The position numbers and the translations under genes are program-made. The notes under the pieces are model-generated. The model had not been told where the DNA came from, ran no database searches, and saw only the letters and a list, made by a program, of their open reading frames with translations. Positions 1 through 64,000 of a stretch of DNA of 64,000 bases are shown here, piece after piece. The stretch is taken from assembly GCF_017355935.1 (NCBI RefSeq), contig NZ_JAFIQT010000006.1:248001-312000 (forward strand), given 5' to 3'. Origin of the DNA: Telluribacter humicola. Lineage in GTDB: Bacteria > Bacteroidota > Bacteroidia > Cytophagales > Spirosomataceae. Position 1 is the first letter of the stretch. Each line of letters begins with the position of its first letter.

Positions 1-2
1 CC

Positions 3-512
3 TCCATACGTATAGGGAATAACGAAACTCGTCTTACCGGTTTTGTAGGGGGGGCTTACGCTCGTTTTGGTAATACCTTATTTATTCAGCCTGAGTTACT
101 ATTCTCACAGAAGGGGGGGACTTTCAATGTATATAGAGATGGTATCTCCAATGACCAGAACCAGGTAGATGTACGGTTTACTAATATTGACGTACCTGTA
201 CTATTAGGTATTAAAATCGGAGAAGTACTTCGTCTCAATGCTGGTCCGATTGCTTCCTTACAGGTTGCACAGAACCAGGGCCTGCGAGAGGCCCTGAATG
301 AGATAGGTGCACAATCAGCCCGTGATAATCTTAACCGGGCGGCGCTTGGGTACCAGGCAGGGGTAGGTTTTGATATTGGTAATCTTAGCCTGGACCTGCG
401 CTACGAAGGCAACCTAAGCAATGTCATCAAGACCAGTGACTCAAATCTGAACTCGCAGTTGATGCGTAAAGGTAACCTGTGGCAGGCTACCCTTGGATTT
501 GCAATTTTTTGA
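3..512 (+). CDS. PorT-like outer-membrane beta-barrel protein (5' end outside window)
   Basis: Only the C-terminal 169 residues are inside the window; the start lies upstream. The reading frame ends at TGA 510-512. The translation alternates hydrophobic and polar residues in strand-like blocks (for example TLFIQPELLFSQKGG, VDVRFTNIDVPVLLGIKIG, LSLDLRYEGNLSNVI) and ends ATLGFAIF, so it finishes with the aromatic residue usual for barrel proteins inserted by BamA. The pattern 'QPELLFSQKGG... IDVPVLLGIK... NAGPIASL' is typical of the outer-membrane beta-barrel (PorT-type) family of Bacteroidota. Its exact role (structural porin-like or secretion-associated) cannot be told. The OmpA-like lipoprotein follows 36 nt downstream on the same strand, so both are envelope proteins that may be co-transcribed. 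Confidence 0.8.
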   Translation, partial: SIRIGNNETRLTGFVGGAYARFGNTLFIQPELLFSQKGGTFNVYRDGISNDQNQVDVRFTNIDVPVLLGIKIGEVLRLNAGPIASLQVAQNQGLREALNEIGAQSARDNLNRAALGYQAGVGFDIGNLSLDLRYEGNLSNVIKTSDSNLNSQLMRKGNLWQATLGFAIF

Positions 513-548
513 TTATAACACGCCTGGTGTTAATAAATGTATGAAGCT

Positions 549-1241
549 ATGAAAAAAGTAACTTTTGTATTATCGGCGGCTGTACTAATAATCGGCTCCA
601 CTATTACTGGCTGTAAGAACAGCAAGTTTTCAAGACAGGAAAAAGGCGCGATAATAGGTGCTACTACCGGAGGTGCCGCCGGAGCCGTAATTGGTAGAAG
701 ATCAGGTAACACTGCCGTTGGGGCCATCATTGGTGCTGCGGTGGGAGGCTCGGCCGGTGCTCTTATCGGTGTCTATATGGATAAGCAGGCTAAAGAGCTT
801 GAGCAAAAAGTAGAAGGAGCCAAGGTAGAGCGTGTAGGCGAAGGGATCAAGATGACCTTCGACTCGGGCCTGCTGTTTGGATTCGACTCAGATAAGGTCA
901 CTACCGAAACACGTGCTAATCTGGATCGGATGGCTGAGGTTCTTAAAAAATACGAGGATACCGAAATTCTGATCGAAGGGCACACCGACAGCAAAGGTAG
1001 TGATGAATATAACCAGCGCTTGTCAGCTCGTAGGGCTGAAGCAGTTGCGGATTATTTGCGTTCATCCAATGTGCCCCGGAAGCGTTTGCAGACTATTGGC
1101 TATGGAGAAAATCAACCCGTTACAAATAACGATACCGAAACAGCACGTCAGCAGAACCGTCGGGTTGAAGTAGTGATTGTGGCTAATGAAAAACTGAAAA
1201 AAGAGGCAGCCCAGGGTAAAACCTCCATGTCATTACGATAA
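549..1241 (+). CDS. OmpA-family lipoprotein with glycine zipper
   Basis: A 230-residue envelope protein. I prefer the ATG at 549 over the one at 537 because it gives a clean lipoprotein signal (MKKVTFVLSAAV... ITGC) with the lipidated Cys near residue 22. Residues about 35-80 are a glycine-zipper segment (repeated GAxxG, 'AIIGATTGGAAGAVIG', 'AIIGAAVGGSAGALIG'), which inserts in or packs against membrane. A short charged coil follows. Residues about 100-215 are an OmpA C-terminal peptidoglycan-binding domain: 'FGFDSDKV', 'ILIEGHTDSKGSDEYN', 'LSARRAEAVADYL', 'RLQTIGYGE', 'QQNRRVEVV' contain the conserved D and R that bind diaminopimelate. The architecture matches YiaD-type lipoproteins. It presumably tethers the outer membrane to peptidoglycan. 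A hairpin terminator follows at 1271-1304. Confidence 0.9.
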   Translation: MKKVTFVLSAAVLIIGSTITGCKNSKFSRQEKGAIIGATTGGAAGAVIGRRSGNTAVGAIIGAAVGGSAGALIGVYMDKQAKELEQKVEGAKVERVGEGIKMTFDSGLLFGFDSDKVTTETRANLDRMAEVLKKYEDTEILIEGHTDSKGSDEYNQRLSARRAEAVADYLRSSNVPRKRLQTIGYGENQPVTNNDTETARQQNRRVEVVIVANEKLKKEAAQGKTSMSLR

Positions 1242-1270
1242 GTATATTTAGCAATAATCAGTATTAGTTT

Positions 1271-1304
1271 AGAAGCCCCAGCGACCATAGTTGCTGGGGC
1301 TTCT
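1271..1304 (+). terminator. Hairpin terminator after the OmpA-like gene
   Basis: A perfect 12-bp inverted repeat (AGAAGCCCCAGC at 1271-1282, GCTGGGGCTTCT at 1293-1304) with a 10-nt loop lies 30 nt after the stop codon. The following bases (gctgtatt) are only weakly T-rich, so termination may be partial. Confidence 0.7.
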
Positions 1305-1612
1305 GCTGTATTAAGAGTGATGATAAACTTAGCTGCTAGTGTATGGAGGTACCTGTTAATTATATAAAATAGTTACGTAAAGTGCGTATTGAAATAGTGA
1401 GATTTGCTTTAATGAACTACAATGCAGTGTACCTATAAGACTGTAAATGCTTTGACGTTATTTGCTCTATTTGCTTATGGATGAGTTCTGGACAAGGAGT
1501 TTCTAGTAGCTTAAGGGCTTGATTCTATCAAAGGAAATAGTTAAAGGTAGGTGTTCATATCAATATAGAAGAGGTACACAGAAATTAGAGTCCAGTTTGT
1601 ATGTAAAGGCAC
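1305..1612. other. Intergenic stretch with nothing recognised
   Basis: About 300 AT-rich bases lie between the two terminators of the flanking convergent genes. I find no convincing ORF, tRNA, repeat or regulatory palindrome. The short open frames here lack codon structure and overlap the terminator of the neighbouring gene. Confidence 0.5.
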
Positions 1613-1647
1613 AAAAAAAAGCCTTGACTAAAATTTGCCAAGGCTTT
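1613..1647 (-). terminator. Intrinsic terminator of the SDR gene
   Basis: On the minus strand the stem AAAGCCTTG/CAAGGCTTT (1639-1647 with 1618-1626) has a 12-nt loop and is followed by a run of eight T (A-run 1613-1620 on the plus strand). It lies about 58 nt after the stop codon of the short-chain dehydrogenase. Confidence 0.85.
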
Positions 1648-1704
1648 AAAACGACTGGTTGTTCACTCATAATCACTCATACACTCATCCTCAGTGCCCA
1701 GCCG

Positions 1705-2529
1705 TTAACCGTTATCCGAAAAAGCCGGATATAATGTCATTCCACCGTCAATATACAGCGTATCGCCATGGATGTAATCTGACTCATCAGAAGCTAACCA
1801 CGCTACCGCTTTGGCTACATCTTCGGGTGTTCCTATTCGCTGATAGGGAATCAGCTCCAGGAGTTCTTTATATTTTTCTTCATCAGACCATACCTCCTTA
1901 TTAATAGGAGTTTTTATGGCCCCCGGACTCACAGCATTAATCCTGATCTTGTAAGGAGCCAGCTCCTGAGCGATGGACTTCATGAACATTAATAATCCTC
2001 CTTTTGAGGCCGCATAATTTACATGACCGGCCCAGGGAATTATATCATGTACTGAACTCATCATGACTATTTTTCCAATAGCATTCTGACTTTTCTCCTC
2101 AGCAGCCATTTCCCGACCCTGCCTGATAAAGATCTTTGATGCTTCACGGCAACAGAGAAATTGACCTGTCAGATTCACATCTATAACCCTTTGCCACTGC
2201 TCTAGGGTCATATCCAGAAATGGTGCATCAACCTGCATTCCGGCATTACTTACCAGGATGTCCAGACGGCCAAAAGTATCCAGTGTCTTTTTAAAGAGAT
2301 TCAGTATATCCTGCTCTTTACTAACATCCGCCTGTACTGCCAGACCATCACCACCACGTTGTTTTATTTCCTTTACTGTTTCCTCAGCCTCTTCTTTACC
2401 ACTTCGATAGTTAACAACTACCTTGGCTCCTAGGCTTCCAAGATGAATCGCGCATGCCTTTCCCAAACCGCTACTTGCTCCCGTCACAATGGCTACCTGA
2501 TTATCAAACTTTTTACTGGTTACGCTCAT
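1705..2529 (-). CDS. SDR family oxidoreductase (glucose 1-dehydrogenase-like)
   Basis: A 274-residue classical short-chain dehydrogenase/reductase, NAD(P)H-dependent and cytoplasmic. The Rossmann cofactor motif TGASSGLG is at residues 16-23, the NAG motif at 95-97, the catalytic Ser at 158/159, and the Tyr-x-x-x-Lys pair at Y172/K176. The C-terminal segment 'YIHGDTLYIDGGMTLYP' is usual for the glucose 1-dehydrogenase-like subgroup. There is an insertion around residues 138-150 (RQGREMAAEEKSQN) between the helix after NAG and the strand before the catalytic Ser. The substrate is not predictable; glucose or another polyol is only a family-level guess. It follows the 69-residue protein by 2 nt and is the last gene before the terminator at 1613-1647. 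Confidence 0.92.
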   Translation of the reverse strand: MSVTSKKFDNQVAIVTGASSGLGKACAIHLGSLGAKVVVNYRSGKEEAEETVKEIKQRGGDGLAVQADVSKEQDILNLFKKTLDTFGRLDILVSNAGMQVDAPFLDMTLEQWQRVIDVNLTGQFLCCREASKIFIRQGREMAAEEKSQNAIGKIVMMSSVHDIIPWAGHVNYAASKGGLLMFMKSIAQELAPYKIRINAVSPGAIKTPINKEVWSDEEKYKELLELIPYQRIGTPEDVAKAVAWLASDESDYIHGDTLYIDGGMTLYPAFSDNG

Positions 2530-2531
2530 AC

Positions 2532-2741
2532 TTACTCTTTGTCAGCAGATTTAAGACGTTTCCAGACGCGGCGGTTAACATTCTTAACTGCCCAATTTTT
2601 TGCCATTGAAATAGCCATAGAAACAGCTTCCTTGGGTGACAAACGCTGGCTTGTTACGAGCTGCTGAGCTATAATCAGGGCTCTTTCTCTCGTCGTGGGC
2701 GACAAATACGTTAGTTCCGGTGAATTAATAATTGGTTTCAT
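2532..2741 (-). CDS. Small basic helical protein of unknown function
   Basis: A 69-residue protein that starts with ATG and is predicted to be all helix. The pattern 'RERALIIAQQLVTSQRLSPKEAVSMAISMAKNWAVKN' resembles the small proteins sometimes annotated as YdaT-like, in which an 'A..IA..L...G....AI..AI..A..WA' repeat recurs (recollection, not searched). The tail is very basic (NRRVWKRLKSADK). The spacing of 2 nt to the downstream dehydrogenase makes translational coupling likely. Coding likelihood is supported by the tight spacing and the coherent amphipathic pattern. Its function is unknown. Confidence 0.7.
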   Translation of the reverse strand: MKPIINSPELTYLSPTTRERALIIAQQLVTSQRLSPKEAVSMAISMAKNWAVKNVNRRVWKRLKSADKE

Positions 2742-2849
2742 AAGCTATTCATTTTTACTTCTCTAATGTTAAAAAACAATACCATGACTGAGAATGAGGG
2801 TAGTAGGCTCCAGATGTAACCATTTTTTCACAATTCAGTGGAATTCGGT

Positions 2850-2884
2850 AAAAAAAAATCCCCACCAACAACGTGGTGAGGATT
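2850..2884 (-). terminator. Intrinsic terminator of dnaK
   Basis: On the minus strand an 11-bp stem with one mismatch (AATCCTCACCA against TGGTGGGGATT; plus-strand arms 2857-2867 and 2874-2884) is followed by a T-run (plus-strand A-run 2850-2858). It lies about 20 nt after the dnaK stop. Confidence 0.85.
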
Positions 2885-2904
2885 CTACAAGAGCAGAAGG
2901 GGAA

Positions 2905-4824
2905 TTATTTCACCTCCTCAAAGTTCACGTCAGTAACGTTGTCGTCGCTGGTAGCGCCTTCGTTGGCAGCACCATTGGTGGCTCCGTTAGCATCACCGGT
3001 TGGTGCACCTTCTTGTGGACCTGCGGCGTAGATCTCCTGAGAAGCAGCCTGCCATGCGGCATTCAGTTTCTCCATAGCTGAGTCAATACCAGTCAGATCC
3101 TGGCTCTGGTGTGCAGTACGCAGTTCACCAAGTGCACTTTCTATATTTGATTTGCTGCCGGCAGACAGTTTATCGCCGTACTCTTTCAGCTGTTTCTCAG
3201 TAGAGAAGATCAGCGTATCAGCAGCATTGATCTTTTCAATCTTTTCTCGCTCCGCTTTGTCAGCCGCTTCGTTGGCCTTCGCTTCTTCGCGCATACGGGC
3301 AATTTCAGCATCGGTCAAACCGCTGGAAGCCTCGATACGTATCTTCTGCTCTTTACCAGTACCCTTATCACGGGCAGATACGTTCAGAATACCGTTGGCA
3401 TCTACGTCGAAAGTTACTTCGATCTGAGGAATGCCGCGTGGTGCCGGCGGAATATCCGATAGGTGGAAACGTCCCAGTGTACGGTTTTGCGTAGCCATTG
3501 GGCGCTCACCCTGCAGGATGTGGATCTCTACGGATGGCTGGTTGTCAGCAGCGGTAGAGAACGTTTCTGTTTTCTTGGATGGAATAGTAGTATTTGATTC
3601 TATCAGCTTGGTGAATACGCCACCCAGTGTTTCGATACCCAGCGAAAGAGGTATAACGTCAAGCAGAAGTACGTCTTTTACTTCACCGGTCAGTACACCA
3701 CCCTGAATAGCGGCACCCACGGCTACAGCCTCATCAGGGTTGACGCTCTTTGATGGCTTTCTGCCAAAGAATTTCTCTACTTCTTCCTGTACTCTAGGGA
3801 TACGGGTTGAACCACCCACCAGAATTACTTCATCTATATCACCGTTGCTCATTCCGGCATTTTTCATAGCCCGGCGGCAAGGCTCCATCATACGCTGGAA
3901 CAGGTTATCAGCTAGTTGCTCAAACTTAGCTCGTGTAAGCGTACGTACCAGGTGCTTGGGGATACCATTTACCGGGAAGATGTACGGAAGGTTGATCTCA
4001 GTTTGGGTAGAGCTTGAAACTTCTACCTTAGCTTTTTCAGCGGCTTCTTTCAGACGCTGCAGGGCCATCGGGTCCTGAGTCAGGTCAACACCTTCGTCTT
4101 TCTTGAATTCATCCGCCAGCCAGTTGATGATTACCTGGTCAAAGTCGTCACCACCCAGGTGCGTATCACCATCGGTTGATTTTACTTCAAATACACCATC
4201 ACCCAATTCGAGAATAGAAATATCAAAAGTACCACCACCCAGATCAAATACAGCGATCTTCATGTCCTTGTGCTGCTTGTCAAGACCATAGGCCAGGGCA
4301 GCCGCAGTAGGCTCGTTGATGATGCGTTTTACATCCAGACCGGCGATCTGTCCGGCTTCCTTGGTAGCCTGTCGCTCAGCGTCGTTGAAGTAAGCAGGTA
4401 CTGTAATAACGGCTTCTTTTACTTCCTGTCCCAGATAGTCTTCAGCCGTTTGCTTCATCTTCACCAGGATGAAGGCCGAGATCTCCTGTGGGGTGTACTG
4501 GCGATCGCCTATACGAACCCGAGGTGTATTATTAGGGCCTTTTTCAACATCATAGGCCACGGTTTTCATTTCACTAGATACATCATCATAACGCTTACCC
4601 ATAAAGCGCTTGATGGAACTGATAGTGTGCTTAGGATTGGTAATTGCCTGTCTCTTGGCCGGGGCACCTACCTTACGCTCACCATTTCCATTGTCCATAA
4701 ATGCTACCACAGATGGAGTTGTACGCGCACCCTCGCTGTTAGCGATCACTACGGGTTCGTTCCCTTCCATGACAGCTACACAGGAGTTGGTCGTTCCTAA
4801 GTCAATGCCAATAATTTTTCCCAT
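2905..4824 (-). CDS. dnaK: Chaperone protein DnaK (Hsp70)
   Basis: A 639-residue ATP-dependent chaperone. The ATG at 4824 ([15 protein letters not shown]) is chosen: the frame is open 30 codons further to a TTG, but that extension has no Hsp70 character. The N-terminal ATPase domain (residues 1-385) carries the phosphate loops '[12 protein letters not shown]' and '[16 protein letters not shown]' and the adenosine motif '[14 protein letters not shown]'. The linker '[13 protein letters not shown]' leads to the substrate-binding domain, the helical lid, and a Gly/Ala/Asn-rich tail ending [11 protein letters not shown]. The terminal EEVK in place of EEVD is the usual Bacteroidota form. Partners DnaJ and GrpE are not in the window. 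It is flanked by its own terminator and a 427-nt upstream gap, so it is probably monocistronic. Confidence 0.98.
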
Positions 4825-5251
4825 TGTATATACGTGTTTATGCTTGTTCGATAATATACTGGTACTTACCAAAAAGCCCGTACCAATAGAACCAGTATCC
4901 TTTTGCTCTGACAAATTGACATAATGTCTGACTTAGAATGTATGGTTAGGATAGAGTGCTGCTATATAGGTTTTGTAATTCTTAACCCTGATGACATACT
5001 GCTTTGAAGAAGAATCCGGCTGATGTCATATAGTACCGATAAACCTATAGGAAGGTAGGCTGGTAGTAGATTGTGCTGGTAGAATTGACTTACAATCAGT
5101 GAGGTACAGGAGGAAGAGCTTTGAGATTGTATGTCCTCATCAAAAAACAAAAAGAAAATACTCTATCAATTACAGTCCAGATGCTGGACAAGTTGACAGA
5201 ATACTTCCTTCTTATTTAGATAAACTGACAGGTTTGAGCTGTAAGTGCAGG
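4825..5251. other. dnaK upstream region with inverted repeat
   Basis: A 427-nt gap without a credible gene. Near dnaK lies an inverted repeat ATACTGGT (4856-4863) and ACCAGTAT (4891-4898) with a 27-nt spacer. Inside it GGTAC (4861-4865) can pair instead with GTACC (4880-4884), so two mutually exclusive hairpins are possible. I see no CIRCE element (TTAGCACTC-N9-GAGTGCTAA) and no exact TAnnTTTG box. The rest (4925-5251) shows nothing I can name. Confidence 0.4.
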
Positions 5252-5881
5252 TTATTTTCCTCCGAAAAGACCGCCCAGTAATCCACCCAAACTACCACTA
5301 TCCTGATTACCTCCGGACTGGGCAGAGTTGCCACCAAACAGACTTCCTCCCACACGCTTCAGGTCGTTCATATCCAGTTTGCCGTCTGCCATAGCGTAGC
5401 CTATTTCATTGAAGTTTACACCCTTACCCTGCGAAGGAGCTGAGCTCGTATTGACGCTGCCACTACCACCGCCCATCAGACCGCCCAGAATACTGTTGAA
5501 GTCCATGCTCGAATCATTCGGATTACTTGTTTTGTTGATCATGCGGCTCATGACCTGCGGTAGTACGGCCGCTACGATTCCATTGGCTATGGCAGGTGAC
5601 AAGCCGAATTTTTGCATGATGTTAGTTGTAGCTATCTGGGATATTGAAGCTACAATTGGATTGGACATCATACTGGTGCTGTTGCCCTGTACAGTACGGC
5701 CGGATAAGAGCCCCATAACCCCATCCAGATTCCCCTTCTGTACCTCCTGCTGCATACCACCCGTAATAGAGCCCATCAGGCTCTGCATAACATCCTTATT
5801 ATACTTATCAGGAACGGCCGGGTTATTCACGACGGCATCCTGCGACTGGTCCTGTACGAGATTGAATAGTTGATCTAACAT
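5252..5881 (-). CDS. DUF937-like protein
   Basis: A 209-residue protein if started at the ATG at 5881 (MLDQLFNLVQDQSQDAV); the frame continues upstream only to a GTG. The N-terminal half is helical and resembles the DUF937 family ('LVQDQSQDAVVNNPAVPDK', 'SLMGSITGGMQQEVQKG', 'MMSNPIVASISQIATTNI', 'LSPAIANGIVAAVLPQVMSRM'). The second half is low-complexity, rich in Gly/Ser/Asn ('ILGGLMGGGSGSV', 'GGNSAQSGG', 'GSLGGLLGGLFGGK'). There is no signal peptide. Members of DUF937 have no established function. It stands alone between rplT and dnaK. Assignment to DUF937 is from pattern memory. Confidence 0.8.
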   Translation of the reverse strand: MLDQLFNLVQDQSQDAVVNNPAVPDKYNKDVMQSLMGSITGGMQQEVQKGNLDGVMGLLSGRTVQGNSTSMMSNPIVASISQIATTNIMQKFGLSPAIANGIVAAVLPQVMSRMINKTSNPNDSSMDFNSILGGLMGGGSGSVNTSSAPSQGKGVNFNEIGYAMADGKLDMNDLKRVGGSLFGGNSAQSGGNQDSGSLGGLLGGLFGGK

Positions 5882-5991
5882 AAGTAGTGTTGTTTTGATT
5901 AGTACCACCTGCTCAGCTTAAGGCTGGGCGAGTAACTTGTATCAATAACTATCAATAACTACTACTTTGTTATCAATCGGGGAGAGGGAGC

Positions 5992-6019
5992 AAAAAAAAT
6001 CCCCACCGGAGTGGGGATT
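5992..6019 (-). terminator. Intrinsic terminator after rplT
   Basis: On the minus strand AATCCCCAC-tccg-GTGGGGATT (plus-strand arms 5999-6007 and 6011-6019) is a perfect 9-bp stem with a 4-nt loop followed by a T-run (A-run 5992-6000). It begins only 7 nt after the rplT stop and closes the ribosomal-protein operon. Confidence 0.92.
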
Positions 6020-6026
6020 CGCTGTT

Positions 6027-6371
6027 TTATTTAACTCTTTCGACGATCGCTTTGAAAGCATCCGGATGATTCATTGCCAGGTCAGCAAGTACTTTCCGGT
6101 TCAGCGTGATACCTGAGGCATTAAGTTTACCGATGAATGCTGAGTATGACATTCCATTCTCACGGGTTCCGGCGTTGATACGCTGAATCCACAGAGCACG
6201 AAAGTTACGCTTCTTTTGCTTACGACCGATGTAAGCATATTGCAATCCACGCTCAACGGCGTTTTTCGCTACGGTCCATACATTCTTACGACGACCAAAG
6301 TAACCTTTGGCCATTTTCATAATTTTCTTGCGTCTTGCACGTGACGCTACGTGATTTACTGAACGTGGCAT
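6027..6371 (-). CDS. rplT: 50S ribosomal protein L20
   Basis: A 114-residue protein of full normal length, very basic, starting [16 protein letters not shown]. The conserved core '[14 protein letters not shown]', '[18 protein letters not shown]', 'LWIQRINAG' and '[13 protein letters not shown]'-type segment (here [13 protein letters not shown]) is intact. L20 binds 23S rRNA early in large-subunit assembly, and in several bacteria it represses its own operon by binding a leader that mimics rRNA. It is last in the thrS-infC-rpmI-rplT order, 107 nt after rpmI, and is followed directly by a terminator. Confidence 0.98.
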
Positions 6372-6478
6372 AGTATACCTGTTTTTTGACGGTCGGTGCT
6401 CACTTTATAGAGAGACTTACTTTGGAACCGACAATCGGGTTGAACGAAAAACCAATTATTAAATAATAAAAGGGGGCC

Positions 6479-6676
6479 TTATTTAACGGCCAGAAGAGCA
6501 AGTACGCGGCCCTCGTTAGTCTCATCCACTATACCAGTCTGTACCAGTCCGCGCTTACGCTTGTTGGACTTCTTGGTCAGGATGTGGCTGTGAAACGCGT
6601 GCTTACGCTTGATTTTGCCAGTGCCGGTCAGCTTGAAACGCTTCTTGGCGCCTGAATTTGTTTTCATTTTAGGCAT
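6479..6676 (-). CDS. rpmI: 50S ribosomal protein L35
   Basis: A 65-residue basic protein of normal length, starting [20 protein letters not shown] with the L35 core '[20 protein letters not shown]'. It belongs to the large subunit and is encoded between infC and rplT as in most bacteria. A hairpin terminator (6746-6788) and a consensus -7 box (6718-6725) lie upstream, so it and rplT can be transcribed separately from infC. Confidence 0.97.
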
Positions 6677-6717
6677 GATAAAAACGTCTAAATGGTTAAT
6701 AAAAATAAAACAGCCCG

Positions 6718-6725
6718 CAAAATTA
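6718..6725 (-). promoter_or_regulatory. Candidate -7 promoter box for rpmI-rplT
   Basis: The minus strand reads TAATTTTG, an exact match to the Bacteroidota -7 consensus TAnnTTTG (established for this phylum). A start about 6 nt downstream would give a leader near 35 nt before the rpmI ATG. No clear TTTG -33 element is seen; a T-rich stretch sits there. The position just downstream of a strong terminator supports it. Confidence 0.5.
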
Positions 6726-6745
6726 CGTATTTATTCATTAAATAA

Positions 6746-6788
6746 AAAATCGTGTGGCAGAAGCTTTTGGGCTCTGCCACACGATTTT
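6746..6788 (-). terminator. Strong hairpin terminator/attenuator between infC and rpmI
   Basis: A perfect 16-bp stem (AAAATCGTGTGGCAGA at 6746-6761, TCTGCCACACGATTTT at 6773-6788) with an 11-nt loop. On the minus strand it ends in TTTTTT ATTTAATG. It starts 14 nt after the infC stop. It should reduce or stop read-through from infC into rpmI-rplT, either as a plain terminator or as a site for autoregulation by L20 (inference). Confidence 0.88.
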
Positions 6789-6802
6789 AGGAATATTAAC
6801 TA

Positions 6803-7354
6803 TTATTTTGATTTGGGAGGTAGTGGAGCCAGAATAACGGTCATACGCTTTCCTTCCAGCTTAGGCTCCATTTCTACTTTGCCGTACTCAGTTAATTCTG
6901 CTGAGAAACGGTTCAGCAGGTTCTCACCACGTTCTTTAAATACGATGGTACGACCTACAAAGTGTACATAAGCCTTCACCTTAGAACCCTCTTTCAAGAA
7001 GTTGATGGCATGTTTGAGTTTGAATTCAAAGTCATGGTCGTCGGTATTGGGACCGAATCGGATCTCTTTGATAACAACCTTCTGCGCTTTGGCTTTGATT
7101 TCTTTTTGCTTCTTTTTCTGCTCGTACTTGAACTTGGAGTAGTCAGTCACCTTACATACCGGTGGGGATGCTGTGGGAGCAATTTCTACTAGATCCAGAT
7201 TCTGAGCTTCGGCAATTGATCTTGCTTTATTGATATCAAAAACGCCTTGCTCTACGTTATCGCCAACCAAACGAACCTGCCGGGCTGTTATACGCTCATT
7301 AATACGATAAGGCTCTTCAACAACTTTAACTCGACGTGGGGGTCTTAATGCCAT
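6803..7354 (-). CDS. infC: Translation initiation factor IF-3
   Basis: A 183-residue factor that binds the 30S subunit and checks the initiation codon and tRNA. The N-domain ([18 protein letters not shown]... [22 protein letters not shown]), linker ('[19 protein letters not shown]') and C-domain ([20 protein letters not shown]... [10 protein letters not shown]... [14 protein letters not shown]... [10 protein letters not shown]) are intact. The start is an ordinary ATG, not the rare AUU used for autoregulation in enterobacteria. It lies 99 nt after thrS and is followed by a strong hairpin that separates it from rpmI. Confidence 0.97.
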
Positions 7355-7415
7355 ATTTACGGGTTTGGTGAGTACTATTTTTTAGTGAATTATAAGATAT
7401 AACCAATGTTAATTA

Positions 7416-7423
7416 CAAAATTA
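7416..7423 (-). promoter_or_regulatory. Candidate -7 promoter box for infC
   Basis: The minus strand reads TAATTTTG, an exact TAnnTTTG match, in the 99-nt gap after thrS. The leader would be about 55 nt. No TTTG -33 box is visible at the expected distance, so this could be chance in an AT-rich gap. Confidence 0.4.
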
Positions 7424-7453
7424 ATGCCTATATATTTGATTACTAGCAGAAAG

Positions 7454-9409
7454 TCAAAAAGTTGCCAGAATATTTTTTATTTCCTGCTGGAAGTAGGTAG
7501 CGAACTCTTCAATGGTCATCGAGCCCAAGTCACCTTCTCCTTTCCGACGTACTGATACTTTACCCTCTGCCGCTTCTTTTTCGCCTACAATAAGCATGTA
7601 AGGTACCTTGGTAACTTCGGCGTCACGGATCTTACGGCCTATCTTTTCATCGCGGTGATCAACAAATCCGCGGATGTCGTGATCCTGCAGGTTGAAGAAT
7701 ACTTCGTCAGCGTAGTCGGCAAACTTCTCAGAAATAGGCAAAATAGCGATCTGATCGGGTGACAACCACAGCGGGAACTGACCGGCGGTGTTTTCAATCA
7801 GTATAGCTATAAAACGCTCCATGGAGCCAAAAGGTGCCCGGTGAATCATAACCGGACGGTACTTCTGGTTGTCAGAGCCTGTGTACTCGAGGTTGAAGCG
7901 CTGCGGGAGTTGGTAATCAACCTGAATAGTACCCAGCTGCCACTTACGACCCAGGGCATCACGAACCATGAAATCCAGCTTAGGACCGTAGAAAGCCGCC
8001 TCACCTAGTTCAGTAACGGTAGACAGTCCACGTTCGGCCGAAGCTTCGATGATAGCCTGCTCGGCCTTATCCCAGTCTTCGTCCTTGCCTATGTACTTCT
8101 GCTTATTCTCCGGGTCACGCAGCGATATCTGAGCACTGTAATCGTTGAAGCCCAGGGTACGGAATACATATAGTACCAGGTCGATAACCCGGATAAACTC
8201 TTCTTTCACCTGATCGGGTCGGCAGAAGATGTGAGCGTCGTCCTGAGTAAAACCACGTACCCGGGTCAGTCCATGGAGCTCACCACTCTGCTCGTAGCGG
8301 TACACGGTACCAAACTCAGCCAATCGCAATGGTAGATCACGGTAGGAGCGGGGCTTGGTCTTGTATATCTCACAGTGGTGAGGGCAGTTCATGGGTTTGA
8401 GCATGTACTCCTCATTGGCATCGGGAGTCCGGATAGGCTGGAATGAGTCCTTGCCGTATTTTTCCCAGTGGCCTGATGTTTCGTACAGAGCTTTGCTACC
8501 TATATGAGGTGTTACAACCGGCAGGTACCCCGCTCTTAGCTGGGCCTTACGCAGGAAGCTTTCCAGGCGCTCGCGCAGCATGGCTCCCTTAGGTAACCAA
8601 AGGGGCAAACCCTGACCTACCTTTTCGGAGAAAGCAAATAACTCAAGTTCTTTCCCCAATTTGCGGTGATCCCGCTTTTTAGCCTCTTCGAGCAATGTCA
8701 GGTACTCATCCAGCTCTTTCTGCTTTGGAAAAGTAACGCCGTAGATACGGGTGAGCATTTTGTTCTCCTGGTTGTTACGCCAGTAAGCACCCGCCACATT
8801 CGTAATCTTGGCGGCTTTGATAAAGCTGGTACCGGGTATATGGGGTCCGCGGCACAAATCTGTAAAGCTCCCTTGAGTATAGAGAGTAATAGAGCCGTCT
8901 TCCAGTCCGTCAATCAGCTCGAGCTTATAATGGTCTCCCTTCTCGGTAAAAAAGGTAACAGCATCAGACTTACTGATAGGCTTACGGATGTACTCGTTTT
9001 TCTGACGGGCCAATTCCAGCATCTTTGCCTCGATCTTCGGGAAATCTTCCTGAGAAATGGAATGTTCGCCCAAATCTACATCGTAGTAAAATCCTCTTTC
9101 GATAGAAGGACCGGTTCCGAACTTAACACCCGGATACAGCGCTTCCAGCGCTTCGGCCAGCAGGTGAGCCGAAGAGTGCCAGAACGTAGACTTGCCTTCG
9201 TCGTCATTCCATGTAAGTAGCTTTATCTCAGCATCGGATTCAATGGCGCGCGTAGCATCCCAAACTTCTCCATTTACTTTGGTAGCCAGTACATTTCGAG
9301 CTAGTCCTTCGCTGATGCTCAGCGCTATATCCATACCGGTTGCCCCTTTTGGATATTCGCGCACACTACCATCGGGTAGCGTGATGTTAATATTCGGTGA
9401 ATCGTTCAT
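7454..9409 (-). CDS. thrS: Threonine--tRNA ligase
   Basis: A 651-residue class II aminoacyl-tRNA synthetase of full length. The TGS domain is at residues 1-65 ('[16 protein letters not shown]'). The editing (SAD) domain has '[21 protein letters not shown]' with its HxxxH pair and '[10 protein letters not shown]'. The catalytic core has motif 2 ('[20 protein letters not shown]', '[15 protein letters not shown]') and the zinc Cys in '[14 protein letters not shown]', plus '[15 protein letters not shown]'. The anticodon-binding domain fills the last 100 residues. It precedes infC in the common thrS-infC-rpmI-rplT order and follows the TPR lipoprotein gene by 27 nt, so it may be transcribed with the genes upstream. 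Confidence 0.98.
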
Positions 9410-9436
9410 TCAGGAAATTATATTAATCAGAATGTA

Positions 9437-10654
9437 TTATTTAATAATGATTTTTCGGCTTGAGTCAGTTCCCATATTGATGGAGCTGCGTGGCTGAATG
9501 GTACTAATTTTAACCCGTGTCGTATCCAGCAGGCGGGTTGCCTCTGCACTGGCTTGCCGGGGTACATTAGAAGAAGGGGCGGGAACATAAGGAGCTGCCT
9601 CTCTACGCTGTATCCGCCAGATTCCCGCACTGGCCAGCTGGTTCTCCGGATTGAGCTGGGTCTCAACGGTATAATGTTCCGCCGCCCTTTCGCCATAGCC
9701 AAGCCTCTCGTAGGTCAGTCCGACCAGGTAATTAATCTCCGGAAAATCAGGCCGGTTCTTCAGTACCTTTAGGTACGCATCCAGAGCAGGCTGGTACAGC
9801 TTATACTTTGTGTTGATATTACCAATCTGGTAGTAAGCTTCCGATAGCTCGGGATTATGGGCCACGGCATTCCGGTAACTGATTAGAGCACTATCCAGTT
9901 GATTGGTGGCATTATAGATTTGCCCCCTTTCATAATGTAGCTCCGGATCTTTCGGGAATCGCTTTAGTGCCAGATTATTGTAGTATAGGGCACTTTGGTG
10001 GTCGCCCAGGGTGTTCAATATCCGGGTGTTTTGCCGGTAGGCTCTGAGCAGGCGTGGATTCAGTGTCAGGGCCTGCTTGAAGCTGGAAACACTGGTCAGC
10101 GAATCACCCATACGGCTTTGCAGCATACCCTTTACATAGTACGCGCTACCATCGTAAGGCGACATTTGCATAGAGCGGTTGAGGTAGCGTTGAGCTTCCC
10201 GAAATCTGCCCTTCTCCTGCAGGATATCCGCCATCAGGATGTACAGCTCAGAGTTGTCCTGCTGGAGTGCTTCAGCGCGTTGCGCATCTTCCAGAGCGGC
10301 ATCCAGATTGTTAAGTTCACGATTGACCTGACCTCGGAGCAGGTAGTACTCTCCCACGTTATCTTTCGAATCAATGGCTTCATTGACATCAGAAAGCGCC
10401 TGTTCGTAATCTTCTTTTCCGAAGTAGATGCGTGCCCGCTTGAAGTAGTTAACGTCCAGGTCTATCTGGCGCCTGATATTATTGGTAAGTGCTTCCAGGG
10501 CATCCTTATCCCAGTCGGACTTCAGCTTGGCAGTAGGAGTAGGAGGTATGCGCGTGGCATTACGGGCATCACTTTGACAGGAAGCCAGAAAGCCTATCGA
10601 AGCACAGGCGGTAAGAACTAATACAGAGCTGAATGCGGACTTACTTCCCTTCAT
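9437..10654 (-). CDS. Tetratricopeptide-repeat lipoprotein
   Basis: A 405-residue protein from the ATG at 10654 (MKGSKSAFSSVLVLT...). The signal peptide ends in a lipobox LASC, so it should be a lipoprotein anchored in the envelope. Residues about 60-340 form roughly eight TPR units ('YEQALSDVNEAIDSKDNVGEYY', 'DAALEDAQRAEALQQDN', 'YQPALDAYLKVLKNRPDFPE', 'YGERAAEHYTVETQLNPEN'-like helices), a scaffold for protein contacts. The C-terminal 70 residues are Pro/Ser/Arg-rich and probably disordered. It sits between an RlmI-like methyltransferase and thrS in one minus-strand run. The partner is unknown. The upstream GTG at 10678 would only add eight residues before the signal. Confidence 0.88.
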   Translation of the reverse strand: MKGSKSAFSSVLVLTACASIGFLASCQSDARNATRIPPTPTAKLKSDWDKDALEALTNNIRRQIDLDVNYFKRARIYFGKEDYEQALSDVNEAIDSKDNVGEYYLLRGQVNRELNNLDAALEDAQRAEALQQDNSELYILMADILQEKGRFREAQRYLNRSMQMSPYDGSAYYVKGMLQSRMGDSLTSVSSFKQALTLNPRLLRAYRQNTRILNTLGDHQSALYYNNLALKRFPKDPELHYERGQIYNATNQLDSALISYRNAVAHNPELSEAYYQIGNINTKYKLYQPALDAYLKVLKNRPDFPEINYLVGLTYERLGYGERAAEHYTVETQLNPENQLASAGIWRIQRREAAPYVPAPSSNVPRQASAEATRLLDTTRVKISTIQPRSSINMGTDSSRKIIIK

Positions 10655-10727
10655 ACCCGAGCAAAAAACAAATTTCAATAATTAGTCAGCTTTTTATTAC
10701 TGCAAAGTTGACGAATTAAGATGTATT

Positions 10728-11615
10728 TTACACGGATAGGTCCGAAAAACGGGAAAAAACTCCCAGCGGTAGCTTTTTGTCGAATGAGTCCTTCAGGTAA
10801 AGCTCTCCAAACTCATGATTGGGTACCTTTCCGAAGTGGGCCCGGATCAGGTTCTCGATGATCAGTGCCGAGAAGCCCAATGAATACAGGTTAATGATAA
10901 AAAAGTAGTTCTCTTTCTCCATAAGCTGAGCACATAGTCCCAGCATCTCATTGATATGTTCCTCGAGTAGCCATTTTTCACCGTCAGGACCACGTCCGTA
11001 AGCCGGTGGGTCCAGGATGAGGCCATGGTAGCGCTTGCCCCGGCGTACCTCACGCTTTACAAATTTCATGGCGTCTTCTACCACCCATCTGATGTTGTCG
11101 AGGCCGCTGAGCTCCATATTCTCCCGTGACCAACTAATTACCTGCTTTACCGAATCCACGTGGGTAACATCGGCACCGGCCGCCCGGGCCGCCAGGGAGG
11201 CACCTCCGGTGTAGGCAAATAGATTAAGTACATTGGGCTTTTCGACCGGCATGAGGGATAGCTTCTCCGTCATGTAGTCCCAGTTGGTAGCTTGTTCGGG
11301 AAACAAACCTACGTGCTTAAAGGACGACAGCGCCAGCTTTGTACGCAGGTGCAGCTTGCCGGTACGGTACTGGAACACCCAACGCTCAGGCATATCGCCC
11401 TTAGTAAGCCACTGGCCTTTTTCCTGAGAGCCTTTGTCCCGTTTGAATACAGCATTGGAACGATTGTCCCACTCCTGCTCTGATAAAGACTTATCCCAAA
11501 CCGCCTGTGGTTCGGGACGAGTCAATATATAGGGGCCAAAGCGTTCCAGCTTTTCAAAGCCGCCGGTATCTATTAGTTCGTAGTCGGTATGTTGGGTGGG
11601 GGTAAGTAGCAGCAC
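10728..11615 (-). CDS. RlmI-like class I SAM-dependent methyltransferase
   Basis: A 295-residue protein that starts with GTG at 11615, 7 nt after the preceding stop; no ATG is available nearby. The Rossmann SAM-binding motif is 'PNVLNLFAYTGGASLAARAAGA' (about residues 130-151), and 'LILDPPAYGRGPDGEKW' is the motif IV DPPxxxR stretch of the 23S rRNA m5C methyltransferase-like (Methyltrans_SAM) family. It lacks the N-terminal PUA domain of E. coli RlmI and has a short N-terminal barrel region instead, as is common in Bacteroidota. The target base is not known; rRNA is the family-level guess. Confidence 0.88.
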   Translation of the reverse strand: MLLLTPTQHTDYELIDTGGFEKLERFGPYILTRPEPQAVWDKSLSEQEWDNRSNAVFKRDKGSQEKGQWLTKGDMPERWVFQYRTGKLHLRTKLALSSFKHVGLFPEQATNWDYMTEKLSLMPVEKPNVLNLFAYTGGASLAARAAGADVTHVDSVKQVISWSRENMELSGLDNIRWVVEDAMKFVKREVRRGKRYHGLILDPPAYGRGPDGEKWLLEEHINEMLGLCAQLMEKENYFFIINLYSLGFSALIIENLIRAHFGKVPNHEFGELYLKDSFDKKLPLGVFSRFSDLSV

Positions 11616-11622
11616 TAGTTAT

Positions 11623-13221
11623 TTATTTGAATGATATTTTGCTAAGATAAAAAACATTACGGCGACCGCGGCTCTGTGCATCGCCGGCCGAGGCATTAAC
11701 AATGCGTTGCTCGCCCCAGGCCAGATAGTAGTTGTCGTACCAGTGGTTGATGTCGTCGGTACTGGTTTTGCGCACCTTGTCACCTTCCATACTTGTAGCT
11801 AATGCTACCTGACGATCACCGTCCACGACGGATTCACCTTTAATAATTTTGCTCCGGATCGCTCCGTCATGTGAGTACACCAGCTGAGTAAGACCTTTGG
11901 GAGTTACCTGCAGATTTATCTTTTCGCGTAGTTCCATGCTTTTAACCCCATCAAAGTTGATACTGTTATCCCACATCAGGTTTCCGTCTTTGCTGATACC
12001 GGCTACTATGGCATGGGTATATACAAAGCCGTTGAATACCTGATTGCTATAACTGCCACGGGGACCATACAACGGATTCCAGAGCCAGGGGTTGTACAAG
12101 CCATAGCCAAAGGGAGAGCCGTACATCATGGGGTTACCCCAGAAGGAGTTCATGCCATACATACCGGGGTTCTGGGTACGGTACTCCGGATAAAATACCT
12201 CCGAAACCAGTATGTACTGGTTGTCCTTCTGTACAATATCGTGCACCAGCAGGCGGTAGTTCAGCTTAAGGTCGCCACCACTTTCTTTCTTTTTACGAAT
12301 CCGGCGCTCCATCTTCTCCTGCTGTCTTTCGTTCATGAAGTTGAAGAAGTTGTCGAAGTCCGTAAAGCTGTGGTACTGGGTGTATTCGACTTCATCGTCT
12401 ACAATCTTACTAATAAATAGACCCTGTGAAGCCGCGTTATTGGACGACTGCATGTTCCGGTATCCGTAGGTACCTATCAGCAGTTTAACTGAATCGTTGA
12501 GTACCTGTAGGCGACCGTTGAGCAGGGAGTAAACATCCTTGGGATCAACCATAACCTGAGAATTCAGTTGACCCGTTTCATCGTAGGAGCGGGCTACTAT
12601 CCGGGTTTGTTTTCCTTTCTTTACTGCAAAGCTGACATTGACCAGGCGGTGCGTGGTATCAATCTCAATGGACTGAATGGCGCTGGAGCCCCGGATGGCC
12701 GAAGGAAGTACTTTAGTCTGCAGGTTGAGAAGGTTGGTGTGTACCAGTATTGGCTCTTCTTTAACCATACCCGCCATAAATACTGAGTTGCCCAGCGTCT
12801 TGAAATCAGTGATCTGGAAACGATCGAGGGTATTGATGGTAAACGTCTCGACAAATCCGGGACCAATATTGACCCTTACAATTTGATAGTTGTTGCTCCT
12901 GAACCGGCTGAACAGTAAATAGGCGGCCTGTCCGTCATATGTAGAGGATACCAGGTCGAGGTTGGACTCGATAGCCCCGTCAATAGACCATACGCGGTCC
13001 AGATTGACGTCGAACTTCTGAACATTGTAGGTACTGCGGGTGGGCTTAGATACCAGTAGTACGCCCTTTTCTCCCAGAGGAATCGTCTGGTAGGCTTCGC
13101 TGCCAGCCGGAACGGGCAGTTCAATACGTTTGACGTCTTGCGAAAAGGAATGAAAAGGTAATAGTATAATCGTTACTAGCAGGAGGAATGCTGATTTTAG
13201 CATTGCATTAGTTTTGTTCAT
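11623..13221 (-). CDS. Exported protein of unknown function, possible beta-propeller
   Basis: A 532-residue protein with a clear signal peptide (MLKSAFLLLVTIILLPFHSFSQ). Two ATGs are possible: 13221, overlapping the EVE gene by 14 nt, or 13203, leaving a 4-nt gap. The mature part is made of repeated beta-rich segments ('GEKGVLLVSKPTRSTYNVQKFDVNLDRVW', 'YDGQAAYLLFSRF', 'NSVFMAGMV') that suggest a propeller fold (inference). Residues about 345-395 are rich in Gly, Tyr, Trp, Pro, Asn and Met, an unusual aromatic low-complexity patch. I recognise no family. It belongs to the minus-strand run with the EVE and methyltransferase genes. Confidence 0.8.
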   Translation of the reverse strand: MNKTNAMLKSAFLLLVTIILLPFHSFSQDVKRIELPVPAGSEAYQTIPLGEKGVLLVSKPTRSTYNVQKFDVNLDRVWSIDGAIESNLDLVSSTYDGQAAYLLFSRFRSNNYQIVRVNIGPGFVETFTINTLDRFQITDFKTLGNSVFMAGMVKEEPILVHTNLLNLQTKVLPSAIRGSSAIQSIEIDTTHRLVNVSFAVKKGKQTRIVARSYDETGQLNSQVMVDPKDVYSLLNGRLQVLNDSVKLLIGTYGYRNMQSSNNAASQGLFISKIVDDEVEYTQYHSFTDFDNFFNFMNERQQEKMERRIRKKKESGGDLKLNYRLLVHDIVQKDNQYILVSEVFYPEYRTQNPGMYGMNSFWGNPMMYGSPFGYGLYNPWLWNPLYGPRGSYSNQVFNGFVYTHAIVAGISKDGNLMWDNSINFDGVKSMELREKINLQVTPKGLTQLVYSHDGAIRSKIIKGESVVDGDRQVALATSMEGDKVRKTSTDDINHWYDNYYLAWGEQRIVNASAGDAQSRGRRNVFYLSKISFK

Positions 13222-13621
13222 GGGCTAAACCTAAGATTATATCAAATTCTTCGGGCCGTAGGGGAAGGACGGATAAGCGGGACTGACGAATGAGGGACAG
13301 GTCCTGGAGACGGGTATCGGACTTCATCTGACTAAGGCTGACCGTACGGGGAAACCGCTCAACGGGCACCAGTTCCACTACCACCCAGCGTGGATCGTCG
13401 GTAGTAGGGTCGGGGTAGTTTTCCCGGCTTACTTTGGCCAGTCCTACCACTTCTTTGCCTTCGTTGCTGTGGTAAAACAGGACCAGGTCATTTTCCTTCA
13501 TAGCCATCAGGTTATTACGCGCCTGATAGTTCCGTACGCCATCCCATATGGCTCGCTTTTCATTAACGAAATGATCCCACGAATATTTGAATGGTTCAGA
13601 TTTAACGATCCAGTAGTTCAT
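13208..13621 (-). CDS. EVE domain-containing protein
   Basis: A 137-residue single-domain protein starting MNYWIVKSEPFKYSWDHF. The features 'WDGVRNYQARNNLMAMKENDLVLFYHS', 'VVGLAKVSRENYPDPT', 'WVVVELVPVERFPRTVSL' and the C-terminal 'QSRLSVLPLRPEEFDIIL' are those of the EVE domain, a PUA-like fold that binds modified bases in nucleic acid. It is cytoplasmic. Its 3' end overlaps the start of the exported-protein gene by 14 nt if that gene begins at 13221. Whether it reads RNA or DNA modification here is unknown. Confidence 0.93.
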   Translation of the reverse strand: MNYWIVKSEPFKYSWDHFVNEKRAIWDGVRNYQARNNLMAMKENDLVLFYHSNEGKEVVGLAKVSRENYPDPTTDDPRWVVVELVPVERFPRTVSLSQMKSDTRLQDLSLIRQSRLSVLPLRPEEFDIILGLAHEQN

Positions 13622-13695
13622 TGAGGTAATTGGGAAGATATTTTAAGAGGATTTACAGTTTGAATAGTGGGTGGCGACAGCCCCGAATGGCTTAG

Positions 13696-14157
13696 TCAGG
13701 AACCGGGCTGTACATCTACAGATGCGTCTTCCGGATTATATTCAACATCCCAGGTATGGTCGGCCAGCATAAATACTTTGGCCACAAAGCGGCGGAAAGG
13801 ACGGGACTTGCCCCACTCATTGGGAGCTATCATGGACAGTACATCCGAGCCATCCGGTCTCTCATAGAGGTAATAGGTATGATTGATGACCGGCTCAAAG
13901 CTCATCTGGGCCGAATAGATCCGCTCCGACACTTCAATCCGGTTTTTAATAAGATTAGCCTGCTCGGCCAGGAGTTGCATCTGCTTGTAGATCTGCGCCA
14001 TCTGCAGGTCTGTTTGCTGACGCATGGCCAGTACCGATCTGCTCTTGATCTTACCCATATCTTCCGGACGTATCACCGCTCCACCTACGGTATGTCCATA
14101 TTCCATCAGGCCCGGATTCTGGGCAATTTTATCATTTTCTTCTTCCTGATCTGCCAT
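13696..14157 (-). CDS. DUF2452 family protein
   Basis: A 153-residue cytoplasmic protein. The pattern 'NPGLMEYGHTVGGAVIRPEDMGKIKSR', then a helical 'AMRQQTDLQMAQIYKQMQLLAEQANLIKNRIEVSERIYSA', then 'FEPVINHTYYLYERPDG...LSMIAPNEWG' and 'ADHTWDV' matches what I recall of DUF2452, a family of unknown function common in Bacteroidota. The acidic ends (DQEEEND, NPEDASVDV) flank a coiled middle. It is divergent from menE, sharing a 201-nt intergenic region, and is 74 nt upstream of the EVE gene on the same strand. Confidence 0.85.
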   Translation of the reverse strand: MADQEEENDKIAQNPGLMEYGHTVGGAVIRPEDMGKIKSRSVLAMRQQTDLQMAQIYKQMQLLAEQANLIKNRIEVSERIYSAQMSFEPVINHTYYLYERPDGSDVLSMIAPNEWGKSRPFRRFVAKVFMLADHTWDVEYNPEDASVDVQPGS

Positions 14158-14358
14158 AGTACCTCCTTTGCGTCGCCGAAATTAAGTATTGTTTCTCTTA
14201 CCTTCAAAAACTATTGATTAACTTTCGGGCCAAAAAAATACTTAAAAAGTAATACCTGGTCCACTTATCTTCCGCCTTACCAGACAAGAGTCTTATATGG
14301 TCATTGATGGAATGGCTGGGCTATACACACTTAATACCTACACTAGTACAAGTCTCTT

Positions 14359-15429
14359 ATGCACTGGCATACCAACCGAAGATTAGTCGCGTCGCAGGCT
14401 GTACCCGAGCCTGAGTACTTTCGGTTGGCCTATGATTTCCTGAACTCCTGGTCCGAAAATCAGCCCCACTACCAGTTGCATACGTCCGGGTCGACCGGAC
14501 AACCCAAGCCGATCAACTTGCTTCGTGAGCAGTTGGTAAGCAGTGCGCACCTAACGGGTAAAGCTATACAACTACCCAAAGGTACCCGTGCGCTGGTGTG
14601 TCTGAATGTACGCTATATTGCTGGGGTTATGATGCTGGTACGGGGGATGGAACTGGACTGGGACCTGACCATAGTAGAGCCTTCGGGTAATCCTTTGCTG
14701 CAGGTACCCACTGAGCAGGTCTTTGACTTCGTGGCGATGGTACCCCTGCAGTTATCTACTATACTTGAAAACAAGGTAACCCGCAAACGGGTCAGCAGCC
14801 TCGGCAAAGTACTGCTGGGAGGGGCTCCGGTTGGGGTGGCATTACATAAGCAGATCCGGCGGTTGAACATATCCGTATACCAGAGTTACGGCATGACCGA
14901 AACGGTATCACACGTAGCCTTGCGGCTCCTGAACGGAAAGAATGAGAGCGAAGACTTTACACTACTGGATGGAGTTGATTTTGGCGTAGACCAGCGTGGA
15001 TGCTTGTACGTATCGGGCCCGATGACACTCCATCAGACCGTTCAGACCAACGACCTGGTAGAGATTACCTCAGATCGGACCTTCCGCTGGATAGGGCGGG
15101 TTGACCATGTAATAAACTCCGGAGGGATCAAGATACCACTGGACAAAGTGGATCAACTGGTGGAACAGATTTTATATGACATTGGGTGTCCTTTTGACTG
15201 TTTCAGCTGGTTTGAGCCGGAAGAAAAACTAGGGCAGAGGCTAATCCTGGTGGTAAAGAATCGTGATGTCTATTTCCCGACCGACAATGTCTGTAATGAG
15301 ATCAAACAAAGAGAGTCGGTATACCTGGTTCCAAAGCATATTTACTTCGTGGATGAATTTATTAAGACTCCAACGGATAAAGTTGACAGGAGGCGTACGG
15401 TAGCATTGCTGAAACAAGTAGATGAATAA
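14359..15429 (+). CDS. menE: o-Succinylbenzoate--CoA ligase-like AMP-binding enzyme
   Basis: A 356-residue adenylate-forming enzyme, short like the MenE proteins of Bacteroidota. The phosphate loop is 'LHTSGSTGQPKPI' (about residues 40-52), the AMP-binding motif 'VYQSYGMTETVSHVALR', and the C-terminal lid has 'RTFRWIGRVDHVINSGGIKI' and 'IKTPTDKVDRRRTVALL' with the catalytic Lys region. MenE activates o-succinylbenzoate with CoA in menaquinone synthesis. No other men gene is in the window, so the assignment rests on the protein alone. It is followed after 30 nt by the unknown 261-residue gene. Confidence 0.82.
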   Translation: MHWHTNRRLVASQAVPEPEYFRLAYDFLNSWSENQPHYQLHTSGSTGQPKPINLLREQLVSSAHLTGKAIQLPKGTRALVCLNVRYIAGVMMLVRGMELDWDLTIVEPSGNPLLQVPTEQVFDFVAMVPLQLSTILENKVTRKRVSSLGKVLLGGAPVGVALHKQIRRLNISVYQSYGMTETVSHVALRLLNGKNESEDFTLLDGVDFGVDQRGCLYVSGPMTLHQTVQTNDLVEITSDRTFRWIGRVDHVINSGGIKIPLDKVDQLVEQILYDIGCPFDCFSWFEPEEKLGQRLILVVKNRDVYFPTDNVCNEIKQRESVYLVPKHIYFVDEFIKTPTDKVDRRRTVALLKQVDE

Positions 15430-15459
15430 ACACAATTTTGAAATACAACGATACCTTTC

Positions 15460-16245
15460 ATGAGAACTGAACATCTGCGATACGATGAGGTACTGATCAA
15501 CTATCAAACTGCCCCCGTAGTACCTGCCCCTTATGCTTATTATTACACGATGCGTATAACTCCTGCCGAAGGAGGTGGTATACAATTGCAGTTCGACATG
15601 AAATACCTTGATCGGGAAGAGCTTGACGAGGACGAAATCATAGGGGAAGGATTTACCCTGAATGATGATTTCTCATGGCAGGGAAATTTGCCCCAGGTGT
15701 GGGTGTCGGAGCTGAACTCCATTCTTACGCATAGCCAGTACGTACAGGAGGCTGAGGAGAACGAACTGGAAGAATTTATTGAGGTGGTAATGACTCAGCA
15801 GGGGGATGCGGAGTCAGGTAGTCCGGAGGATAAAGAAACCTGGGCGTACTTCCTGCAGGAACTGATGCAGGCTATCTTTGAAGCCGCCGGCCGGGAGAAC
15901 CAGTTTGAAATGGAGTACCTGCGCATTAACAGCCAAAAAGAAACCAGCATTAGCCTCAATGCTTCCTTTGTTAACAAGACCTTTTCAATTCAGCTGGATA
16001 AGCAGCCCCGGGAACAGATGGACTGGAAAAAGCTGGAAGAGGTAATGGGTACCGTATTCAAGGCGGAGTTTATGTCTGATCAGGCTACGGAAACCAGGCC
16101 TACTCATGAAGGTACTTATATCACGACTGGTGATGGACTATGGTACAAGCTTGGTGAGGCCGTGCTGAATCCTACCCCCAAGAGTAAAGTACTGCCGCAG
16201 ATCGAAAACCTGTTTGATAAACTAGAACGACGCGTTGCGGTCTAG
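15460..16245 (+). CDS. Conserved-looking cytoplasmic protein of unknown function
   Basis: A 261-residue acidic protein without signal peptide or membrane segment. The N-terminal half is beta-rich ('YYYTMRITPAEGGGIQLQFDMKYLDREELDEDEI'). The middle is strongly acidic and helical ('QEAEENELEEFIEVVMTQQG', 'TWAYFLQELMQAIFEAAGRE'). The C-terminal part ends 'LPQIENLFDKLERRVAV'. I do not recognise a family. It starts 30 nt after menE, suggesting co-transcription. Its last 8 codons overlap the 3' end of the XRE regulator on the other strand. Confidence 0.75.
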   Translation: MRTEHLRYDEVLINYQTAPVVPAPYAYYYTMRITPAEGGGIQLQFDMKYLDREELDEDEIIGEGFTLNDDFSWQGNLPQVWVSELNSILTHSQYVQEAEENELEEFIEVVMTQQGDAESGSPEDKETWAYFLQELMQAIFEAAGRENQFEMEYLRINSQKETSISLNASFVNKTFSIQLDKQPREQMDWKKLEEVMGTVFKAEFMSDQATETRPTHEGTYITTGDGLWYKLGEAVLNPTPKSKVLPQIENLFDKLERRVAV

Positions 16246-17223
16246 TTCCTGGCGTAGTTCGTCTACTAGTTCCCTGATCCGGTCCACTGATGGGGCCGGT
16301 TCGGGGAGTCTCAGACTTACAAAAGCTTTTACTTCCCACACTTCCAGCACATCCTTAATAGAAACTTCGGTGCTGGGTACACTACTGATGTCCGAACTCA
16401 GTAGCAATATCCCCTTTATCTTGACCTGATTGTACGCCCGCCGGTATAGGATCCCCTGGTTACGGAGGACAAATATGTAGTTGGTGCCGTCTTTGATATC
16501 GTACCAGTTTCTTACAAACGCACCCACCAGTAACGCTCCCGGAAACGTGAAGTCATCACCCGCTTCAAAAGCCCGGTAGTTGCCCGATGGCAGGTTAGGT
16601 AGCTGAAACGTCGGTAGCCGGTTCAGGAAAGTGCTATTCTGATAATTGTGTAGGTACTCAGACACCATACTACCCTTGACCCACTGGATAGACTGATGGG
16701 TAAGCTGATGGTCATCGTGCTTGCTGACTCCGTTATTGTTTCCTCCGTCGTATTGATTGTTGAATTGAGGAGGCTGAAAGCCAGACTTAGCCTGATATGG
16801 TGACTCCCGATGGAAAGTTGATGGATTGCCGGTGTGAACAGGTTTCAGAGCCACCTGACGGGACACCATACGTAGGGTAGGCCTAGGGCGCTGATACTTA
16901 TCAAGTATGGCTGACAAAGGCTGGGGGGCAGCCGGTTCGTTCATCAGCGGGGGAGGTGGCGGTGGTGTCTGATGAACAGAGTTTAAGGGAAGACCAAGTT
17001 CAGGTGTTTCCCTGATTTTCCGAAGATCATTCTTCAGAAGATTATCCACCGACACCCCAAACGCCAGCGCCATGTTCTTCAGGTTTGTCAGGTTGGGGTT
17101 AGCCCGCGCTTCTTCATAGGCACCTAGTAGCGAACGCTTAATTCCTATTTTACGGGCAAATTGCTCCTGGGTCAGACCATTCAGCCGGCGTAGGTATTTT
17201 ATGTTGTTGCTTACGATACTCAT
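16222..17223 (-). CDS. XRE-family regulator with degenerate S24-like C-terminal domain
   Basis: A 333-residue DNA-binding protein. Residues 5-65 form an XRE helix-turn-helix ('IKYLRRLNGLTQEQFARKIGIKRSLLGAYEEARANP'). A proline run (six Pro) and a long Gln/Asn/His-rich linker follow. From about residue 195 the fold resembles a LexA/S24 peptidase domain ('NLPSGNYRAFEAGDDFTFPGALLVGAFV', 'GILYRRAYN', 'GILLLSSDISSVPSTEV', 'VLEVWEVKAFV'). The catalytic Ser of GDSM is replaced (GDDF), and the usual Lys position carries Arg, so self-cleavage is unlikely. It is divergent from the aldehyde dehydrogenase (135 nt apart), a plausible target. Confidence 0.88.
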   Translation of the reverse strand: MSIVSNNIKYLRRLNGLTQEQFARKIGIKRSLLGAYEEARANPNLTNLKNMALAFGVSVDNLLKNDLRKIRETPELGLPLNSVHQTPPPPPPLMNEPAAPQPLSAILDKYQRPRPTLRMVSRQVALKPVHTGNPSTFHRESPYQAKSGFQPPQFNNQYDGGNNNGVSKHDDHQLTHQSIQWVKGSMVSEYLHNYQNSTFLNRLPTFQLPNLPSGNYRAFEAGDDFTFPGALLVGAFVRNWYDIKDGTNYIFVLRNQGILYRRAYNQVKIKGILLLSSDISSVPSTEVSIKDVLEVWEVKAFVSLRLPEPAPSVDRIRELVDELRQELDRNASF

Positions 17224-17358
17224 AGGTGTTGCTTGTTAAAGCAATATAAAGGATTTTGACAAAATATTTAGTAAAAGCTGATTTAAGCAAGCTATTACCT
17301 CATTTTTTATCGTAATTGTTACTTTTTACTCTGTATCTTAGAAAGTAAAAGATAAGCT

Positions 17359-18789
17359 ATGGATGTACCATTAGTAAAACAGGATATACAGCAGGAGGCC
17401 CACGAGCTGTTTGATAAACAAAGGCAGTATGTACACAAAATGGTGCAGACTACCGCCGCTGAGCGGATCGAGCGACTCAACCGGCTGTACCACTACCTGA
17501 TCAACCACCTGGAAGAGGCGCAGGAGGCTACTTACAAAGATTTTAAAAAGCCAGCGGCCGAAACCATGCTGGGCGAGATCTACGTCCTGACCAGTGAAAT
17601 CAAATATACCTGCAAGCACCTCCGCCGCTGGATGAAGCCTCAGAAGGTGGCTACTCCCATGGGAGCCATCGGTACCAGTAGCTATATACAGTACGAAGCG
17701 AAGGGCAACGCCCTGATCATCTCTCCCTGGAATTACCCCATTAATCTGGCTCTGAAGCCTCTTGTTTCTGCCATTGCCGCCGGTTGTGTGGCTATCATCA
17801 AACCTTCGGAGCTCGCTCCGCATTCATCGGCTTTTGTCCGTAAGGTAGTGAAAGCCGTATTTCCACCCGAAGAAGTAGCTGTCATAGAGGGAGGTGTAGA
17901 AGTATCGCAGACGTTACTGGCGCTGCCGTTCAACCATATCTTCTTTACGGGTAGCCCTCAGATCGGGAAAGTAGTGATGAAAGCGGCGGCGGAGCACCTG
18001 GCCTCAGTTACACTCGAGCTTGGAGGTAAATCCCCTACCATAGTGGACGAAACGGCCGATATAGCCGCTACAGCGCAGAAAATTGCCTGGGGTAAATTTC
18101 TTAACAATGGTCAGACCTGCATTGCTCCCGACTATGTGATGGTCCATTCTGAGGTGAAGCACCGATTTGTAGAGGAATTTAGGAAGGCGGTTACTTCAAT
18201 GTACAATGTAGACGGAAAAGCTACTGAAGACTCTGATAGCTACGCCCGCATTGTGAACGACCGTCACTTTCAGCGGTTGAAATTATACCTGGATGATGCT
18301 GTAAATAAGGGAGCTTCGGTAGAATTGGGTGGCAAAACCATAGCCAGAGATAACTTCATAGAACCTACCCTTATCACCGGTGTCAACGACTCCATGAAAC
18401 TAATGCAGGAGGAAATCTTCGGCCCGCTGCTGCCGGTGATAGAGTACCAGGACCTCAGGGAGGCAGTTAACTATATCAACGCGCACGAAAAGCCACTGGC
18501 GCTATATGTACACAGCAGGAGTGACCGGAACACTGACTATGTTCTCTCCAATACCAGCGCCGGTAATGCCCTGGTGAATGAGCTGCTATTTCAATTTGGC
18601 AACCATGAGATACCCTTCGGCGGAGTGAATAACAGTGGCATTGGCAAGTCGAATGGCTTCTTTGGCTTCCAGGAGTTCTCCAACGCCAAAGGTGTCATGA
18701 AGAGGAAGTTTGGTACTGCTAAGTTTCTTTACCCGCCCTACACGGACAAGATCCATAAACTGCTCAACTTTATGGTGAAGTACCTGTAA
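17359..18789 (+). CDS. Aldehyde dehydrogenase, class 3-like
   Basis: A 476-residue NAD(P)+-dependent aldehyde dehydrogenase. The motifs are 'ALIISPWNYPINLALKPLV', 'IIKPSELAP', 'IFFTGSPQIGK', general base E220 in TLELGGKSP, catalytic C254 in NNGQTCIAPDY, and 'EEIFGPLLPV'. The C-terminal segment 'EIPFGGVNNSGIGKSNGFFGFQEFSN' and the hydrophobic tail 'KLLNFMVKYL' are typical of class 3 enzymes that act on medium/long-chain aliphatic or aromatic aldehydes. It is monocistronic, closed by the 25-bp hairpin at 18808. It diverges from the XRE regulator. Confidence 0.94.
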   Translation: MDVPLVKQDIQQEAHELFDKQRQYVHKMVQTTAAERIERLNRLYHYLINHLEEAQEATYKDFKKPAAETMLGEIYVLTSEIKYTCKHLRRWMKPQKVATPMGAIGTSSYIQYEAKGNALIISPWNYPINLALKPLVSAIAAGCVAIIKPSELAPHSSAFVRKVVKAVFPPEEVAVIEGGVEVSQTLLALPFNHIFFTGSPQIGKVVMKAAAEHLASVTLELGGKSPTIVDETADIAATAQKIAWGKFLNNGQTCIAPDYVMVHSEVKHRFVEEFRKAVTSMYNVDGKATEDSDSYARIVNDRHFQRLKLYLDDAVNKGASVELGGKTIARDNFIEPTLITGVNDSMKLMQEEIFGPLLPVIEYQDLREAVNYINAHEKPLALYVHSRSDRNTDYVLSNTSAGNALVNELLFQFGNHEIPFGGVNNSGIGKSNGFFGFQEFSNAKGVMKRKFGTAKFLYPPYTDKIHKLLNFMVKYL

Positions 18790-18807
18790 GGTAGTTAAAT
18801 TGTAGGG

Positions 18808-18869
18808 AGACTTACTATAAAAGCAGCAGGAACCACTACGGTGATTCCTGCTGCTTTTATAGTAAGTCT
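18808..18869. terminator. Long bidirectional hairpin between ALDH and folD
   Basis: A perfect 25-bp inverted repeat (18808-18832 and 18845-18869) with a 12-nt loop lies between the convergent aldehyde dehydrogenase and folD genes. The stem includes an AT-rich outer half (AGACTTACTATAAAA) and a GC-rich inner half (GCAGCAGGAA), so each strand presents a GC stem followed by TTTTA. It can serve both operons. It ends 5 nt from the folD stop. Confidence 0.85.
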
Positions 18870-18874
18870 GAATG

Positions 18875-19756
18875 CTATTTGTAGATTTCCTTACGGGCAG
18901 CCATTAGGGTATTGGTAAGTAGGCCACAGATGGTCATGAGTCCTACACCACCCGGTACTGGTGTGATAAAGCTGGCTTTGGGAGCTACATTCTGGAAGTT
19001 GACGTCGCCTTTGATAGCAAATCCGCTCTTCTTGCTAGCGTCAGGTACCCGGCTAATCCCTACATCTATCACTACGGCACCTTCTTTCACGTACTCAGCC
19101 GTTACGAATTCAGGACGGCCCAAGGCTACGATGAGAATATCAGCCGACTTACAGATTTCTTTCAGATTCTGTGTTTTGCTATGGCAGATGGTGACGGTAC
19201 AGTTACCGGGGTAGGTATTGCGTTGCATCAGGATACTCATGGGCAAGCCTACGATCTGACTGCGACCAATCACGACACAGTGCTTACCAGCTGTTTCGAT
19301 ATCCGCCCGCTTTAGCATTTCGATGATTCCGAAAGGAGTAGCCGACAGGTAAGCCGGAAGCCCCTTGCACATACGACCTACGTTGATAGGGTGGAAGCCA
19401 TCTACATCCTTAGCCGGGTGTACCGCTTCCATGATGGTATTCTCAGTGATGTGCTTAGGCAGGGGAAGCTGCACAATAAAGCCATCTACGTCAGGATCAT
19501 TATTAAGCTGCTCTACGGCACCCAGTAGTTCAGCTTCGGTAACGTCTGAGTCAAAGCGTAGAAGGGTAGAGGTGAAGCCTATTTCTTCGCAGCTCCGGAT
19601 CTTGGAAGCTACGTAGGTTTCGCTGGCACCATCGTTCCCTACCAGTATAGCGGCCAGATGAGGCTTTTTCCCACCTTTGGAAGTCCAGTAATCAACTTCG
19701 GTTTTGATTTCGGCTTTAATCTGCGAGGAAATCAGTTTTCCGTCAAGGAGTTGCAT
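18875..19756 (-). CDS. folD: Bifunctional methylenetetrahydrofolate dehydrogenase/cyclohydrolase
   Basis: A 293-residue FolD, interconverting 5,10-methylene-THF, 5,10-methenyl-THF and 10-formyl-THF. The catalytic YxxxK pair is Y48/K52 in '[15 protein letters not shown]'. The conserved segments '[14 protein letters not shown]', '[17 protein letters not shown]', '[15 protein letters not shown]' (NADP-binding) and '[19 protein letters not shown]' are intact. Cytosolic. Last gene of the topA-cobB-AKR-folD run, 46 nt after the reductase, and closed by the long hairpin. Confidence 0.97.
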
Positions 19757-19802
19757 GCGATTTGTTAAATAAGAGGTAGTTTGGTTTAATAAGGATCGGG
19801 TA

Positions 19803-20618
19803 CTATAAGTAGGTCATTGGATCATCAGCCACACGTGTACCATCGTGCAGTTGATCCAGGGAGTCCATCTCCATGGGAGAGAGCTGAAAGTCCCATACAT
19901 CAAAGTTGGCCTTGATACGATCCGGATTCACCGACTTAGGTATCGTAACCACGTTGTGCTGCATGGACCAGCGAATCAAGACCTGGTAAGTAGACTTCCG
20001 GTGCTTTTCGGCAATGTCAACCAGTACCGGATGTTGGGCCTTTTCACCACGTACCAGCGGAGCGTAACCTTCGGGTTGGATCTTGTGATCGATGCAGAAG
20101 TTAACTACGTTGGGCAGGTACAGGAAGGGACTAAACTCAAACTGATTGACCGCCGGTATAACATTGGCATACTCAAACAGCTCCTTGAGATGGGGCTCGT
20201 AGTAGTTGGATACACCGATGGCCTTCACCCGTTTTTCTTCGTATAGCTGTTCCAGCGCCTGCCAGGTTTCTTTTAACCCTGTACGCACCGGCCAGTGGAT
20301 CAGGTACAGGTCGATATAATCTGTCTGAAGCCTTTTCAGGCTCTTGTCATAAGCACGTAAGGTTTGGACGTAGCCCTGCTCGTCACGCCACACTTTGGAG
20401 GTAATGAATACTTTCTCCCGGGCGAGTCCGCTGTCTTTGAATCCCTGACCTACTTCTTCCTCGTTCTGATAAATACTGGCGGTGTCCAGCAACCGGTACC
20501 CTAATTCCAAAGCATGGGATACAGCATTTCGGACCTCATTCTTTTCACCGGGAGCATAGATGCCAAGCCCTAACAGGGGCATCTTAACACCGTTATTTAA
20601 TAGAACGTTGGTTTTCAT
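19803..20618 (-). CDS. Aldo/keto reductase
   Basis: A 271-residue NADPH-dependent reductase of the (beta/alpha)8 aldo-keto reductase superfamily. The catalytic tetrad is D45, Y50, K75 and H108 ('[15 protein letters not shown]', 'FITSKVW', 'YLIHWP'). The cofactor-binding end has '[20 protein letters not shown]'. It resembles the 2,5-diketo-gluconate reductase (AKR5-like) group, but the natural substrate is not predictable. Spacing is 29 nt after the sirtuin gene and 46 nt before folD. Confidence 0.93.
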
Positions 20619-20647
20619 AGTAGTTCAGTTAGTTGAAATATAGGCAG

Positions 20648-21349
20648 TTATTGAAGAAGGTAGTCTTTGAGTCGGGCAGCGCCGACTGTAGCCTTCTCCT
20701 GAATAAAAGTTATATTAGATCGTAGGGAAACCTCCGGCATAGACGGGTCAATAATATAGATGGGAGCACCACCACGTACGTAGTAGATTAACCCGGCGGC
20801 TGGATAGACGGCCAGAGAAGTACCTATTACGACAAAGATATCCGCCTGCTCCGCAATCTCCACCGCAGTTTTCATCATAGGTACTTCTTCACCGAACCAC
20901 ACGATATGCGGACGAAGCTGACTACCTAATTCGCACAAGTCATCTTGATTTAGCTCCGTTCCTTCCAGCGTATATACCAGCTCCGGATTCTTAGTACTTC
21001 TTACTTTAAATAGTTCGCCATGCAGGTGAATTACCTTCGATGAACCAGCCCTTTCGTGCAGATCATCCACGTTCTGCGTAATGATGGTTACGTCAAAATG
21101 GTCTTCCAGTTCGGCCAGTATGCGGTGGGCGGCATTGGGCTCGGCGGTGCGGGCCTGTTGGCGGCGCTGGTTGTAGAACTCGAGTACCAGCGCCGGGTTT
21201 CGTTGCCAGGCTTCGGGGGTAGCTACATCTTCAACCCGGTGGTTTTCCCACAGTCCGCCACTGTCGCGGAATGTTTTGATGCCGCTTTCGGCACTGATCC
21301 CGGCTCCTGACAAGACCACCAGCTTCTTATTCGCTTCCCCCGTAGCCAT
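20648..21349 (-). CDS. cobB: NAD-dependent protein deacylase (Sir2, class III)
   Basis: A 233-residue sirtuin that removes acyl groups from lysine using NAD+. The NAD site is 'VVLSGAGISAESGIKTFRDSGG'. 'TQNVDDLHERAG' and catalytic H110 in 'HLHGELFKV' are present. Y59 and R62 (FYNQRRQQ) are the Tyr/Arg pair that marks class III enzymes preferring succinyl- and malonyl-lysine. The four zinc Cys expected between HGELFKV and 'LRPHIVWFGEEVP' are missing; only one Cys is present there, so the zinc ribbon is degenerate. It begins 6 nt after the topA stop, suggesting tight coupling. Confidence 0.93.
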   Translation of the reverse strand: MATGEANKKLVVLSGAGISAESGIKTFRDSGGLWENHRVEDVATPEAWQRNPALVLEFYNQRRQQARTAEPNAAHRILAELEDHFDVTIITQNVDDLHERAGSSKVIHLHGELFKVRSTKNPELVYTLEGTELNQDDLCELGSQLRPHIVWFGEEVPMMKTAVEIAEQADIFVVIGTSLAVYPAAGLIYYVRGGAPIYIIDPSMPEVSLRSNITFIQEKATVGAARLKDYLLQ

Positions 21350-21355
21350 AGTTAA

Positions 21356-23725
21356 TTAATCCTTTTTGGTCTTCTTAGTAGCTGTTTTACCTGCGGCTGT
21401 TTTACGACCTCCCTTGGCTTTGGCGGCAGCGGGTTTTTCTTCAGTACCTTCGGCCAGCTTCAGCACATCCTCATAGGTGAGGGAGGCCGGTTCGGTACCA
21501 CGGGGTATTTTTATATTACGCTTACCGAAGGCTATGTAGGGTCCGTACTTGCCGTTCAGTACCTTGGCATTTGGATTTTCGTCGTACTCACGAATGATCC
21601 GGTTGCTTTCCTGTTTACGCTTCTCCTGGATAATCTCAATAAGTCGCTCTTCGGTCACGGCCATGGGATCATCCGTAGGCGCGAGGGAGAAGAACTTGTC
21701 GTCGTGTTTGACGTAGGGACCGTACTTACCGATGTTGACCACCATTCCCTTGTCTTCGTAGAAACCTACCTCACGGGGTAGTTTAAAGAGTTCAAGGGCT
21801 TCATCCAGCGTAATGGTTTCCATGAGCTGGCCTTTCTGAAGGCTGGCAAACTTGGGTTTTTCTTCGTCCTCCACATCTCCGATCTGAACGTACGGACCGT
21901 ATTTGCCTACCCGGACTGATATTTTCTTGCCGGAGTTAGGATCTTCACCCAGCTCGCGGGTGGTCAGGCTCCGGTCTATTTTTTCACCTTCGGCTTCGGC
22001 TACTTTTTTATGAAAGCCTTTGTAGAAGTTATCGATCATCCCCTGCCAGGGTACTTTCCCTTCGGCAATATTATCGAAGTCTTTCTCTACGTTGGCCGTG
22101 AACGAAAAGTCAACAATATCCTGGAAATGATTTACGAGAAAGTCATTCACGATCATACCCGTACTGGTCGGGAATAGCTTGGCTTTCTCGGTACCGTAGG
22201 TTTCTTTACTGACCTTCGCCTTGATCTCATTATCTTTCAGCGTAAGCTCCTTGAATTCCCGCTCCTGTCCGGGGCGGTCTTCCTTCACCACGTAGCCACG
22301 GCGCAAAATGGTAGAGATGGTAGGTGCATAGGTAGAGGGACGTCCAATACCCATTTCTTCCAGCTTCTTTACCAGACTTGCTTCAGTATAGCGGGGTGGG
22401 TTACGGCTGTAACGCTCGGTGGCTTTCATATCCGAGAGGTTGAGCTGTTGTCCTATATTAAGGGGCGGCAGCATCCCTTTTTGCTCTTCATCCGAATCAT
22501 CATCACTGGATTCCATATATACGGTCAGAAATCCTTCAAACCGGATCACTTCACCCTGCGCTACCAGTTCTTCTTTGGTAGTAGATATACCAATGGTTGC
22601 GGTAGTACGCTCAAGCTGGGCATCGGCCATCTGAGAGGCAATGGCCCGTTTCCAGATTAGTTCATAGAGTCGCTGCTCGTTACGATCCTTACTGGCTACC
22701 AGCGTAGAGAAATCAGTCGGGCGAATGGCTTCGTGCGCTTCCTGCGCTGATTCGGACTTAGTCTTGAAAGTACGTCTGTGATGAAAGTCCTGGCCGTATT
22801 CGTTAATAATCTGGTCCTTAGCTTTGCCCATGGCCTCCTCTGACAAGTTGGTCGAGTCGGTACGCATGTACGATATCTTACCGGCTTCGTAGAGTTTCTG
22901 AGCGATGGTCATGGTCTGAGACACCGAGAAACTCAGCTTGCGGGATGCTTCCTGCTGTAAAGTAGAAGTAGTAAATGGGGGCGCGGGAGATTTCTTGGCG
23001 GGTTTGGTTTCAAGATTTTTAATAGAGAACTCGGCCTGAACACACTTCTCCAGAAAGGCATACGCATCAGCCTCTTTTTCAAAATTTTTGGCCAGTTCGG
23101 CATTAAGTACCTTGCCATTTCCTAAATCAAAACGGGCCGTAACCTTATAGCTGCTCTTCGACTGGAAAGCATCAATCTCACGCTCACGATCCACTATAAC
23201 CCGAACCGCTACGGATTGTACCCGACCGGCTGACAGGGATGACTTACCGATACGAATCTTCTTCCACAGTACCGGCGAAAGCTCATAGCCTACCAGGCGG
23301 TCCAGAATACGGCGCGCCTGCTGGGCATTTACCAGATCAAGATCTATACTTCGGGGGCGTTGAATGGCATTCTGAAGCGCTGACTTAGTGATTTCCCGGA
23401 ACACGATCCGTTTTGTATCGTCCGGCAGCCCCAGAGCTTCTTTGAGGTGCCAGGATATCGCTTCTCCTTCGCGGTCGTCGTCCGTCGCCAGCCATACTAC
23501 TTCGGCTTCCTTGGCTAATTTTTTTAACTCATTTATTACTTTAACCTTATCAGTTGATATTTCATAAACAGGTTTAAAGCCATTCTCAACATCTACACCC
23601 ATATCATGCTCAGGTAGGTCCCGAACGTGCCCAAAGCTAGATTTTACGGTAAAATCCTTTCCTAAATAGGACTCTATTGTCTTGGCCTTCGCCGGTGATT
23701 CTACGATCACCAGATTCTTTGACAT
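21356..23725 (-). CDS. topA: DNA topoisomerase I
   Basis: A 789-residue type IA topoisomerase that relaxes negative supercoils. The Toprim domain is N-terminal ('LVIVESPAKAKTIESYLG', 'VWLATDDDREGEAISWHL'). The catalytic Tyr is in 'ISYMRTDSTNLS', and 'GIGRPSTYAPTISTILRRGYV' is conserved. Instead of C4 zinc fingers, the C-terminal third has Toprim-C repeats, each with G(K/R)YGPY ('VGKYGPYVQIGDV', 'IGKYGPYVKHDDKFF', 'NGKYGPYIAFGK'). It ends in a Lys/Ala-rich basic tail. First gene of the run with cobB, AKR and folD, with an exact TAnnTTTG box about 40 nt upstream. Confidence 0.97.
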   Translation of the reverse strand: MSKNLVIVESPAKAKTIESYLGKDFTVKSSFGHVRDLPEHDMGVDVENGFKPVYEISTDKVKVINELKKLAKEAEVVWLATDDDREGEAISWHLKEALGLPDDTKRIVFREITKSALQNAIQRPRSIDLDLVNAQQARRILDRLVGYELSPVLWKKIRIGKSSLSAGRVQSVAVRVIVDREREIDAFQSKSSYKVTARFDLGNGKVLNAELAKNFEKEADAYAFLEKCVQAEFSIKNLETKPAKKSPAPPFTTSTLQQEASRKLSFSVSQTMTIAQKLYEAGKISYMRTDSTNLSEEAMGKAKDQIINEYGQDFHHRRTFKTKSESAQEAHEAIRPTDFSTLVASKDRNEQRLYELIWKRAIASQMADAQLERTTATIGISTTKEELVAQGEVIRFEGFLTVYMESSDDDSDEEQKGMLPPLNIGQQLNLSDMKATERYSRNPPRYTEASLVKKLEEMGIGRPSTYAPTISTILRRGYVVKEDRPGQEREFKELTLKDNEIKAKVSKETYGTEKAKLFPTSTGMIVNDFLVNHFQDIVDFSFTANVEKDFDNIAEGKVPWQGMIDNFYKGFHKKVAEAEGEKIDRSLTTRELGEDPNSGKKISVRVGKYGPYVQIGDVEDEEKPKFASLQKGQLMETITLDEALELFKLPREVGFYEDKGMVVNIGKYGPYVKHDDKFFSLAPTDDPMAVTEERLIEIIQEKRKQESNRIIREYDENPNAKVLNGKYGPYIAFGKRNIKIPRGTEPASLTYEDVLKLAEGTEEKPAAAKAKGGRKTAAGKTATKKTKKD

Positions 23726-23762
23726 AGTAACTTTATTTAATGGTATTGCCGCTAAGATGGCT

Positions 23763-23770
23763 CAAATATA
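23763..23770 (-). promoter_or_regulatory. Candidate -7 promoter box for topA operon
   Basis: The minus strand reads TATATTTG, an exact TAnnTTTG match, 38 nt upstream of the topA ATG, giving a leader near 30 nt. No clear TTTG element is seen 18-22 nt further upstream. Confidence 0.5.
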
Positions 23771-24035
23771 GATCAGAAACTAACATAATTGTAAACAGCC
23801 TCTCCAAATGGATTGTTACATTCTTTCTGAGAGTGTAAAATTTTGTAATGGTTCTGAGAGCTATTTTTAATTCTTGTCCGCTGATAGTAAATACTATTGT
23901 AATTAGAAGAAAATAGAAAATAATCAAGATAAAGCGGATAAAAATCTAGCAAAAAAGAATCGCGAAGCCGGTAACCTACGGGGAATTTTGTAATTTTAGG
24001 CGTCTTTTAAATTAAAGTAATCTTTCACAATAATT
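23771..24035. other. Divergent topA/acnA intergenic region
   Basis: The gap between the two divergent genes (310 nt in all) is AT-rich. Apart from the topA -7 box, a near-match GAATTTTG at 23983-23990 precedes acnA. A 64-codon open frame on the minus strand has no recognisable character and I do not call it. No RNA gene or repeat is seen. Confidence 0.4.
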
Positions 24036-26309
24036 ATGGCATTTGACATAGACATGATCAAGGGCGTGTACGCCCGTATGGGGGAACGCATCGAGTCTGC
24101 CCGTAACGTGGTAGGTCGTCCCTTAACACTGGTTGAAAAAATTCTATACTCGCACCTTTGGGAAGGAAACGCGGCTCAGGCGTATGAGCGCGGTAAATCA
24201 TACGTTGACTTTGCACCCGACCGAGTAGCTATGCAGGATGCTACCGCTCAGATGGCGCTTTTACAGTTTATGCAGGCCGGTCGCCCTCAGGTAGCTGTTC
24301 CTTCAACAGTACACTGTGACCACCTGATCCTGGCTGAAAACGGAGCAGAGCAGGATCTCCAAAGTGCCAATAACAAAAACCGTGAAGTGTATGACTTCCT
24401 GGCCTCCGTATCTAACAAATATGGTATAGGCTTCTGGAAGCCGGGTGCTGGTATTATTCACCAGGTAGTACTTGAAAACTATGCCTTTCCTGGTGGTATG
24501 ATGATAGGTACTGACTCCCACACGCCCAATGCAGGTGGTCTGGGTATGGTAGCGATCGGGGTAGGTGGTGCTGACGCCAGCGACGTAATGTCTGGTCTGG
24601 CGTGGGAGCTCAAAATGCCTCGCCTGATCGGAGTCAAACTGACTGGTAAGTTAAGTGGCTGGACGGCTGCCAAGGACATTATTCTTTGGGTGGCGGGGCA
24701 GCTTACTGTAAAAGGGGGGACCGGATATATCATTGAATACTTTGGTCCCGGAGCCGAAAGCCTGTCATGTACTGGTAAGTCTACCATTTGTAACATGGGT
24801 GCCGAAGTAGGTGCAACTACCTCTATCTTTGGTTTTGATGACAAGATGGCTTCCTATCTGCAGGCCACTGAAAGAGGAGATATTGCAGAAGCAGCCTCAG
24901 CGGTGCGTCAGCACCTGCGTTCAGACGAAGAGGTATACGCCAATCCTGCGGCTTACTACGATCAGGTACTTGAACTGGATCTTTCGACGCTTGAGCCTTA
25001 CATCAACGGACCTTTTACTCCGGATCTGGCCTGGCCTTTGTCTAAATTTGCTCAGGCAGTTAAGGAAAATGAGTGGCCGGAGCGCCTGGAAGTAGGGCTG
25101 ATCGGATCATGTACCAACTCTTCGTACGAAGATATGACCCGCTCGGCTTCCGTAGCCGCTCAGGCCGCAACCAAAAACCTTAAAACTCGAGCTGAATTTA
25201 CAATCACACCTGGTTCGGAACTGGTGCGGTATACTGCCGAGCGTGACGGAATCCTGAATACTTTTGAGAATATAGGTGGAGTAGTACTGGCAAATGCCTG
25301 TGGCCCATGTATTGGTCAGTGGGCTCGTCACATGGATGACCCATCGCGTAAAAATTCCATCATTACGTCTTTCAATCGCAACTTTGCCAAGCGTAATGAT
25401 GGTAATGCCAGTACGCATGCTTTTGTGGCTTCTCCCGAAATAGTAACAGCCTTTGCCATTGCCGGCGACCTGACTTTTAACCCTATTACTGATACGCTGA
25501 CCAACGAAAATGGTGAGCAGGTAATGCTGGATGAGCCTCAGGGTATTGAATTGCCGGTACGTGGGTTTGCCGTTGAAGATGCTGGCTACCTGGCCCCCGC
25601 CGAAGATGGAAGCCAGGTACAGGTACTGGTAAGCCCTACTTCAGATCGTCTGCAGCTGCTTGATCCTTTCAAAGAGTGGGAAGGTACTGACATTACCGGA
25701 CTAAAGCTGCTGATCAAAGCAAAAGGCAAGTGTACTACGGACCATATCTCAATGGCTGGTCCCTGGCTGAAGTACCGTGGACACCTGGATAATATTTCCA
25801 ATAACCTGCTGATTGGTGCTATCAACGCATTCAATGATAAGTCCAATAGCGTGAAGAACCTGCTTACCAATGAGTATGGTGAAGTACCTGCTACGCAGCG
25901 TGTTTACAAAGCTGCCGGTATCGGTACTATCGTGGTAGGTGATGAAAACTACGGTGAAGGTTCATCCCGTGAGCACGCCGCTATGGAACCTCGTCACTTA
26001 GGTGTTCGTGCGATCCTGGTGAAGTCTTTTGCCCGTATCCACGAAACCAACCTAAAGAAGCAAGGTATGCTGGCTCTGACTTTCGCTAATCCTAACGATT
26101 ACGACAAGATCCATGAGGACGATACCATTGATATCGTAGGTCTGCAGAACTTCGCTCCTAACCAGCCGCTGGCCGTGGTACTACACCACGCGAATGGTTC
26201 GACGGACGAGATTCAGGTAAACCATACTTATAATCAGCAGCAAATTGAGTGGTTCAAGGCTGGTTCAGCGCTGAACATCATTCGTAAGCAGGTAGAAGCT
26301 GGTAAGTAA
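24036..26309 (+). CDS. Aconitate hydratase
   Basis: A 757-residue 4Fe-4S enzyme converting citrate to isocitrate via cis-aconitate in the citric acid cycle. The length and motifs match the mitochondrial-type (AcnA/ACO2-like) branch. The cluster ligands are C359 ('[12 protein letters not shown]') and C422/C425 ('[10 protein letters not shown]'). The active site has '[14 protein letters not shown]' and the swivel domain '[19 protein letters not shown]'. Monocistronic, with its own terminator. Confidence 0.96.
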
Positions 26310-26363
26310 GCTAATTGATAGAGAGGTATTTGCGTGCCTGTTATTAAATAGCCAGATCAATAA

Positions 26364-26402
26364 AAGAGCGGCAGCCCGTATAGGCTGCCGCTCTTCTTTT
26401 TT
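26364..26402. terminator. Bidirectional terminator between aconitase and 26426 gene
   Basis: A 13-bp perfect stem AAGAGCGGCAGCC/GGCTGCCGCTCTT (26364-26376 and 26383-26395) with a 6-nt loop, then CTTTTTT on the plus strand and TTTTATT on the minus strand. It serves both convergent genes. Confidence 0.92.
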
Positions 26403-26425
26403 ACTTAGTTGTTAAAGTTTCAGCA

Positions 26426-27139
26426 TTACTTAGCTGGCAGCTCATTACTGTATTTCAATAAGGCTTTCAACTCTTCTTTATTGTTAAAGTTAGTCTTGTG
26501 CTCCTTCAAGTACTCATTAAGTATCCTTTTATGATCCGAATATAGTTTCAGCAGACTACCCTTATTAGCCAGATAGATGGCATTATTCTTATCTACCAGA
26601 TAGTAATTTTCATGTCTTGCCAGCAGAATATCTCCTTTTACATCCAGATGCTGCACCCTTCCATTTTGATCCGAAAAGGTTTTGTAGCGTGAAATTGCAG
26701 AAGCGCCGGATGATTGATTATAGCCTCCCATCTTTTCACTTTGTACCTGGATCAGCATGGGGTGAATAGCAAGTTTTACCCCTTCGGTATCATTCACTAC
26801 TTCTACAAACCCTACCTTAGGGTTATACAGGTACTGGTCATCTGCGATTTTGATATTCTTGATTGTAAATTCATTGGCCAGAGCCAGGGTATCACCACGA
26901 GGATTTAGGAACTGCATTTCATTCAGAAGTACATTGAAGTTTATCTTGGTATCTACCGGAGGACCGTTAAAGAATGAGATTGTACCCGGAGTGAAATTAG
27001 GGTACCGGTATTGATCTTTAGCCGAAACCGACTTTTTGAGATCTTCTACATTTTTTACCCGTATGATGTTAGGTGATTGAGCCCAAAGGAGTGACGTATA
27101 GCATGAGCAGATCGCGGTCAATAATAAGATTTTTTTCAT
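26426..27139 (-). CDS. Secreted protein of unknown function, tandem paralogue A
   Basis: A 237-residue protein with a signal peptide (MKKILLLTAICSCYTSLLWAQ). The mature part shares a pattern with the neighbour at 27303: 'YRYPNFTPGTISFFNGPPVDTKINFNVLLNEMQFLNPRGDTLALANEF' against 'NYCYPSFITSTVTFKDSSVV...LNYNMLLREMHFLTEAGDTMALAN'. Both have 'YYLVDKN/HYFLVDKN' and end in a helical 'KEELKALLKYSNEL'. The fold is probably a beta-rich N-terminal half and a helical end. I recognise no named family and cannot assign a function. Separate genes (289 nt apart counting from start to start), likely a local duplication. Confidence 0.82.
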   Translation of the reverse strand: MKKILLLTAICSCYTSLLWAQSPNIIRVKNVEDLKKSVSAKDQYRYPNFTPGTISFFNGPPVDTKINFNVLLNEMQFLNPRGDTLALANEFTIKNIKIADDQYLYNPKVGFVEVVNDTEGVKLAIHPMLIQVQSEKMGGYNQSSGASAISRYKTFSDQNGRVQHLDVKGDILLARHENYYLVDKNNAIYLANKGSLLKLYSDHKRILNEYLKEHKTNFNNKEELKALLKYSNELPAK

Positions 27140-27302
27140 AGCTGAGTGGAGTTATAGCGACAAAGAATGGGAGAAAAAATAGTCTTACCTTAAAAGTAGG
27201 ACTACGTCTAAAGTTACCTGTTCCTATGATTAATAAGAAGGCGGCAAAGTGAGAGCCGTCAAGAGTAGCTGCCGGATCAGGAAGAATAATACAATAAACA
27301 GA

Positions 27303-28013
27303 CTATTGAACAGAAAGCTGATCAACGTACTGTAAGAGCTTGATAAGCTCCTCTCTTTTGGTCAGGCTATTACTATTCTTATTAATGTACTGATTGATTT
27401 CCCTGCGATAATTGGGGTACAGCTTTTGTAGATTAGGCTTGCTGACTTTATAAGGCGTACTATTTTTATCCACCAGGAAGTAGTGTGTAAGGTGAGCATA
27501 AATGGTCTGTCCCCGCATGTCTCTGATTCGGGTACTTCCTGTGCTATCCTTATCCATTGCGATCATGACGGTTTTAGCCAACGTACCAGAACCTACGACT
27601 CTTGTTTCAGTCATTAATTGAGCCGATAAGTTCAGATTCCTAAAGGAAGCAACAATCCATAGAAAACCATAAGGGGCTACGAACTGGAACAGATCCTCCT
27701 TTATCTGGATATGCGCAATGCCACCACCGTTGGCCAGTGCCATCGTATCACCTGCTTCGGTAAGAAAGTGCATTTCTCTAAGCAACATGTTGTAGTTAAG
27801 TGGAGCTTGTACTACGCTGCTATCTTTAAATGTGACGGTGCTGGTAATGAAGGATGGATAGCAGTAGTTTCTCTGAATGAGCTTAGCATCATAATTGACT
27901 GTAGTGGTGTCCGCGCTGTTATTACGGGACTGAGCAAGGCTGGCAGAGGAACAGGCAATAACTAAATGAGCACTGGCAATAACTACTTTAAGAGTGAACT
28001 GAGAAGGGAGCAT
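27303..28013 (-). CDS. Secreted protein of unknown function, tandem paralogue B
   Basis: A 236-residue protein from ATG 28013 (MLPSQFTLKVVIASAHLVIACSSASLAQ; signal peptide). The upstream alternative start adds five residues. It is diverged from the 26426 protein but keeps the same layout: 'NYCYPSFITSTVTFKDSSVVQAPLNYNMLLREMHFLTEAGDTMALANG', central 'IKEDLFQFVAPYGFLWIV', then 'THYFLVDKNSTPYKVSKPNLQKLYPNYRREINQYI' and 'KREELIKLLQYVDQL'. An exact TAnnTTTG box on the minus strand lies at 28073-28080. It diverges from the TonB-dependent receptor gene. Confidence 0.8.
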   Translation of the reverse strand: MLPSQFTLKVVIASAHLVIACSSASLAQSRNNSADTTTVNYDAKLIQRNYCYPSFITSTVTFKDSSVVQAPLNYNMLLREMHFLTEAGDTMALANGGGIAHIQIKEDLFQFVAPYGFLWIVASFRNLNLSAQLMTETRVVGSGTLAKTVMIAMDKDSTGSTRIRDMRGQTIYAHLTHYFLVDKNSTPYKVSKPNLQKLYPNYRREINQYINKNSNSLTKREELIKLLQYVDQLSVQ

Positions 28014-28072
28014 GATATAATGGTACAATAATTACCCGGTACAGGCCGGTTGGATTCAACGATATACTAGGA

Positions 28073-28080
28073 CAAAAGTA
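28073..28080 (-). promoter_or_regulatory. Candidate -7 promoter box for paralogue B
   Basis: Minus strand TACTTTTG is an exact TAnnTTTG match, 60 nt upstream of the ATG. No convincing -33 element is seen. Confidence 0.4.
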
Positions 28081-28146
28081 CCATCATCTTCCAGAACAGG
28101 CTTTACCGGATAGTAAAAAACGGGGTACTTATGGGGTGGTATAACA

Positions 28147-28178
28147 TTTGTTTGATTAGGAATAGTTAATGAACTTTG
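28147..28178 (+). promoter_or_regulatory. Candidate promoter for the TonB-dependent receptor
   Basis: TTTG at 28147-28150 (and again 28151-28154) is followed, after 16-20 nt, by GAACTTTG (28171-28178), one mismatch from TAnnTTTG. A start about 28185 gives a short leader before the ATG at 28206. It also argues against starting the gene at the TTG at 28176. Confidence 0.35.
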
Positions 28179-28205
28179 ACCCCTTACTTTTCTAAACCAA
28201 AACCG

Positions 28206-30278
28206 ATGTCTTTATTCGATCAAACTAGTACTTTACTTTGCTCAGGTACACTGCTGGCAACTTTACTATTAGGTCATTCACTCCAGGCGCAGAATGATAC
28301 GCTACGGGTGAATCAGCTGGAAGAGGTTACTGTCAATGCCTACGAAACCAGAAGATCGCTGCTGGAAACACCGGCTGCTATCAACGTCGTGACGCCACGA
28401 CTCATGACGCGATTTGCCTCTACGACCTGGATTAACGCTGTTAATACTACTCCCGGTGTTAGAATGGAGGAAAGGTCACCCGGAAGTTACCGGTTTTCTA
28501 TACGTGGAAGCTTGCTGCGTTCGCCATTCGGGGTGCGTAATGTGAAGTTTTACTGGAACGGAATACCTTTTACCGATGCAAGCGGTAACACGTCCCTCAA
28601 CGTTCTGGACTTTGCTTCGGTGGAGCGGATGGAAATTATCAAAGGCCCCGGGAGTAGCTTGTACGGCGCAGGTACCGGGGGAGTGGTGCTGCTCTCGACA
28701 CCATCCGGCAATGCAGGTACTCAGCGGGTTGAGCAACAGGTGGGTTTTGGAAAATATGGCTTCCATAGCCGGAACACCATGGTTCAGGCTGGAGGTGTTT
28801 CGGTATTGTATGGCCACCAGCAACAGGAAGGGTACCGGGAGCATAGCGCTATGGTACGCGATGCCGTAACGTTTACACTAACGAATCAGCTGAGTGAGCG
28901 GGGATCATTGTCTCTTCTAGGCCTTTACTCCGACCTCCACTACCAGACCCCCGGCGGTATCACCCTGGAGCAGTACCAGATAGATCCTAAGATGTCACGA
29001 CAACCCACGCGGGTACTACCCGGCAGCCGTGAGCAACAAGCAGGTGTATACACCCGCTACGCCATGTTGGGGGGAAGCTACGACTATCGGTTGTCGCCCC
29101 GCTGGACTCAGACCCTGTCGCTGTACCTGAATACCAATGATTTTAGGAACCCATTCATCAGTAATCAGGAGAAACGTACTGAGCTGGGACTGGGAGGTAG
29201 AAATGTGTGGCGGTACAGCTTTGACAATAGCAACTGGAATGCTACCTGGACCAGTGGGATCGAAGCTCAGTACCTGCAGTCTATTCAGCGCACGTTTGAG
29301 AATATCAAAGGTACTACCGGTACTCTGTTGACTGATGAAGAACTCATGACAGGTACCTTATCGGCTTTTACACAGCTGGAAGCTGAGCCCCTGGATGGAT
29401 TGATCACTACCGTAGGATTGAGCTATAACACCCTTCGTTATGATTTTGGTAAGTTCTTTCCGGCTCCCTACAACAGCCAGCAACAGAACTTCAAAGCCGA
29501 GCTGGCGCCGCGTCTGGCTATCCTGAAAAAGATTGGAGACGACTGGGCGGTATTCGGCAGTTATAGCCAGGGATTCTCGCCACCCACCCTACAAGAGATT
29601 CGTCCCTCGGCCGGTGGCTTCCGCACAGATCTGGCAGCGGAGCGGGGAATTAATCGGGAGATTGGTATACGTCGGGCCGGTCGCAGACTATCGGGTGAGG
29701 TGAATCTATATTCATTTGGTCTACGGGAAGCTATCGTACGCCGCGCCAACGAGGATGGATCTGAGTACTTCGTCAATGCAGGTCGTACCCGTCAGAATGG
29801 GGTAGAGTGGCAGGTAGGTTATAATATTTATACCAGTAGTGTAGGAGCTCTTAACAACATCCGCGCCTGGCACAATGGTACCTATACCAATTACCGCTTT
29901 GTGGATTTTCAGCAGGGCGATGCGCAACTATCTGGCAATCTACTACCGGGGATACCCCGGCTAAGTCATGCTACGGGTCTTGATGTGGAGGCTGCTTATG
30001 GTCTTTCGCTGTACCTGACTTACCAGCACGGAGGTAATGTATACCTGAATGATGCCAATACGGTGGAGGCTTCTCCTTATGATCAGTTTGTAGTGCGGGG
30101 AAGCTGGAAACGCAACTGGGGCAGCCACTTCTATACGGATCTATCCGCTTCGGCCGAACTGGTAAAAGCGGATTTATACAGCCTGGGTTTTGACCTGAAT
30201 GCCTTTGGTAGCCGCTACTACAATGCCACTCCCAAGCAGAATGCCTGGCTGGGTATTAAAGCCGGCTGGCGCTGGTAG
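28206..30278 (+). CDS. TonB-dependent outer-membrane receptor
   Basis: A 690-residue receptor from ATG 28206 with a signal peptide ending HSLQAQ. The TonB-box/plug region is 'LEEVTVNAYETRRSLLETPAAINVV', then 'FSIRGSLLRSPFGVRNVKFYWNGIPFTDASG' and 'VERMEIIKGPGSSLYGAGTGGVVLLST'. The barrel fills the rest and ends 'NAWLGIKAGWRW', an aromatic end. It has no carboxypeptidase-like N-terminal domain and no SusD partner, so it is closer to siderophore/metal-type receptors than to glycan (SusC) receptors. The ligand is unknown. Convergent with an NRAMP-like gene, which makes metal uptake a reasonable but unproven theme. Confidence 0.92.
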   Translation: MSLFDQTSTLLCSGTLLATLLLGHSLQAQNDTLRVNQLEEVTVNAYETRRSLLETPAAINVVTPRLMTRFASTTWINAVNTTPGVRMEERSPGSYRFSIRGSLLRSPFGVRNVKFYWNGIPFTDASGNTSLNVLDFASVERMEIIKGPGSSLYGAGTGGVVLLSTPSGNAGTQRVEQQVGFGKYGFHSRNTMVQAGGVSVLYGHQQQEGYREHSAMVRDAVTFTLTNQLSERGSLSLLGLYSDLHYQTPGGITLEQYQIDPKMSRQPTRVLPGSREQQAGVYTRYAMLGGSYDYRLSPRWTQTLSLYLNTNDFRNPFISNQEKRTELGLGGRNVWRYSFDNSNWNATWTSGIEAQYLQSIQRTFENIKGTTGTLLTDEELMTGTLSAFTQLEAEPLDGLITTVGLSYNTLRYDFGKFFPAPYNSQQQNFKAELAPRLAILKKIGDDWAVFGSYSQGFSPPTLQEIRPSAGGFRTDLAAERGINREIGIRRAGRRLSGEVNLYSFGLREAIVRRANEDGSEYFVNAGRTRQNGVEWQVGYNIYTSSVGALNNIRAWHNGTYTNYRFVDFQQGDAQLSGNLLPGIPRLSHATGLDVEAAYGLSLYLTYQHGGNVYLNDANTVEASPYDQFVVRGSWKRNWGSHFYTDLSASAELVKADLYSLGFDLNAFGSRYYNATPKQNAWLGIKAGWRW

Positions 30279-30286
30279 AGTAGGGT

Positions 30287-31468
30287 CTACAGGAAGTTTT
30301 TGACAGAATTGATCAGGCTGTTCAGGCCCAGCAGTACCGTAACAAGGAATATCAGGTAGAGAAACAGATTCTGGACCCAAGAGTTGCGGTGCTCAGCCGG
30401 GAGCAGCTCAGGATCATTGATCGTCCTGATGATCTGCCAGGTCACAAACGGAAGCAGCAACCCATTGGCAGCCTGAGCCGCAATGAAAATAGGAATGGGT
30501 TTGATATTTAGTAGCCCAAAAAAGAGTCCAATTAGAATAACACCCCGCCACACCCAGTCAGCTTGACTGGGTGTACTTTTTAATAAGGTACGGGCGGTGA
30601 TAGCTGCTGCGAATGGAGCCGTCACTACGGATGTAAATCCTGCTCCGAACAAGCCAATGGCATAGAGTATATTACCCGTAGGGCCAAATCGGGCAGCCAG
30701 TACTTCGGAGGCTCTTTCAAAGCTGAATGTGTCTTTGATCAGAGTTCCGCCCAACAAGATGCTTATGGAGATAATACCTCCAATAAGTACAGCCATTAGG
30801 ATTCCCTGCCTCATCTCTCGTACCGACTGTCCCTGACCGATACCCGAAGCCAGAAAAAGGTTGTAGGGAACAATAGTGGTACCTACCAGTCCGGTAATGA
30901 CCAGGGCCGAGCCGGCAGGAAAGGTGGGGACAATAGCATCATGAAGCAGGCGTGGGACCGAAGATATACTTTGAAACCCTACCCACACAAAGGCAATTCC
31001 CATCAGAAAGACTACCATGCCGAGGACACGGGAGAGCAGGGTAGTAGATTTGATGGATAAAAAGAGAAAGGCTAATAAACTTACCAGTAGGGTCATAATA
31101 CACCCTGGGACGTCGAGGAGTAGTTGTAATCCCGCTACTGCTCCCAGAATGTTACCGGCTTCGTAGGCCGCGCATCCGGTTATGACCCCAGCCGCCAGGA
31201 GCCAGTTAATGGTATTGCCCCGGTTACCGTGCCTGATGGATAATAATTCTCCCAGGTTCTTACCCGATGCGATGGTAATGCGGGCGGCGGCTTCCTGAAG
31301 CAGGATAGTACTAATCGTAGAGAATACCAGTGCCCACAGCAGGGAAGTACCATACGACGCTCCCGCCAGACCGCAGGTAGTGACGGTGCCGGGGCCAATG
31401 AAGGCCGCTGAAATCACCGACCAGAAAAGCAGACCAGAAAGGCCGGAGCGAAGGGAAAGAGACTTCAT
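30287..31468 (-). CDS. NRAMP-superfamily transporter, metal-binding residues not canonical
   Basis: A 393-residue integral membrane protein with about 11 predicted helices. The layout follows NRAMP/SLC11: TM1 'ISAAFIGPGTVTTCGLAGASYG', TM3 'GVITGCAAYEAGNILGAVAGL', TM6 'GLVGTTIVPYNLFLASG'. In canonical manganese/iron transporters TM1 has DPGN and TM6 has AxxMPH. Here TM1 reads GPGT and TM6 reads TTIVPY, so the Asp, Asn and Met ligands are absent. It may carry a different ion (inference). It follows the oxoprolinase gene by 39 nt and ends 8 nt from the convergent receptor stop. Confidence 0.85.
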   Translation of the reverse strand: MKSLSLRSGLSGLLFWSVISAAFIGPGTVTTCGLAGASYGTSLLWALVFSTISTILLQEAAARITIASGKNLGELLSIRHGNRGNTINWLLAAGVITGCAAYEAGNILGAVAGLQLLLDVPGCIMTLLVSLLAFLFLSIKSTTLLSRVLGMVVFLMGIAFVWVGFQSISSVPRLLHDAIVPTFPAGSALVITGLVGTTIVPYNLFLASGIGQGQSVREMRQGILMAVLIGGIISISILLGGTLIKDTFSFERASEVLAARFGPTGNILYAIGLFGAGFTSVVTAPFAAAITARTLLKSTPSQADWVWRGVILIGLFFGLLNIKPIPIFIAAQAANGLLLPFVTWQIIRTINDPELLPAEHRNSWVQNLFLYLIFLVTVLLGLNSLINSVKNFL

Positions 31469-31507
31469 GTGATCAGGCGGGAGTTTATCTGGTTATTTTT
31501 TTTGCTT

Positions 31508-34500
31508 TTAGGCCTGACCATATCCACCGCCTCCGGGAGTTTCTATAATGATTCTTTCACCGGCTAAGACGCGCTTGCTGCAGATAGCGGGAGACTTTTC
31601 CTGCGCATTTTTCCAATGTACAAAGGTAATGGCTGAGGCCTTACCCGCTTCGCCTCCTTCCAGTCCGTAGGGGGAGAAATGGTTGTGCTGGCCAATAAGC
31701 GTTACGTCCAGATCTTCAAGAAATTCCAGTTCCCGGATGATTCCATCACCGCCTTTCCATTTGCCCGCTCCGCCTGATCCTGTACGGATACCAAACCTGC
31801 ATAGCCTCACCGGGTAGCGACGTTCCAGTTCTTCCGGATCGGTGATGCGGGTATTGGTCATATGCTGGTGTACACCCGAGCGTCCGTTAAAGCCCGGTCC
31901 GGCTCCGGCTCCGCCACCGATGGTTTCGTAGTACCCGAAGCGGTCGTTCCCAAACAGGAAGTTATTCATAGTACCCTGGCTACAGGCCGCCAGACCAAAC
32001 GCTTTTAGCAGTGTATCTACCAGTCGTTGGCTTACTTCGGTATTGCCACCTACCACGGCCGGGCATTGTGTGGGATCATCTTCGAAGTGGGGGTGAAGAA
32101 AGGAGTCGTCCGGTAGTACCAGTTCCACCTGATTCATTAGTCCATCGTTTAACGGTATTTCTTTTCCTACCAGTATGCGCAGGACATAGAGGATAGCGCT
32201 ATAAATAATGGAAATATTGGCGTTCAGATTTTGAGGGTGAACCTTGGAGGTACCCGTAAAATCAAAGAGTACACGGTTTGGCTCAACTGCTACCTGTAGA
32301 GCGATACGACGTCCATCGTCCATGTACTCCACCGCTTTCAGCTGCTTGCCTACCCATGGTCTCAGCGACTGCGTTACCTGCTGGGTGGCACTCCTTTTCA
32401 GCAACTGCATGTAGGTGATTACTTTCCGGATACCATGCTCATGCACCAGTTTGAGCAGATCCTCTTGTCCCCGCCGGAGGGCTGACAGAGCGGCTATAAT
32501 ATCGGCTTCGTTCTCCGTCAACATGCGGGTAGGATAAGGGCTTTCAGTAAAGAGCTTCTTTATCGTTTCCCACTGCATTTCGCCCCGCCTTACGAGGTAC
32601 TGCGGCAGAATGGCCACCCCCTCTTCGTGAAGCCGGGTAGCATCGGGCGGCATGGACCCCGGCCTTTTACCACCTATTTCGGCGTGGTGAGCCCGGTTGA
32701 CAACGTAACCTACGCATTGGTCATCTTCTGTGAATACTCCCGCTATGAGTGTGACATCCGGCAAGTGCGAACCGCCGTATTTGGGGTGATTGGTAATGAC
32801 TACATCTCCCGATCCTATCTCTACTACCTCCTTTACCAACCGGGTACATATTCCCAGACTACCCAGATGGACGGGTATATGCGGCGCGTTGACCAGGAGC
32901 TCCCCATTCGGGTCCAGCAGGGCGCAGGAGAAGTCTAGCCGCTCCTTCACATTGACCGAAAAGGCCGTACGCTGCAGTTGAGCACCCATTTCTTCGGCGA
33001 TGGCAGAGAAGCGATTGGTAAATAGCTCCAGCTCTACTTCGCGGGTATGGTGAGTGGTGGCCGCTGGGGTAGTTCTTTTATCGGTGACGATTATATCTCG
33101 CGTTGATTGGGTAACAGCTTCCCAGCCTTCGGGTATATAGGAGGTGGAGGTAACATTACGCAGGATGGCCGGACCTGTAATGATATCGCCGGGAGCGAGC
33201 TCTTCCCAATCGTATACTCCGACCACTGTATCCGATATGTAAGGTGAGGAGACTCTAAGCTTAGGCTGAACAACCTGGAAGCTGGGGGAAGGGGAAACCA
33301 CATGCTGTTCCTTACTCTTCTCCCGGATCATCATCCGGATGCTCTCTACTTCTACCTCCTTGTTCTGGGGCAGGTAGCCAAACTGTGACTTGTAGTGTTT
33401 TTCAAAAAGTTGAAGGGTACCTTCTCCCTGATAGGGTATTTCGATACTGCTTTCCTGACCGCTGTACCGGAGGAAGGCGGAGCAAAATCCGGTTTCAGTC
33501 TCTAGTACAGACTCTCGTCGGATTTCCTCAGTACCTCTGGCTCGTAGTTCTTCAATAATTTCCGGGAGTTGGAGTATGGCTTTATGCCATTTCTGCAAAA
33601 CCTGCGCAGATACGATCCGGCTTACCTGTGCTTCGCCCATTCCCAGGGCGCTGAATAGTCCCGCGTCAAAAGGAATGATCACTTGCTGTATATCTAGTAT
33701 CTCAGCCAGTTGACATCCGTGCATACCACCGGCACCACCAAAGGTTAGCAGGGCGTACTCCCTCGGATCAACCCCCTTGGCTACGGATATGCGACGAATG
33801 GCATCAGCCATTTTTTCATTCCCAATCCGTTCCAGTCCTAACAAGATCTCCTGACTTGACAGATTACTGCCACTCTTGTAGGTTATATCGTCTTGTAATT
33901 TTCGTAGGGATTCAGCTGCATATTCAGTATGAATAGGTATGCCCAATCGGGTGGCATCCATCTTACCTAAGAGCAAATTAACATCCGTTAGGGTCAAAGG
34001 TCCTCCGGCACCGTAGCAGGCCGGGCCGGGGCTGGCTCCGGCACTCTCCGGGCCTACACGCAGGCTGAAGCCGTCGTACCAGCAAACAGATCCACCACCG
34101 GCTGCCACCGTTTCGATAGCGAGGGCTGGGCTGTGCATCTCGAGGGTATTGATGCGGGTTGTGTAGTTTATATCCGGCCGACCGGCTATGCGGGCGGTGT
34201 CAGTACTGGTACCACCCATATCAAAGGTAAGTACCTTATCAAAACCCAGGCGCTGCGCCAAGGAGGTAGCGGCTACCATTCCACCGGCGGGGCCACTCAG
34301 CAGGCTGTCTTTTGCACGAAATGTACCAGCCCCCACCAGACCACCGGCGCTTGTCATCACTTTAAGCTGAGCGTCGCCCAGTGATTTTCGGATACGTCGG
34401 AGATAGTTGTCCAGTACGGGAGATAAGTAGGCATTGATCACTGCCGTCTGCGTGCGTCTCAGGTAGTGCAGACCGGGGAATAGCTGGGCCGATTGGGAAA

Positions 34501-35275
34501 CATAGCGAATGCCAGCCGCTCCCAGGTACTCTGCTATACGCTCTTCGTGCGCCGGGTTGCGATAGGAGTGCAACAGAGATACTGCTACTGATTCAAACGT
34601 ATTCTCTACGCAATACTCTTTCAGTCGTTCCAGCACTTCTTGTGTCAGTGGAGTATGTACTGATCCATCCGGTTCAAGCCTTTCATTGATCCCTACTACT
34701 GCATCATATAGTAAGGTAGGCTCTGGTATATCCAGCTGAAACAGGTGCGGCCTTTGCTGCGTCCCGATCCGGAGGAGGTCTTCAAAACCCTGCGTGACGA
34801 GCAGTAGTGTCTTAGCCCCCTTGTGTTCCAGTAGGGCGTTGGTTCCCTTGGTCGTACCCAGTCGCATGTGCAGGGGGGGGAACAACGCTTTGAGCGAAGT
34901 ACCCGTGACAAGCCTGGTAGCTAATACAGGAGCCTCTTCCCCCGTAAAAAGTTCAAAATCTATATTTGATAACGGCGTTAGATTATCTTCTAATGTAATT
35001 GTCCTGTTCCGGTAGTTAATAGACAGCAACTTTGTGGTGTTGGTGCTGCCCTGCAGGCGGAAATGGTAGCCTTCCAGCAGGTGGTCAGGGTACTGCCAGG
35101 GGGCATCAAATTCGTAGTAGTTGGCGTCTATCTTACGGATGATCCGGCCACGCAGGCAGCCGCTGCTCAGTACCTTAGCCCGGTGCCGTTGCCCGGTTGG
35201 GGCTATGGCCAGGCAATCAGTAAAAGTACCTCCGGTGTCAATCCAGATTTTCCAGGGTATGGGGGTGGCAGTCAA
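31508..35275 (-). CDS. Hydantoinase/5-oxoprolinase, fused A and B
   Basis: A 1255-residue ATP-dependent amidohydrolase like eukaryotic 5-oxoprolinase, with HyuA first and HyuB from about residue 745 to the end. HyuA motifs: 'IDTGGTFTDCLAI', 'RLGTTKGTNALLEHKGAK', 'LTFDMGGTSTDTARIAG', 'TVAAGGGSVCWY'. HyuB starts 'ELFTNRFSAIAEEMGAQLQRT' and has 'PHIPVHLGSLG' and 'NHPKYGGSHLPDVTLI'. Residues about 36-105, between the first phosphate loop and the next conserved block, carry a stretch I do not recognise. The start is TTG at 35275, as an in-frame stop lies four codons upstream and no ATG is available before the conserved DTGG motif. The substrate is 5-oxoproline or a hydantoin. Second gene of a PIG-L, oxoprolinase, NRAMP-like run (spacing 48 and 39 nt). 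Confidence 0.93.
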   Translation of the reverse strand: MTATPIPWKIWIDTGGTFTDCLAIAPTGQRHRAKVLSSGCLRGRIIRKIDANYYEFDAPWQYPDHLLEGYHFRLQGSTNTTKLLSINYRNRTITLEDNLTPLSNIDFELFTGEEAPVLATRLVTGTSLKALFPPLHMRLGTTKGTNALLEHKGAKTLLLVTQGFEDLLRIGTQQRPHLFQLDIPEPTLLYDAVVGINERLEPDGSVHTPLTQEVLERLKEYCVENTFESVAVSLLHSYRNPAHEERIAEYLGAAGIRYVSQSAQLFPGLHYLRRTQTAVINAYLSPVLDNYLRRIRKSLGDAQLKVMTSAGGLVGAGTFRAKDSLLSGPAGGMVAATSLAQRLGFDKVLTFDMGGTSTDTARIAGRPDINYTTRINTLEMHSPALAIETVAAGGGSVCWYDGFSLRVGPESAGASPGPACYGAGGPLTLTDVNLLLGKMDATRLGIPIHTEYAAESLRKLQDDITYKSGSNLSSQEILLGLERIGNEKMADAIRRISVAKGVDPREYALLTFGGAGGMHGCQLAEILDIQQVIIPFDAGLFSALGMGEAQVSRIVSAQVLQKWHKAILQLPEIIEELRARGTEEIRRESVLETETGFCSAFLRYSGQESSIEIPYQGEGTLQLFEKHYKSQFGYLPQNKEVEVESIRMMIREKSKEQHVVSPSPSFQVVQPKLRVSSPYISDTVVGVYDWEELAPGDIITGPAILRNVTSTSYIPEGWEAVTQSTRDIIVTDKRTTPAATTHHTREVELELFTNRFSAIAEEMGAQLQRTAFSVNVKERLDFSCALLDPNGELLVNAPHIPVHLGSLGICTRLVKEVVEIGSGDVVITNHPKYGGSHLPDVTLIAGVFTEDDQCVGYVVNRAHHAEIGGKRPGSMPPDATRLHEEGVAILPQYLVRRGEMQWETIKKLFTESPYPTRMLTENEADIIAALSALRRGQEDLLKLVHEHGIRKVITYMQLLKRSATQQVTQSLRPWVGKQLKAVEYMDDGRRIALQVAVEPNRVLFDFTGTSKVHPQNLNANISIIYSAILYVLRILVGKEIPLNDGLMNQVELVLPDDSFLHPHFEDDPTQCPAVVGGNTEVSQRLVDTLLKAFGLAACSQGTMNNFLFGNDRFGYYETIGGGAGAGPGFNGRSGVHQHMTNTRITDPEELERRYPVRLCRFGIRTGSGGAGKWKGGDGIIRELEFLEDLDVTLIGQHNHFSPYGLEGGEAGKASAITFVHWKNAQEKSPAICSKRVLAGERIIIETPGGGGYGQA

Positions 35276-35323
35276 TTGTACACAAGTTTAATGTGCCTGA
35301 TCTTGTAAATGAGCGCGAGCGTA

Positions 35324-37813
35324 TTATTCCTTTTTACCAGCCGAAACTATATTGGCAAACAGCCTATACGCTCCTGTTACACCGGCGGGTAACTCCCTGA
35401 AAAAAGAAAGCCCTGTGTAGATAAAGTGACCTTTGCCGTAGGGCGCATAAATCAGACTACCTTCCTTAGGCGTTTCACCGGTATCATTGCTTGAAAATAC
35501 AGGTTGGAACTCGGGTGCCCATTCCTCCGCAAAGTAAAGTCCACGCTCCTGTATCCATCCATCAAAATCTTTCTGACTGATCTTGTTGGGGAAGTTCAGT
35601 AGGGGGTGGTTAGGGTTGAGAATACGCATTTCCGCATCTTCTTCCGATACCCGGTCGCGACTCAGCTTGAATGGATAGGGGCCTAGCTGAGCTACCTTCT
35701 GACCGAATGGCGTCGCGTACTGCACTACCATAGTACCACCATTCTTTACGTAGTTCATCAGCTTATCCTGATAATAGCGCAGCCGCTCCTCTGTATTATA
35801 GGCTCTTACACCTACTACTATGGCATCGTAGCCGCTCAGGTCTTTGCTGAGTTCACCTTCGGTCAGCATCACCACCGTAGCACCCATCTGGCGCAGAGCA
35901 GCCGGTACATCATCACCGGCACCTGCTATGTAGCCAATCCTTTTAGCCAGGTTCTTTACATCCACCCGAGCCAGTCTGGCCTCGGCGGGAGGGAATATGG
36001 TTTGCGTAGGAATGTGCGGGTACTGAATGGTTTTGAGGGAGGTAGTGAAATTCTGACCATCTACCGTGGCTACCGCACGTAATATGACTTCCTGGTTCTG
36101 GTTAGCAGGGGTGATACTGAACGTAAACGTTTCTTCCTGGTACTTGTCCGCCAGTTGGAAATTCTGAGAAGCAGGCTCTACTTTCCAGCCGGAGGGTACC
36201 TGTAACTTTATAGTCCCATTAACTCCTTTTTTCTGCGCCTTTACCAGTACCTGTACATTCTGAGTAGCACTGCTGGTAAAAATGTATACCGGCTCATTCA
36301 GATTGGTTGTGACCGTAGGACGTATCTCAAAGGGGCGGTACTGCTCACCGGCCACCGGATCAGTGAACTTATAGACCCAGGGACGGCTATAAGTCAGGCG
36401 CTGTCCATCTATTTCAAATGTAAACTGGGTAACGGTCTGGGAAGTATTCTCAGGAAAGCCGATGGCGCGCTGGTCATCTATTTGAAATACTCCTTTCTGA
36501 AGAGGTTTCTCTACCCAATACGGCTGGCTGATCTTTATATCGGCGGGTATTTTGGCGATGATACTGATATTCTCCGCTTTATTCAAGGCCAGACTGGAAC
36601 TCAATGTACTATCAGTAGGTCGACCCGTCCATTGTAGTCCCACCAGCTTTACAGGGTATTCTCCCCGTTTAACAACATTTATTTTGAGAGCTACCTGAGT
36701 ACCCGGTACTGCCGAATACTCCGTAGGATTGGTTTCAAACCATAGTCCCAGACACTGCTCGATCAGTTTTTCTACTTCCTGCTTCTTAGCTTGTACCAAT
36801 ACACTCTTCTGATCCAGCTTCTGCAACTCTTTATGAATACGAACTAACGTAGGGACGGAGGAGGCAGGCTTGCTGGGGTTGAAACTGGTAATAGCTTCCT
36901 TGACCAGACGAGCTACTGCTGCGCTATTTGGTACCCGGGCCCAGCTGGTATCTACTCCGTCAAACATATTATTCTGAGCGGGTACACCGGCCGTGTGAAG
37001 CAGGTAGTCGGTACGATTGTCACGTACCGGTGAGGACCCGAAGCCCTGGCTTTTGTGCTGGCTGCGGCTCTCGGCGGCTATTTCCGTATATGATTTCCCT
37101 AGTAGTGGGTTAAAGCCACCAAGCTCCACTGCTATGTAAGGCCTTTTCTCTTCGGCAGGTGCTTCGTTGGTAAAGCCCCGGTTGTAAGAGTTCCATACGA
37201 TACGTTTGGCCTGCCAGGGCTTCACATATTGCAACTGATCCGGGTATGATTTTGGATCGGCCGCCAGCTTAAATGCTTCTTCGGCCAGGAAGGCTGACGT
37301 TTGGTGGTGACCGTGACCGGCACGAGGATCAGGAGGGAAACGGGTAATGACCACGTCGGGCTGGTACTTACGGATCATCCATACGACATCACCCAGTACT
37401 TTCTGACGATCCCAGAAGTTCAGCGTTTCGTCCTGGGTCTTGGAATAGCCAAAATCATAGGCGCGGGAAAAGAACTGCTCAGCCCCGTCGATGCGACGTG
37501 CGGCCAGGAGTTCCTGCGTACGTATAATTCCAATATTATAGCCTTGCTCGGCTCCAATCAGGTTCTGACCGCCATCACCCCGCGTTAAGGATAAATATGC
37601 TGTTCGGGCCAGGCGATCTTTGGATAAGTAGGCCAGCATCAGCGTGTTCTCGTCGTCCGGATGAGCAGCTATGTACAGGACAGACCCCAGCATATTCAGC
37701 TTTTTAAGATTCTGAAGAATCTCGCTGGAAGGTACGGCGGGTGACTGAGAGTAAGCTTTGGGAATAAGTAGGAGTAGGAAAAAAAGGTATGATTTGCGAA
37801 AAATGCTTTTCAT
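35324..37813 (-). CDS. Exported PIG-L family deacetylase
   Basis: An 829-residue protein from ATG 37813 with signal peptide (MKSIFRKSYLFFLLLLIPKAYSQ); the frame is open only to a TTG upstream. The zinc motif is 'IAAHPDDENT' (H51, D53, D54) with a second ligand in 'AGHGHHQTS' (H169/H170), plus 'RGDGGQNLIGAEQGYNIGIIRTQELLAARRIDG'. These LmbE/PIG-L enzymes remove N-acetyl groups from sugars. The middle (about 370-600) has beta-sandwich character. The C-terminal 230 residues resemble a GATase1/ThuA-like fold ('YDAIVVGVRAYNTEERLRYYQDKLMNYVKNGGTMVVQY'). The substrate is unknown, presumably in the periplasm. First gene of the run towards the NRAMP-like gene. Confidence 0.92.
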   Translation of the reverse strand: MKSIFRKSYLFFLLLLIPKAYSQSPAVPSSEILQNLKKLNMLGSVLYIAAHPDDENTLMLAYLSKDRLARTAYLSLTRGDGGQNLIGAEQGYNIGIIRTQELLAARRIDGAEQFFSRAYDFGYSKTQDETLNFWDRQKVLGDVVWMIRKYQPDVVITRFPPDPRAGHGHHQTSAFLAEEAFKLAADPKSYPDQLQYVKPWQAKRIVWNSYNRGFTNEAPAEEKRPYIAVELGGFNPLLGKSYTEIAAESRSQHKSQGFGSSPVRDNRTDYLLHTAGVPAQNNMFDGVDTSWARVPNSAAVARLVKEAITSFNPSKPASSVPTLVRIHKELQKLDQKSVLVQAKKQEVEKLIEQCLGLWFETNPTEYSAVPGTQVALKINVVKRGEYPVKLVGLQWTGRPTDSTLSSSLALNKAENISIIAKIPADIKISQPYWVEKPLQKGVFQIDDQRAIGFPENTSQTVTQFTFEIDGQRLTYSRPWVYKFTDPVAGEQYRPFEIRPTVTTNLNEPVYIFTSSATQNVQVLVKAQKKGVNGTIKLQVPSGWKVEPASQNFQLADKYQEETFTFSITPANQNQEVILRAVATVDGQNFTTSLKTIQYPHIPTQTIFPPAEARLARVDVKNLAKRIGYIAGAGDDVPAALRQMGATVVMLTEGELSKDLSGYDAIVVGVRAYNTEERLRYYQDKLMNYVKNGGTMVVQYATPFGQKVAQLGPYPFKLSRDRVSEEDAEMRILNPNHPLLNFPNKISQKDFDGWIQERGLYFAEEWAPEFQPVFSSNDTGETPKEGSLIYAPYGKGHFIYTGLSFFRELPAGVTGAYRLFANIVSAGKKE

Positions 37814-38028
37814 TCTGGACAAGGGTAGTAAGGACAAATTAGAGGTAAAAAGACGTAATCTACTGACTATAAGGGTAAAGATGCAATAATCATTTTTGGA
37901 TTCTTAAATATTTCATAAAAAGTATAAAAAATAATCTATTTGAGCTCTGAAAGCATTTTTTTATGAAATGGCAAAATCTATATTTACATGATTTTGATTC
38001 TTAAACACTTAACCAATCGTATTAACGC

Positions 38029-40251
38029 ATGAGTAACATTACTTATCTGGTACCAGTATTAGGACTGGTTGGTCTACTGGTTATGTTTTTTAAAAGAGGC
38101 TGGGTGGTGAAGCAGGATGCCGGTGATGCCCGAATGAAGGAGATTGCCGATGCCATTGCGGATGGTGCCCTTGCCTTTCTTAAAGCCGAATGGCGGGTAC
38201 TTATTGTATTTGGTATCATAGTGAGTATCCTGCTGGGTTGGTCGGGTACATTAGTAGAAAATTCAAGTTGGTACATTGGGATAGCATTCGTTATCGGGGC
38301 GTTTATTTCAGCCTTTGCCGGGTACATCGGAATGAACATTGCCACGAAGTCTAACGTTCGTACAACTCAGGCGGCTCGTACCAGCCTTACCAAAGCGCTT
38401 GAGGTATCATTCACCGGTGGTTCGGTAATGGGTATCGGTGTAGCTAGTCTGGCGGTATTAGGCCTTAGTGTCCTGTTCATCGTGTTATACCACATGTTTG
38501 TGGGTGACAGCAACGATGTAAATGGCTTGCCCATGGAAACGGTACTTGAGGTACTGGCAGGCTTCTCACTGGGTGCCGAATCTATCGCGCTCTTTGCCCG
38601 TGTCGGTGGTGGTATCTATACCAAAGCCGCTGACGTTGGTGCTGACCTGGTAGGTAAGGTCGAGGCCGGAATTCCCGAAGATGACCCGCGTAATCCGGCG
38701 ACCATTGCCGATAATGTGGGGGATAACGTAGGTGACGTGGCCGGTATGGGAGCCGACTTGTTCGGATCATATGTGGCAACCATTCTGGCAACGATGGTAC
38801 TTGGACGCGAAATCATAGCCCGGCAGCCCGATAACTTCGGTGGGATTGCACCCATTCTTTTGCCGATGGTAATAGCCGGATTAGGGCTGATGGCCTCTAT
38901 AATCGGTATGTTGATGGTAAGGGTGGGTGATGATAATGGAAATGTACAGGGAGCGCTGAACCGTGGTAACTGGGCATCTATTATCATTACGCTGATCGTT
39001 TCCTATCCGCTTACAATATGGATGTTACCTGAAGATAGTCTGACGCTGCGTGGGGTAGAGTTTACTTCGCTGGATGTTTTCTGGGCTATACTATTGGGTT
39101 CTATTGTTGGAGCGATTATGTCGGCCGTTACAGAGTACTATACCGCTATGGGTAAGCGTCCGGTCCAGTCTATCGTAAATCAGTCATCTACGGGTCATGC
39201 TACCAATATTATTGGTGGTCTTTCGGTAGGTATGGAGTCGACGGTTATACCCATTCTTGTACTGGCAGCCGGTATATTTATCAGCTACGAGTTGGCAGGT
39301 CTTTACGGAGTAGCGATCGCCGCGGCCGGTATGATGGCTACTACGGCCATGCAGCTGGCAATCGATGCTTTCGGCCCTATCGCGGATAACGCCGGTGGTA
39401 TTGCCGAGATGGCGCACCTTCCCGAAGAGGTACGTGGCCGTACGGATGTACTCGATGCCGTTGGTAACACGACTGCGGCTACGGGTAAAGGCTTTGCCAT
39501 TGCTTCTGCCGCTCTTACTTCTCTGGCACTTTTCGCGGCCTTCTGCGGAGTAGCCGGTATTAATGCCATAGATATCTATAAGGCCAATGTACTGGCAGGT
39601 CTCTTTGTGGGGGCCATGATTCCCTTTATTTTCTCATCGCTGGCCATTGCTGCGGTAGGACGTGCCGCCATGAAAATGGTGGAAGAAGTACGTCGCCAAT
39701 TCCGTGAGATACCGGGTATCATGGAAGGTACCGCTCGGCCAGAATACGAGAAGTGTGTAGCCATCTCCACGCAGGCTTCCATCCGTGAAATGGTCGCACC
39801 GGGTCTGATTGCTCTGATTGTACCGGTAGTAGTTGGATTTATCTTCGGACCTGAGGTACTGGGTGGTACGCTGGCCGGTGTGACTGTATCGGGCGTACTG
39901 ATGGGTATCTTCCAGAATAACGCCGGTGGTGCCTGGGATAACGCCAAGAAGTCGTTTGAGAAAGGCGTACTCATCAACGGGCAGATGTACTACAAAAAGT
40001 CAGAGCCACATAAGGCCGCCGTTACGGGTGATACCGTAGGAGACCCTTTCAAGGATACGTCTGGTCCATCTATGAACATCCTGATCAAGCTTATGTCGAT
40101 AGTGTCGCTGGTAATAGCTCCGCATATAGCGGTGGAGGAGGTAACCGATCAGGAATTTATTGAAGACAGCAGTATCAAAATAGAAGCCCCTAAGGTGGCA
40201 GCTACTGAAAAGAATTCTGCTCAGGTAGAATGGAAGGATGTAGTTAGATAA
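38029..40251 (+). CDS. hppA: K+-dependent membrane pyrophosphatase, predicted H+-pumping
   Basis: A 740-residue integral membrane pump that couples PPi hydrolysis to ion export, with about 16 helices. The PPi site is '[47 protein letters not shown]'-like acidic core (residues about 199-245) and '[17 protein letters not shown]', in which Ala, not Lys, indicates the K+-dependent group. At the ion gate position G246 replaces the Glu of Na+ pumps (DLFESYV), A250 replaces the Glu of plant-type proton pumps, and E184 ([10 protein letters not shown]) supplies a Glu in helix 5. This is the pattern I recall for the Flavobacterium johnsoniae H+-pyrophosphatase. Divergent from the PIG-L gene; bidirectional terminator downstream. 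Confidence 0.94.
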
Positions 40252-40266
40252 ATGAGTACTACCAAT

Positions 40267-40310
40267 AAAAAGAGCGGCCTCACCATATATTCGGTGAGGC
40301 CGCTCTTTTT
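40267..40310. terminator. Bidirectional terminator between hppA and treY-malQ
   Basis: A perfect 18-bp stem (AAAAAGAGCGGCCTCACC at 40267-40284 and GGTGAGGCCGCTCTTTTT at 40293-40310) with an 8-nt loop. T-runs follow on both strands, and it sits between convergent stops. Confidence 0.95.
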
Positions 40311-40330
40311 ATTTATTGATCTGTCAATAC

Positions 40331-43300
40331 TTAATCACGATTATAGATCTGAGTCCATTCCCGCAGCTGGTTCTCGGCTTCTATGGTGATCTGTCCGGGC
40401 TTCATACGCCACAGCCAGTTTCCTTCACCTTCACCGGGGTAGTTCATCCGGGATTTTTCATCCAGACCAAGCAAATCCTGCACCGGAATGATAGCGATTT
40501 TGGCTACGGAAGAAAACGCTAACCGACACATGGTAGGAGCAATTTCATCCTCCGGAAGTACCCGTCCCACGTATTTATCCAGACGTTTTTTGTCTTCTTT
40601 GCCTTCCTGGTGGTACCAGCCTATAATCGTATTGTTGTCGTGGGTACCTGTATAGGCTACAAAGTTAGGAACATAATTGTGGGGAGTAAAGATGTTCTTA
40701 GGCATGGTTTCGTCGAAAGCAAACAAAATTACCTTCATACCCGGTAGGTCAAATTCATCCCGAAGTTCCAGTACGATATCACTGACATCGCCCAGGTCTT
40801 CCGCGATGAAGGGCAGGCCACCCAGCTCTTTCTTCACATGATTGAAAAACTCAGAACCCGGTCCTAGCTTCCACTCACCCTTGCGGGCGGTTTTTTCTCC
40901 GGCGGGTACTACCCAGTAGTCAGCAAAGGCCCGGAAATGGTCAAGGCGTACGATATCAAACAGCTCAATATTTTTGGTGAGTCGCTCGATCCACCACTTG
41001 TAGTTCTGCTTTTTGAGTACGTCCCATTCAAATACCGGCATGCCCCATAGCTGTCCATCCTCGCTGAAAAAGTCTGGTGGTACACCGGCTATACCAGTCA
41101 TGTTACCTTCTTTGTCCAGGCTGAATATTTCCCGATTGCCCCATACATCAACGGAGTCGTAGCTGGTGTAGAAGGGCATATCCCCAAAAAGCTGTATACC
41201 CCGGTTGTTACAGTAGGTGCGGAGTCGCTTCCACTGGGACAGGAATACAAACTGTAGCCACTTGGTCTTTTCAATCTTATCAGCCTGTTCCTTTATGACT
41301 TTGTCAATGGCTTTTTTGTCGCGCAGCTTGAATTCTTTCGGCCACTCAAACCAGGGCTTCTTATCATTTAGGTCTTTAAGTACAATGAATATTGCAAAGT
41401 CATCCAGCCACAGCGCCTCCTGCTTACAGAAGTCCTGGAACTGCTGCTTCATGGTAGCGAATTCGCCTTCCCCGAAGTTCTTCCAGGCTATTTCAAACAG
41501 TTCAGTTTTTATCCGTTCAGCTTCGGCGTAGTCAGCTGTATCCTTCATAGGAAGCTGGTATTTCTTGAGTTCCTTTGGATCCAGTAGACCCTCCTGAGCC
41601 AGTAGCTCCGGACTGATTAGTAATGGATTACCCGCTCGGCTGGACAGGGCGCTGTACGGTGAATGCGCCTGCCCCTGCTCGGTTGGGTTGAGGGGGAGTA
41701 GCTGCCAGTACTTCTGATTAGTACGGTAGAGGAAGTCAGCAAAAGCTTTAGCCTCGGGTCCCATATCACCCAGTCCAAACGGTGAAGGAAGTGACGTGAT
41801 ATGTAGCAGGATACCAGCACCCCGCTCATTCCTGGCTTTGAACTTCAGAACGGCTATGGGTAGTATGGAGAACAAACCACTAACGGCTAGTTCTTTCTCT
41901 GCGGTACCCTCTGTTTTCAGGAGAAGATGCTGCCACTCGGTTGCGATACCTTTAGGTAGCGTAATCCTGGTATCCTTCCAATCCAGTTCCAGCAGATCCT
42001 TGCCCTGTTGTTCGCAAAGCTGCGCTATGTTCAGGGGTACTACCACCACATAACTGGTCTGCTGGTAGGTACGGGCAAAGGCCATAATGTTATCCTTGTA
42101 CTTCCCGCTTACCTCCAGAGGTGAATAGTCACCTTTGGCAAAGACGTCCGCATTACGCTTGCGCTCGTTAAGCAGGATATGGGTCAGCCACAGTTTGATC
42201 TTGGCATTGGACCGTTGTTGCCACAGATCCTGCCATACTTCTTCCTGCTGGTTGCTATCCTGCGAGTCCAGTTCATCCAGCCACTGCTGTCGTTTTTTGT
42301 AGTCTACTTTGCGGCGGTTATCCGGGTCTACCAGACTCAGATCCCAATACTCGGTCCCCTGATATACGTCAGGTACTCCCGGACAAGTAAACTTAAGCAG
42401 CACCTGGGACAGGGAGTTGACAATACCATAGTCTGCCACCTTCTGGTGGAAAGGAGCAAAGCTCTTCCAGAAGGGGTTAGACTGATCCAGCAGCTTCCTG
42501 GCAAAATCTTTGGTGGCCTGCTCGTATTCTTCGTTGGGGGTAGTCCAGTTGGAGTGGCGCTTAGCTTCTCGCAGAGCCTTCTGCAGGTACTCCTGTACGC
42601 GCTCTGTGAACTGATCCTCGTCTTCACCAGGCATAGGTAGCGCTCCCAGTATAGTCTGGTAGATCAGGTACTCATCGTTAGCGTCAGGCGCATTGTTCTT
42701 TTTAAGATCAGCATTGGCTTTCTGCCACTCTTTTACGGTCTTCAGCCATTCATCAGGCAGGTCCGTCAGTACATTGAGCCGGGTCCGTACATCTTCACCC
42801 CGCTTTGTATCGTGGGTCGAAGTAGTATTAAGAGCCAGCGGCCAGTTTTTCTGACGATCCAGCATTTTCTGGTGGAATTCGTCAGGAGTAAGTCCGAACG
42901 CCTCCGGTGAGTCACCTACCTCATTATGTCCTACAAACCGGTTATAGGTGTACATGAGGGTATCTTCAACCCCCTTAGCCATCAGAGGCCCGGTAAATTG
43001 CATCAAACGCTGGTAGAAGCGCAGTGCGTTTGTATTATACGCTTTATCTGCTTTGGCCGGTTTTTTAAGAATAGCCTGTTCCAGCAGATCGATACCCGGA
43101 GCTAACTCTTTTTTGCTGCTTCGGATATTATCGAATATTTCTTTTACGACCGTGGTTTCTTCTTCGTCCAGCGGCAGGCTGTTGCCATAGTACCGGTAGA
43201 CAGGGCACTGGATCAGGACTTCGCCAATGGCCCTTTTCATTACCTCCGCGTCTACTTTAGAGATTGCTTTTTCATCCACAAGATTAAGCTCGACGAATAG

Positions 43301-44560
43301 CTGGTGCAGGTTGTCAAGCTCACCACCCATGTGTTCGTTGAGGATATAGGCTTTCTTGTCGTGGATCTGATCGTGAGCAGAAGCTTCTTCTCCTACCAGT
43401 TTGGAATAGTAGTCTGTAAAGCTTTTCTTGCTGTTGCGGTTGGTGAACAGGTTATTGACATCCGACAGGAACTCGTATCCCGTAGCACCCTGAATGGGCC
43501 ACTGCTGAGGGAGGTCCTCCCCCGGTTCCAGGATCTTTTCAACAACAATGTATTTTTCCTCACCGACCAGTTCCCGTAGTTGCTGCAGGTAGCCCGTCGG
43601 ATCAAAAAGTCCGTCGACGTGGTCAATTCGTATACCCTGGAAGAGGTCTTCCTGCACCAATGTATTGATAAACTGGTGATATGTTTTAAAAACTTCAGGA
43701 TTCTGAATATTGAGACAAATTAGGCTGTTGACTGTGAAGAAACGGCGGAAGTTGATCTTCTTGTCTGTTTCCTGCCAGTGACACAGCCGGTAAGCCTGGT
43801 CATCGGCAATCTGAGCGATCATCTCCTGATCATCATTAACTGCTTTCAGGGCGGACTCAATGTAAGCACCGGTAGTTTTGTCCTTCATCAGGGAAGCGAA
43901 CTGCTGCCGAAACTCATCCCACCGACTGGCGTACGCTTCGGGTTCGTCCTCCTTATGAACCTCATCCAGTTTCTCCAGGAGTTGGTGAATAGCTTCTGAC
44001 TTCTCCTTGCTACCTGCCTCAAGTACTCTGGCGTAGGAGCGGAAACTCAGAGGATAATCAGAGTCAAAGTAGGATAGGTATAACCGTTGGCGGTCGGGCT
44101 GGTATTTAATTTTGAGTTCACCATTCTTAATGACCTCCTCTACGGGGCTACCCAGGAAAGGTACCATGATGCGCCCGCTGTAGAGCTGGCTGGTCCAGGC
44201 TACGTCAAAGAAAGACGCATATTCAGACTGCTGTCCCTTTTCGAGCACATCCATGAGCCACTCATTATTAGGGTGGAAGGCCATGTGATTGGGCACTATA
44301 TCCTGTAGCCAGCTGATTCCCTGCTCCTTCAATCGGGTACAAAGATTTCTCAGTTGTTCTTCGGTACCTATCTCAGGGTTGACCCGGTGCGGATTGACAC
44401 CGTCGTACCCGTGGGTACTACCGGGCGTGGCTTCAAAAATGGGTGAAGCATAAAGAGTACTTACCCCAAGTTTCTGGAGGTAGGGAAATATTTTTTCTGC
44501 ATCAGCCAGGGTAAAGTTCTCATGGAACTGTATCCTATAAGTTGCGACAGGATTATGCAT
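40331..44560 (-). CDS. Fusion of malto-oligosyltrehalose synthase and 4-alpha-glucanotransferase
   Basis: A 1409-residue two-enzyme protein. Residues 1 to about 905 are TreY (GH13): 'YRIQFHENFTLADAEKIFPYL', 'LYASPIFEATPGSTHGYD', 'GIRIDHVDGLFDP' (nucleophile Asp near 310) and 'YIVVEKILEPGEDLP' (acid Glu near 338). TreY isomerises the reducing-end bond of maltodextrin to alpha,alpha-1,1. Residues about 910 to 1409 are a complete MalQ (GH77): 'RGAGILLHITSLPSPFGLGDMG', 'DIVRLDHFRAFADYW', 'FIAEDLGDV', 'GTHDNNTI'. The frame is open throughout without a stop. It overlaps treZ by 8 nt, so translation is coupled. It is the last gene of glgX-treZ-(treY-malQ). Confidence 0.95.
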   Translation of the reverse strand: MHNPVATYRIQFHENFTLADAEKIFPYLQKLGVSTLYASPIFEATPGSTHGYDGVNPHRVNPEIGTEEQLRNLCTRLKEQGISWLQDIVPNHMAFHPNNEWLMDVLEKGQQSEYASFFDVAWTSQLYSGRIMVPFLGSPVEEVIKNGELKIKYQPDRQRLYLSYFDSDYPLSFRSYARVLEAGSKEKSEAIHQLLEKLDEVHKEDEPEAYASRWDEFRQQFASLMKDKTTGAYIESALKAVNDDQEMIAQIADDQAYRLCHWQETDKKINFRRFFTVNSLICLNIQNPEVFKTYHQFINTLVQEDLFQGIRIDHVDGLFDPTGYLQQLRELVGEEKYIVVEKILEPGEDLPQQWPIQGATGYEFLSDVNNLFTNRNSKKSFTDYYSKLVGEEASAHDQIHDKKAYILNEHMGGELDNLHQLFVELNLVDEKAISKVDAEVMKRAIGEVLIQCPVYRYYGNSLPLDEEETTVVKEIFDNIRSSKKELAPGIDLLEQAILKKPAKADKAYNTNALRFYQRLMQFTGPLMAKGVEDTLMYTYNRFVGHNEVGDSPEAFGLTPDEFHQKMLDRQKNWPLALNTTSTHDTKRGEDVRTRLNVLTDLPDEWLKTVKEWQKANADLKKNNAPDANDEYLIYQTILGALPMPGEDEDQFTERVQEYLQKALREAKRHSNWTTPNEEYEQATKDFARKLLDQSNPFWKSFAPFHQKVADYGIVNSLSQVLLKFTCPGVPDVYQGTEYWDLSLVDPDNRRKVDYKKRQQWLDELDSQDSNQQEEVWQDLWQQRSNAKIKLWLTHILLNERKRNADVFAKGDYSPLEVSGKYKDNIMAFARTYQQTSYVVVVPLNIAQLCEQQGKDLLELDWKDTRITLPKGIATEWQHLLLKTEGTAEKELAVSGLFSILPIAVLKFKARNERGAGILLHITSLPSPFGLGDMGPEAKAFADFLYRTNQKYWQLLPLNPTEQGQAHSPYSALSSRAGNPLLISPELLAQEGLLDPKELKKYQLPMKDTADYAEAERIKTELFEIAWKNFGEGEFATMKQQFQDFCKQEALWLDDFAIFIVLKDLNDKKPWFEWPKEFKLRDKKAIDKVIKEQADKIEKTKWLQFVFLSQWKRLRTYCNNRGIQLFGDMPFYTSYDSVDVWGNREIFSLDKEGNMTGIAGVPPDFFSEDGQLWGMPVFEWDVLKKQNYKWWIERLTKNIELFDIVRLDHFRAFADYWVVPAGEKTARKGEWKLGPGSEFFNHVKKELGGLPFIAEDLGDVSDIVLELRDEFDLPGMKVILFAFDETMPKNIFTPHNYVPNFVAYTGTHDNNTIIGWYHQEGKEDKKRLDKYVGRVLPEDEIAPTMCRLAFSSVAKIAIIPVQDLLGLDEKSRMNYPGEGEGNWLWRMKPGQITIEAENQLREWTQIYNRD

Positions 44561-46397
44561 GATTGGCGTAGATTATGATAGACTCAGGTTGAACTGTTAC
44601 GGACTGGGCGGCATCAGCCTTGTCAGGTGACGAAGCAGGCCCTTTCCATTCGGGAGCGGCAGAATCCAGTACTATGGTCCAGTTCTTAACGTGTGATGGC
44701 AGGGTAACCTGCTGTGGCGACTTTGAAAAATTCATCAGGCAGACAACATGGTCGTTGTTATGCCAGCGGTGAAGGATCAGCGTTTGCTGCTCATCGTTGG
44801 GTTCCACATCCAGTTGCCGGCGGTTAAGCTTACTGAGTGCCGGCAATTCCTTGCGTAGCCTGATCAGAGTCTGATAGTACTTCAACATGGTTGAGTGTGG
44901 GTCCTTATCCAGCAGGTTCCACTGCAGCTTTGACTCATTGAATGTACCTTCGGCCATAGGGTCAGGCGCTTCGCCCTGTGCATGAAAAGCGGCAAACTCG
45001 GCCTTTCGGCCTTTGCGTACAGCCTCAGCCAGCTCAGGATCGGTATGGCTCACAAAGTACAGGAACGGATTGGGTTCGCTGTATTCTTCTCCCATGAATA
45101 GCATTGGCAGGAACGGACTTACCATTACCGCACCGGCCATCAATTTCTGCATCTCAAAGCTTGACAGCTGACTGGTACGTTCACCCAGCATTCGGTTACC
45201 GACCTGGTCGTGGTTCTGGGAGAATACGATAAACTGCTTACCCGGATTATTCTCGGCTTTGATACCGAATATCTTATCACGGTGCGGTGAGTACTGCCCA
45301 TCATATACGTAGGCATCAGTATAAGCCTTAGCCAGGTGCTGCAATCCTGTAAAGTCAGCATAGTAGCCGTTGCGGTCGCCACCGGCAGTTACCCGCAGCG
45401 CATGGTGAAACTCATCCACCCACTGCGCGTCCATACCAAATCCCTGCTCTTCCAAAGGATTAATAAAGCGGGTATCGTTCAGGTCCAGCTCAACGATCAT
45501 GTAGTGGGTGCGGCCTGTCTCCTTCATAAGGTCGTTCACACACATCTTCATCTCGCGCAGGATGTGGGTAGCGCTAAAGTCCTTGATGGCATGTACGGCA
45601 TCCATCCGTACGGCATCAATATGAAAATCCCTGAACCACATTAGCAGATTCTCGGTGAAGTACTTTCTAACTCCATCACAACCAGCGTCATCAAAGTTAA
45701 GAGCCGGTCCCCAGGGAGTATTGTACTTCTCGGTAAAGTAGGGGCCAAAGTCATTAAGGTAGTTGCCCTCCGGGCCCATGTGGTTATAGACCACGTCCAG
45801 TATAACAGCTATTCCTTTCTGATGACAGGCGTCCACCAGTTGTTGCAGTCCCTCGGCGCCACCGTAGGAGTCTTGTGTAGCGAAGGGAAGTACCCCATCA
45901 TAGCCCCAGTTACGTGAGCCGGGGAACTGTGCTACGGGCATGATCTCAATGGCATTAACACCGAGTTCTTTCAGGTAATCCAGCTTTTGCTCCATAGCAG
46001 CAAAGGTACCCTCGGGCGTGAAGGTACCCGTGTGCAATTCGTACAGGATATAGTCTTCGAGAGGTACGTTATTCCAGTTACTATCCGTCCACTTAAATGA
46101 TTTTACATCTATGGCCTGCGAAGGACCATGTACCCCCTCGGGCTGCGCCAGGGAGGCAGGGTCCGGGCGTTCGTGTTCTTCATCCAGTACTACCTTGTAC
46201 AAGTCTCCGGGTTTGATTTCGGAGGTAGTGATTTGCCAGTATCCCATTTCACCTTCGGACAGGGCAATGGTCTTTTTTTGGTCGGGAAGTGAAATAGCTA
46301 CTTTCTTGGCTTTGGGCGACCAAATATATACTTCGGCTTGTTCCTCGGTGTTAAAGCTAACACCGAGGGATTTATTACTTATATTTAATGGAATCAT
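44553..46397 (-). CDS. treZ: Malto-oligosyltrehalose trehalohydrolase
   Basis: A 614-residue GH13 enzyme that cleaves the alpha-1,4 bond next to the terminal trehalosyl unit to release trehalose. An N-terminal E-set/CBM48-like domain (residues 1-100) is followed by the barrel: 'ILYELHTGTFTPEGTF', 'VILDVVYNHMGPEGN', nucleophile in 'IDAVRMDAVHAI', acid/base in 'MIVELDLNDTRF', and 'FSQNHDQVGNR'. The C-terminal beta domain is present. It follows glgX by 10 nt and overlaps the treY-malQ start by 8 nt. Cytoplasmic. Confidence 0.96.
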   Translation of the reverse strand: MIPLNISNKSLGVSFNTEEQAEVYIWSPKAKKVAISLPDQKKTIALSEGEMGYWQITTSEIKPGDLYKVVLDEEHERPDPASLAQPEGVHGPSQAIDVKSFKWTDSNWNNVPLEDYILYELHTGTFTPEGTFAAMEQKLDYLKELGVNAIEIMPVAQFPGSRNWGYDGVLPFATQDSYGGAEGLQQLVDACHQKGIAVILDVVYNHMGPEGNYLNDFGPYFTEKYNTPWGPALNFDDAGCDGVRKYFTENLLMWFRDFHIDAVRMDAVHAIKDFSATHILREMKMCVNDLMKETGRTHYMIVELDLNDTRFINPLEEQGFGMDAQWVDEFHHALRVTAGGDRNGYYADFTGLQHLAKAYTDAYVYDGQYSPHRDKIFGIKAENNPGKQFIVFSQNHDQVGNRMLGERTSQLSSFEMQKLMAGAVMVSPFLPMLFMGEEYSEPNPFLYFVSHTDPELAEAVRKGRKAEFAAFHAQGEAPDPMAEGTFNESKLQWNLLDKDPHSTMLKYYQTLIRLRKELPALSKLNRRQLDVEPNDEQQTLILHRWHNNDHVVCLMNFSKSPQQVTLPSHVKNWTIVLDSAAPEWKGPASSPDKADAAQSVTVQPESIIIYANHA

Positions 46398-46407
46398 AGT
46401 GTGTTTG

Positions 46408-48585
46408 TCAAGTATTCATAGGGCATTTTAGTAGAATAACCGACCGGTTAGGTATTTCTATCGATTCCTCAGCCTCATAAACTTCTCCTTCCTCGCTTAG
46501 CATATCTTCGCTGGTATCCATTATTTTGATCCATTTTTTGCCGTATTTTGAAGATGGTAACTTATAGCTAAGGGGTTCATGATGCGCATTAAAAATCACG
46601 TAAAAAGAATCATCTACTATTTTTTCGCCCATTGATCCTACCGAACGAAGCCCTTTTCCATTTAGATACACAGCTAGTGACTTAGCAAAATCGTGATTCC
46701 AGTTTTCATCATTCATTTCGGTACCGTCTGGCTGGAACCAAGCTATATCTTCAATACCAATACCTTTGATAGGTTGCCCTTGGAACCATCTTCTACGGCA
46801 AAATACCGGGTGGTTGCGCTGGAGTTCGATTAATTTTCTTGTAAAATCACGAAGGTTATGATCAGCCTTTTCCCAGTCTATCCACGAAATTTCATTGTCC
46901 TGACAGTAGGCGTTGTTATTGCCGTTTTGGGTCCGACCGATTTCGTCTCCGGCCACAAGCATAGGTACTCCCTGCGACAGAAATAGCGTGGCCAGAAAGT
47001 TTCGCTTTTGCCGGTCACGAAGGGAAATTACCAATTTGTCGTCCGTAGGACCTTCCACTCCGCAGTTCCAAGAGCGATTATGACTTTCACCATCATTATT
47101 ATCTTCTCCATTGGCATCATTTTGTTTTTCATTATAAGACACCAGGTCATTTAAGGTAAAGCCATCATGCGCCGTAATGAAGTTTATACTGGCTGTTGGA
47201 CGCCGGTAGTCGCTTTGGTACAGGTCGGAGCTGCCGGTAAAGCGTTCAGCAAATTCGGCCAGCATACTTGATTCTCCCCGCCAATAGTCCCGCATGCAGT
47301 CACGGTACTTACCGTTCCATTCCGCCCAGCCCGCAGGAAACTTGCCTACCTGATAACCCCCTTCACCAATATCCCACGGTTCAGCAATTAGTTTTACCTG
47401 CGAAATGGTGGGGTCCTGGTGGATGATATCAAAGAATGAGCCTAGCCGGTCTACTTCATGTAATTCGCGAGCTAGCGTTGATGCTAAATCAAAACGGAAA
47501 CCATCGATGTGCATATCCAGAATCCAGTAGCGAAGACTATCCATAATCAGACGCAACACGCTTGGTAACTGTGCATTCAGCGTATTACCAGTTCCGGTGT
47601 AGTCCATATAGAACCGCTTGTCGTCCTCTACTAAGCGATAGTACGCAGCATTATCAATGCCTTTGAAGGAAAGAGTAGGGCCCATATGATTGCCTTCGCC
47701 CGTATGGTTGTATACCACATCCAAAATTACCTCTATGCCACCTTTATGAAATGCTTTTACCATTTCCTTAAATTCTACTACCTGCTGTCCCATCGTGCCA
47801 CTGCTAGAGTACCGTACATCCGGTGCAAAGAACCCAATGGTATTATACCCCCAGTAGTTGGTTAACCCATTTTCCTTGAGATGCCAGTCCGTGATAAAAT
47901 GATGAACAGGCATCAGCTCAATCGCTGTTATACCGAGCTCTTGCAGGTACTTGATCGTAACAGGATGAGCTAAACCCGCGTAAGTTCCTCTGATCTCCTC
48001 AGGAATTTCCGGATGCATCATAGTAAACCCTTTTACGTGGGTTTCGTAGATAACCGTTTTATGGTAGGGGATTTTAGGGGCTTTGTCATCTTCCCAGTCA
48101 AAATAGTGATCTATAACCACAGATTTTGGAATAAAAGGAGCACTATCGGATTTGCTGAAGCTGAGGTCACCGTCAGGATGCCCCAGCTCATAACTAAACA
48201 GGGAATCATCCCATTCAATTGTACCGGAAAGTGCTTTGGCATAAGGATCAATCAGGAGCTTGTTGGAATTGAAACGGTGACCATTTTGAGGATCATATGG
48301 TCCGTAAACACGATATCCATAAAGTTGTCCGGGTTTTAGATCTGGAATATATACGTGCCAGATATGATGGGTACGTTCTGATAAACGAACTTTAATCGTT
48401 TCAATATCAGGTTTTTCAGAATCAAAAAGGCAAAGATCTACACCTTCTGCATTTTCGGCATATAATGCAAAGTTTACACCTTTACCATCATAGGTAGCTC
48501 CAAGAGGATAGGGGCTTCCAGGATAAATTTTTGTTTTTGTTTTGGAAGATGGCTCGGTTGCAGCCATGCTGAATTTTTTTCCCAT
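46408..48585 (-). CDS. glgX: Glycogen debranching enzyme
   Basis: A 725-residue GH13 isoamylase-type enzyme that hydrolyses alpha-1,6 branches of glycogen. The N-terminal CBM48 domain ('YPLGATYDGKGVNFALYAENAEGVDLCLFD') precedes the barrel with 'VILDVVYNHTGEGNHMGP', nucleophile in 'HIDGFRFDLASTLAREL', acid in 'LIAEPWDIGEGGYQVG' and 'FITAHDGFTLNDLVSYN'. First gene of the trehalose operon. An 18-bp palindrome (48604-48621), 19 nt upstream of the start codon, is a good operator candidate. Confidence 0.96.
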   Translation of the reverse strand: MGKKFSMAATEPSSKTKTKIYPGSPYPLGATYDGKGVNFALYAENAEGVDLCLFDSEKPDIETIKVRLSERTHHIWHVYIPDLKPGQLYGYRVYGPYDPQNGHRFNSNKLLIDPYAKALSGTIEWDDSLFSYELGHPDGDLSFSKSDSAPFIPKSVVIDHYFDWEDDKAPKIPYHKTVIYETHVKGFTMMHPEIPEEIRGTYAGLAHPVTIKYLQELGITAIELMPVHHFITDWHLKENGLTNYWGYNTIGFFAPDVRYSSSGTMGQQVVEFKEMVKAFHKGGIEVILDVVYNHTGEGNHMGPTLSFKGIDNAAYYRLVEDDKRFYMDYTGTGNTLNAQLPSVLRLIMDSLRYWILDMHIDGFRFDLASTLARELHEVDRLGSFFDIIHQDPTISQVKLIAEPWDIGEGGYQVGKFPAGWAEWNGKYRDCMRDYWRGESSMLAEFAERFTGSSDLYQSDYRRPTASINFITAHDGFTLNDLVSYNEKQNDANGEDNNDGESHNRSWNCGVEGPTDDKLVISLRDRQKRNFLATLFLSQGVPMLVAGDEIGRTQNGNNNAYCQDNEISWIDWEKADHNLRDFTRKLIELQRNHPVFCRRRWFQGQPIKGIGIEDIAWFQPDGTEMNDENWNHDFAKSLAVYLNGKGLRSVGSMGEKIVDDSFYVIFNAHHEPLSYKLPSSKYGKKWIKIMDTSEDMLSEEGEVYEAEESIEIPNRSVILLKCPMNT

Positions 48586-48603
48586 GTAGTGAGTAGCGTT
48601 TTT

Positions 48604-48621
48604 TTTACAAGCACTTGTAAA
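48604..48621. promoter_or_regulatory. Palindromic operator candidate of the glgX-treZ-treY operon
   Basis: The sequence TTTACAAG-CA-CTTGTAAA is a perfect 8-bp palindrome on a 2-nt centre, 18 nt long. It starts 19 nt upstream of the glgX ATG, where a repressor would block transcription or early elongation. The size, symmetry and AAG(CA)CTT core are like LacI-family operators, which often control maltodextrin and trehalose genes (inference). No LacI-family gene is in the window. Confidence 0.6.
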
Positions 48622-48933
48622 TAGAAAGAACTCCTAATAATCAGGGTTTTGCCTCAAAGGACAATTATTAAGATAAAATTGGTTACCTGATAATTAGAGT
48701 TACATCTATATATTAAATATTCGTGCCACGAGCCATCCTCAGGAGGTATATAATCAAGAGAAAGAGAAAATTTAACATGAGAATACTATAACTCTCCGCA
48801 AAGGAATGTTTGGTACTGCAGCATATGTACTAAATGGAAGTTAATCCAGCTTAGGTGATATGAAAATAGCTGGACTGTTTTTAACTGAGGAAGAAAGTAG
48901 TATTTAGCAATTTAGGTTGCTACAAAACAAATA
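48622..48933. other. Intergenic stretch upstream of glgX
   Basis: About 310 AT-rich bases between the glgX operator and the rplY terminator. No exact TAnnTTTG box, ORF, tRNA or repeat is seen. Confidence 0.4.
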
Positions 48934-48952
48934 TGCCGACCAGAGGTCGGCA
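48934..48952 (-). terminator. Hairpin terminator after rplY
   Basis: On the minus strand TGCCGACC-tct-GGTCGGCA, an 8-bp perfect stem with a 3-nt loop (48945-48952 and 48934-48941), followed by a moderately T-rich TATTTGTTTTG. It closes the trpS-PAP2-prs-rplY run. Confidence 0.8.
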
Positions 48953-48985
48953 CGTTTGCATCTATTAGCCATGAAAAATAAATTA

Positions 48986-49552
48986 CTATCCGCGCAATTG
49001 TCCACGTAGTGCACGTGGGATGTCAACCGAAGCAACAGGGTTGCTGGTAGGGCTAAGTATAGCGTAACCTTCTGGTTTGATTGCTCCTACTTTAACCGAT
49101 TTACCCAGGTCGAGGTTTGTTATATCAACTTCAATATAGTCAGGAATGTTCTTAGCCAAACCTTGCACACGCAATTTACGCAATTTTTGGTTAAGTTTTC
49201 CACCTTTCATTACTCCGGTTGATGCACCTGTCAGTTTAACGGGTACTTCTACCTTTATCTCTTTCCCTTCAACGATCTCTAGGAAGTCAGCGTGTAGCAG
49301 ACTATCGTTAACGGGATGGAACTGTGTATCTTGCAAAATGGCAGTATATAGGTCGCCTTCGATGTTCAAGGTTATTTCGAATACATCGGGTGTATACAGC
49401 AAATCACGGAAAAGAATAGAAGGTGCATAGAAATGTACCTGTGAATTTCCACCGTAAAGTACTGAAGGAATGTAACCTTGGGCACGCAGGTCTTGAGACT
49501 CAGACTTGCCGAGATTCGCTCTTTTATACCCTACAATCTCATGTTTTTTCAT
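48986..49552 (-). CDS. rplY: 50S ribosomal protein L25 (CTC form)
   Basis: A 188-residue protein. The N-terminal 90 residues are the L25 domain that binds 5S rRNA ('KKHEIVGYKRANLGKSESQDLRAQGYIPSVLYGG', 'ILQDTQFHPVNDSLLHADFLEI'). The remainder is the extra beta domain of the longer CTC proteins ('EIKVEVPVKLTGASTGVMKGGKLNQKLRKLRVQ', 'DIPRALRGQLRG'). Starts MKKHEIVGY. 46 nt after prs, which is a common neighbour of rplY. Confidence 0.95.
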   Translation of the reverse strand: MKKHEIVGYKRANLGKSESQDLRAQGYIPSVLYGGNSQVHFYAPSILFRDLLYTPDVFEITLNIEGDLYTAILQDTQFHPVNDSLLHADFLEIVEGKEIKVEVPVKLTGASTGVMKGGKLNQKLRKLRVQGLAKNIPDYIEVDITNLDLGKSVKVGAIKPEGYAILSPTSNPVASVDIPRALRGQLRG

Positions 49553-49598
49553 AATTTGAAAAGATAAACTAAGTGTAAAATAACTATGATTAAAAAAT

Positions 49599-50543
49599 TT
49601 ACTGATTATTTATGAATAGTGAGCTAATAGAATCGTGATCACGTATACGGCCTATGGCTTTGGCAAAAAGCTCAGCCACGGATATAACCCGTATTTTTGG
49701 ATTTGATTGTTTCAAAGGAATGGTGTCCGTAACAATTAATTCTTCTAAAACGGAATTGGCAATGTTATCATGTGCCTTACCTGACATTATCGGGTGTGTA
49801 CAAATCGCTCTTACTGTGCGTGCTCCTTTATCCAGGATGATCTCCGCGGCCTTGCAAATGGTACCACCGGTATCGATCAGGTCATCTACCAGTACCACAT
49901 CGGCTCCCTCTACATCACCAATCACCTGCATGGAGGCTATCTCATTGGCGCGCTTGCGGTGTTTATCGCAAAGAATCATATCAACGTTGAGCATCTTGGC
50001 AAAGTTCCGGGCCCTTCCGGCACCTCCTACGTCAGGAGAAGCGATAAGCAGGCGGTCCAGATTCAGTGACTTGATGTAAGGGACAAGTACCGTAGTACCC
50101 TCCAGGTGATCAACCGGAAAATCAAAAAAGCCCTGGATCTGGCCGGCGTGCAGGTCAATCGTCATCAGGCGATCTACCCCGGAAGCCGAAAGCAGATTCG
50201 CCACCAGCTTAGCCGCGATAGGTACCCGTGGCTTATCCTTACGGTCCTGACGGGCGTACCCAAAGTACGGGATAACCACATTGACATAGTGAGCCGAGGC
50301 CCGACGGCAGGCATCTACCATCAGCAACAACTCCATGAGGTTATCGGTGGGAGGGAAGGTAGACTGAATCAGAAAAACATCACAACCACGTACGGATTCT
50401 TCAAAACTAGGCGATAGTTCTCCATCACTGAATTTGCGGAGAGTATACCCTCCAAGATCCTTCCCGAAGTACCGGGCGATATCTTTTGACAAATATTCGG
50501 ACTGACTACCGGAGAAGATTTTTACTGTGTTGATGGAGCCCAT
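49599..50543 (-). CDS. prs: Ribose-phosphate pyrophosphokinase
   Basis: A 314-residue PRPP synthetase that makes phosphoribosyl pyrophosphate from ribose 5-phosphate and ATP. Conserved elements: 'KIFSGSQSEYLSKDIARYFG', 'GCDVFLIQSTFPPTDNLMELL', 'VIPYFGYARQDRK', and the PRPP-binding 'VVLVDDLIDTGGTICKAAE'. Cytoplasmic; the product feeds nucleotide, histidine and tryptophan synthesis. It is 42 nt after the PAP2 gene and has its own exact -7 box in that gap. Confidence 0.97.
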   Translation of the reverse strand: MGSINTVKIFSGSQSEYLSKDIARYFGKDLGGYTLRKFSDGELSPSFEESVRGCDVFLIQSTFPPTDNLMELLLMVDACRRASAHYVNVVIPYFGYARQDRKDKPRVPIAAKLVANLLSASGVDRLMTIDLHAGQIQGFFDFPVDHLEGTTVLVPYIKSLNLDRLLIASPDVGGAGRARNFAKMLNVDMILCDKHRKRANEIASMQVIGDVEGADVVLVDDLIDTGGTICKAAEIILDKGARTVRAICTHPIMSGKAHDNIANSVLEELIVTDTIPLKQSNPKIRVISVAELFAKAIGRIRDHDSISSLFINNQ

Positions 50544-50562
50544 GGCTTTTTCAAAATTTGCG

Positions 50563-50570
50563 CAAAATTA
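50563..50570 (-). promoter_or_regulatory. Candidate -7 promoter box for prs
   Basis: Minus strand TAATTTTG, exact TAnnTTTG, 20 nt upstream of the prs ATG; the -33 region falls inside the PAP2 gene and shows no TTTG. A very short leader (about 14 nt) would result. Confidence 0.4.
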
Positions 50571-50585
50571 GAGAAAATCAATTAA

Positions 50586-51158
50586 TTATGACAGCTTTTG
50601 CTGTAAAACATTTTTATAGAGGAGTATACATATTGTTCCTGACAGAATACCTACAATAGCCCCTACCAGTATGTCGGCCGGATAATGTACCCCTACGTAG
50701 ACACGGCTTAATGAGTAGACTATGGCCCAAAAAAACAACCAGCTGGCACCTTTAAAGCGCCCCGCAGTCAGTACCTGAAACGTAAGAGCCAGTGCAAAAG
50801 CCGTGGAAGCGTGGGAGGAAACAAAACCATACTGCCCGCCACAACCATCCACCACATGCACCAGCGAACCAATTTCTGGGTCATGGCAGGGACGTAGCCG
50901 TGCAAAATAGGGCTTAAATACACCAGAGGCTATCTGATCGGCCAGACCAATGGCTGCTATGACAGATAAAAGTATGCCAATGGCCTGTTTGCGATACTCC
51001 CATACAATCACGTAGATCAGGAACAGGTACATGGGAATCCAGGTGAACTTATACGTAAAGACCTCCATGATCCGGTCAGCCCAGGGCGTATGCAGCCCGT
51101 TGAGCGTCAGGAACAGTTGCTGATCGGCCTGTACGAGAGCCTCTATGGCTGGGGTCAT
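50586..51158 (-). CDS. PAP2 superfamily membrane phosphatase
   Basis: A 190-residue membrane protein with about five helices. The three PAP2 active-site motifs are 'KPYFARLRPCHD' (KX6RP form), 'YGFVSSHASTAFALAL' (SxHx in place of PSGH), and 'SRVYVGVHYPADILVGAIVG' (SRX5HX3D). The family dephosphorylates lipid phosphates such as undecaprenyl pyrophosphate. The start overlaps the trpS stop (ATGA), so it is translationally coupled. Substrate unknown; undecaprenyl pyrophosphate recycling is a reasonable guess. Confidence 0.92.
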   Translation of the reverse strand: MTPAIEALVQADQQLFLTLNGLHTPWADRIMEVFTYKFTWIPMYLFLIYVIVWEYRKQAIGILLSVIAAIGLADQIASGVFKPYFARLRPCHDPEIGSLVHVVDGCGGQYGFVSSHASTAFALALTFQVLTAGRFKGASWLFFWAIVYSLSRVYVGVHYPADILVGAIVGILSGTICILLYKNVLQQKLS

Positions 51159-52132
51159 GAACCGAATCCTAAGGCTTTACGTACTTTCCTGATGGTTCCC
51201 TGAGCGATCTGACGAGCCTTTTCTTCTCCCTCTACCAGCTTCTGCTCCAGTTCGGCGGTGTTTTCCATGTAGTAGTTAAAGATTCGGCGGGGCTCGCTGA
51301 ATTTTTCCAGGATCATCTCATACAGGGCCTGCTTGGCGTGGCCGTAGCCGAATCCGCCATTCTCATAGTTCTGGCGCATGAGGGCTACCTCCAGTTCGCT
51401 GGCAATCAGGGAGTACAGCTGGAAGGTAATATCCGTATCTGGATTTTTGGGTTCTTCGAGCGGGGTCGAGTCGGTCACGATCTTCATCACCGCCTTCCGA
51501 AGCTCTTTCTCCGGCAGGAATATATCAATGTAGTTGTTATACGACTTGCTCATTTTCTGACCATCCACTCCGGGTATCACCATCAGACGCTCATCAATAC
51601 GTGCCTCAGGTAGAACCAGTATATCCTGACCAGCCTGTCGGTTAAGCGCAGTAGCAATGTCACGCGACATTTCCAGGTGTTGCTTCTGATCCTTGCCTAC
51701 GGGTACTATGTTGGCGTCGTACAGCAGGATGTCAGCCGCCTGCAGGACCGGATAGGTAAATAGTCCGGCGTTGACATCGGCCAGCCTCTCGGATTTATCC
51801 TTGAAGGAATGGGCATTGGCCAGCATGGGGAAGGGCGTAAAGCAGTTGAGGTACCAGGCTAGTTCAGTATGCTCCTGTACCCTCGACTGTCTCCAGAATA
51901 CGTTGCGATCGGTATCAAAGCCAAAAGCCAGCCAGGTAGCCGCTATAGCCCGTACGAATTCTTCGCGTTGGGGACCATCCTTGATAGTAATCAGGGAGTG
52001 CAGATCTGCAATAAAGAAGAAAGACTCGTTGTTGGGATCTTTGGAAAGTTCAATCGCCGGCCCAATAGCGCCAAGTATGTTGCCAAGGTGAGGCCTTCCG
52101 CTGCTCTGGATGCCGGTCAGGATTCTTGCCAT
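51155..52132 (-). CDS. trpS: Tryptophan--tRNA ligase
   Basis: A 325-residue class I synthetase. The HIGH-like motif is in 'SGRPHLGNILGAIGP', the KMSKS motif in 'GQKMSKSYNNYIDIF', and 'PVGKDQKQHLEMSRDIA' is the tRNA/ATP region. Length is normal for the short Trp synthetases. First gene of the trpS-PAP2-prs-rplY run; its stop overlaps the PAP2 start by 4 nt. Confidence 0.97.
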   Translation of the reverse strand: MARILTGIQSSGRPHLGNILGAIGPAIELSKDPNNESFFFIADLHSLITIKDGPQREEFVRAIAATWLAFGFDTDRNVFWRQSRVQEHTELAWYLNCFTPFPMLANAHSFKDKSERLADVNAGLFTYPVLQAADILLYDANIVPVGKDQKQHLEMSRDIATALNRQAGQDILVLPEARIDERLMVIPGVDGQKMSKSYNNYIDIFLPEKELRKAVMKIVTDSTPLEEPKNPDTDITFQLYSLIASELEVALMRQNYENGGFGYGHAKQALYEMILEKFSEPRRIFNYYMENTAELEQKLVEGEEKARQIAQGTIRKVRKALGFGS

Positions 52133-52325
52133 AGTGAGGAAGATTAATACTGTTAGATTAATGTCGAAGCGTCAAAATTCGTTAAATTAGGGCAATATTT
52201 GAAACGAAAATAGTGATTAATCATTAGTTGGCTCATTTGCAGGAAATAAGGCACCTTACTTAGTTACAATCTGCTTAGCCACCTGATCTTGCACCTTATA
52301 GAAATCCAAGAATAAGATAATACGT

Positions 52326-53000
52326 ATGATTCAGGCCGAAACGCTCCACTTCCTGCGTGATTTGAGTGAAAATAACAACCGGGACTGGTTTCAAGATAAT
52401 CGTAAACGCTACGAAACAGCTAAAAAAGACTTTGAAAAAACTTTAGATGCCCTATTGGAAGAGGTGAAGAAAGTGGATGAACTGGGAAATACGCAGGTTA
52501 AAGATTGCATCTTTCGGATCAACCGGGACATCCGCTTCACCAACGACAAGACACCCTACAAGAGCTGGCTGAGTGCCGCCATCGGCCCCGGCGGGCGCAA
52601 GTCCGGCCGGATCGACTACTACCTGCACGTGCAGCCGGGTGGAGAGTCATTTATCGGTGCCGGTATGTGGAACCCCACGGCCCAGCAACTCGCCAAGTAC
52701 CGCCAGGAGGTTGACTATAATGCCGGAGAACTGAAGCGGATCATCCATGCTGATAGTTTCAAGAGCTACTTCCCAGAGGTATGGGGAGAGACTATGAAAA
52801 CATCTCCCAAAGGGTATTCAAAAGATCATCCGGAAATAGAACTACTAAGGCGCAAGCAGTTGTTCTTCATGCACTACTTTACCGATAAGGAAGTACAGCA
52901 GAAAGGCTTTGTGCAGGAGATCATGAAGGGAGTGGTACTTATCAAGCCCTACTGTGAATTCCTGAATTACATTTTCTTCGACGAACCGGAAGAGGAGTAG
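52326..53000 (+). CDS. DUF2461 family protein
   Basis: A 224-residue cytoplasmic protein with the family pattern 'FLRDLSENNNRDWFQDNRKRYETAKKDFE', 'CIFRINRDIRFTNDKTPYKSWLSAAIGPGGRKSGRIDYYLHVQPGGESFIGAGMW' and 'PKGYSKDHPEIELLRRKQLFFMHYF'. Members are widespread (TIGR02453), without assigned function. It is 89 nt upstream of dnaE on the same strand. Confidence 0.92.
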   Translation: MIQAETLHFLRDLSENNNRDWFQDNRKRYETAKKDFEKTLDALLEEVKKVDELGNTQVKDCIFRINRDIRFTNDKTPYKSWLSAAIGPGGRKSGRIDYYLHVQPGGESFIGAGMWNPTAQQLAKYRQEVDYNAGELKRIIHADSFKSYFPEVWGETMKTSPKGYSKDHPEIELLRRKQLFFMHYFTDKEVQQKGFVQEIMKGVVLIKPYCEFLNYIFFDEPEEE

Positions 53001-53089
53001 AATACGAAGCAGTATCGTTAAGACAGATAATTCAAATTACATATAGCTACTCGCTGATACCTGATAGCTAACAAATAAGTACTTATCCA

Positions 53090-56000
53090 ATGCAATTTTC
53101 TCATTTACACTGCCACACCCAGTTTTCACTGCTCGATGGAGCGGCTGATATCAAGAAGCTTTTCAAAAAAGCCAAAGCTGATAACATGCCGGCCATTGCC
53201 ATTACTGATCATGGAAACATGTTTGGGGCTTTCGAATTCGTGGCAGAGGGTAATAAGCAGGGCGTCAAACCCATCGTAGGATGTGAGTTCTACGTAGTAG
53301 AGGACCACCATAAGCGGCAGTTTACCAAAGAACAAAAAGACGTACGCTACCACCAGTTGCTGCTGGCTAAGGACGCCGAAGGCTACAAGAACCTGGTGAA
53401 GCTTTGCTCGCTGGGTTTCATGGAAGGGATGTACGGAAAGTACCCCCGTATCAGTAAGGATCTTATTGTAAAGTACCACAAAGGCCTGATCGCAACGACC
53501 TGTTGTATCGGAGCCCAGGTACCCAGGACCATCCTGAAAAAAGGGGAAGCTGAGGGGGAAAAGGAGTTTAAATGGTGGTTGGACCTGTTTGGTGAAGACT
53601 ACTACGTGGAGCTACAACGCCACGAGATCCGGGAGCAGTTGGTCGTAAATGAAGTACTGGTGCGGTTTGCGCGTAAGCATGGGGTGAAGATCATCGCCTC
53701 CAATGATTCTCACTACGTAGACCAGGACGACTGGAACGCCCACGATATCCTGCTGTGTATCAACACCGGCGATAAGCAGAGTACCCCGTCGGCCAAAGAT
53801 TTTGACGATGAAGTAGGTATACCCAAAGGCTCACGCTTTGCCTTCTTCAACGACCAGTTCTACTTCAAGAATACCAACGAGATGCTTACCCTGTTCAACG
53901 ACATACCCGAGTCGCTGGACAATACCAATGAGATCGTAAGCAAGATCGATAACCTTGAGCTCAAGAAGGATATCCTCCTGCCCAACTTCCCGATCCCTGA
54001 TGAGTTCAAGACGCATACCATATCGGAAGTAGTAGGTAAAAAGGAGCTGACGCCCGACGTACTAAACCAGTGGGAGTACCTGCGCCACCTGACCTTTGAA
54101 GGAGCGCGCCAGAAGTATGAAACTATTACTCCCGAGATCGAGGAGCGCCTCAACTTCGAGTTGAATACCATCCGGAACATGGGTTTCCCGGGGTACTTCC
54201 TCATTGTAGCGGACTTTATCAAGGCGGCTCGTGAGATTGGGGTATTCGTAGGACCGGGTCGTGGTTCGGCGGCGGGTTCGGCGGTAGCTTACTGTACGGG
54301 TATCACTAATATTGACCCTATCAAGTACGACCTGCTTTTTGAGCGTTTTCTTAACCCCGACCGGGTATCACTGCCCGATATTGATACGGACTTTGACGAC
54401 GAAGGCCGGCAGCGGGTAATTGACTATGTAGTAAAAAAGTACGGCTATAATCAGGTAGCGCAGATCGTGACGTATGGTACCATGGCGGCCAAGTCGTCGC
54501 TTAAAGACGTAGCCCGCGTAATGGATCTGCCCCTGCAGGATGCCAACGCCCTGGTGAAGCTGGTACCCGATAAGCCTACTTACAACATGACCCTGAACCG
54601 GATCTTTACGGCGCCGCTGGAAGGCGAGGGGAGTCTGCTGAAAAAGGAAGGTATCTCGCCCGACGAGATGGAAAACGTGAAGCGCCTCCGGGCCATCGCC
54701 TCCGGTAAAGACCTACAGGCGAAGGTAATCCAGGAAGCGCGCCGGCTGGAAGGTACCGTACGTAACACAGGTATTCACGCCGCAGGTATCATCATTGCCC
54801 CCTCTGACCTGACGGAAATTATCCCGGTAAGTACCTCCAAGGATTCGGACCTGTTGATTACGCAGTTTGGTGGAAAGGTGATTGAGGATGCGGGGGTAAT
54901 CAAGATGGACTTCCTGGGGCTTCGAAACCTGACCATTATCAAAGAAGCCTTGCGTCTCATCAAGCAGAACCACGGCCGGGAGATAGACATTGACTACATC
55001 CCACTGGACGATCAGAAGGTATTCGAACTGTTCCAGCGCGGGGAAACCAACGCCATATTCCAGTTTGAATCCGACGGGATGAAGAAGTACATGCGCGAAC
55101 TCAAGCCTGACCGCTTCGAGGACCTGATCGCCATGAACGCACTCTACCGTCCCGGACCTCTGGCCTATATTCCTAACTTCATTAAGCGGAAGCACGGACT
55201 TGAAGAGATCACCTACGACCTGCCCGAGATGGAGGAGTACCTGTCCGATACCTACGGTATTACGGTTTACCAGGAGCAGGTGATGCTACTCTCCCAGTCG
55301 CTGGCCGGCTTTACCAAAGGCCAGGCCGATACCCTGCGGAAGGCGATGGGTAAAAAGCAGATCGAGATCCTGAATAAGCTTAAAAACGACTTCATGAAGG
55401 GCGGCGAAGAGCGTGGTCACGATAAGAAGAAACTGGACAAGATCTGGACCGACTGGGAAGCCTTTGCATCTTATGCATTCAACAAATCGCACTCGACCTG
55501 TTACGCCTTCGTAGCGTACCAGACGGCTTACCTGAAGGCCCACTACCCGGCGGAGTACATGTCAGCGGTATTGACCAGTTCGCTGGGTAACATCGAAAAG
55601 ATCACCTTCTTCCTGGAAGAGTGTAAGAGTATAGGCATTCCCGTACTGGGACCGGATATCAACGAATCAGATCGTCAGTTCAATGTCAACAAGCGGGGTG
55701 AGATCCGCTTTGGACTCGGAGGTATTAAAGGAACAGGTGACGCGGCCGTAGAGTCGATCATTGAGGAGCGTAATACAAAAGGTCCATTCTCAGATATATA
55801 TGATTTCATAATCCGGGTAAATCTTAGGACGGTAAATAAGAAAACACTGGAAAGTTTGGCCTACGCGGGTGGATTTGACTGCTTTGAGGACATTCACCGG
55901 GCGCAGTACTTTGATTCAGTAGATGGAGATAATTCCACCTTCATTGAAAAGCTGATCAAGTATGCCAACAACTACCACGCCGAGAAGGCCTCCAGTCAGG

Positions 56001-56740
56001 CTTCTCTGTTTGGTGCCTTTGGTGGTAATGACGCTCTAATGGTCAAACCTAAGCCAGCCCAGGTACAGCCGTGGAGCGATCTGGAAAAGCTGCGTTTTGA
56101 GCAGGAGGTTGTGGGCTTCTACATCTCGGGACATCCGCTGGATACGTTCCGGATTGAACTCGATAACTACTGCAACTGTACGCTGGACCGGGTGATGGAA
56201 ATACCCGAAGGAGAGCGGAACCCTACCTTCTTTGGTAAAGAGATTAGTGTAGGGGGTATCGTGAGTAGTGCTCAGGAGCGTATTTCCCGTAACGGTAATC
56301 CATTCATGATATTTAAAGTGGAAGATTATCGGGGATCCATGGAAATGTTGCTGGGAGGTGAGGAGTATGTGCGGCTGAGCAACTACATACAGCCGGGTCG
56401 CTTTCTGTACATCAAAGGCAAGGTACAGAACCGCTGGAAGCAGGAGGATCAGTTCGAATTTAAGCCGCTAACCATTCAGCTGCTGACCGAGCTTCGGGAA
56501 AAGATGTGTAAAGAGATAAAGGTGCAACTGTCACTGGATCAGATTGATGAGCGCTTTGTGCTGAACCTTAATAAAGCCATTAACAATAACCCCGGCAACT
56601 GTGCTTTGAACATGACCGTGGTTGATCCTGAGACCCGCATGGAGGTAGAGATGCTCTCCCGTCGGTTCAGGGTATCGGCTTCCAATGAGTTCTTCAATTC
56701 TCTCAAAAATCTGGGGGGTATAAAGTTTTCGCTGAACTAG
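53090..56740 (+). CDS. dnaE: DNA polymerase III subunit alpha
   Basis: A 1216-residue replicative polymerase, a full-length DnaE. The N-terminal PHP domain has 'HLHCHTQFSLLDGAADIKKLF' and 'AIAITDHGNMFGAFEF'. The C-family palm has 'VGPGRGSAAGSAVAYCTGI', 'LPDIDTDFDDEGRQRVIDYV' and 'NTGIHAAGIIIAPSDL', with the catalytic Asp residues. Further on are 'YQEQVMLLSQSLAGFTKGQAD', 'FNKSHSTCYAFVAYQTAY', a HhH region, and an OB-fold tail ('EISVGGIVSSAQERISRNGNPFMIFKVEDYRGSM'). Followed by trxA after 92 nt. Confidence 0.98.
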   Translation: MQFSHLHCHTQFSLLDGAADIKKLFKKAKADNMPAIAITDHGNMFGAFEFVAEGNKQGVKPIVGCEFYVVEDHHKRQFTKEQKDVRYHQLLLAKDAEGYKNLVKLCSLGFMEGMYGKYPRISKDLIVKYHKGLIATTCCIGAQVPRTILKKGEAEGEKEFKWWLDLFGEDYYVELQRHEIREQLVVNEVLVRFARKHGVKIIASNDSHYVDQDDWNAHDILLCINTGDKQSTPSAKDFDDEVGIPKGSRFAFFNDQFYFKNTNEMLTLFNDIPESLDNTNEIVSKIDNLELKKDILLPNFPIPDEFKTHTISEVVGKKELTPDVLNQWEYLRHLTFEGARQKYETITPEIEERLNFELNTIRNMGFPGYFLIVADFIKAAREIGVFVGPGRGSAAGSAVAYCTGITNIDPIKYDLLFERFLNPDRVSLPDIDTDFDDEGRQRVIDYVVKKYGYNQVAQIVTYGTMAAKSSLKDVARVMDLPLQDANALVKLVPDKPTYNMTLNRIFTAPLEGEGSLLKKEGISPDEMENVKRLRAIASGKDLQAKVIQEARRLEGTVRNTGIHAAGIIIAPSDLTEIIPVSTSKDSDLLITQFGGKVIEDAGVIKMDFLGLRNLTIIKEALRLIKQNHGREIDIDYIPLDDQKVFELFQRGETNAIFQFESDGMKKYMRELKPDRFEDLIAMNALYRPGPLAYIPNFIKRKHGLEEITYDLPEMEEYLSDTYGITVYQEQVMLLSQSLAGFTKGQADTLRKAMGKKQIEILNKLKNDFMKGGEERGHDKKKLDKIWTDWEAFASYAFNKSHSTCYAFVAYQTAYLKAHYPAEYMSAVLTSSLGNIEKITFFLEECKSIGIPVLGPDINESDRQFNVNKRGEIRFGLGGIKGTGDAAVESIIEERNTKGPFSDIYDFIIRVNLRTVNKKTLESLAYAGGFDCFEDIHRAQYFDSVDGDNSTFIEKLIKYANNYHAEKASSQASLFGAFGGNDALMVKPKPAQVQPWSDLEKLRFEQEVVGFYISGHPLDTFRIELDNYCNCTLDRVMEIPEGERNPTFFGKEISVGGIVSSAQERISRNGNPFMIFKVEDYRGSMEMLLGGEEYVRLSNYIQPGRFLYIKGKVQNRWKQEDQFEFKPLTIQLLTELREKMCKEIKVQLSLDQIDERFVLNLNKAINNNPGNCALNMTVVDPETRMEVEMLSRRFRVSASNEFFNSLKNLGGIKFSLN

Positions 56741-56832
56741 TCATTGCTGACGTATAGCAGAGGAACTTTTGGTCTGATTTTTTGATTGTACTGACAAGAA
56801 CACTTTTTTCTTATTTACACTTTCTAAACATT

Positions 56833-57156
56833 ATGGGAAAAGCACTTGAAGTAACCGACAACAACTTTGAAGAAATCATTCAAGGTGATAAACCAGTACT
56901 TGTAGACTTCTGGGCCGAATGGTGCGGGCCTTGTAAGATGATCGGACCTGTTGTAGAGCAACTGGCCGGCGAGTACGAAGGTAAAGCCGTTATCGCTAAG
57001 ATGGACGTAGATATGAATGCTCAGGTACCTGCCAAATTTGGTATTCGCAGCATCCCTACTCTGATGATCTTCAAAGGTGGACAACTGGTAGATAAAGTAG
57101 TAGGTGCAGTACCTAAGTCTGTACTCGAGCAGAAATTGAACGAGCAAATAGGATAA
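56833..57156 (+). CDS. trxA: Thioredoxin
   Basis: A 107-residue thioredoxin (MGKALEVTDNNFEEII...) with the redox motif WCGPC in 'DFWAEWCGPCKMIGP', the cis-Pro in 'IRSIPTLMIF', and full normal length. The upstream in-frame ATG at 56782 would add 17 hydrophobic residues of no thioredoxin character, so I start at 56833. It reduces disulfides in the cytoplasm. Same strand as dnaE, 92 nt away, with a strong terminator downstream. Confidence 0.95.
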   Translation: MGKALEVTDNNFEEIIQGDKPVLVDFWAEWCGPCKMIGPVVEQLAGEYEGKAVIAKMDVDMNAQVPAKFGIRSIPTLMIFKGGQLVDKVVGAVPKSVLEQKLNEQIG

Positions 57157-57184
57157 TGATCCAAAGCTTTACCAGATAAATTTA

Positions 57185-57206
57185 AAGCCCCCGATTTCGG
57201 GGGCTT
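57185..57206. terminator. Bidirectional terminator between trxA and the aminotransferase
   Basis: A compact GC-rich stem AAGCCCCCG/CGGGGGCTT (57185-57193 and 57198-57206) with a 4-nt loop, followed by ATTTATT on the plus strand and TAAATTT on the minus strand. It lies between two convergent stops. Confidence 0.9.
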
Positions 57207-57208
57207 AT

Positions 57209-58423
57209 TTATTGCTCGTCCAGTACGTCAAGTATAGTTTGCAGCCCCTCACGTAGTTGCTCTACGGTAATGGTGAGCGGAGGAGCAATACGCATAGAGT
57301 TGTCACAAAACAGGAACCAGTCCGTGATCACGCCCCGCTCTATGCAGGAATCTATTACTTTCTTAAGTACTTCAAATGATTCGAATTCAGCCGCGCGCAT
57401 CAAGCCCTTTCCCCTTACTTCTTTAATCATGGGGTGCTGAAGCATCTCAACTATAATCTCACCCTTTTGGGTAGCTGATTGGTACAGTGCCTGATCACGA
57501 ATGGTCGTAAGGGTAGCCAGTGAAGCGGCGCAGCTTACCGGGTGACCACCGAAGGTAGTAATGTGTCCAAGGATGGGGTTGTTTTTGAATACGCTCATTA
57601 CCTCCTGTGAGGCCATAAAGGCTCCTACCGGCATTCCGCCCCCCATCCCCTTGGCACTGAGTAGTATATCCGGATAGATATCATAGCCTTCAAAAGCCCA
57701 GAATGTACCTGTGCGGCCAAAGCCGGTTTGTATTTCATCAAGGATAAGTAAGGCACCTACTTCAGTACAGCGCTGACGCAACGTCTGAAGGTACTCGAGG
57801 CTAGGTACCCGTATTCCCGCTTCACCACCTACAACCTCTATCACTACCGCCGCGGTTTTGGTGGTGATGAGGTCAAGGTCTGCCATCACGCCGTGGTGGA
57901 TCTGACGTACCCCCGGTAGCAAAGGACGAAAGTTACGTTTGAAAAACTCAGCCCCGGATAGACTCAGCGCTCCCTGGGTCGCACCGTGGTAGGCATTGAA
58001 GCAGGAAATAATCTCGTAACGGCCGGTGAAGCGCTTGGCCAGTTTCAAGGCTCCTTCAACGGCTTCGGTGCCGGAGTTGGTAAAGTACACGTTGTTAATG
58101 TTCCCGTAGGGAGCGTGAGCAGCCTGCGGTATGTCAAGAGTTTGAGCCAGGGCTTCTGCTAGCTGTACCTGTGGCCCCTGAACATACTCGCCGTAGACCA
58201 TCAGGTGCAGGTACTTGTCCAGTTGCTGTTGAATGGCTTCCAGAACGGCTTGATGCCGGTGCCCCACATTACTTACGCCGATTCCAGATATGAGATCGAG
58301 GTAGCGCTTGCCATTGGTGCCGTACATATATACCCCCTCGGCCCGCTCTATTTCGATAGCCAGGGGGAAATCAGAGGTTTGAGCAAGGTGATCAAAAAAA
58401 AGCTGTCGCTGACTAATATGCAT
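57209..58423 (-). CDS. Class III aminotransferase
   Basis: A 404-residue PLP enzyme started at ATG 58423 (MHISQRQLFFDHL). The frame stays open for 70 more codons, but that part is the reverse side of the next gene. Fold-type I class III motifs: 'YLDLISGIGVSNVGHRH', 'VYFTNSGTEAVEGALKLAKR', 'LILDEIQTGFGRTG' and the PLP Lys in 'LLSAKGMGGGMPVGAFM'. It is of the ornithine/acetylornithine type, transferring an amino group to 2-oxoglutarate. Substrate unknown; it is the last gene of the amide-ligase operon, 50 nt after the ATP-grasp-like gene, which suggests it supplies or consumes an amine or oxo-acid in that pathway. Confidence 0.9.
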   Translation of the reverse strand: MHISQRQLFFDHLAQTSDFPLAIEIERAEGVYMYGTNGKRYLDLISGIGVSNVGHRHQAVLEAIQQQLDKYLHLMVYGEYVQGPQVQLAEALAQTLDIPQAAHAPYGNINNVYFTNSGTEAVEGALKLAKRFTGRYEIISCFNAYHGATQGALSLSGAEFFKRNFRPLLPGVRQIHHGVMADLDLITTKTAAVVIEVVGGEAGIRVPSLEYLQTLRQRCTEVGALLILDEIQTGFGRTGTFWAFEGYDIYPDILLSAKGMGGGMPVGAFMASQEVMSVFKNNPILGHITTFGGHPVSCAASLATLTTIRDQALYQSATQKGEIIVEMLQHPMIKEVRGKGLMRAAEFESFEVLKKVIDSCIERGVITDWFLFCDNSMRIAPPLTITVEQLREGLQTILDVLDEQ

Positions 58424-58473
58424 TATGGGTAAATCTAAGAATGTTGGTAAAGAAGAAGAGTGGTAACTCAGGA

Positions 58474-59670
58474 TCAGAAGGGCTCGAAGAAGCAGGCGCT
58501 GCCACCTACCCAGGTAAAGTCTTTGTTGAAGCGGGTACCGATCATTTCGCCACGGCTGAGGCGGCTCAGGCTGGTCAACAGGGTAGGGCGCTCGTCCGCA
58601 TCCGGCCATACGTATAGCATCCGGATCTCGCACTTCACTAGCCCATCGGGTGCCTTGACAACCGGCGCGTACTCTACCTTGCGCTGCAGTATGTAGTTGA
58701 AGGGGTCGCGTAGCTGGAGAAGCATGTCCGGCGTAACGTGAAGTTGTACCCCCGTGCCAGCAAAGGAAAACAGGGGCTTCAAGACATAATTTTCCAGGTC
58801 CTGCGGAAAGGTTTCAGCGTAGTCACTGACGTAGCGGGTTTCGGGGATGTACTTGCTCTGTAAGAGAGGAATCGTAAACTTGCTGATTCGGAAGAACCAG
58901 TTGGGATGTCCTGCCCACTCCACATCCACATCATCCAGGAAATGGTAGCTGGTACTTAAATCCGGGAAGTTGTTAAAATCATCGAAGATGAGCCGGTTGT
59001 AAATTCGCTTTACCTCCACCTTTCGCCCCTCTTTTATATAGTATAGCTTTCTATCTTCTTTGATTAGTTGGGTATAACATACCGCCTTCACCCCAAGTAG
59101 CTGCTCAGTAATAGCAAAATCGATGCGGGTCTTTTGCTGCTCAGGGTATATATCCAGCAGGATGACATTCTCCGGATCCTGATTACCTACAATGGTCTTT
59201 TTGAGTACAGCTACATACTCTTCAAAAGTATTTACCCCAAAAGCATAGGCAAAGTCAGCGGGAATCTGGTAGTTTTTCCGGTAGAGTTCTGAAATATATC
59301 CCTGGTACCCAAACAACGAAGGAAAGCCCTGCAGCTCAATGAGCTGAGGTATGAAGTTTCCCTGTTCATCCTGACATACCGCGAAATCAATAGCCAGAAA
59401 AGAGGTATGCTTATTCTCGTTTGGGACGTACTGATCGGGTGGAATGGCCCGGTCCGTTTTGTCCCTAAAATCATCACTGATGATAGTATTAATGATATCT
59501 TCACTGGCTTCGACGAGTTGCCGGCCCAGCGCACGAGGTACTAGTACCGGGCTTTCTGCTACTCTGAAATCAAGCTGACCCGGATAATCATGATGAATAG
59601 CAGAGAGAAACCCCTGATATTTGTCATCACTGAATGACTGATTAAATTGGTCCCGGGCTTCTTTGTGCAT
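58474..59670 (-). CDS. ATP-grasp-like protein of the amide-ligase operon
   Basis: A 398-residue protein I do not recognise by name. The C-terminal half resembles an ATP-grasp ligase: 'LENYVLKPLFSFAGTGVQLHVTPD' (nucleotide-binding Lys loop), 'FNYILQRKVEYAP' and 'KCEIRMLYVW', ending 'MIGTRFNKDFTWVGGSACFFEPF'. The N-terminal half has 'FLAIDFAVCQDEQGNFIPQLIELQGFPSLFGYQG', where Glu/Gln could act as a metal ligand. The arrangement is reminiscent of glutathionylspermidine synthase-type enzymes, but that is a guess. Between the amidotransferase and the aminotransferase, 27 and 50 nt apart. Confidence 0.75.
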   Translation of the reverse strand: MHKEARDQFNQSFSDDKYQGFLSAIHHDYPGQLDFRVAESPVLVPRALGRQLVEASEDIINTIISDDFRDKTDRAIPPDQYVPNENKHTSFLAIDFAVCQDEQGNFIPQLIELQGFPSLFGYQGYISELYRKNYQIPADFAYAFGVNTFEEYVAVLKKTIVGNQDPENVILLDIYPEQQKTRIDFAITEQLLGVKAVCYTQLIKEDRKLYYIKEGRKVEVKRIYNRLIFDDFNNFPDLSTSYHFLDDVDVEWAGHPNWFFRISKFTIPLLQSKYIPETRYVSDYAETFPQDLENYVLKPLFSFAGTGVQLHVTPDMLLQLRDPFNYILQRKVEYAPVVKAPDGLVKCEIRMLYVWPDADERPTLLTSLSRLSRGEMIGTRFNKDFTWVGGSACFFEPF

Positions 59671-59697
59671 GGGTAATGGATTAGAATAAGAAAAAAC

Positions 59698-60540
59698 TTA
59701 GGCCTGCTGTGAAGTAAGAAGGGACTTCGCGACTGTCTCCAGAAAGGTAGGAATAATAGTGGCACCTGTCAGCATGATCTTATCCGGATCATTCAGGTGG
59801 TCAATCATAGCCTGGTACTTCTCCTCGCCGTGGTTTTTAATAATGTTCGCTTTTTTATCTTCCTTCATGAAGTGCCGTAGCATCCCTTCCGCATCGGCTT
59901 CGGGGTGAAATTGCGTCCCGAATATCTCTTTGGAAAAGCGAATAGCCATCACAGCCCTTTCCAGATTGACGTGCGGACGAATCTTTTCCAGACAAAGGAT
60001 TTTTGAACCCATCCGCTCCAGTACCTGGTGATTGGGCTGAACAACTTGGTAGTCGCGGGAGTCCACTACCCAAAATGGATCCTCCAAGCCTTTGAACAGG
60101 GGCTCTTTATGACCGGCACGGGTTGGGTGTACCGGAAAGGTACCAAACGACGTGGAGCGACGCTTGCCGACGTAGCCAACCTGCCAGTGCTGGCATGCCA
60201 GCTGAAAAGAGTGACAAATTATGAACAGGTACTTCTTATTGGTATTACGGCGGCTGGCATTATAGTCCCACAACTGGTCCAGGAACTTAAAGTAGCGGCG
60301 CTCCCAGGGGGTACCTTCCAGTATAGGGCTACCGGGCCCACCCGTTGAGAAGTAGGCATCATAACTCAGATCCGGTACTTCCTGGCGCTGACGTACGTCA
60401 AAAACCTGGTACTGTACAGGTAGTTTTTCCTTTACACTAAAATCTTCTATATGCTGCTTGATACAGCGCATTCCTTCATTAGCTACACCCGCGTACATGT
60501 CAAGTATAGCTATTCGGAGTGCTGGTTTATCTGGATTCAT
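59698..60540 (-). CDS. Class I glutamine amidotransferase-like protein
   Basis: A 280-residue protein from ATG 60540 (MNPDKPALRIAILDMYAG). The alpha/beta class I GATase triad is visible: nucleophile Cys in 'FIICHSFQLACQHW' and His-Glu in 'FGTQFHPEADAEG'. The segment 'YDAYFSTGGPGSPIL' precedes it. It stands alone as a domain, unfused to a synthetase. In such operons it may supply ammonia from glutamine to the ligases, or hydrolyse a gamma-glutamyl bond as in PuuD-like enzymes; I cannot tell which. The residues around the Cys (CHS, not CxGxQ) are atypical. 31 nt after the GCS2 gene and 27 nt before the ATP-grasp-like gene. Confidence 0.88.
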   Translation of the reverse strand: MNPDKPALRIAILDMYAGVANEGMRCIKQHIEDFSVKEKLPVQYQVFDVRQRQEVPDLSYDAYFSTGGPGSPILEGTPWERRYFKFLDQLWDYNASRRNTNKKYLFIICHSFQLACQHWQVGYVGKRRSTSFGTFPVHPTRAGHKEPLFKGLEDPFWVVDSRDYQVVQPNHQVLERMGSKILCLEKIRPHVNLERAVMAIRFSKEIFGTQFHPEADAEGMLRHFMKEDKKANIIKNHGEEKYQAMIDHLNDPDKIMLTGATIIPTFLETVAKSLLTSQQA

Positions 60541-60577
60541 TTTCACTTGTTCAATTCCACACTATTATCCCGCAAAA

Positions 60578-61678
60578 TTAAGAGATTCCTACCTTAGTTT
60601 CGGATACAATATAGTCAACAACGGCAGCGAGGTCATTAGTTTCCTCAAATACAGCCAATTGGCGATCGGCTCCGGTACCCATTTCCATAATTTTGTGTAC
60701 GTACTCTATTTCGTGGCGGCTACCCAGTTCGTCTACCACATCATCAATAAAGTCAAGCAGTTCCAATATTAACTCCCTGTATTCCACTTCTTCCTGCTTA
60801 CCAAAGTCAATCAATTTGCAGTGGATACCATAGCGGGCAGCCCGCCACTTATTTTCGTTGATCAGGATACGGCGGTAGTTGCGGAAGTTGAGGTTTTTTT
60901 TCTGGAGTCTATAAATCTTAACCACCAGCGCCTGCATGATAGCCGCCAGGCATACCGTTTCGTCGGTGCGCATAGGTACGTCACAGATCCTGAACTCGAT
61001 GGTGTCAAAGAAGGGGTGCAGTCGGATATCCCACCAGATTTTCTTGCCGTTGTCAATGCAGTTGGTCTTGATGAGCAGTTTGATGTACTCATCGTACTCG
61101 GCCGCGCTGGCAAAAAAATCGGGTATACCCGTGCGCGGAAATTTATCAAATACCTTTGAGCGGTACGATTTGAAGCCGGTATTCCGTCCGCACCAGAACG
61201 GTGAGTTGGTAGAAAGGGCGTACACATGGGGCAGGAAGTACCGGACCGAATTCATGATCTGCACCGCATCATTCCGGTTTTCGATCCCGACGTGTACGTG
61301 CAGGCCAAAGATCAGATTACCCCGGGCTACATCCCTCATTTCATCAATGAGCTGATCGTAGCGGGGATCGTCAGTAATGAGCTGGTCAACCCAGTCGGAA
61401 AAAGGATGGGTACCGGCGGCGGCGACCAGCAGATCCTGTTCGCCCGCCATATCAAGGATCATCCGACGCAGGTACGTGACCTCTTCCCGGGCTTCCTCTA
61501 TATTATTACATACGTTGGTACCTACCTCTACCACCGACTGGTGCATCTCTGCCTTGACACGCTCTTTTAGTATGATTTTTCCTCCATCAACCAGTTTCGA
61601 CATGTGCGAGCGCAGGTTGCGCGTAACCGGATCGATGGTCATAAATTCTTCTTCTATTCCCAGGGTGAATGCAGGCAT
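60578..61678 (-). CDS. GCS2-family carboxylate-amine ligase (YbdK-like)
   Basis: A 366-residue glutamine-synthetase-fold ligase of the glutamate-cysteine ligase family 2. The acidic metal/ATP motif is 'LGIEEEFMTIDP' (E8-E10), with 'VEVGTNVCNNIEEA', 'FGLHVHVGIENRNDAV', 'PFWCGRNTGFKSYRSKVFDKFPRTG' and 'WWDIRLHPFFDTIEFRICDVPM'. YbdK-type enzymes ligate glutamate with an amine, with weak activity on cysteine. 17 nt after the ATP-grasp gene, so strongly coupled. The actual substrates are unknown. Confidence 0.93.
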   Translation of the reverse strand: MPAFTLGIEEEFMTIDPVTRNLRSHMSKLVDGGKIILKERVKAEMHQSVVEVGTNVCNNIEEAREEVTYLRRMILDMAGEQDLLVAAAGTHPFSDWVDQLITDDPRYDQLIDEMRDVARGNLIFGLHVHVGIENRNDAVQIMNSVRYFLPHVYALSTNSPFWCGRNTGFKSYRSKVFDKFPRTGIPDFFASAAEYDEYIKLLIKTNCIDNGKKIWWDIRLHPFFDTIEFRICDVPMRTDETVCLAAIMQALVVKIYRLQKKNLNFRNYRRILINENKWRAARYGIHCKLIDFGKQEEVEYRELILELLDFIDDVVDELGSRHEIEYVHKIMEMGTGADRQLAVFEETNDLAAVVDYIVSETKVGIS

Positions 61679-61695
61679 ACTCTGTTATTATTGGG

Positions 61696-62805
61696 TTAAG
61701 GTTTCTTCTTCGGAGCCTCTTTTTTGGGAGCCGAAGCTTTGCCTGGTGTTGCTACTTTTTCGAGACTTTTAGGAGCCGCCTTTGGGGCGGCGGTTGCTTT
61801 GGCTTCTGACAGACCTGGTAATGGTTCGGTTTTCTGGGTAGGTGCACCGCCCGTAGCACCCACTGCCGACCGTACAAAGGTACCCCAAGTGAGATTGTCC
61901 TGTCCTTCCTTCTGTTTTTTGGCCCGGGCTATGGCCATATTAGCCGCGGCTTCTACGACCCATTCAAAATTGTCCTGACCTACCGAGTACACATCGGCAT
62001 CGGGGGCCGGATTGCAAAAGTCAATAGCATACGGAATACCATCACGTACCGCAAATTCCACCGTATTAAAATCATACCCTAAGGCCTGGTTGAGCCGGAG
62101 TACATAGTCTTTCATGGTAGCCAGCAGCTTTTTACCCGCGGGACCTTCGGTATTCATCTGAGCGGCGTAACGCAGGTGGTGCGGGTTGCGTGGCTCGTAG
62201 GGCATCATCAGTACGTCCTTCTGCCCGATGCAGTAGCAGCGGAAGTAGTCGCTGAATACGATCTCCTCCTGCAGCATCATGACCAGCTGCCCCGTTTCCT
62301 GGTGTTTGCGCCACAGATCATTGGCATCGTGTACCTGATAAACGCTTTTCCAACCACCACCGGCGTGAGGTTTCATGTATGCCGGGAAACCTACGTAGTC
62401 AAACATGGCTTCCCATTCCAGCGGATATTTAAGATTACGGAAAGAGGTTTCGAAGGTATCTGTAGGCCGCTCGTGGGAGGGGAGGATCACGGTTTTGGGA
62501 ACAGGTACCCCTATCTTTTCGGCCAGGCAGTTGTTAAAGAACTTCTCATCAGCACTCCACCAGAAGGGGTTATTGATCACGGCTGTACCACAAAGGGCCG
62601 CGTTTTTCAGATAGGATCTATAGAAGGGAACATCCTGTGAAATCCGGTCAATAATGACTGCATACTCGGTAGGCTCAGCCTGCATGACCTTACCAATTGA
62701 GACGGCCTCGGCCACTATACCTTTTTCTCCCTTGCTATTAACACGATCTATAAAAGCCTGCGGAAAAGTGTTTTCCATGCCATGGAGGATACCAATTTTT
62801 TTCAT
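61696..62805 (-). CDS. ATP-grasp ligase with an Ala/Lys/Pro-rich tail
   Basis: A 369-residue protein (MKKIGILHGMENTFPQAFI) of the D-Ala-D-Ala ligase/RimK superfamily. The ATP-binding Lys is in 'FPAYMKPHAGGGWKSVYQV', the hinge in 'LVMMLQEEIVFSDYF', and the metal-binding Glu/Asn in 'NTVEFAVRDGIPYAIDFCNPAPDADV'. The last 60 residues are low-complexity (rich in Ala, Pro, Lys, Thr, Gly) and probably disordered. It is the second gene of the operon, with GCS2 starting 17 nt later. The frame opens 12 codons earlier at a weaker start. Confidence 0.9.
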   Translation of the reverse strand: MKKIGILHGMENTFPQAFIDRVNSKGEKGIVAEAVSIGKVMQAEPTEYAVIIDRISQDVPFYRSYLKNAALCGTAVINNPFWWSADEKFFNNCLAEKIGVPVPKTVILPSHERPTDTFETSFRNLKYPLEWEAMFDYVGFPAYMKPHAGGGWKSVYQVHDANDLWRKHQETGQLVMMLQEEIVFSDYFRCYCIGQKDVLMMPYEPRNPHHLRYAAQMNTEGPAGKKLLATMKDYVLRLNQALGYDFNTVEFAVRDGIPYAIDFCNPAPDADVYSVGQDNFEWVVEAAANMAIARAKKQKEGQDNLTWGTFVRSAVGATGGAPTQKTEPLPGLSEAKATAAPKAAPKSLEKVATPGKASAPKKEAPKKKP

Positions 62806-62889
62806 TCGAGCTACTGATTTAAACGTTACAATTATTTGCAAGCAAGGAGCTACTACACTCCCTTAATATCATAAAAATAGTGATAGCCA

Positions 62890-63603
62890 CTATTTGATTA
62901 ACATTTTGGATAAGTAATCCGGAAACATCTGGCGCCAGAGGGGCCAGTCATGTACTTCCCAGCCCCGAATGTCCAGCCAGTGGTCTATGCCTTTGTTATT
63001 AAGGATGCGGGACATGGTCAGGTTGCCATTCAGGCAGATATCCCATTCCGAACTCCCCAGTACTATATTCATATGGCCGTACCGCCAACCTTGTTCGTGC
63101 GGGACAAAATCCACGGGATTATTGTAGTACACATTTTCATCATAGTAGCCATTCAGGAAGCTTCGGATGTCAAAATCCCCGCTCATACTTAGCAGATAGT
63201 CCACCTGTTCGGGATGTTTGAAGGCAAAGTTGAGTGAATGGTACCCGCCAAAGCTACATCCACCTACGGCTATACGATCAATTTTGTTTTCATGCTGGAT
63301 ATAAGGGACCAGTTCTTCGGTCAGGAACTTGTCGTACTGCATATAGTTATGGACACGTTGTGATGGCTCAAGGTGTTTGCCATACCAGGTTTCCGAGTCA
63401 ATGGAATCAACACAGTAAATCTTGAAATGCCCTGCTTCAATAAAACCTCTTACTGACTCAATGAGTCCCTGGTCTTTGGCTTCGTAGTAGCGGTTGAGTG
63501 TACTCGGAAATAGCAGAATGGGATATCCCCAGTGTCCAAATACAAGCATTTCGATGTCACGCCCCAGATGGTGTGAGTAGTACCGGATGTAGTTCTCCTG
63601 CAA
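62890..63603 (-). CDS. Esterase-like alpha/beta hydrolase, first gene of the amide-ligase operon
   Basis: A 237-residue alpha/beta hydrolase of the esterase family (PF00756-like), without signal peptide and thus cytoplasmic. The nucleophile Ser is in 'GGCSFGGYHSLNFA' (GxSxG elbow) and the His in 'GWEVHDWPLW'. The start is TTG at 63603 (MQENYIRYYSHHLGRD...); no ATG or GTG is available and the residues right after it match the family start. The gene precedes the ATP-grasp gene by 84 nt. It may hydrolyse an ester or a peptide/thioester made by the ligases. Confidence 0.87.
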   Translation of the reverse strand: MQENYIRYYSHHLGRDIEMLVFGHWGYPILLFPSTLNRYYEAKDQGLIESVRGFIEAGHFKIYCVDSIDSETWYGKHLEPSQRVHNYMQYDKFLTEELVPYIQHENKIDRIAVGGCSFGGYHSLNFAFKHPEQVDYLLSMSGDFDIRSFLNGYYDENVYYNNPVDFVPHEQGWRYGHMNIVLGSSEWDICLNGNLTMSRILNNKGIDHWLDIRGWEVHDWPLWRQMFPDYLSKMLIK

Positions 63604-63734
63604 GGTGGTATGGATTAGATTAATGATTGTAATATATAAAGTATCTCCAATGATGCCAATCCTGACCTAAGATTTAACCCGTCCGTAACATCGCGCTTCC
63701 CCACAAAATACCCGTATATTGCTACCAGTAAACT

Positions 63735-64000
63735 ATGAAATCTTATATTAGTTATTTAGCAATTGTTTTAGTGAGTTCTACATTTCTGGCGGCACAGCCC
63801 CAACACCCTATTCGGCAGGTACAGGATAGCCTGGTTTCTGTCCATCTCAAGCGTACCGTTAAACTTACCCTGCTTATCCCCGATGTTACAGCTGGCAGTA
63901 CTGAGCGCTATCCGCTGTTACTGGTACATGACGGGCAGGACTTTCCAGCTCTGCACCTAAGGGAAAGCGTGGCGGAGTTGCTGACTGAACAAAATTTACC
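63735..64000 (+). CDS. Secreted esterase-like hydrolase (3' end outside window)
   Basis: The first 88 codons of a gene that runs off the window. A signal peptide is clear (MKSYISYLAIVLVSSTFLAAQ). The mature part shows 'SVHLKRTVKLTLLIPDV' and 'YPLLLVHDGQDFPALHLRESVAELL', the N-terminal strand and VHDGQDF motif usual for esterase-family (PF00756) alpha/beta hydrolases. The catalytic Ser lies further on and is not seen. It is divergent from the operon esterase, sharing 131 nt. Confidence 0.75.
   Translation, partial: MKSYISYLAIVLVSSTFLAAQPQHPIRQVQDSLVSVHLKRTVKLTLLIPDVTAGSTERYPLLLVHDGQDFPALHLRESVAELLTEQNL

Follow-up and report, generated by a model that had tools for sequence, protein, structure and literature searches.

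A recurrent three-ligase operon of Bacteroidota with a candidate role in the synthesis of a small peptide-amine conjugate

By family, one of the closest described counterparts of the operon reported here is the GshA and GshB pair, in which a GCS-type and a glutathione-synthetase-fold enzyme perform successive ATP-dependent ligations; the present operon differs from it by a third ligase, a class I glutamine amidotransferase-like protein and esterases. The three ligases also have relatives of their own, namely the RimK and R2K ATP-grasp ligases, YbdK, and the glutathionylspermidine synthetase/YgiC/YjfC family (PF03738). At the level of gene neighbourhoods, the 2009 amidoligase survey of Iyer et al. 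reportedly described ATP-grasp and COOH-NH2 ligases linked with peptidases, with products unknown, and by this description the likeness to the present locus lies in the combination of linked ligases with peptidases. A search of the open-access literature, that survey apart, yielded no paper on the gene set analysed here. More generally, one study describes linked peptide ligases as often carrying out successive ligations (PMC4431377).

The locus occupies positions 57209-63603 of a 64,000-nt stretch of Telluribacter humicola DNA, the whole of which is referred to as the window. Read from the sequence, it consists of six minus-strand genes separated by gaps of 84, 17, 31-37, 27 and 50 nt, beginning with a TTG-initiated alpha/beta-hydrolase of the PF00756 esterase family (EST; 62890..63603, 237 aa), whose GCSFGG segment is presumably a nucleophile-type motif. 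There follow a RimK-like ATP-grasp ligase (AG1; 61696..62805, 369 aa from an ATG at 62805, the mechanical ORF running from a TTG at 62841), a YbdK-type carboxylate-amine ligase (GCS2; 60578..61678, 366 aa, PF04107, PRK13515 equivalog), a class I glutamine amidotransferase-like protein (GAT; 59698..60546, 282 aa from a GTG or 280 from an ATG at 60540, PF00117), a ligase with a glutathionylspermidine/glutathione-synthetase fold in its predicted structure and no Pfam match of its own (AG2; 58474..59670, 398 aa), and a class III aminotransferase which is adjacent to the conserved set and lies outside it (AT; 57209..58423, 404 aa from an ATG, PF00202), its mechanical ORF starting at 58633 and overlapping AG2. 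The interval between AT and a convergent thioredoxin gene holds a terminator-like hairpin (57185..57206; 9 pairs, 7 of them GC) that was scored on the plus strand only in our scan and may therefore serve both genes. A six-gene run with 17-84 nt spacings and a terminator-like hairpin, as first proposed in a sequence-only reading of the window, is borne out by the ORF list and the sequence, and the gene families it named were recovered through matches to PF00756, PF04107, PF00117 and PF00202 and through the predicted ligase folds of AG1 and AG2.

On the other side of EST, a divergent intergenic region of 131 nt (63604..63734) contains a promoter-like match on the minus strand (63659-63631), with such matches no more frequent in the region than in shuffles. 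Beyond it lies a second PF00756 esterase (EST2; 4.7e-30) on the plus strand, which runs from 63735 to 64000, continues past the window and has 286 aa in the genome. EST2, the start of which is signal-peptide-like as judged by eye, is cut by the window end and was absent from the gene list of the earlier reading. An Rfam scan of positions 57000-64000 returned no match, nor did defence and phage libraries at E 0.01 for the five operon proteins other than AT.

Profile and structure comparisons place the three ligases at differing distances from their relatives. GCS2 carries the GCS2 domain, passes the equivalog cut-off of NCBIfam PRK13515 (564 bits; cut-off 371) and matches YbdK (1r8g) at E 2.5e-50. 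The predicted AG1 model aligns with RimK (7qys) at Z 21.3 over 258 residues with an rmsd of 2.7, pointing to a RimK-type ATP-grasp fold, and weak profile matches agree with this likeness, both to rimK_fam (E 7.6e-06) and, for 18 of 26 AG1 members, to R2K_2 (best E 0.00076). AG1 nevertheless differs from the RimK and R2K ligases in scoring 25.5 bits against TIGR00768, far under the 143.4-bit cut-off, in the window protein having no Pfam match, and in travelling with GCS2 and AG2 or with a circularly permuted (CP) ATP-grasp protein; a search against PDB sequences gave no match at E 0.1.

The AG2 model (pLDDT 94.1) shows the full glutathionylspermidine/glutathione-synthetase fold, with structural matches over 342-367 residues to YgiC (Z 25.3), YjfC (25.2), GspS (2ioa; 24.3, rmsd 3.9, 343 aligned), homoglutathione synthetase (24.3) and human glutathione synthetase (2hgs; 24.1, rmsd 3.7, 366 aligned), the Z scores to YgiC and to the glutathione synthetases differing by only about 1 and thus being too close to choose between them. 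While this complete fold is shared with the PF03738 family, and weak Pfam matches of AG2 members are most often to PF03738 (GSP_synth; 16/30, best 5.2e-05), the window AG2 has no PF03738 match at E 1 and a different loop motif. Its glycine-rich loop, SFAGxG, apparently lacks the Glu of the YgiC motif SREGANV in a profile alignment (E 0.0079), and the metal site of AG2 may consequently differ. PF03917 was matched neither by AG2 at E 0.1 nor by anything genome-wide at E 1, and elsewhere the genome encodes a distinct protein with a clear match to PF03738 (369.5 bits). According to one report, YgiC has no glutathionylspermidine synthase activity (PMC12506659), and the AG2 substrate can therefore not be read from the fold. 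In one related locus (L075) a single frame spans AG2 and a sodium:solute symporter domain, which may come from the loss of a stop codon or from faulty assembly.

Among 296 Bacteroidota genomes, AG1 was detected in 108, AG2 in 92 and GCS2, at an identity of at least 48%, in 93, ten genomes with GCS2 below that threshold having been dropped before the counts. The ligases strongly co-occur, with AG1 and AG2 together in 89 genomes, AG1 and GCS2 in 90 and AG2 and GCS2 in 87 (Fisher p 3e-52 to 9e-61), and AG1 was present in 64/64 AG2 genera (p 2e-26), a genus-level test which lessens and does not remove the effect of kinship that the Fisher tests ignore. All three ligases are found together in 84 genomes, more than a quarter of the sample, which points to a fairly widespread metabolite. 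AG2 is missing from nineteen AG1 genomes, and five of the 92 AG2 genomes (G037, G064, G158, G178 and G212) have no close GCS2, indicating that GCS2 is not always needed.

Neighbourhoods of AG2 were fetched for 80 of the 91 other AG2 genomes; with the remaining 11 left out and several contigs ending near AG2, the linkage counts that follow are lower bounds. A set of named loci overlaps with these genomes (for example, L150 is the contig of G186), and the best 80 genome-contig loci among the matches listed were Bacteroidota-like by title, one being titled only as an uncultured bacterium. In the fetched and named loci, the order EST-AG1-GCS2-GAT-AG2 was found again in distant relatives, a recurrence which is not due to chance, and a scatter of homologues without conserved neighbourhood, the outcome against which the sequence-only reading had set its proposal, can be rejected. 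EST was present in 34/81 AG2 neighbourhoods of the fetched set and in 38/80 of the best 80 named loci, where the EST2 family was also found in 43/80. AG1 was missing from 36/80 fetched AG2 loci; for 34 of those 36 it was found in the genome outside the fetched stretch, in some cases on the same contig (at about 12 kb in G253 and 21 kb in G249). In two loci (L105 and L111) AG1, GCS2 and AG2 are consecutive and both GAT and EST are absent, which provides a defined three-protein set for assay. An exchange of the AG2 slot was also identified: in 14/14 fetched loci with AG1 and GAT and without AG2, a CP-ATP-grasp gene lies between the two, and one such protein matches a putative glutathionylspermidine synthase (3n6x; phmmer E 2.7e-4). 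Searching 72,556 plasmid records by tblastn, we found nothing for AG1, AG2 or GAT; GCS2 matched 70 records, all below 60% identity, and the two distant plasmid homologues that were inspected (41% and 36% identical) had no annotated AG1, AG2 or GAT within 5 kb.

We give roughly even chances to the operon encoding a ligase pathway complete in itself, which makes one small peptide-amine conjugate in a manner similar to the route from glutathione to glutathionylspermidine and trypanothione and uses enzymes of its own. The substrates, catalysis and order of steps we infer as follows. GCS2 would act on glutamate or a related compound, linking its side-chain carboxylate to an amine or an amino acid; AG1, as a RimK-type ATP-grasp enzyme, would add a further amino acid; and AG2, whose window copy thereby gains a tentative role in place of a Pfam assignment, would act as the capping enzyme, linking the free carboxylate to an amine or to one last amino acid. 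The most likely role of GAT would be to cleave the product, or an intermediate, at an amide or gamma-glutamyl bond; EST, together with EST2, could hydrolyse or release an ester or amide form. The stepwise amide assembly put forward earlier finds support in ligase co-occurrence and the predicted AG1 and AG2 folds, though the part it assigned to the aminotransferase does not. More speculatively, and with low confidence, the product might be a previously undescribed peptide-polyamine conjugate, a bacterial counterpart of glutathionylspermidine or trypanothione made alongside bacillithiol in over a quarter of Bacteroidota; GAT or an M29-type peptidase would then serve as the amidase, and lineages would swap the capping ligase (AG2 or the CP-ATP-grasp protein) to yield variants.

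The role of GAT could be a different one if it were a true glutaminase feeding ammonia to a ligase, the product then being a peptide with a terminal amide, perhaps an osmolyte-like one resembling N-acetylglutaminylglutamine amide. GAT matches PF00117 at 30.2 bits (cut-off 22.8), its C109, H212 and E214 triad and its GGPG loop (G67, G68, P69 and G70) are invariant in 21/21 sequences, and only one of 70 GAT genomes lacks AG1, all of which would fit such an activity. However, GAT was not found in 37/92 AG2 genomes, which suits an accessory hydrolase better, and an M29 peptidase-family gene (two members tested) occupies the usual place of GAT, just before AG2, in four loci and lies one gene further from AG2 in a fifth. 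We regard ammonia supply as rather unlikely.

Similarly unlikely, in our estimate, is a protein-modifying function, whereby AG1, in the manner of RimK, would attach residues to the end or to a lysine of a protein, its own tail being one possible target, and GAT and EST would remove them. In favour of this are the predicted AG1 fold, closest to RimK, and the C-terminal tail (61696..61881), which is disordered in the predicted structure (pLDDT mostly below 50 from residue 310), Ala/Lys/Pro-rich and almost Arg-free (24.5% Lys, 0.2% Arg). Tail length varies from 13 to 147 aa among 45 AG1 sequences. Against this function, 8/45 have at most 25 residues after the NLTWG motif, and no recurrent target-like gene was seen among the top neighbour clusters. 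In the cases known to us, GCS2-type and GspS-like ligases moreover act on small molecules. The weak R2K_2 matches noted above favour protein modification, protein-directed ligase action having been proposed for that clade (PMC4431377).

That the operon makes ordinary glutathione or a close homologue, with GCS2 in the role of GshA and either AG2 or AG1 in that of GshB, would be consistent with the GshA-like family of GCS2 and the predicted eukaryotic glutathione-synthetase fold of AG2, yet we consider it quite improbable. There are three ligases rather than two, none of the glutathione-synthetase Pfam models matched AG2, and BshC of bacillithiol synthesis was detected in 291/296 genomes at E 1e-20 (285 over the cut-off), suggesting that another thiol is probably already made; with BshC this common, neither correlation with nor exclusion of the ligase set is readable as regards bacillithiol replacement. 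The view that these are ordinary glutathione enzymes, which the sequence-only reading had held out as its alternative, is disfavoured for AG2 by the family models tried, while a glutathione-like product may still be made.

The aminotransferase raises a further alternative, gamma-glutamyl amine use, in which GCS2 would load an amine, GAT release the gamma-glutamyl group and AT complete the route; the GCS2, GAT and AT families form a trio that we take to resemble PuuA, PuuD and PuuE. The closest solved structure to AT is a putrescine aminotransferase (E 6.5e-72), and across the 296 genomes AT is associated with GAT (OR 4.2, p 5e-7), although 39/70 GAT and 71/130 AT genomes belong to the class of the window and the association may reflect only class membership. 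AT homologues (E 1e-100) occur in 130/296 genomes, and within this class AT is absent from only 2/73 genomes, with AG1 present in 39/73. Against the route stand the lack of co-occurrence of AT with AG1 (OR 1.1, p 0.72, best homologue), AG2 (0.9) or GCS2 (1.0), the lack of an oxidase or aldehyde dehydrogenase gene in the operon, and the lack of a Peptidase_C26 match for GAT at E 0.1, and we consider it very unlikely. As a general member of the pathway AT was likewise rejected, given the absence of ligase association and its presence in just one of 80 fetched AG2 loci, so that the earlier proposal of AT making an amine or oxo-acid for the pathway is not supported. In the best 80 named loci AT lies within 200 nt of AG2 in 16/80 and further off in seven more, giving 23/80, a count that leaves out four rows at 29-31% identity (L157, L168, L169 and L179). 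AT is a lineage-specific neighbour.

That the locus is of the graspetide (RiPP) type, with AG1 cyclising a precursor peptide, is scarcely credible: the RiPP ligases PsnB and MdnC are among the AG1 structural matches, but RimK ranks above them by Z, no precursor gene fits into the 17-84 nt gaps (ORFs of at least 80 aa surveyed), and we know of no role for GCS2 and AG2 in graspetide loci.

For the preferred small-molecule pathway, close relatives with and without all of AG1, AG2, GCS2 and GAT, such as the congeneric G072 and G166, offer natural comparisons. Outside the linked arrangement, an aromatic amino-acid-lyase family gene adjoins unlinked AG1 in 8 of 81 clustered loci, and a serine-carboxypeptidase family gene adjoins unlinked GCS2 in 9 of 81 (one member tested in each case), all of these loci coming from one genome family (f24).

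The minus strand of the window, part of a 6.56 Mb genome, carries a six-gene operon (57209-63603) encoding an esterase (EST), a RimK-like ATP-grasp ligase (AG1), a YbdK-type ligase (GCS2), an amidotransferase-like protein (GAT), a putative ligase of the glutathionylspermidine/glutathione-synthetase fold (AG2) and a class III aminotransferase (AT), separated in that order by 84, 17, 31-37, 27 and 50 nt. A hairpin (57185-57206) lies between AT and a convergent thioredoxin gene. Divergent from the operon is a second PF00756 esterase, EST2 (63735-64000), which extends past the window end (continued at 1236-2096 of L257) and has a signal-peptide-like N-terminus. Its relatives in searches across the phylum, together with the named matches, mark the genome as belonging to the Bacteroidota; the closest named AG2 among the matches listed is that of Telluribacter sp. 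SYSU D00476 (87% identity).

That the ligase set constitutes a functional unit is well supported. From a survey of 296 genomes of the phylum, AG2 was found in 92, AG1 in 108, GAT in 70 (E 1e-20), and GCS2 in 103 (E 1e-60), 93 of them at >=48% identity; the ten weaker GCS2 genomes (<48%) were excluded from joint counts. AG1 and AG2 co-occur in 89 genomes, AG1 and GCS2 in 90, AG2 and GCS2 in 87, and all three in 84 (pairwise Fisher p 3e-52 to 9e-61, ignoring kinship), while at the genus level AG1 was present in 64/64 AG2 genera versus 14/76 others (p 2e-26). AG1 lies within 44 of the 80 fetched AG2 loci and is absent from 36; because 34 of the genomes in this second group encode AG1 beyond the stretch that was fetched, in some cases only 12-21 kb off (G253, G249), the co-occurrence is not wholly due to physical linkage. 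Close GCS2 is absent from 5/92 AG2 genomes, and four genomes, distinct from the AG2-less variants described below, possess AG1, AG2 and GAT without it. AT, run identically as a contrast, was found in 130 genomes and showed no association with AG1, AG2 or GCS2 (OR 1.1, 0.9 and 1.0). Its association with GAT (OR 4.2, p 5e-7) we read as class membership, since 39/70 GAT genomes and 71/130 AT genomes belong to the window's class (73/296 genomes). Our search of the open-access literature, whose scope leaves out most subscription journals, returned no paper on this gene set; linked amidoligases were reportedly treated by Iyer et al. in 2009. As a general idea they are already known, according to PMC4431377.

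Wherever all five genes occur in either of two overlapping neighbourhood sets, their order is EST-AG1-GCS2-GAT-AG2. Among 81 neighbourhoods (80 fetched AG2 loci plus the window), GCS2 was close to AG2 in 46, AG1 in 45, GAT in 38, EST in 34 and AT in 2, all lower bounds as several fetched contigs end near AG2. The best 80 named loci listed, mainly nearer relatives, yielded GAT in 67, GCS2 in 49, AG1 in 45, EST2 in 43, EST in 38 and AT in 27, four of these last being a different aminotransferase. Two loci (L105 and L111) comprise consecutive AG1-GCS2-AG2 without GAT or EST. An M29 peptidase-family gene (two members checked) occurs in five loci, in four of them directly before AG2, the usual place of GAT. 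Also observed within one genome family, f24 (L209, L210, L211, L217, L218, L219, L225, L229, L234, L239, L245, L248, L250 and L253), were an aromatic amino-acid-lyase family gene adjoining AG1 in 8 loci and a serine-carboxypeptidase family gene adjoining GCS2 in 9 (one member of each checked).

AG1 occurs without AG2 in 19 genomes, 15 of which encode GAT. In all 14 loci fetched from these 15 (L195-L208), AG1 and GAT flank a protein of ~455 aa, giving the order (EST)-AG1-CP-ATPgrasp-GAT, with EST present in 10 and a further esterase family next in 9 (two members PF00756). All three ~455-aa proteins tested matched CP_ATPgrasp_2 (PF14403), in one case with a score exceeding the Pfam cut-off, and one variant protein matched 3n6x, a putative glutathionylspermidine synthase (E 2.7e-4) that is also the second-best Foldseek match of AG2. 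A search at E 1e-15 through 161 AG2 neighbourhoods, drawn from the two overlapping sets, turned up no variant CP-ATPgrasp. Given that 6/15 variant genomes keep a close GCS2 elsewhere, the position exchanged is that of AG2 and not strictly that of GCS2. This suggests that the second ligase of AG2's fold group is an exchangeable module.

The AG2 of the window has no Pfam match; PF03738 (GSP_synth) was matched weakly by 16/30 AG2 alignment members (best 5.2e-05), the window's own copy not among them. Its predicted model (pLDDT 94.1, pTM 0.92) aligned with YgiC (Z 25.3, 342 residues, 3.6 A), YjfC (25.2), homoglutathione synthetase (24.3), E. coli GspS (24.3) and human glutathione synthetase (24.1). 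With matches <=1 Z unit apart taken as ties, the top matches tie, and therefore assign a fold group and do not indicate a substrate; AG2 is a predicted member of the YgiC/GspS/glutathione-synthetase group. Outside the operon, the same genome additionally encodes a clear member of the PF03738 glutathionylspermidine-synthase family (G000:C11:1358419-1359549). At another locus (L075, 7137-9737), AG2 and a sodium:solute symporter domain (PF00474) share a single open frame, which may reflect either the loss of a stop or a fusion that would hint at import of a substrate. Among the remaining products, EST is a PF00756 esterase by Pfam, GCS2 scores above the PRK13515 equivalog cut-off and can be aligned to YbdK across 334 residues, and GAT is class-I amidotransferase-like (PF00117), its Cys109, His212, Glu214 and GGPG loop invariant in 21/21 sequences.

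GCS-type enzymes couple an activated carboxylate to an amine, RimK-type ligases attach amino acids, and members of the YgiC/GspS/glutathione-synthetase fold link the carboxylate of a peptide with an amine or an amino acid. As AG1, GCS2 and AG2, three putative ATP-dependent formers of amide bonds, co-occur even when unlinked, they most simply represent successive steps toward one product. By analogy, GCS2 would couple a carboxylate to an amine, AG1 would attach amino acids in the manner of RimK, and AG2 would link the peptide's carboxylate with an amine or an amino acid; the resulting chain would most likely be glutathionylspermidine-like. Against this reading count the five AG2 genomes without GCS2, and a glycine-rich loop of AG2 that, in a weak alignment, apparently lacks the Glu present in YgiC. 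Also against it, YgiC itself is reported, in PMC12506659, not to make glutathionylspermidine. Furthermore, BshC is nearly universal across the 296 genomes, which leaves no obvious need for a second thiol. With no GAT match in 37/92 AG2 genomes, GAT would more probably act as an accessory hydrolase than supply ammonia, and EST and EST2 may serve in release or recycling.

For the window's AG1 itself, neither Pfam nor, at E 0.1, a sequence search of the PDB gave a match. The protein shows weak similarity to RimK, and 18/26 family members weakly resemble R2K_2; its predicted model (mean pLDDT 80.0, tail disordered) superposes on RimK with Z 21.3 (258 residues, rmsd 2.7). The disordered tail (61696-61881) is Ala/Lys/Pro-rich and nearly Arg-free. 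Across 45 AG1 sequences, the segment past the last motif varies greatly in length between relatives (13-147 residues); as 8/45 have <=25 residues there, a long tail is not essential. With the first 14 residues of each tail left out, the remaining 1721 residues comprise 26% Ala, 24.5% Lys, 15% Pro and 0.2% Arg, versus 4% Arg in the AG1 domain. It is possible, though unsupported, that the tail acts as an amine acceptor.
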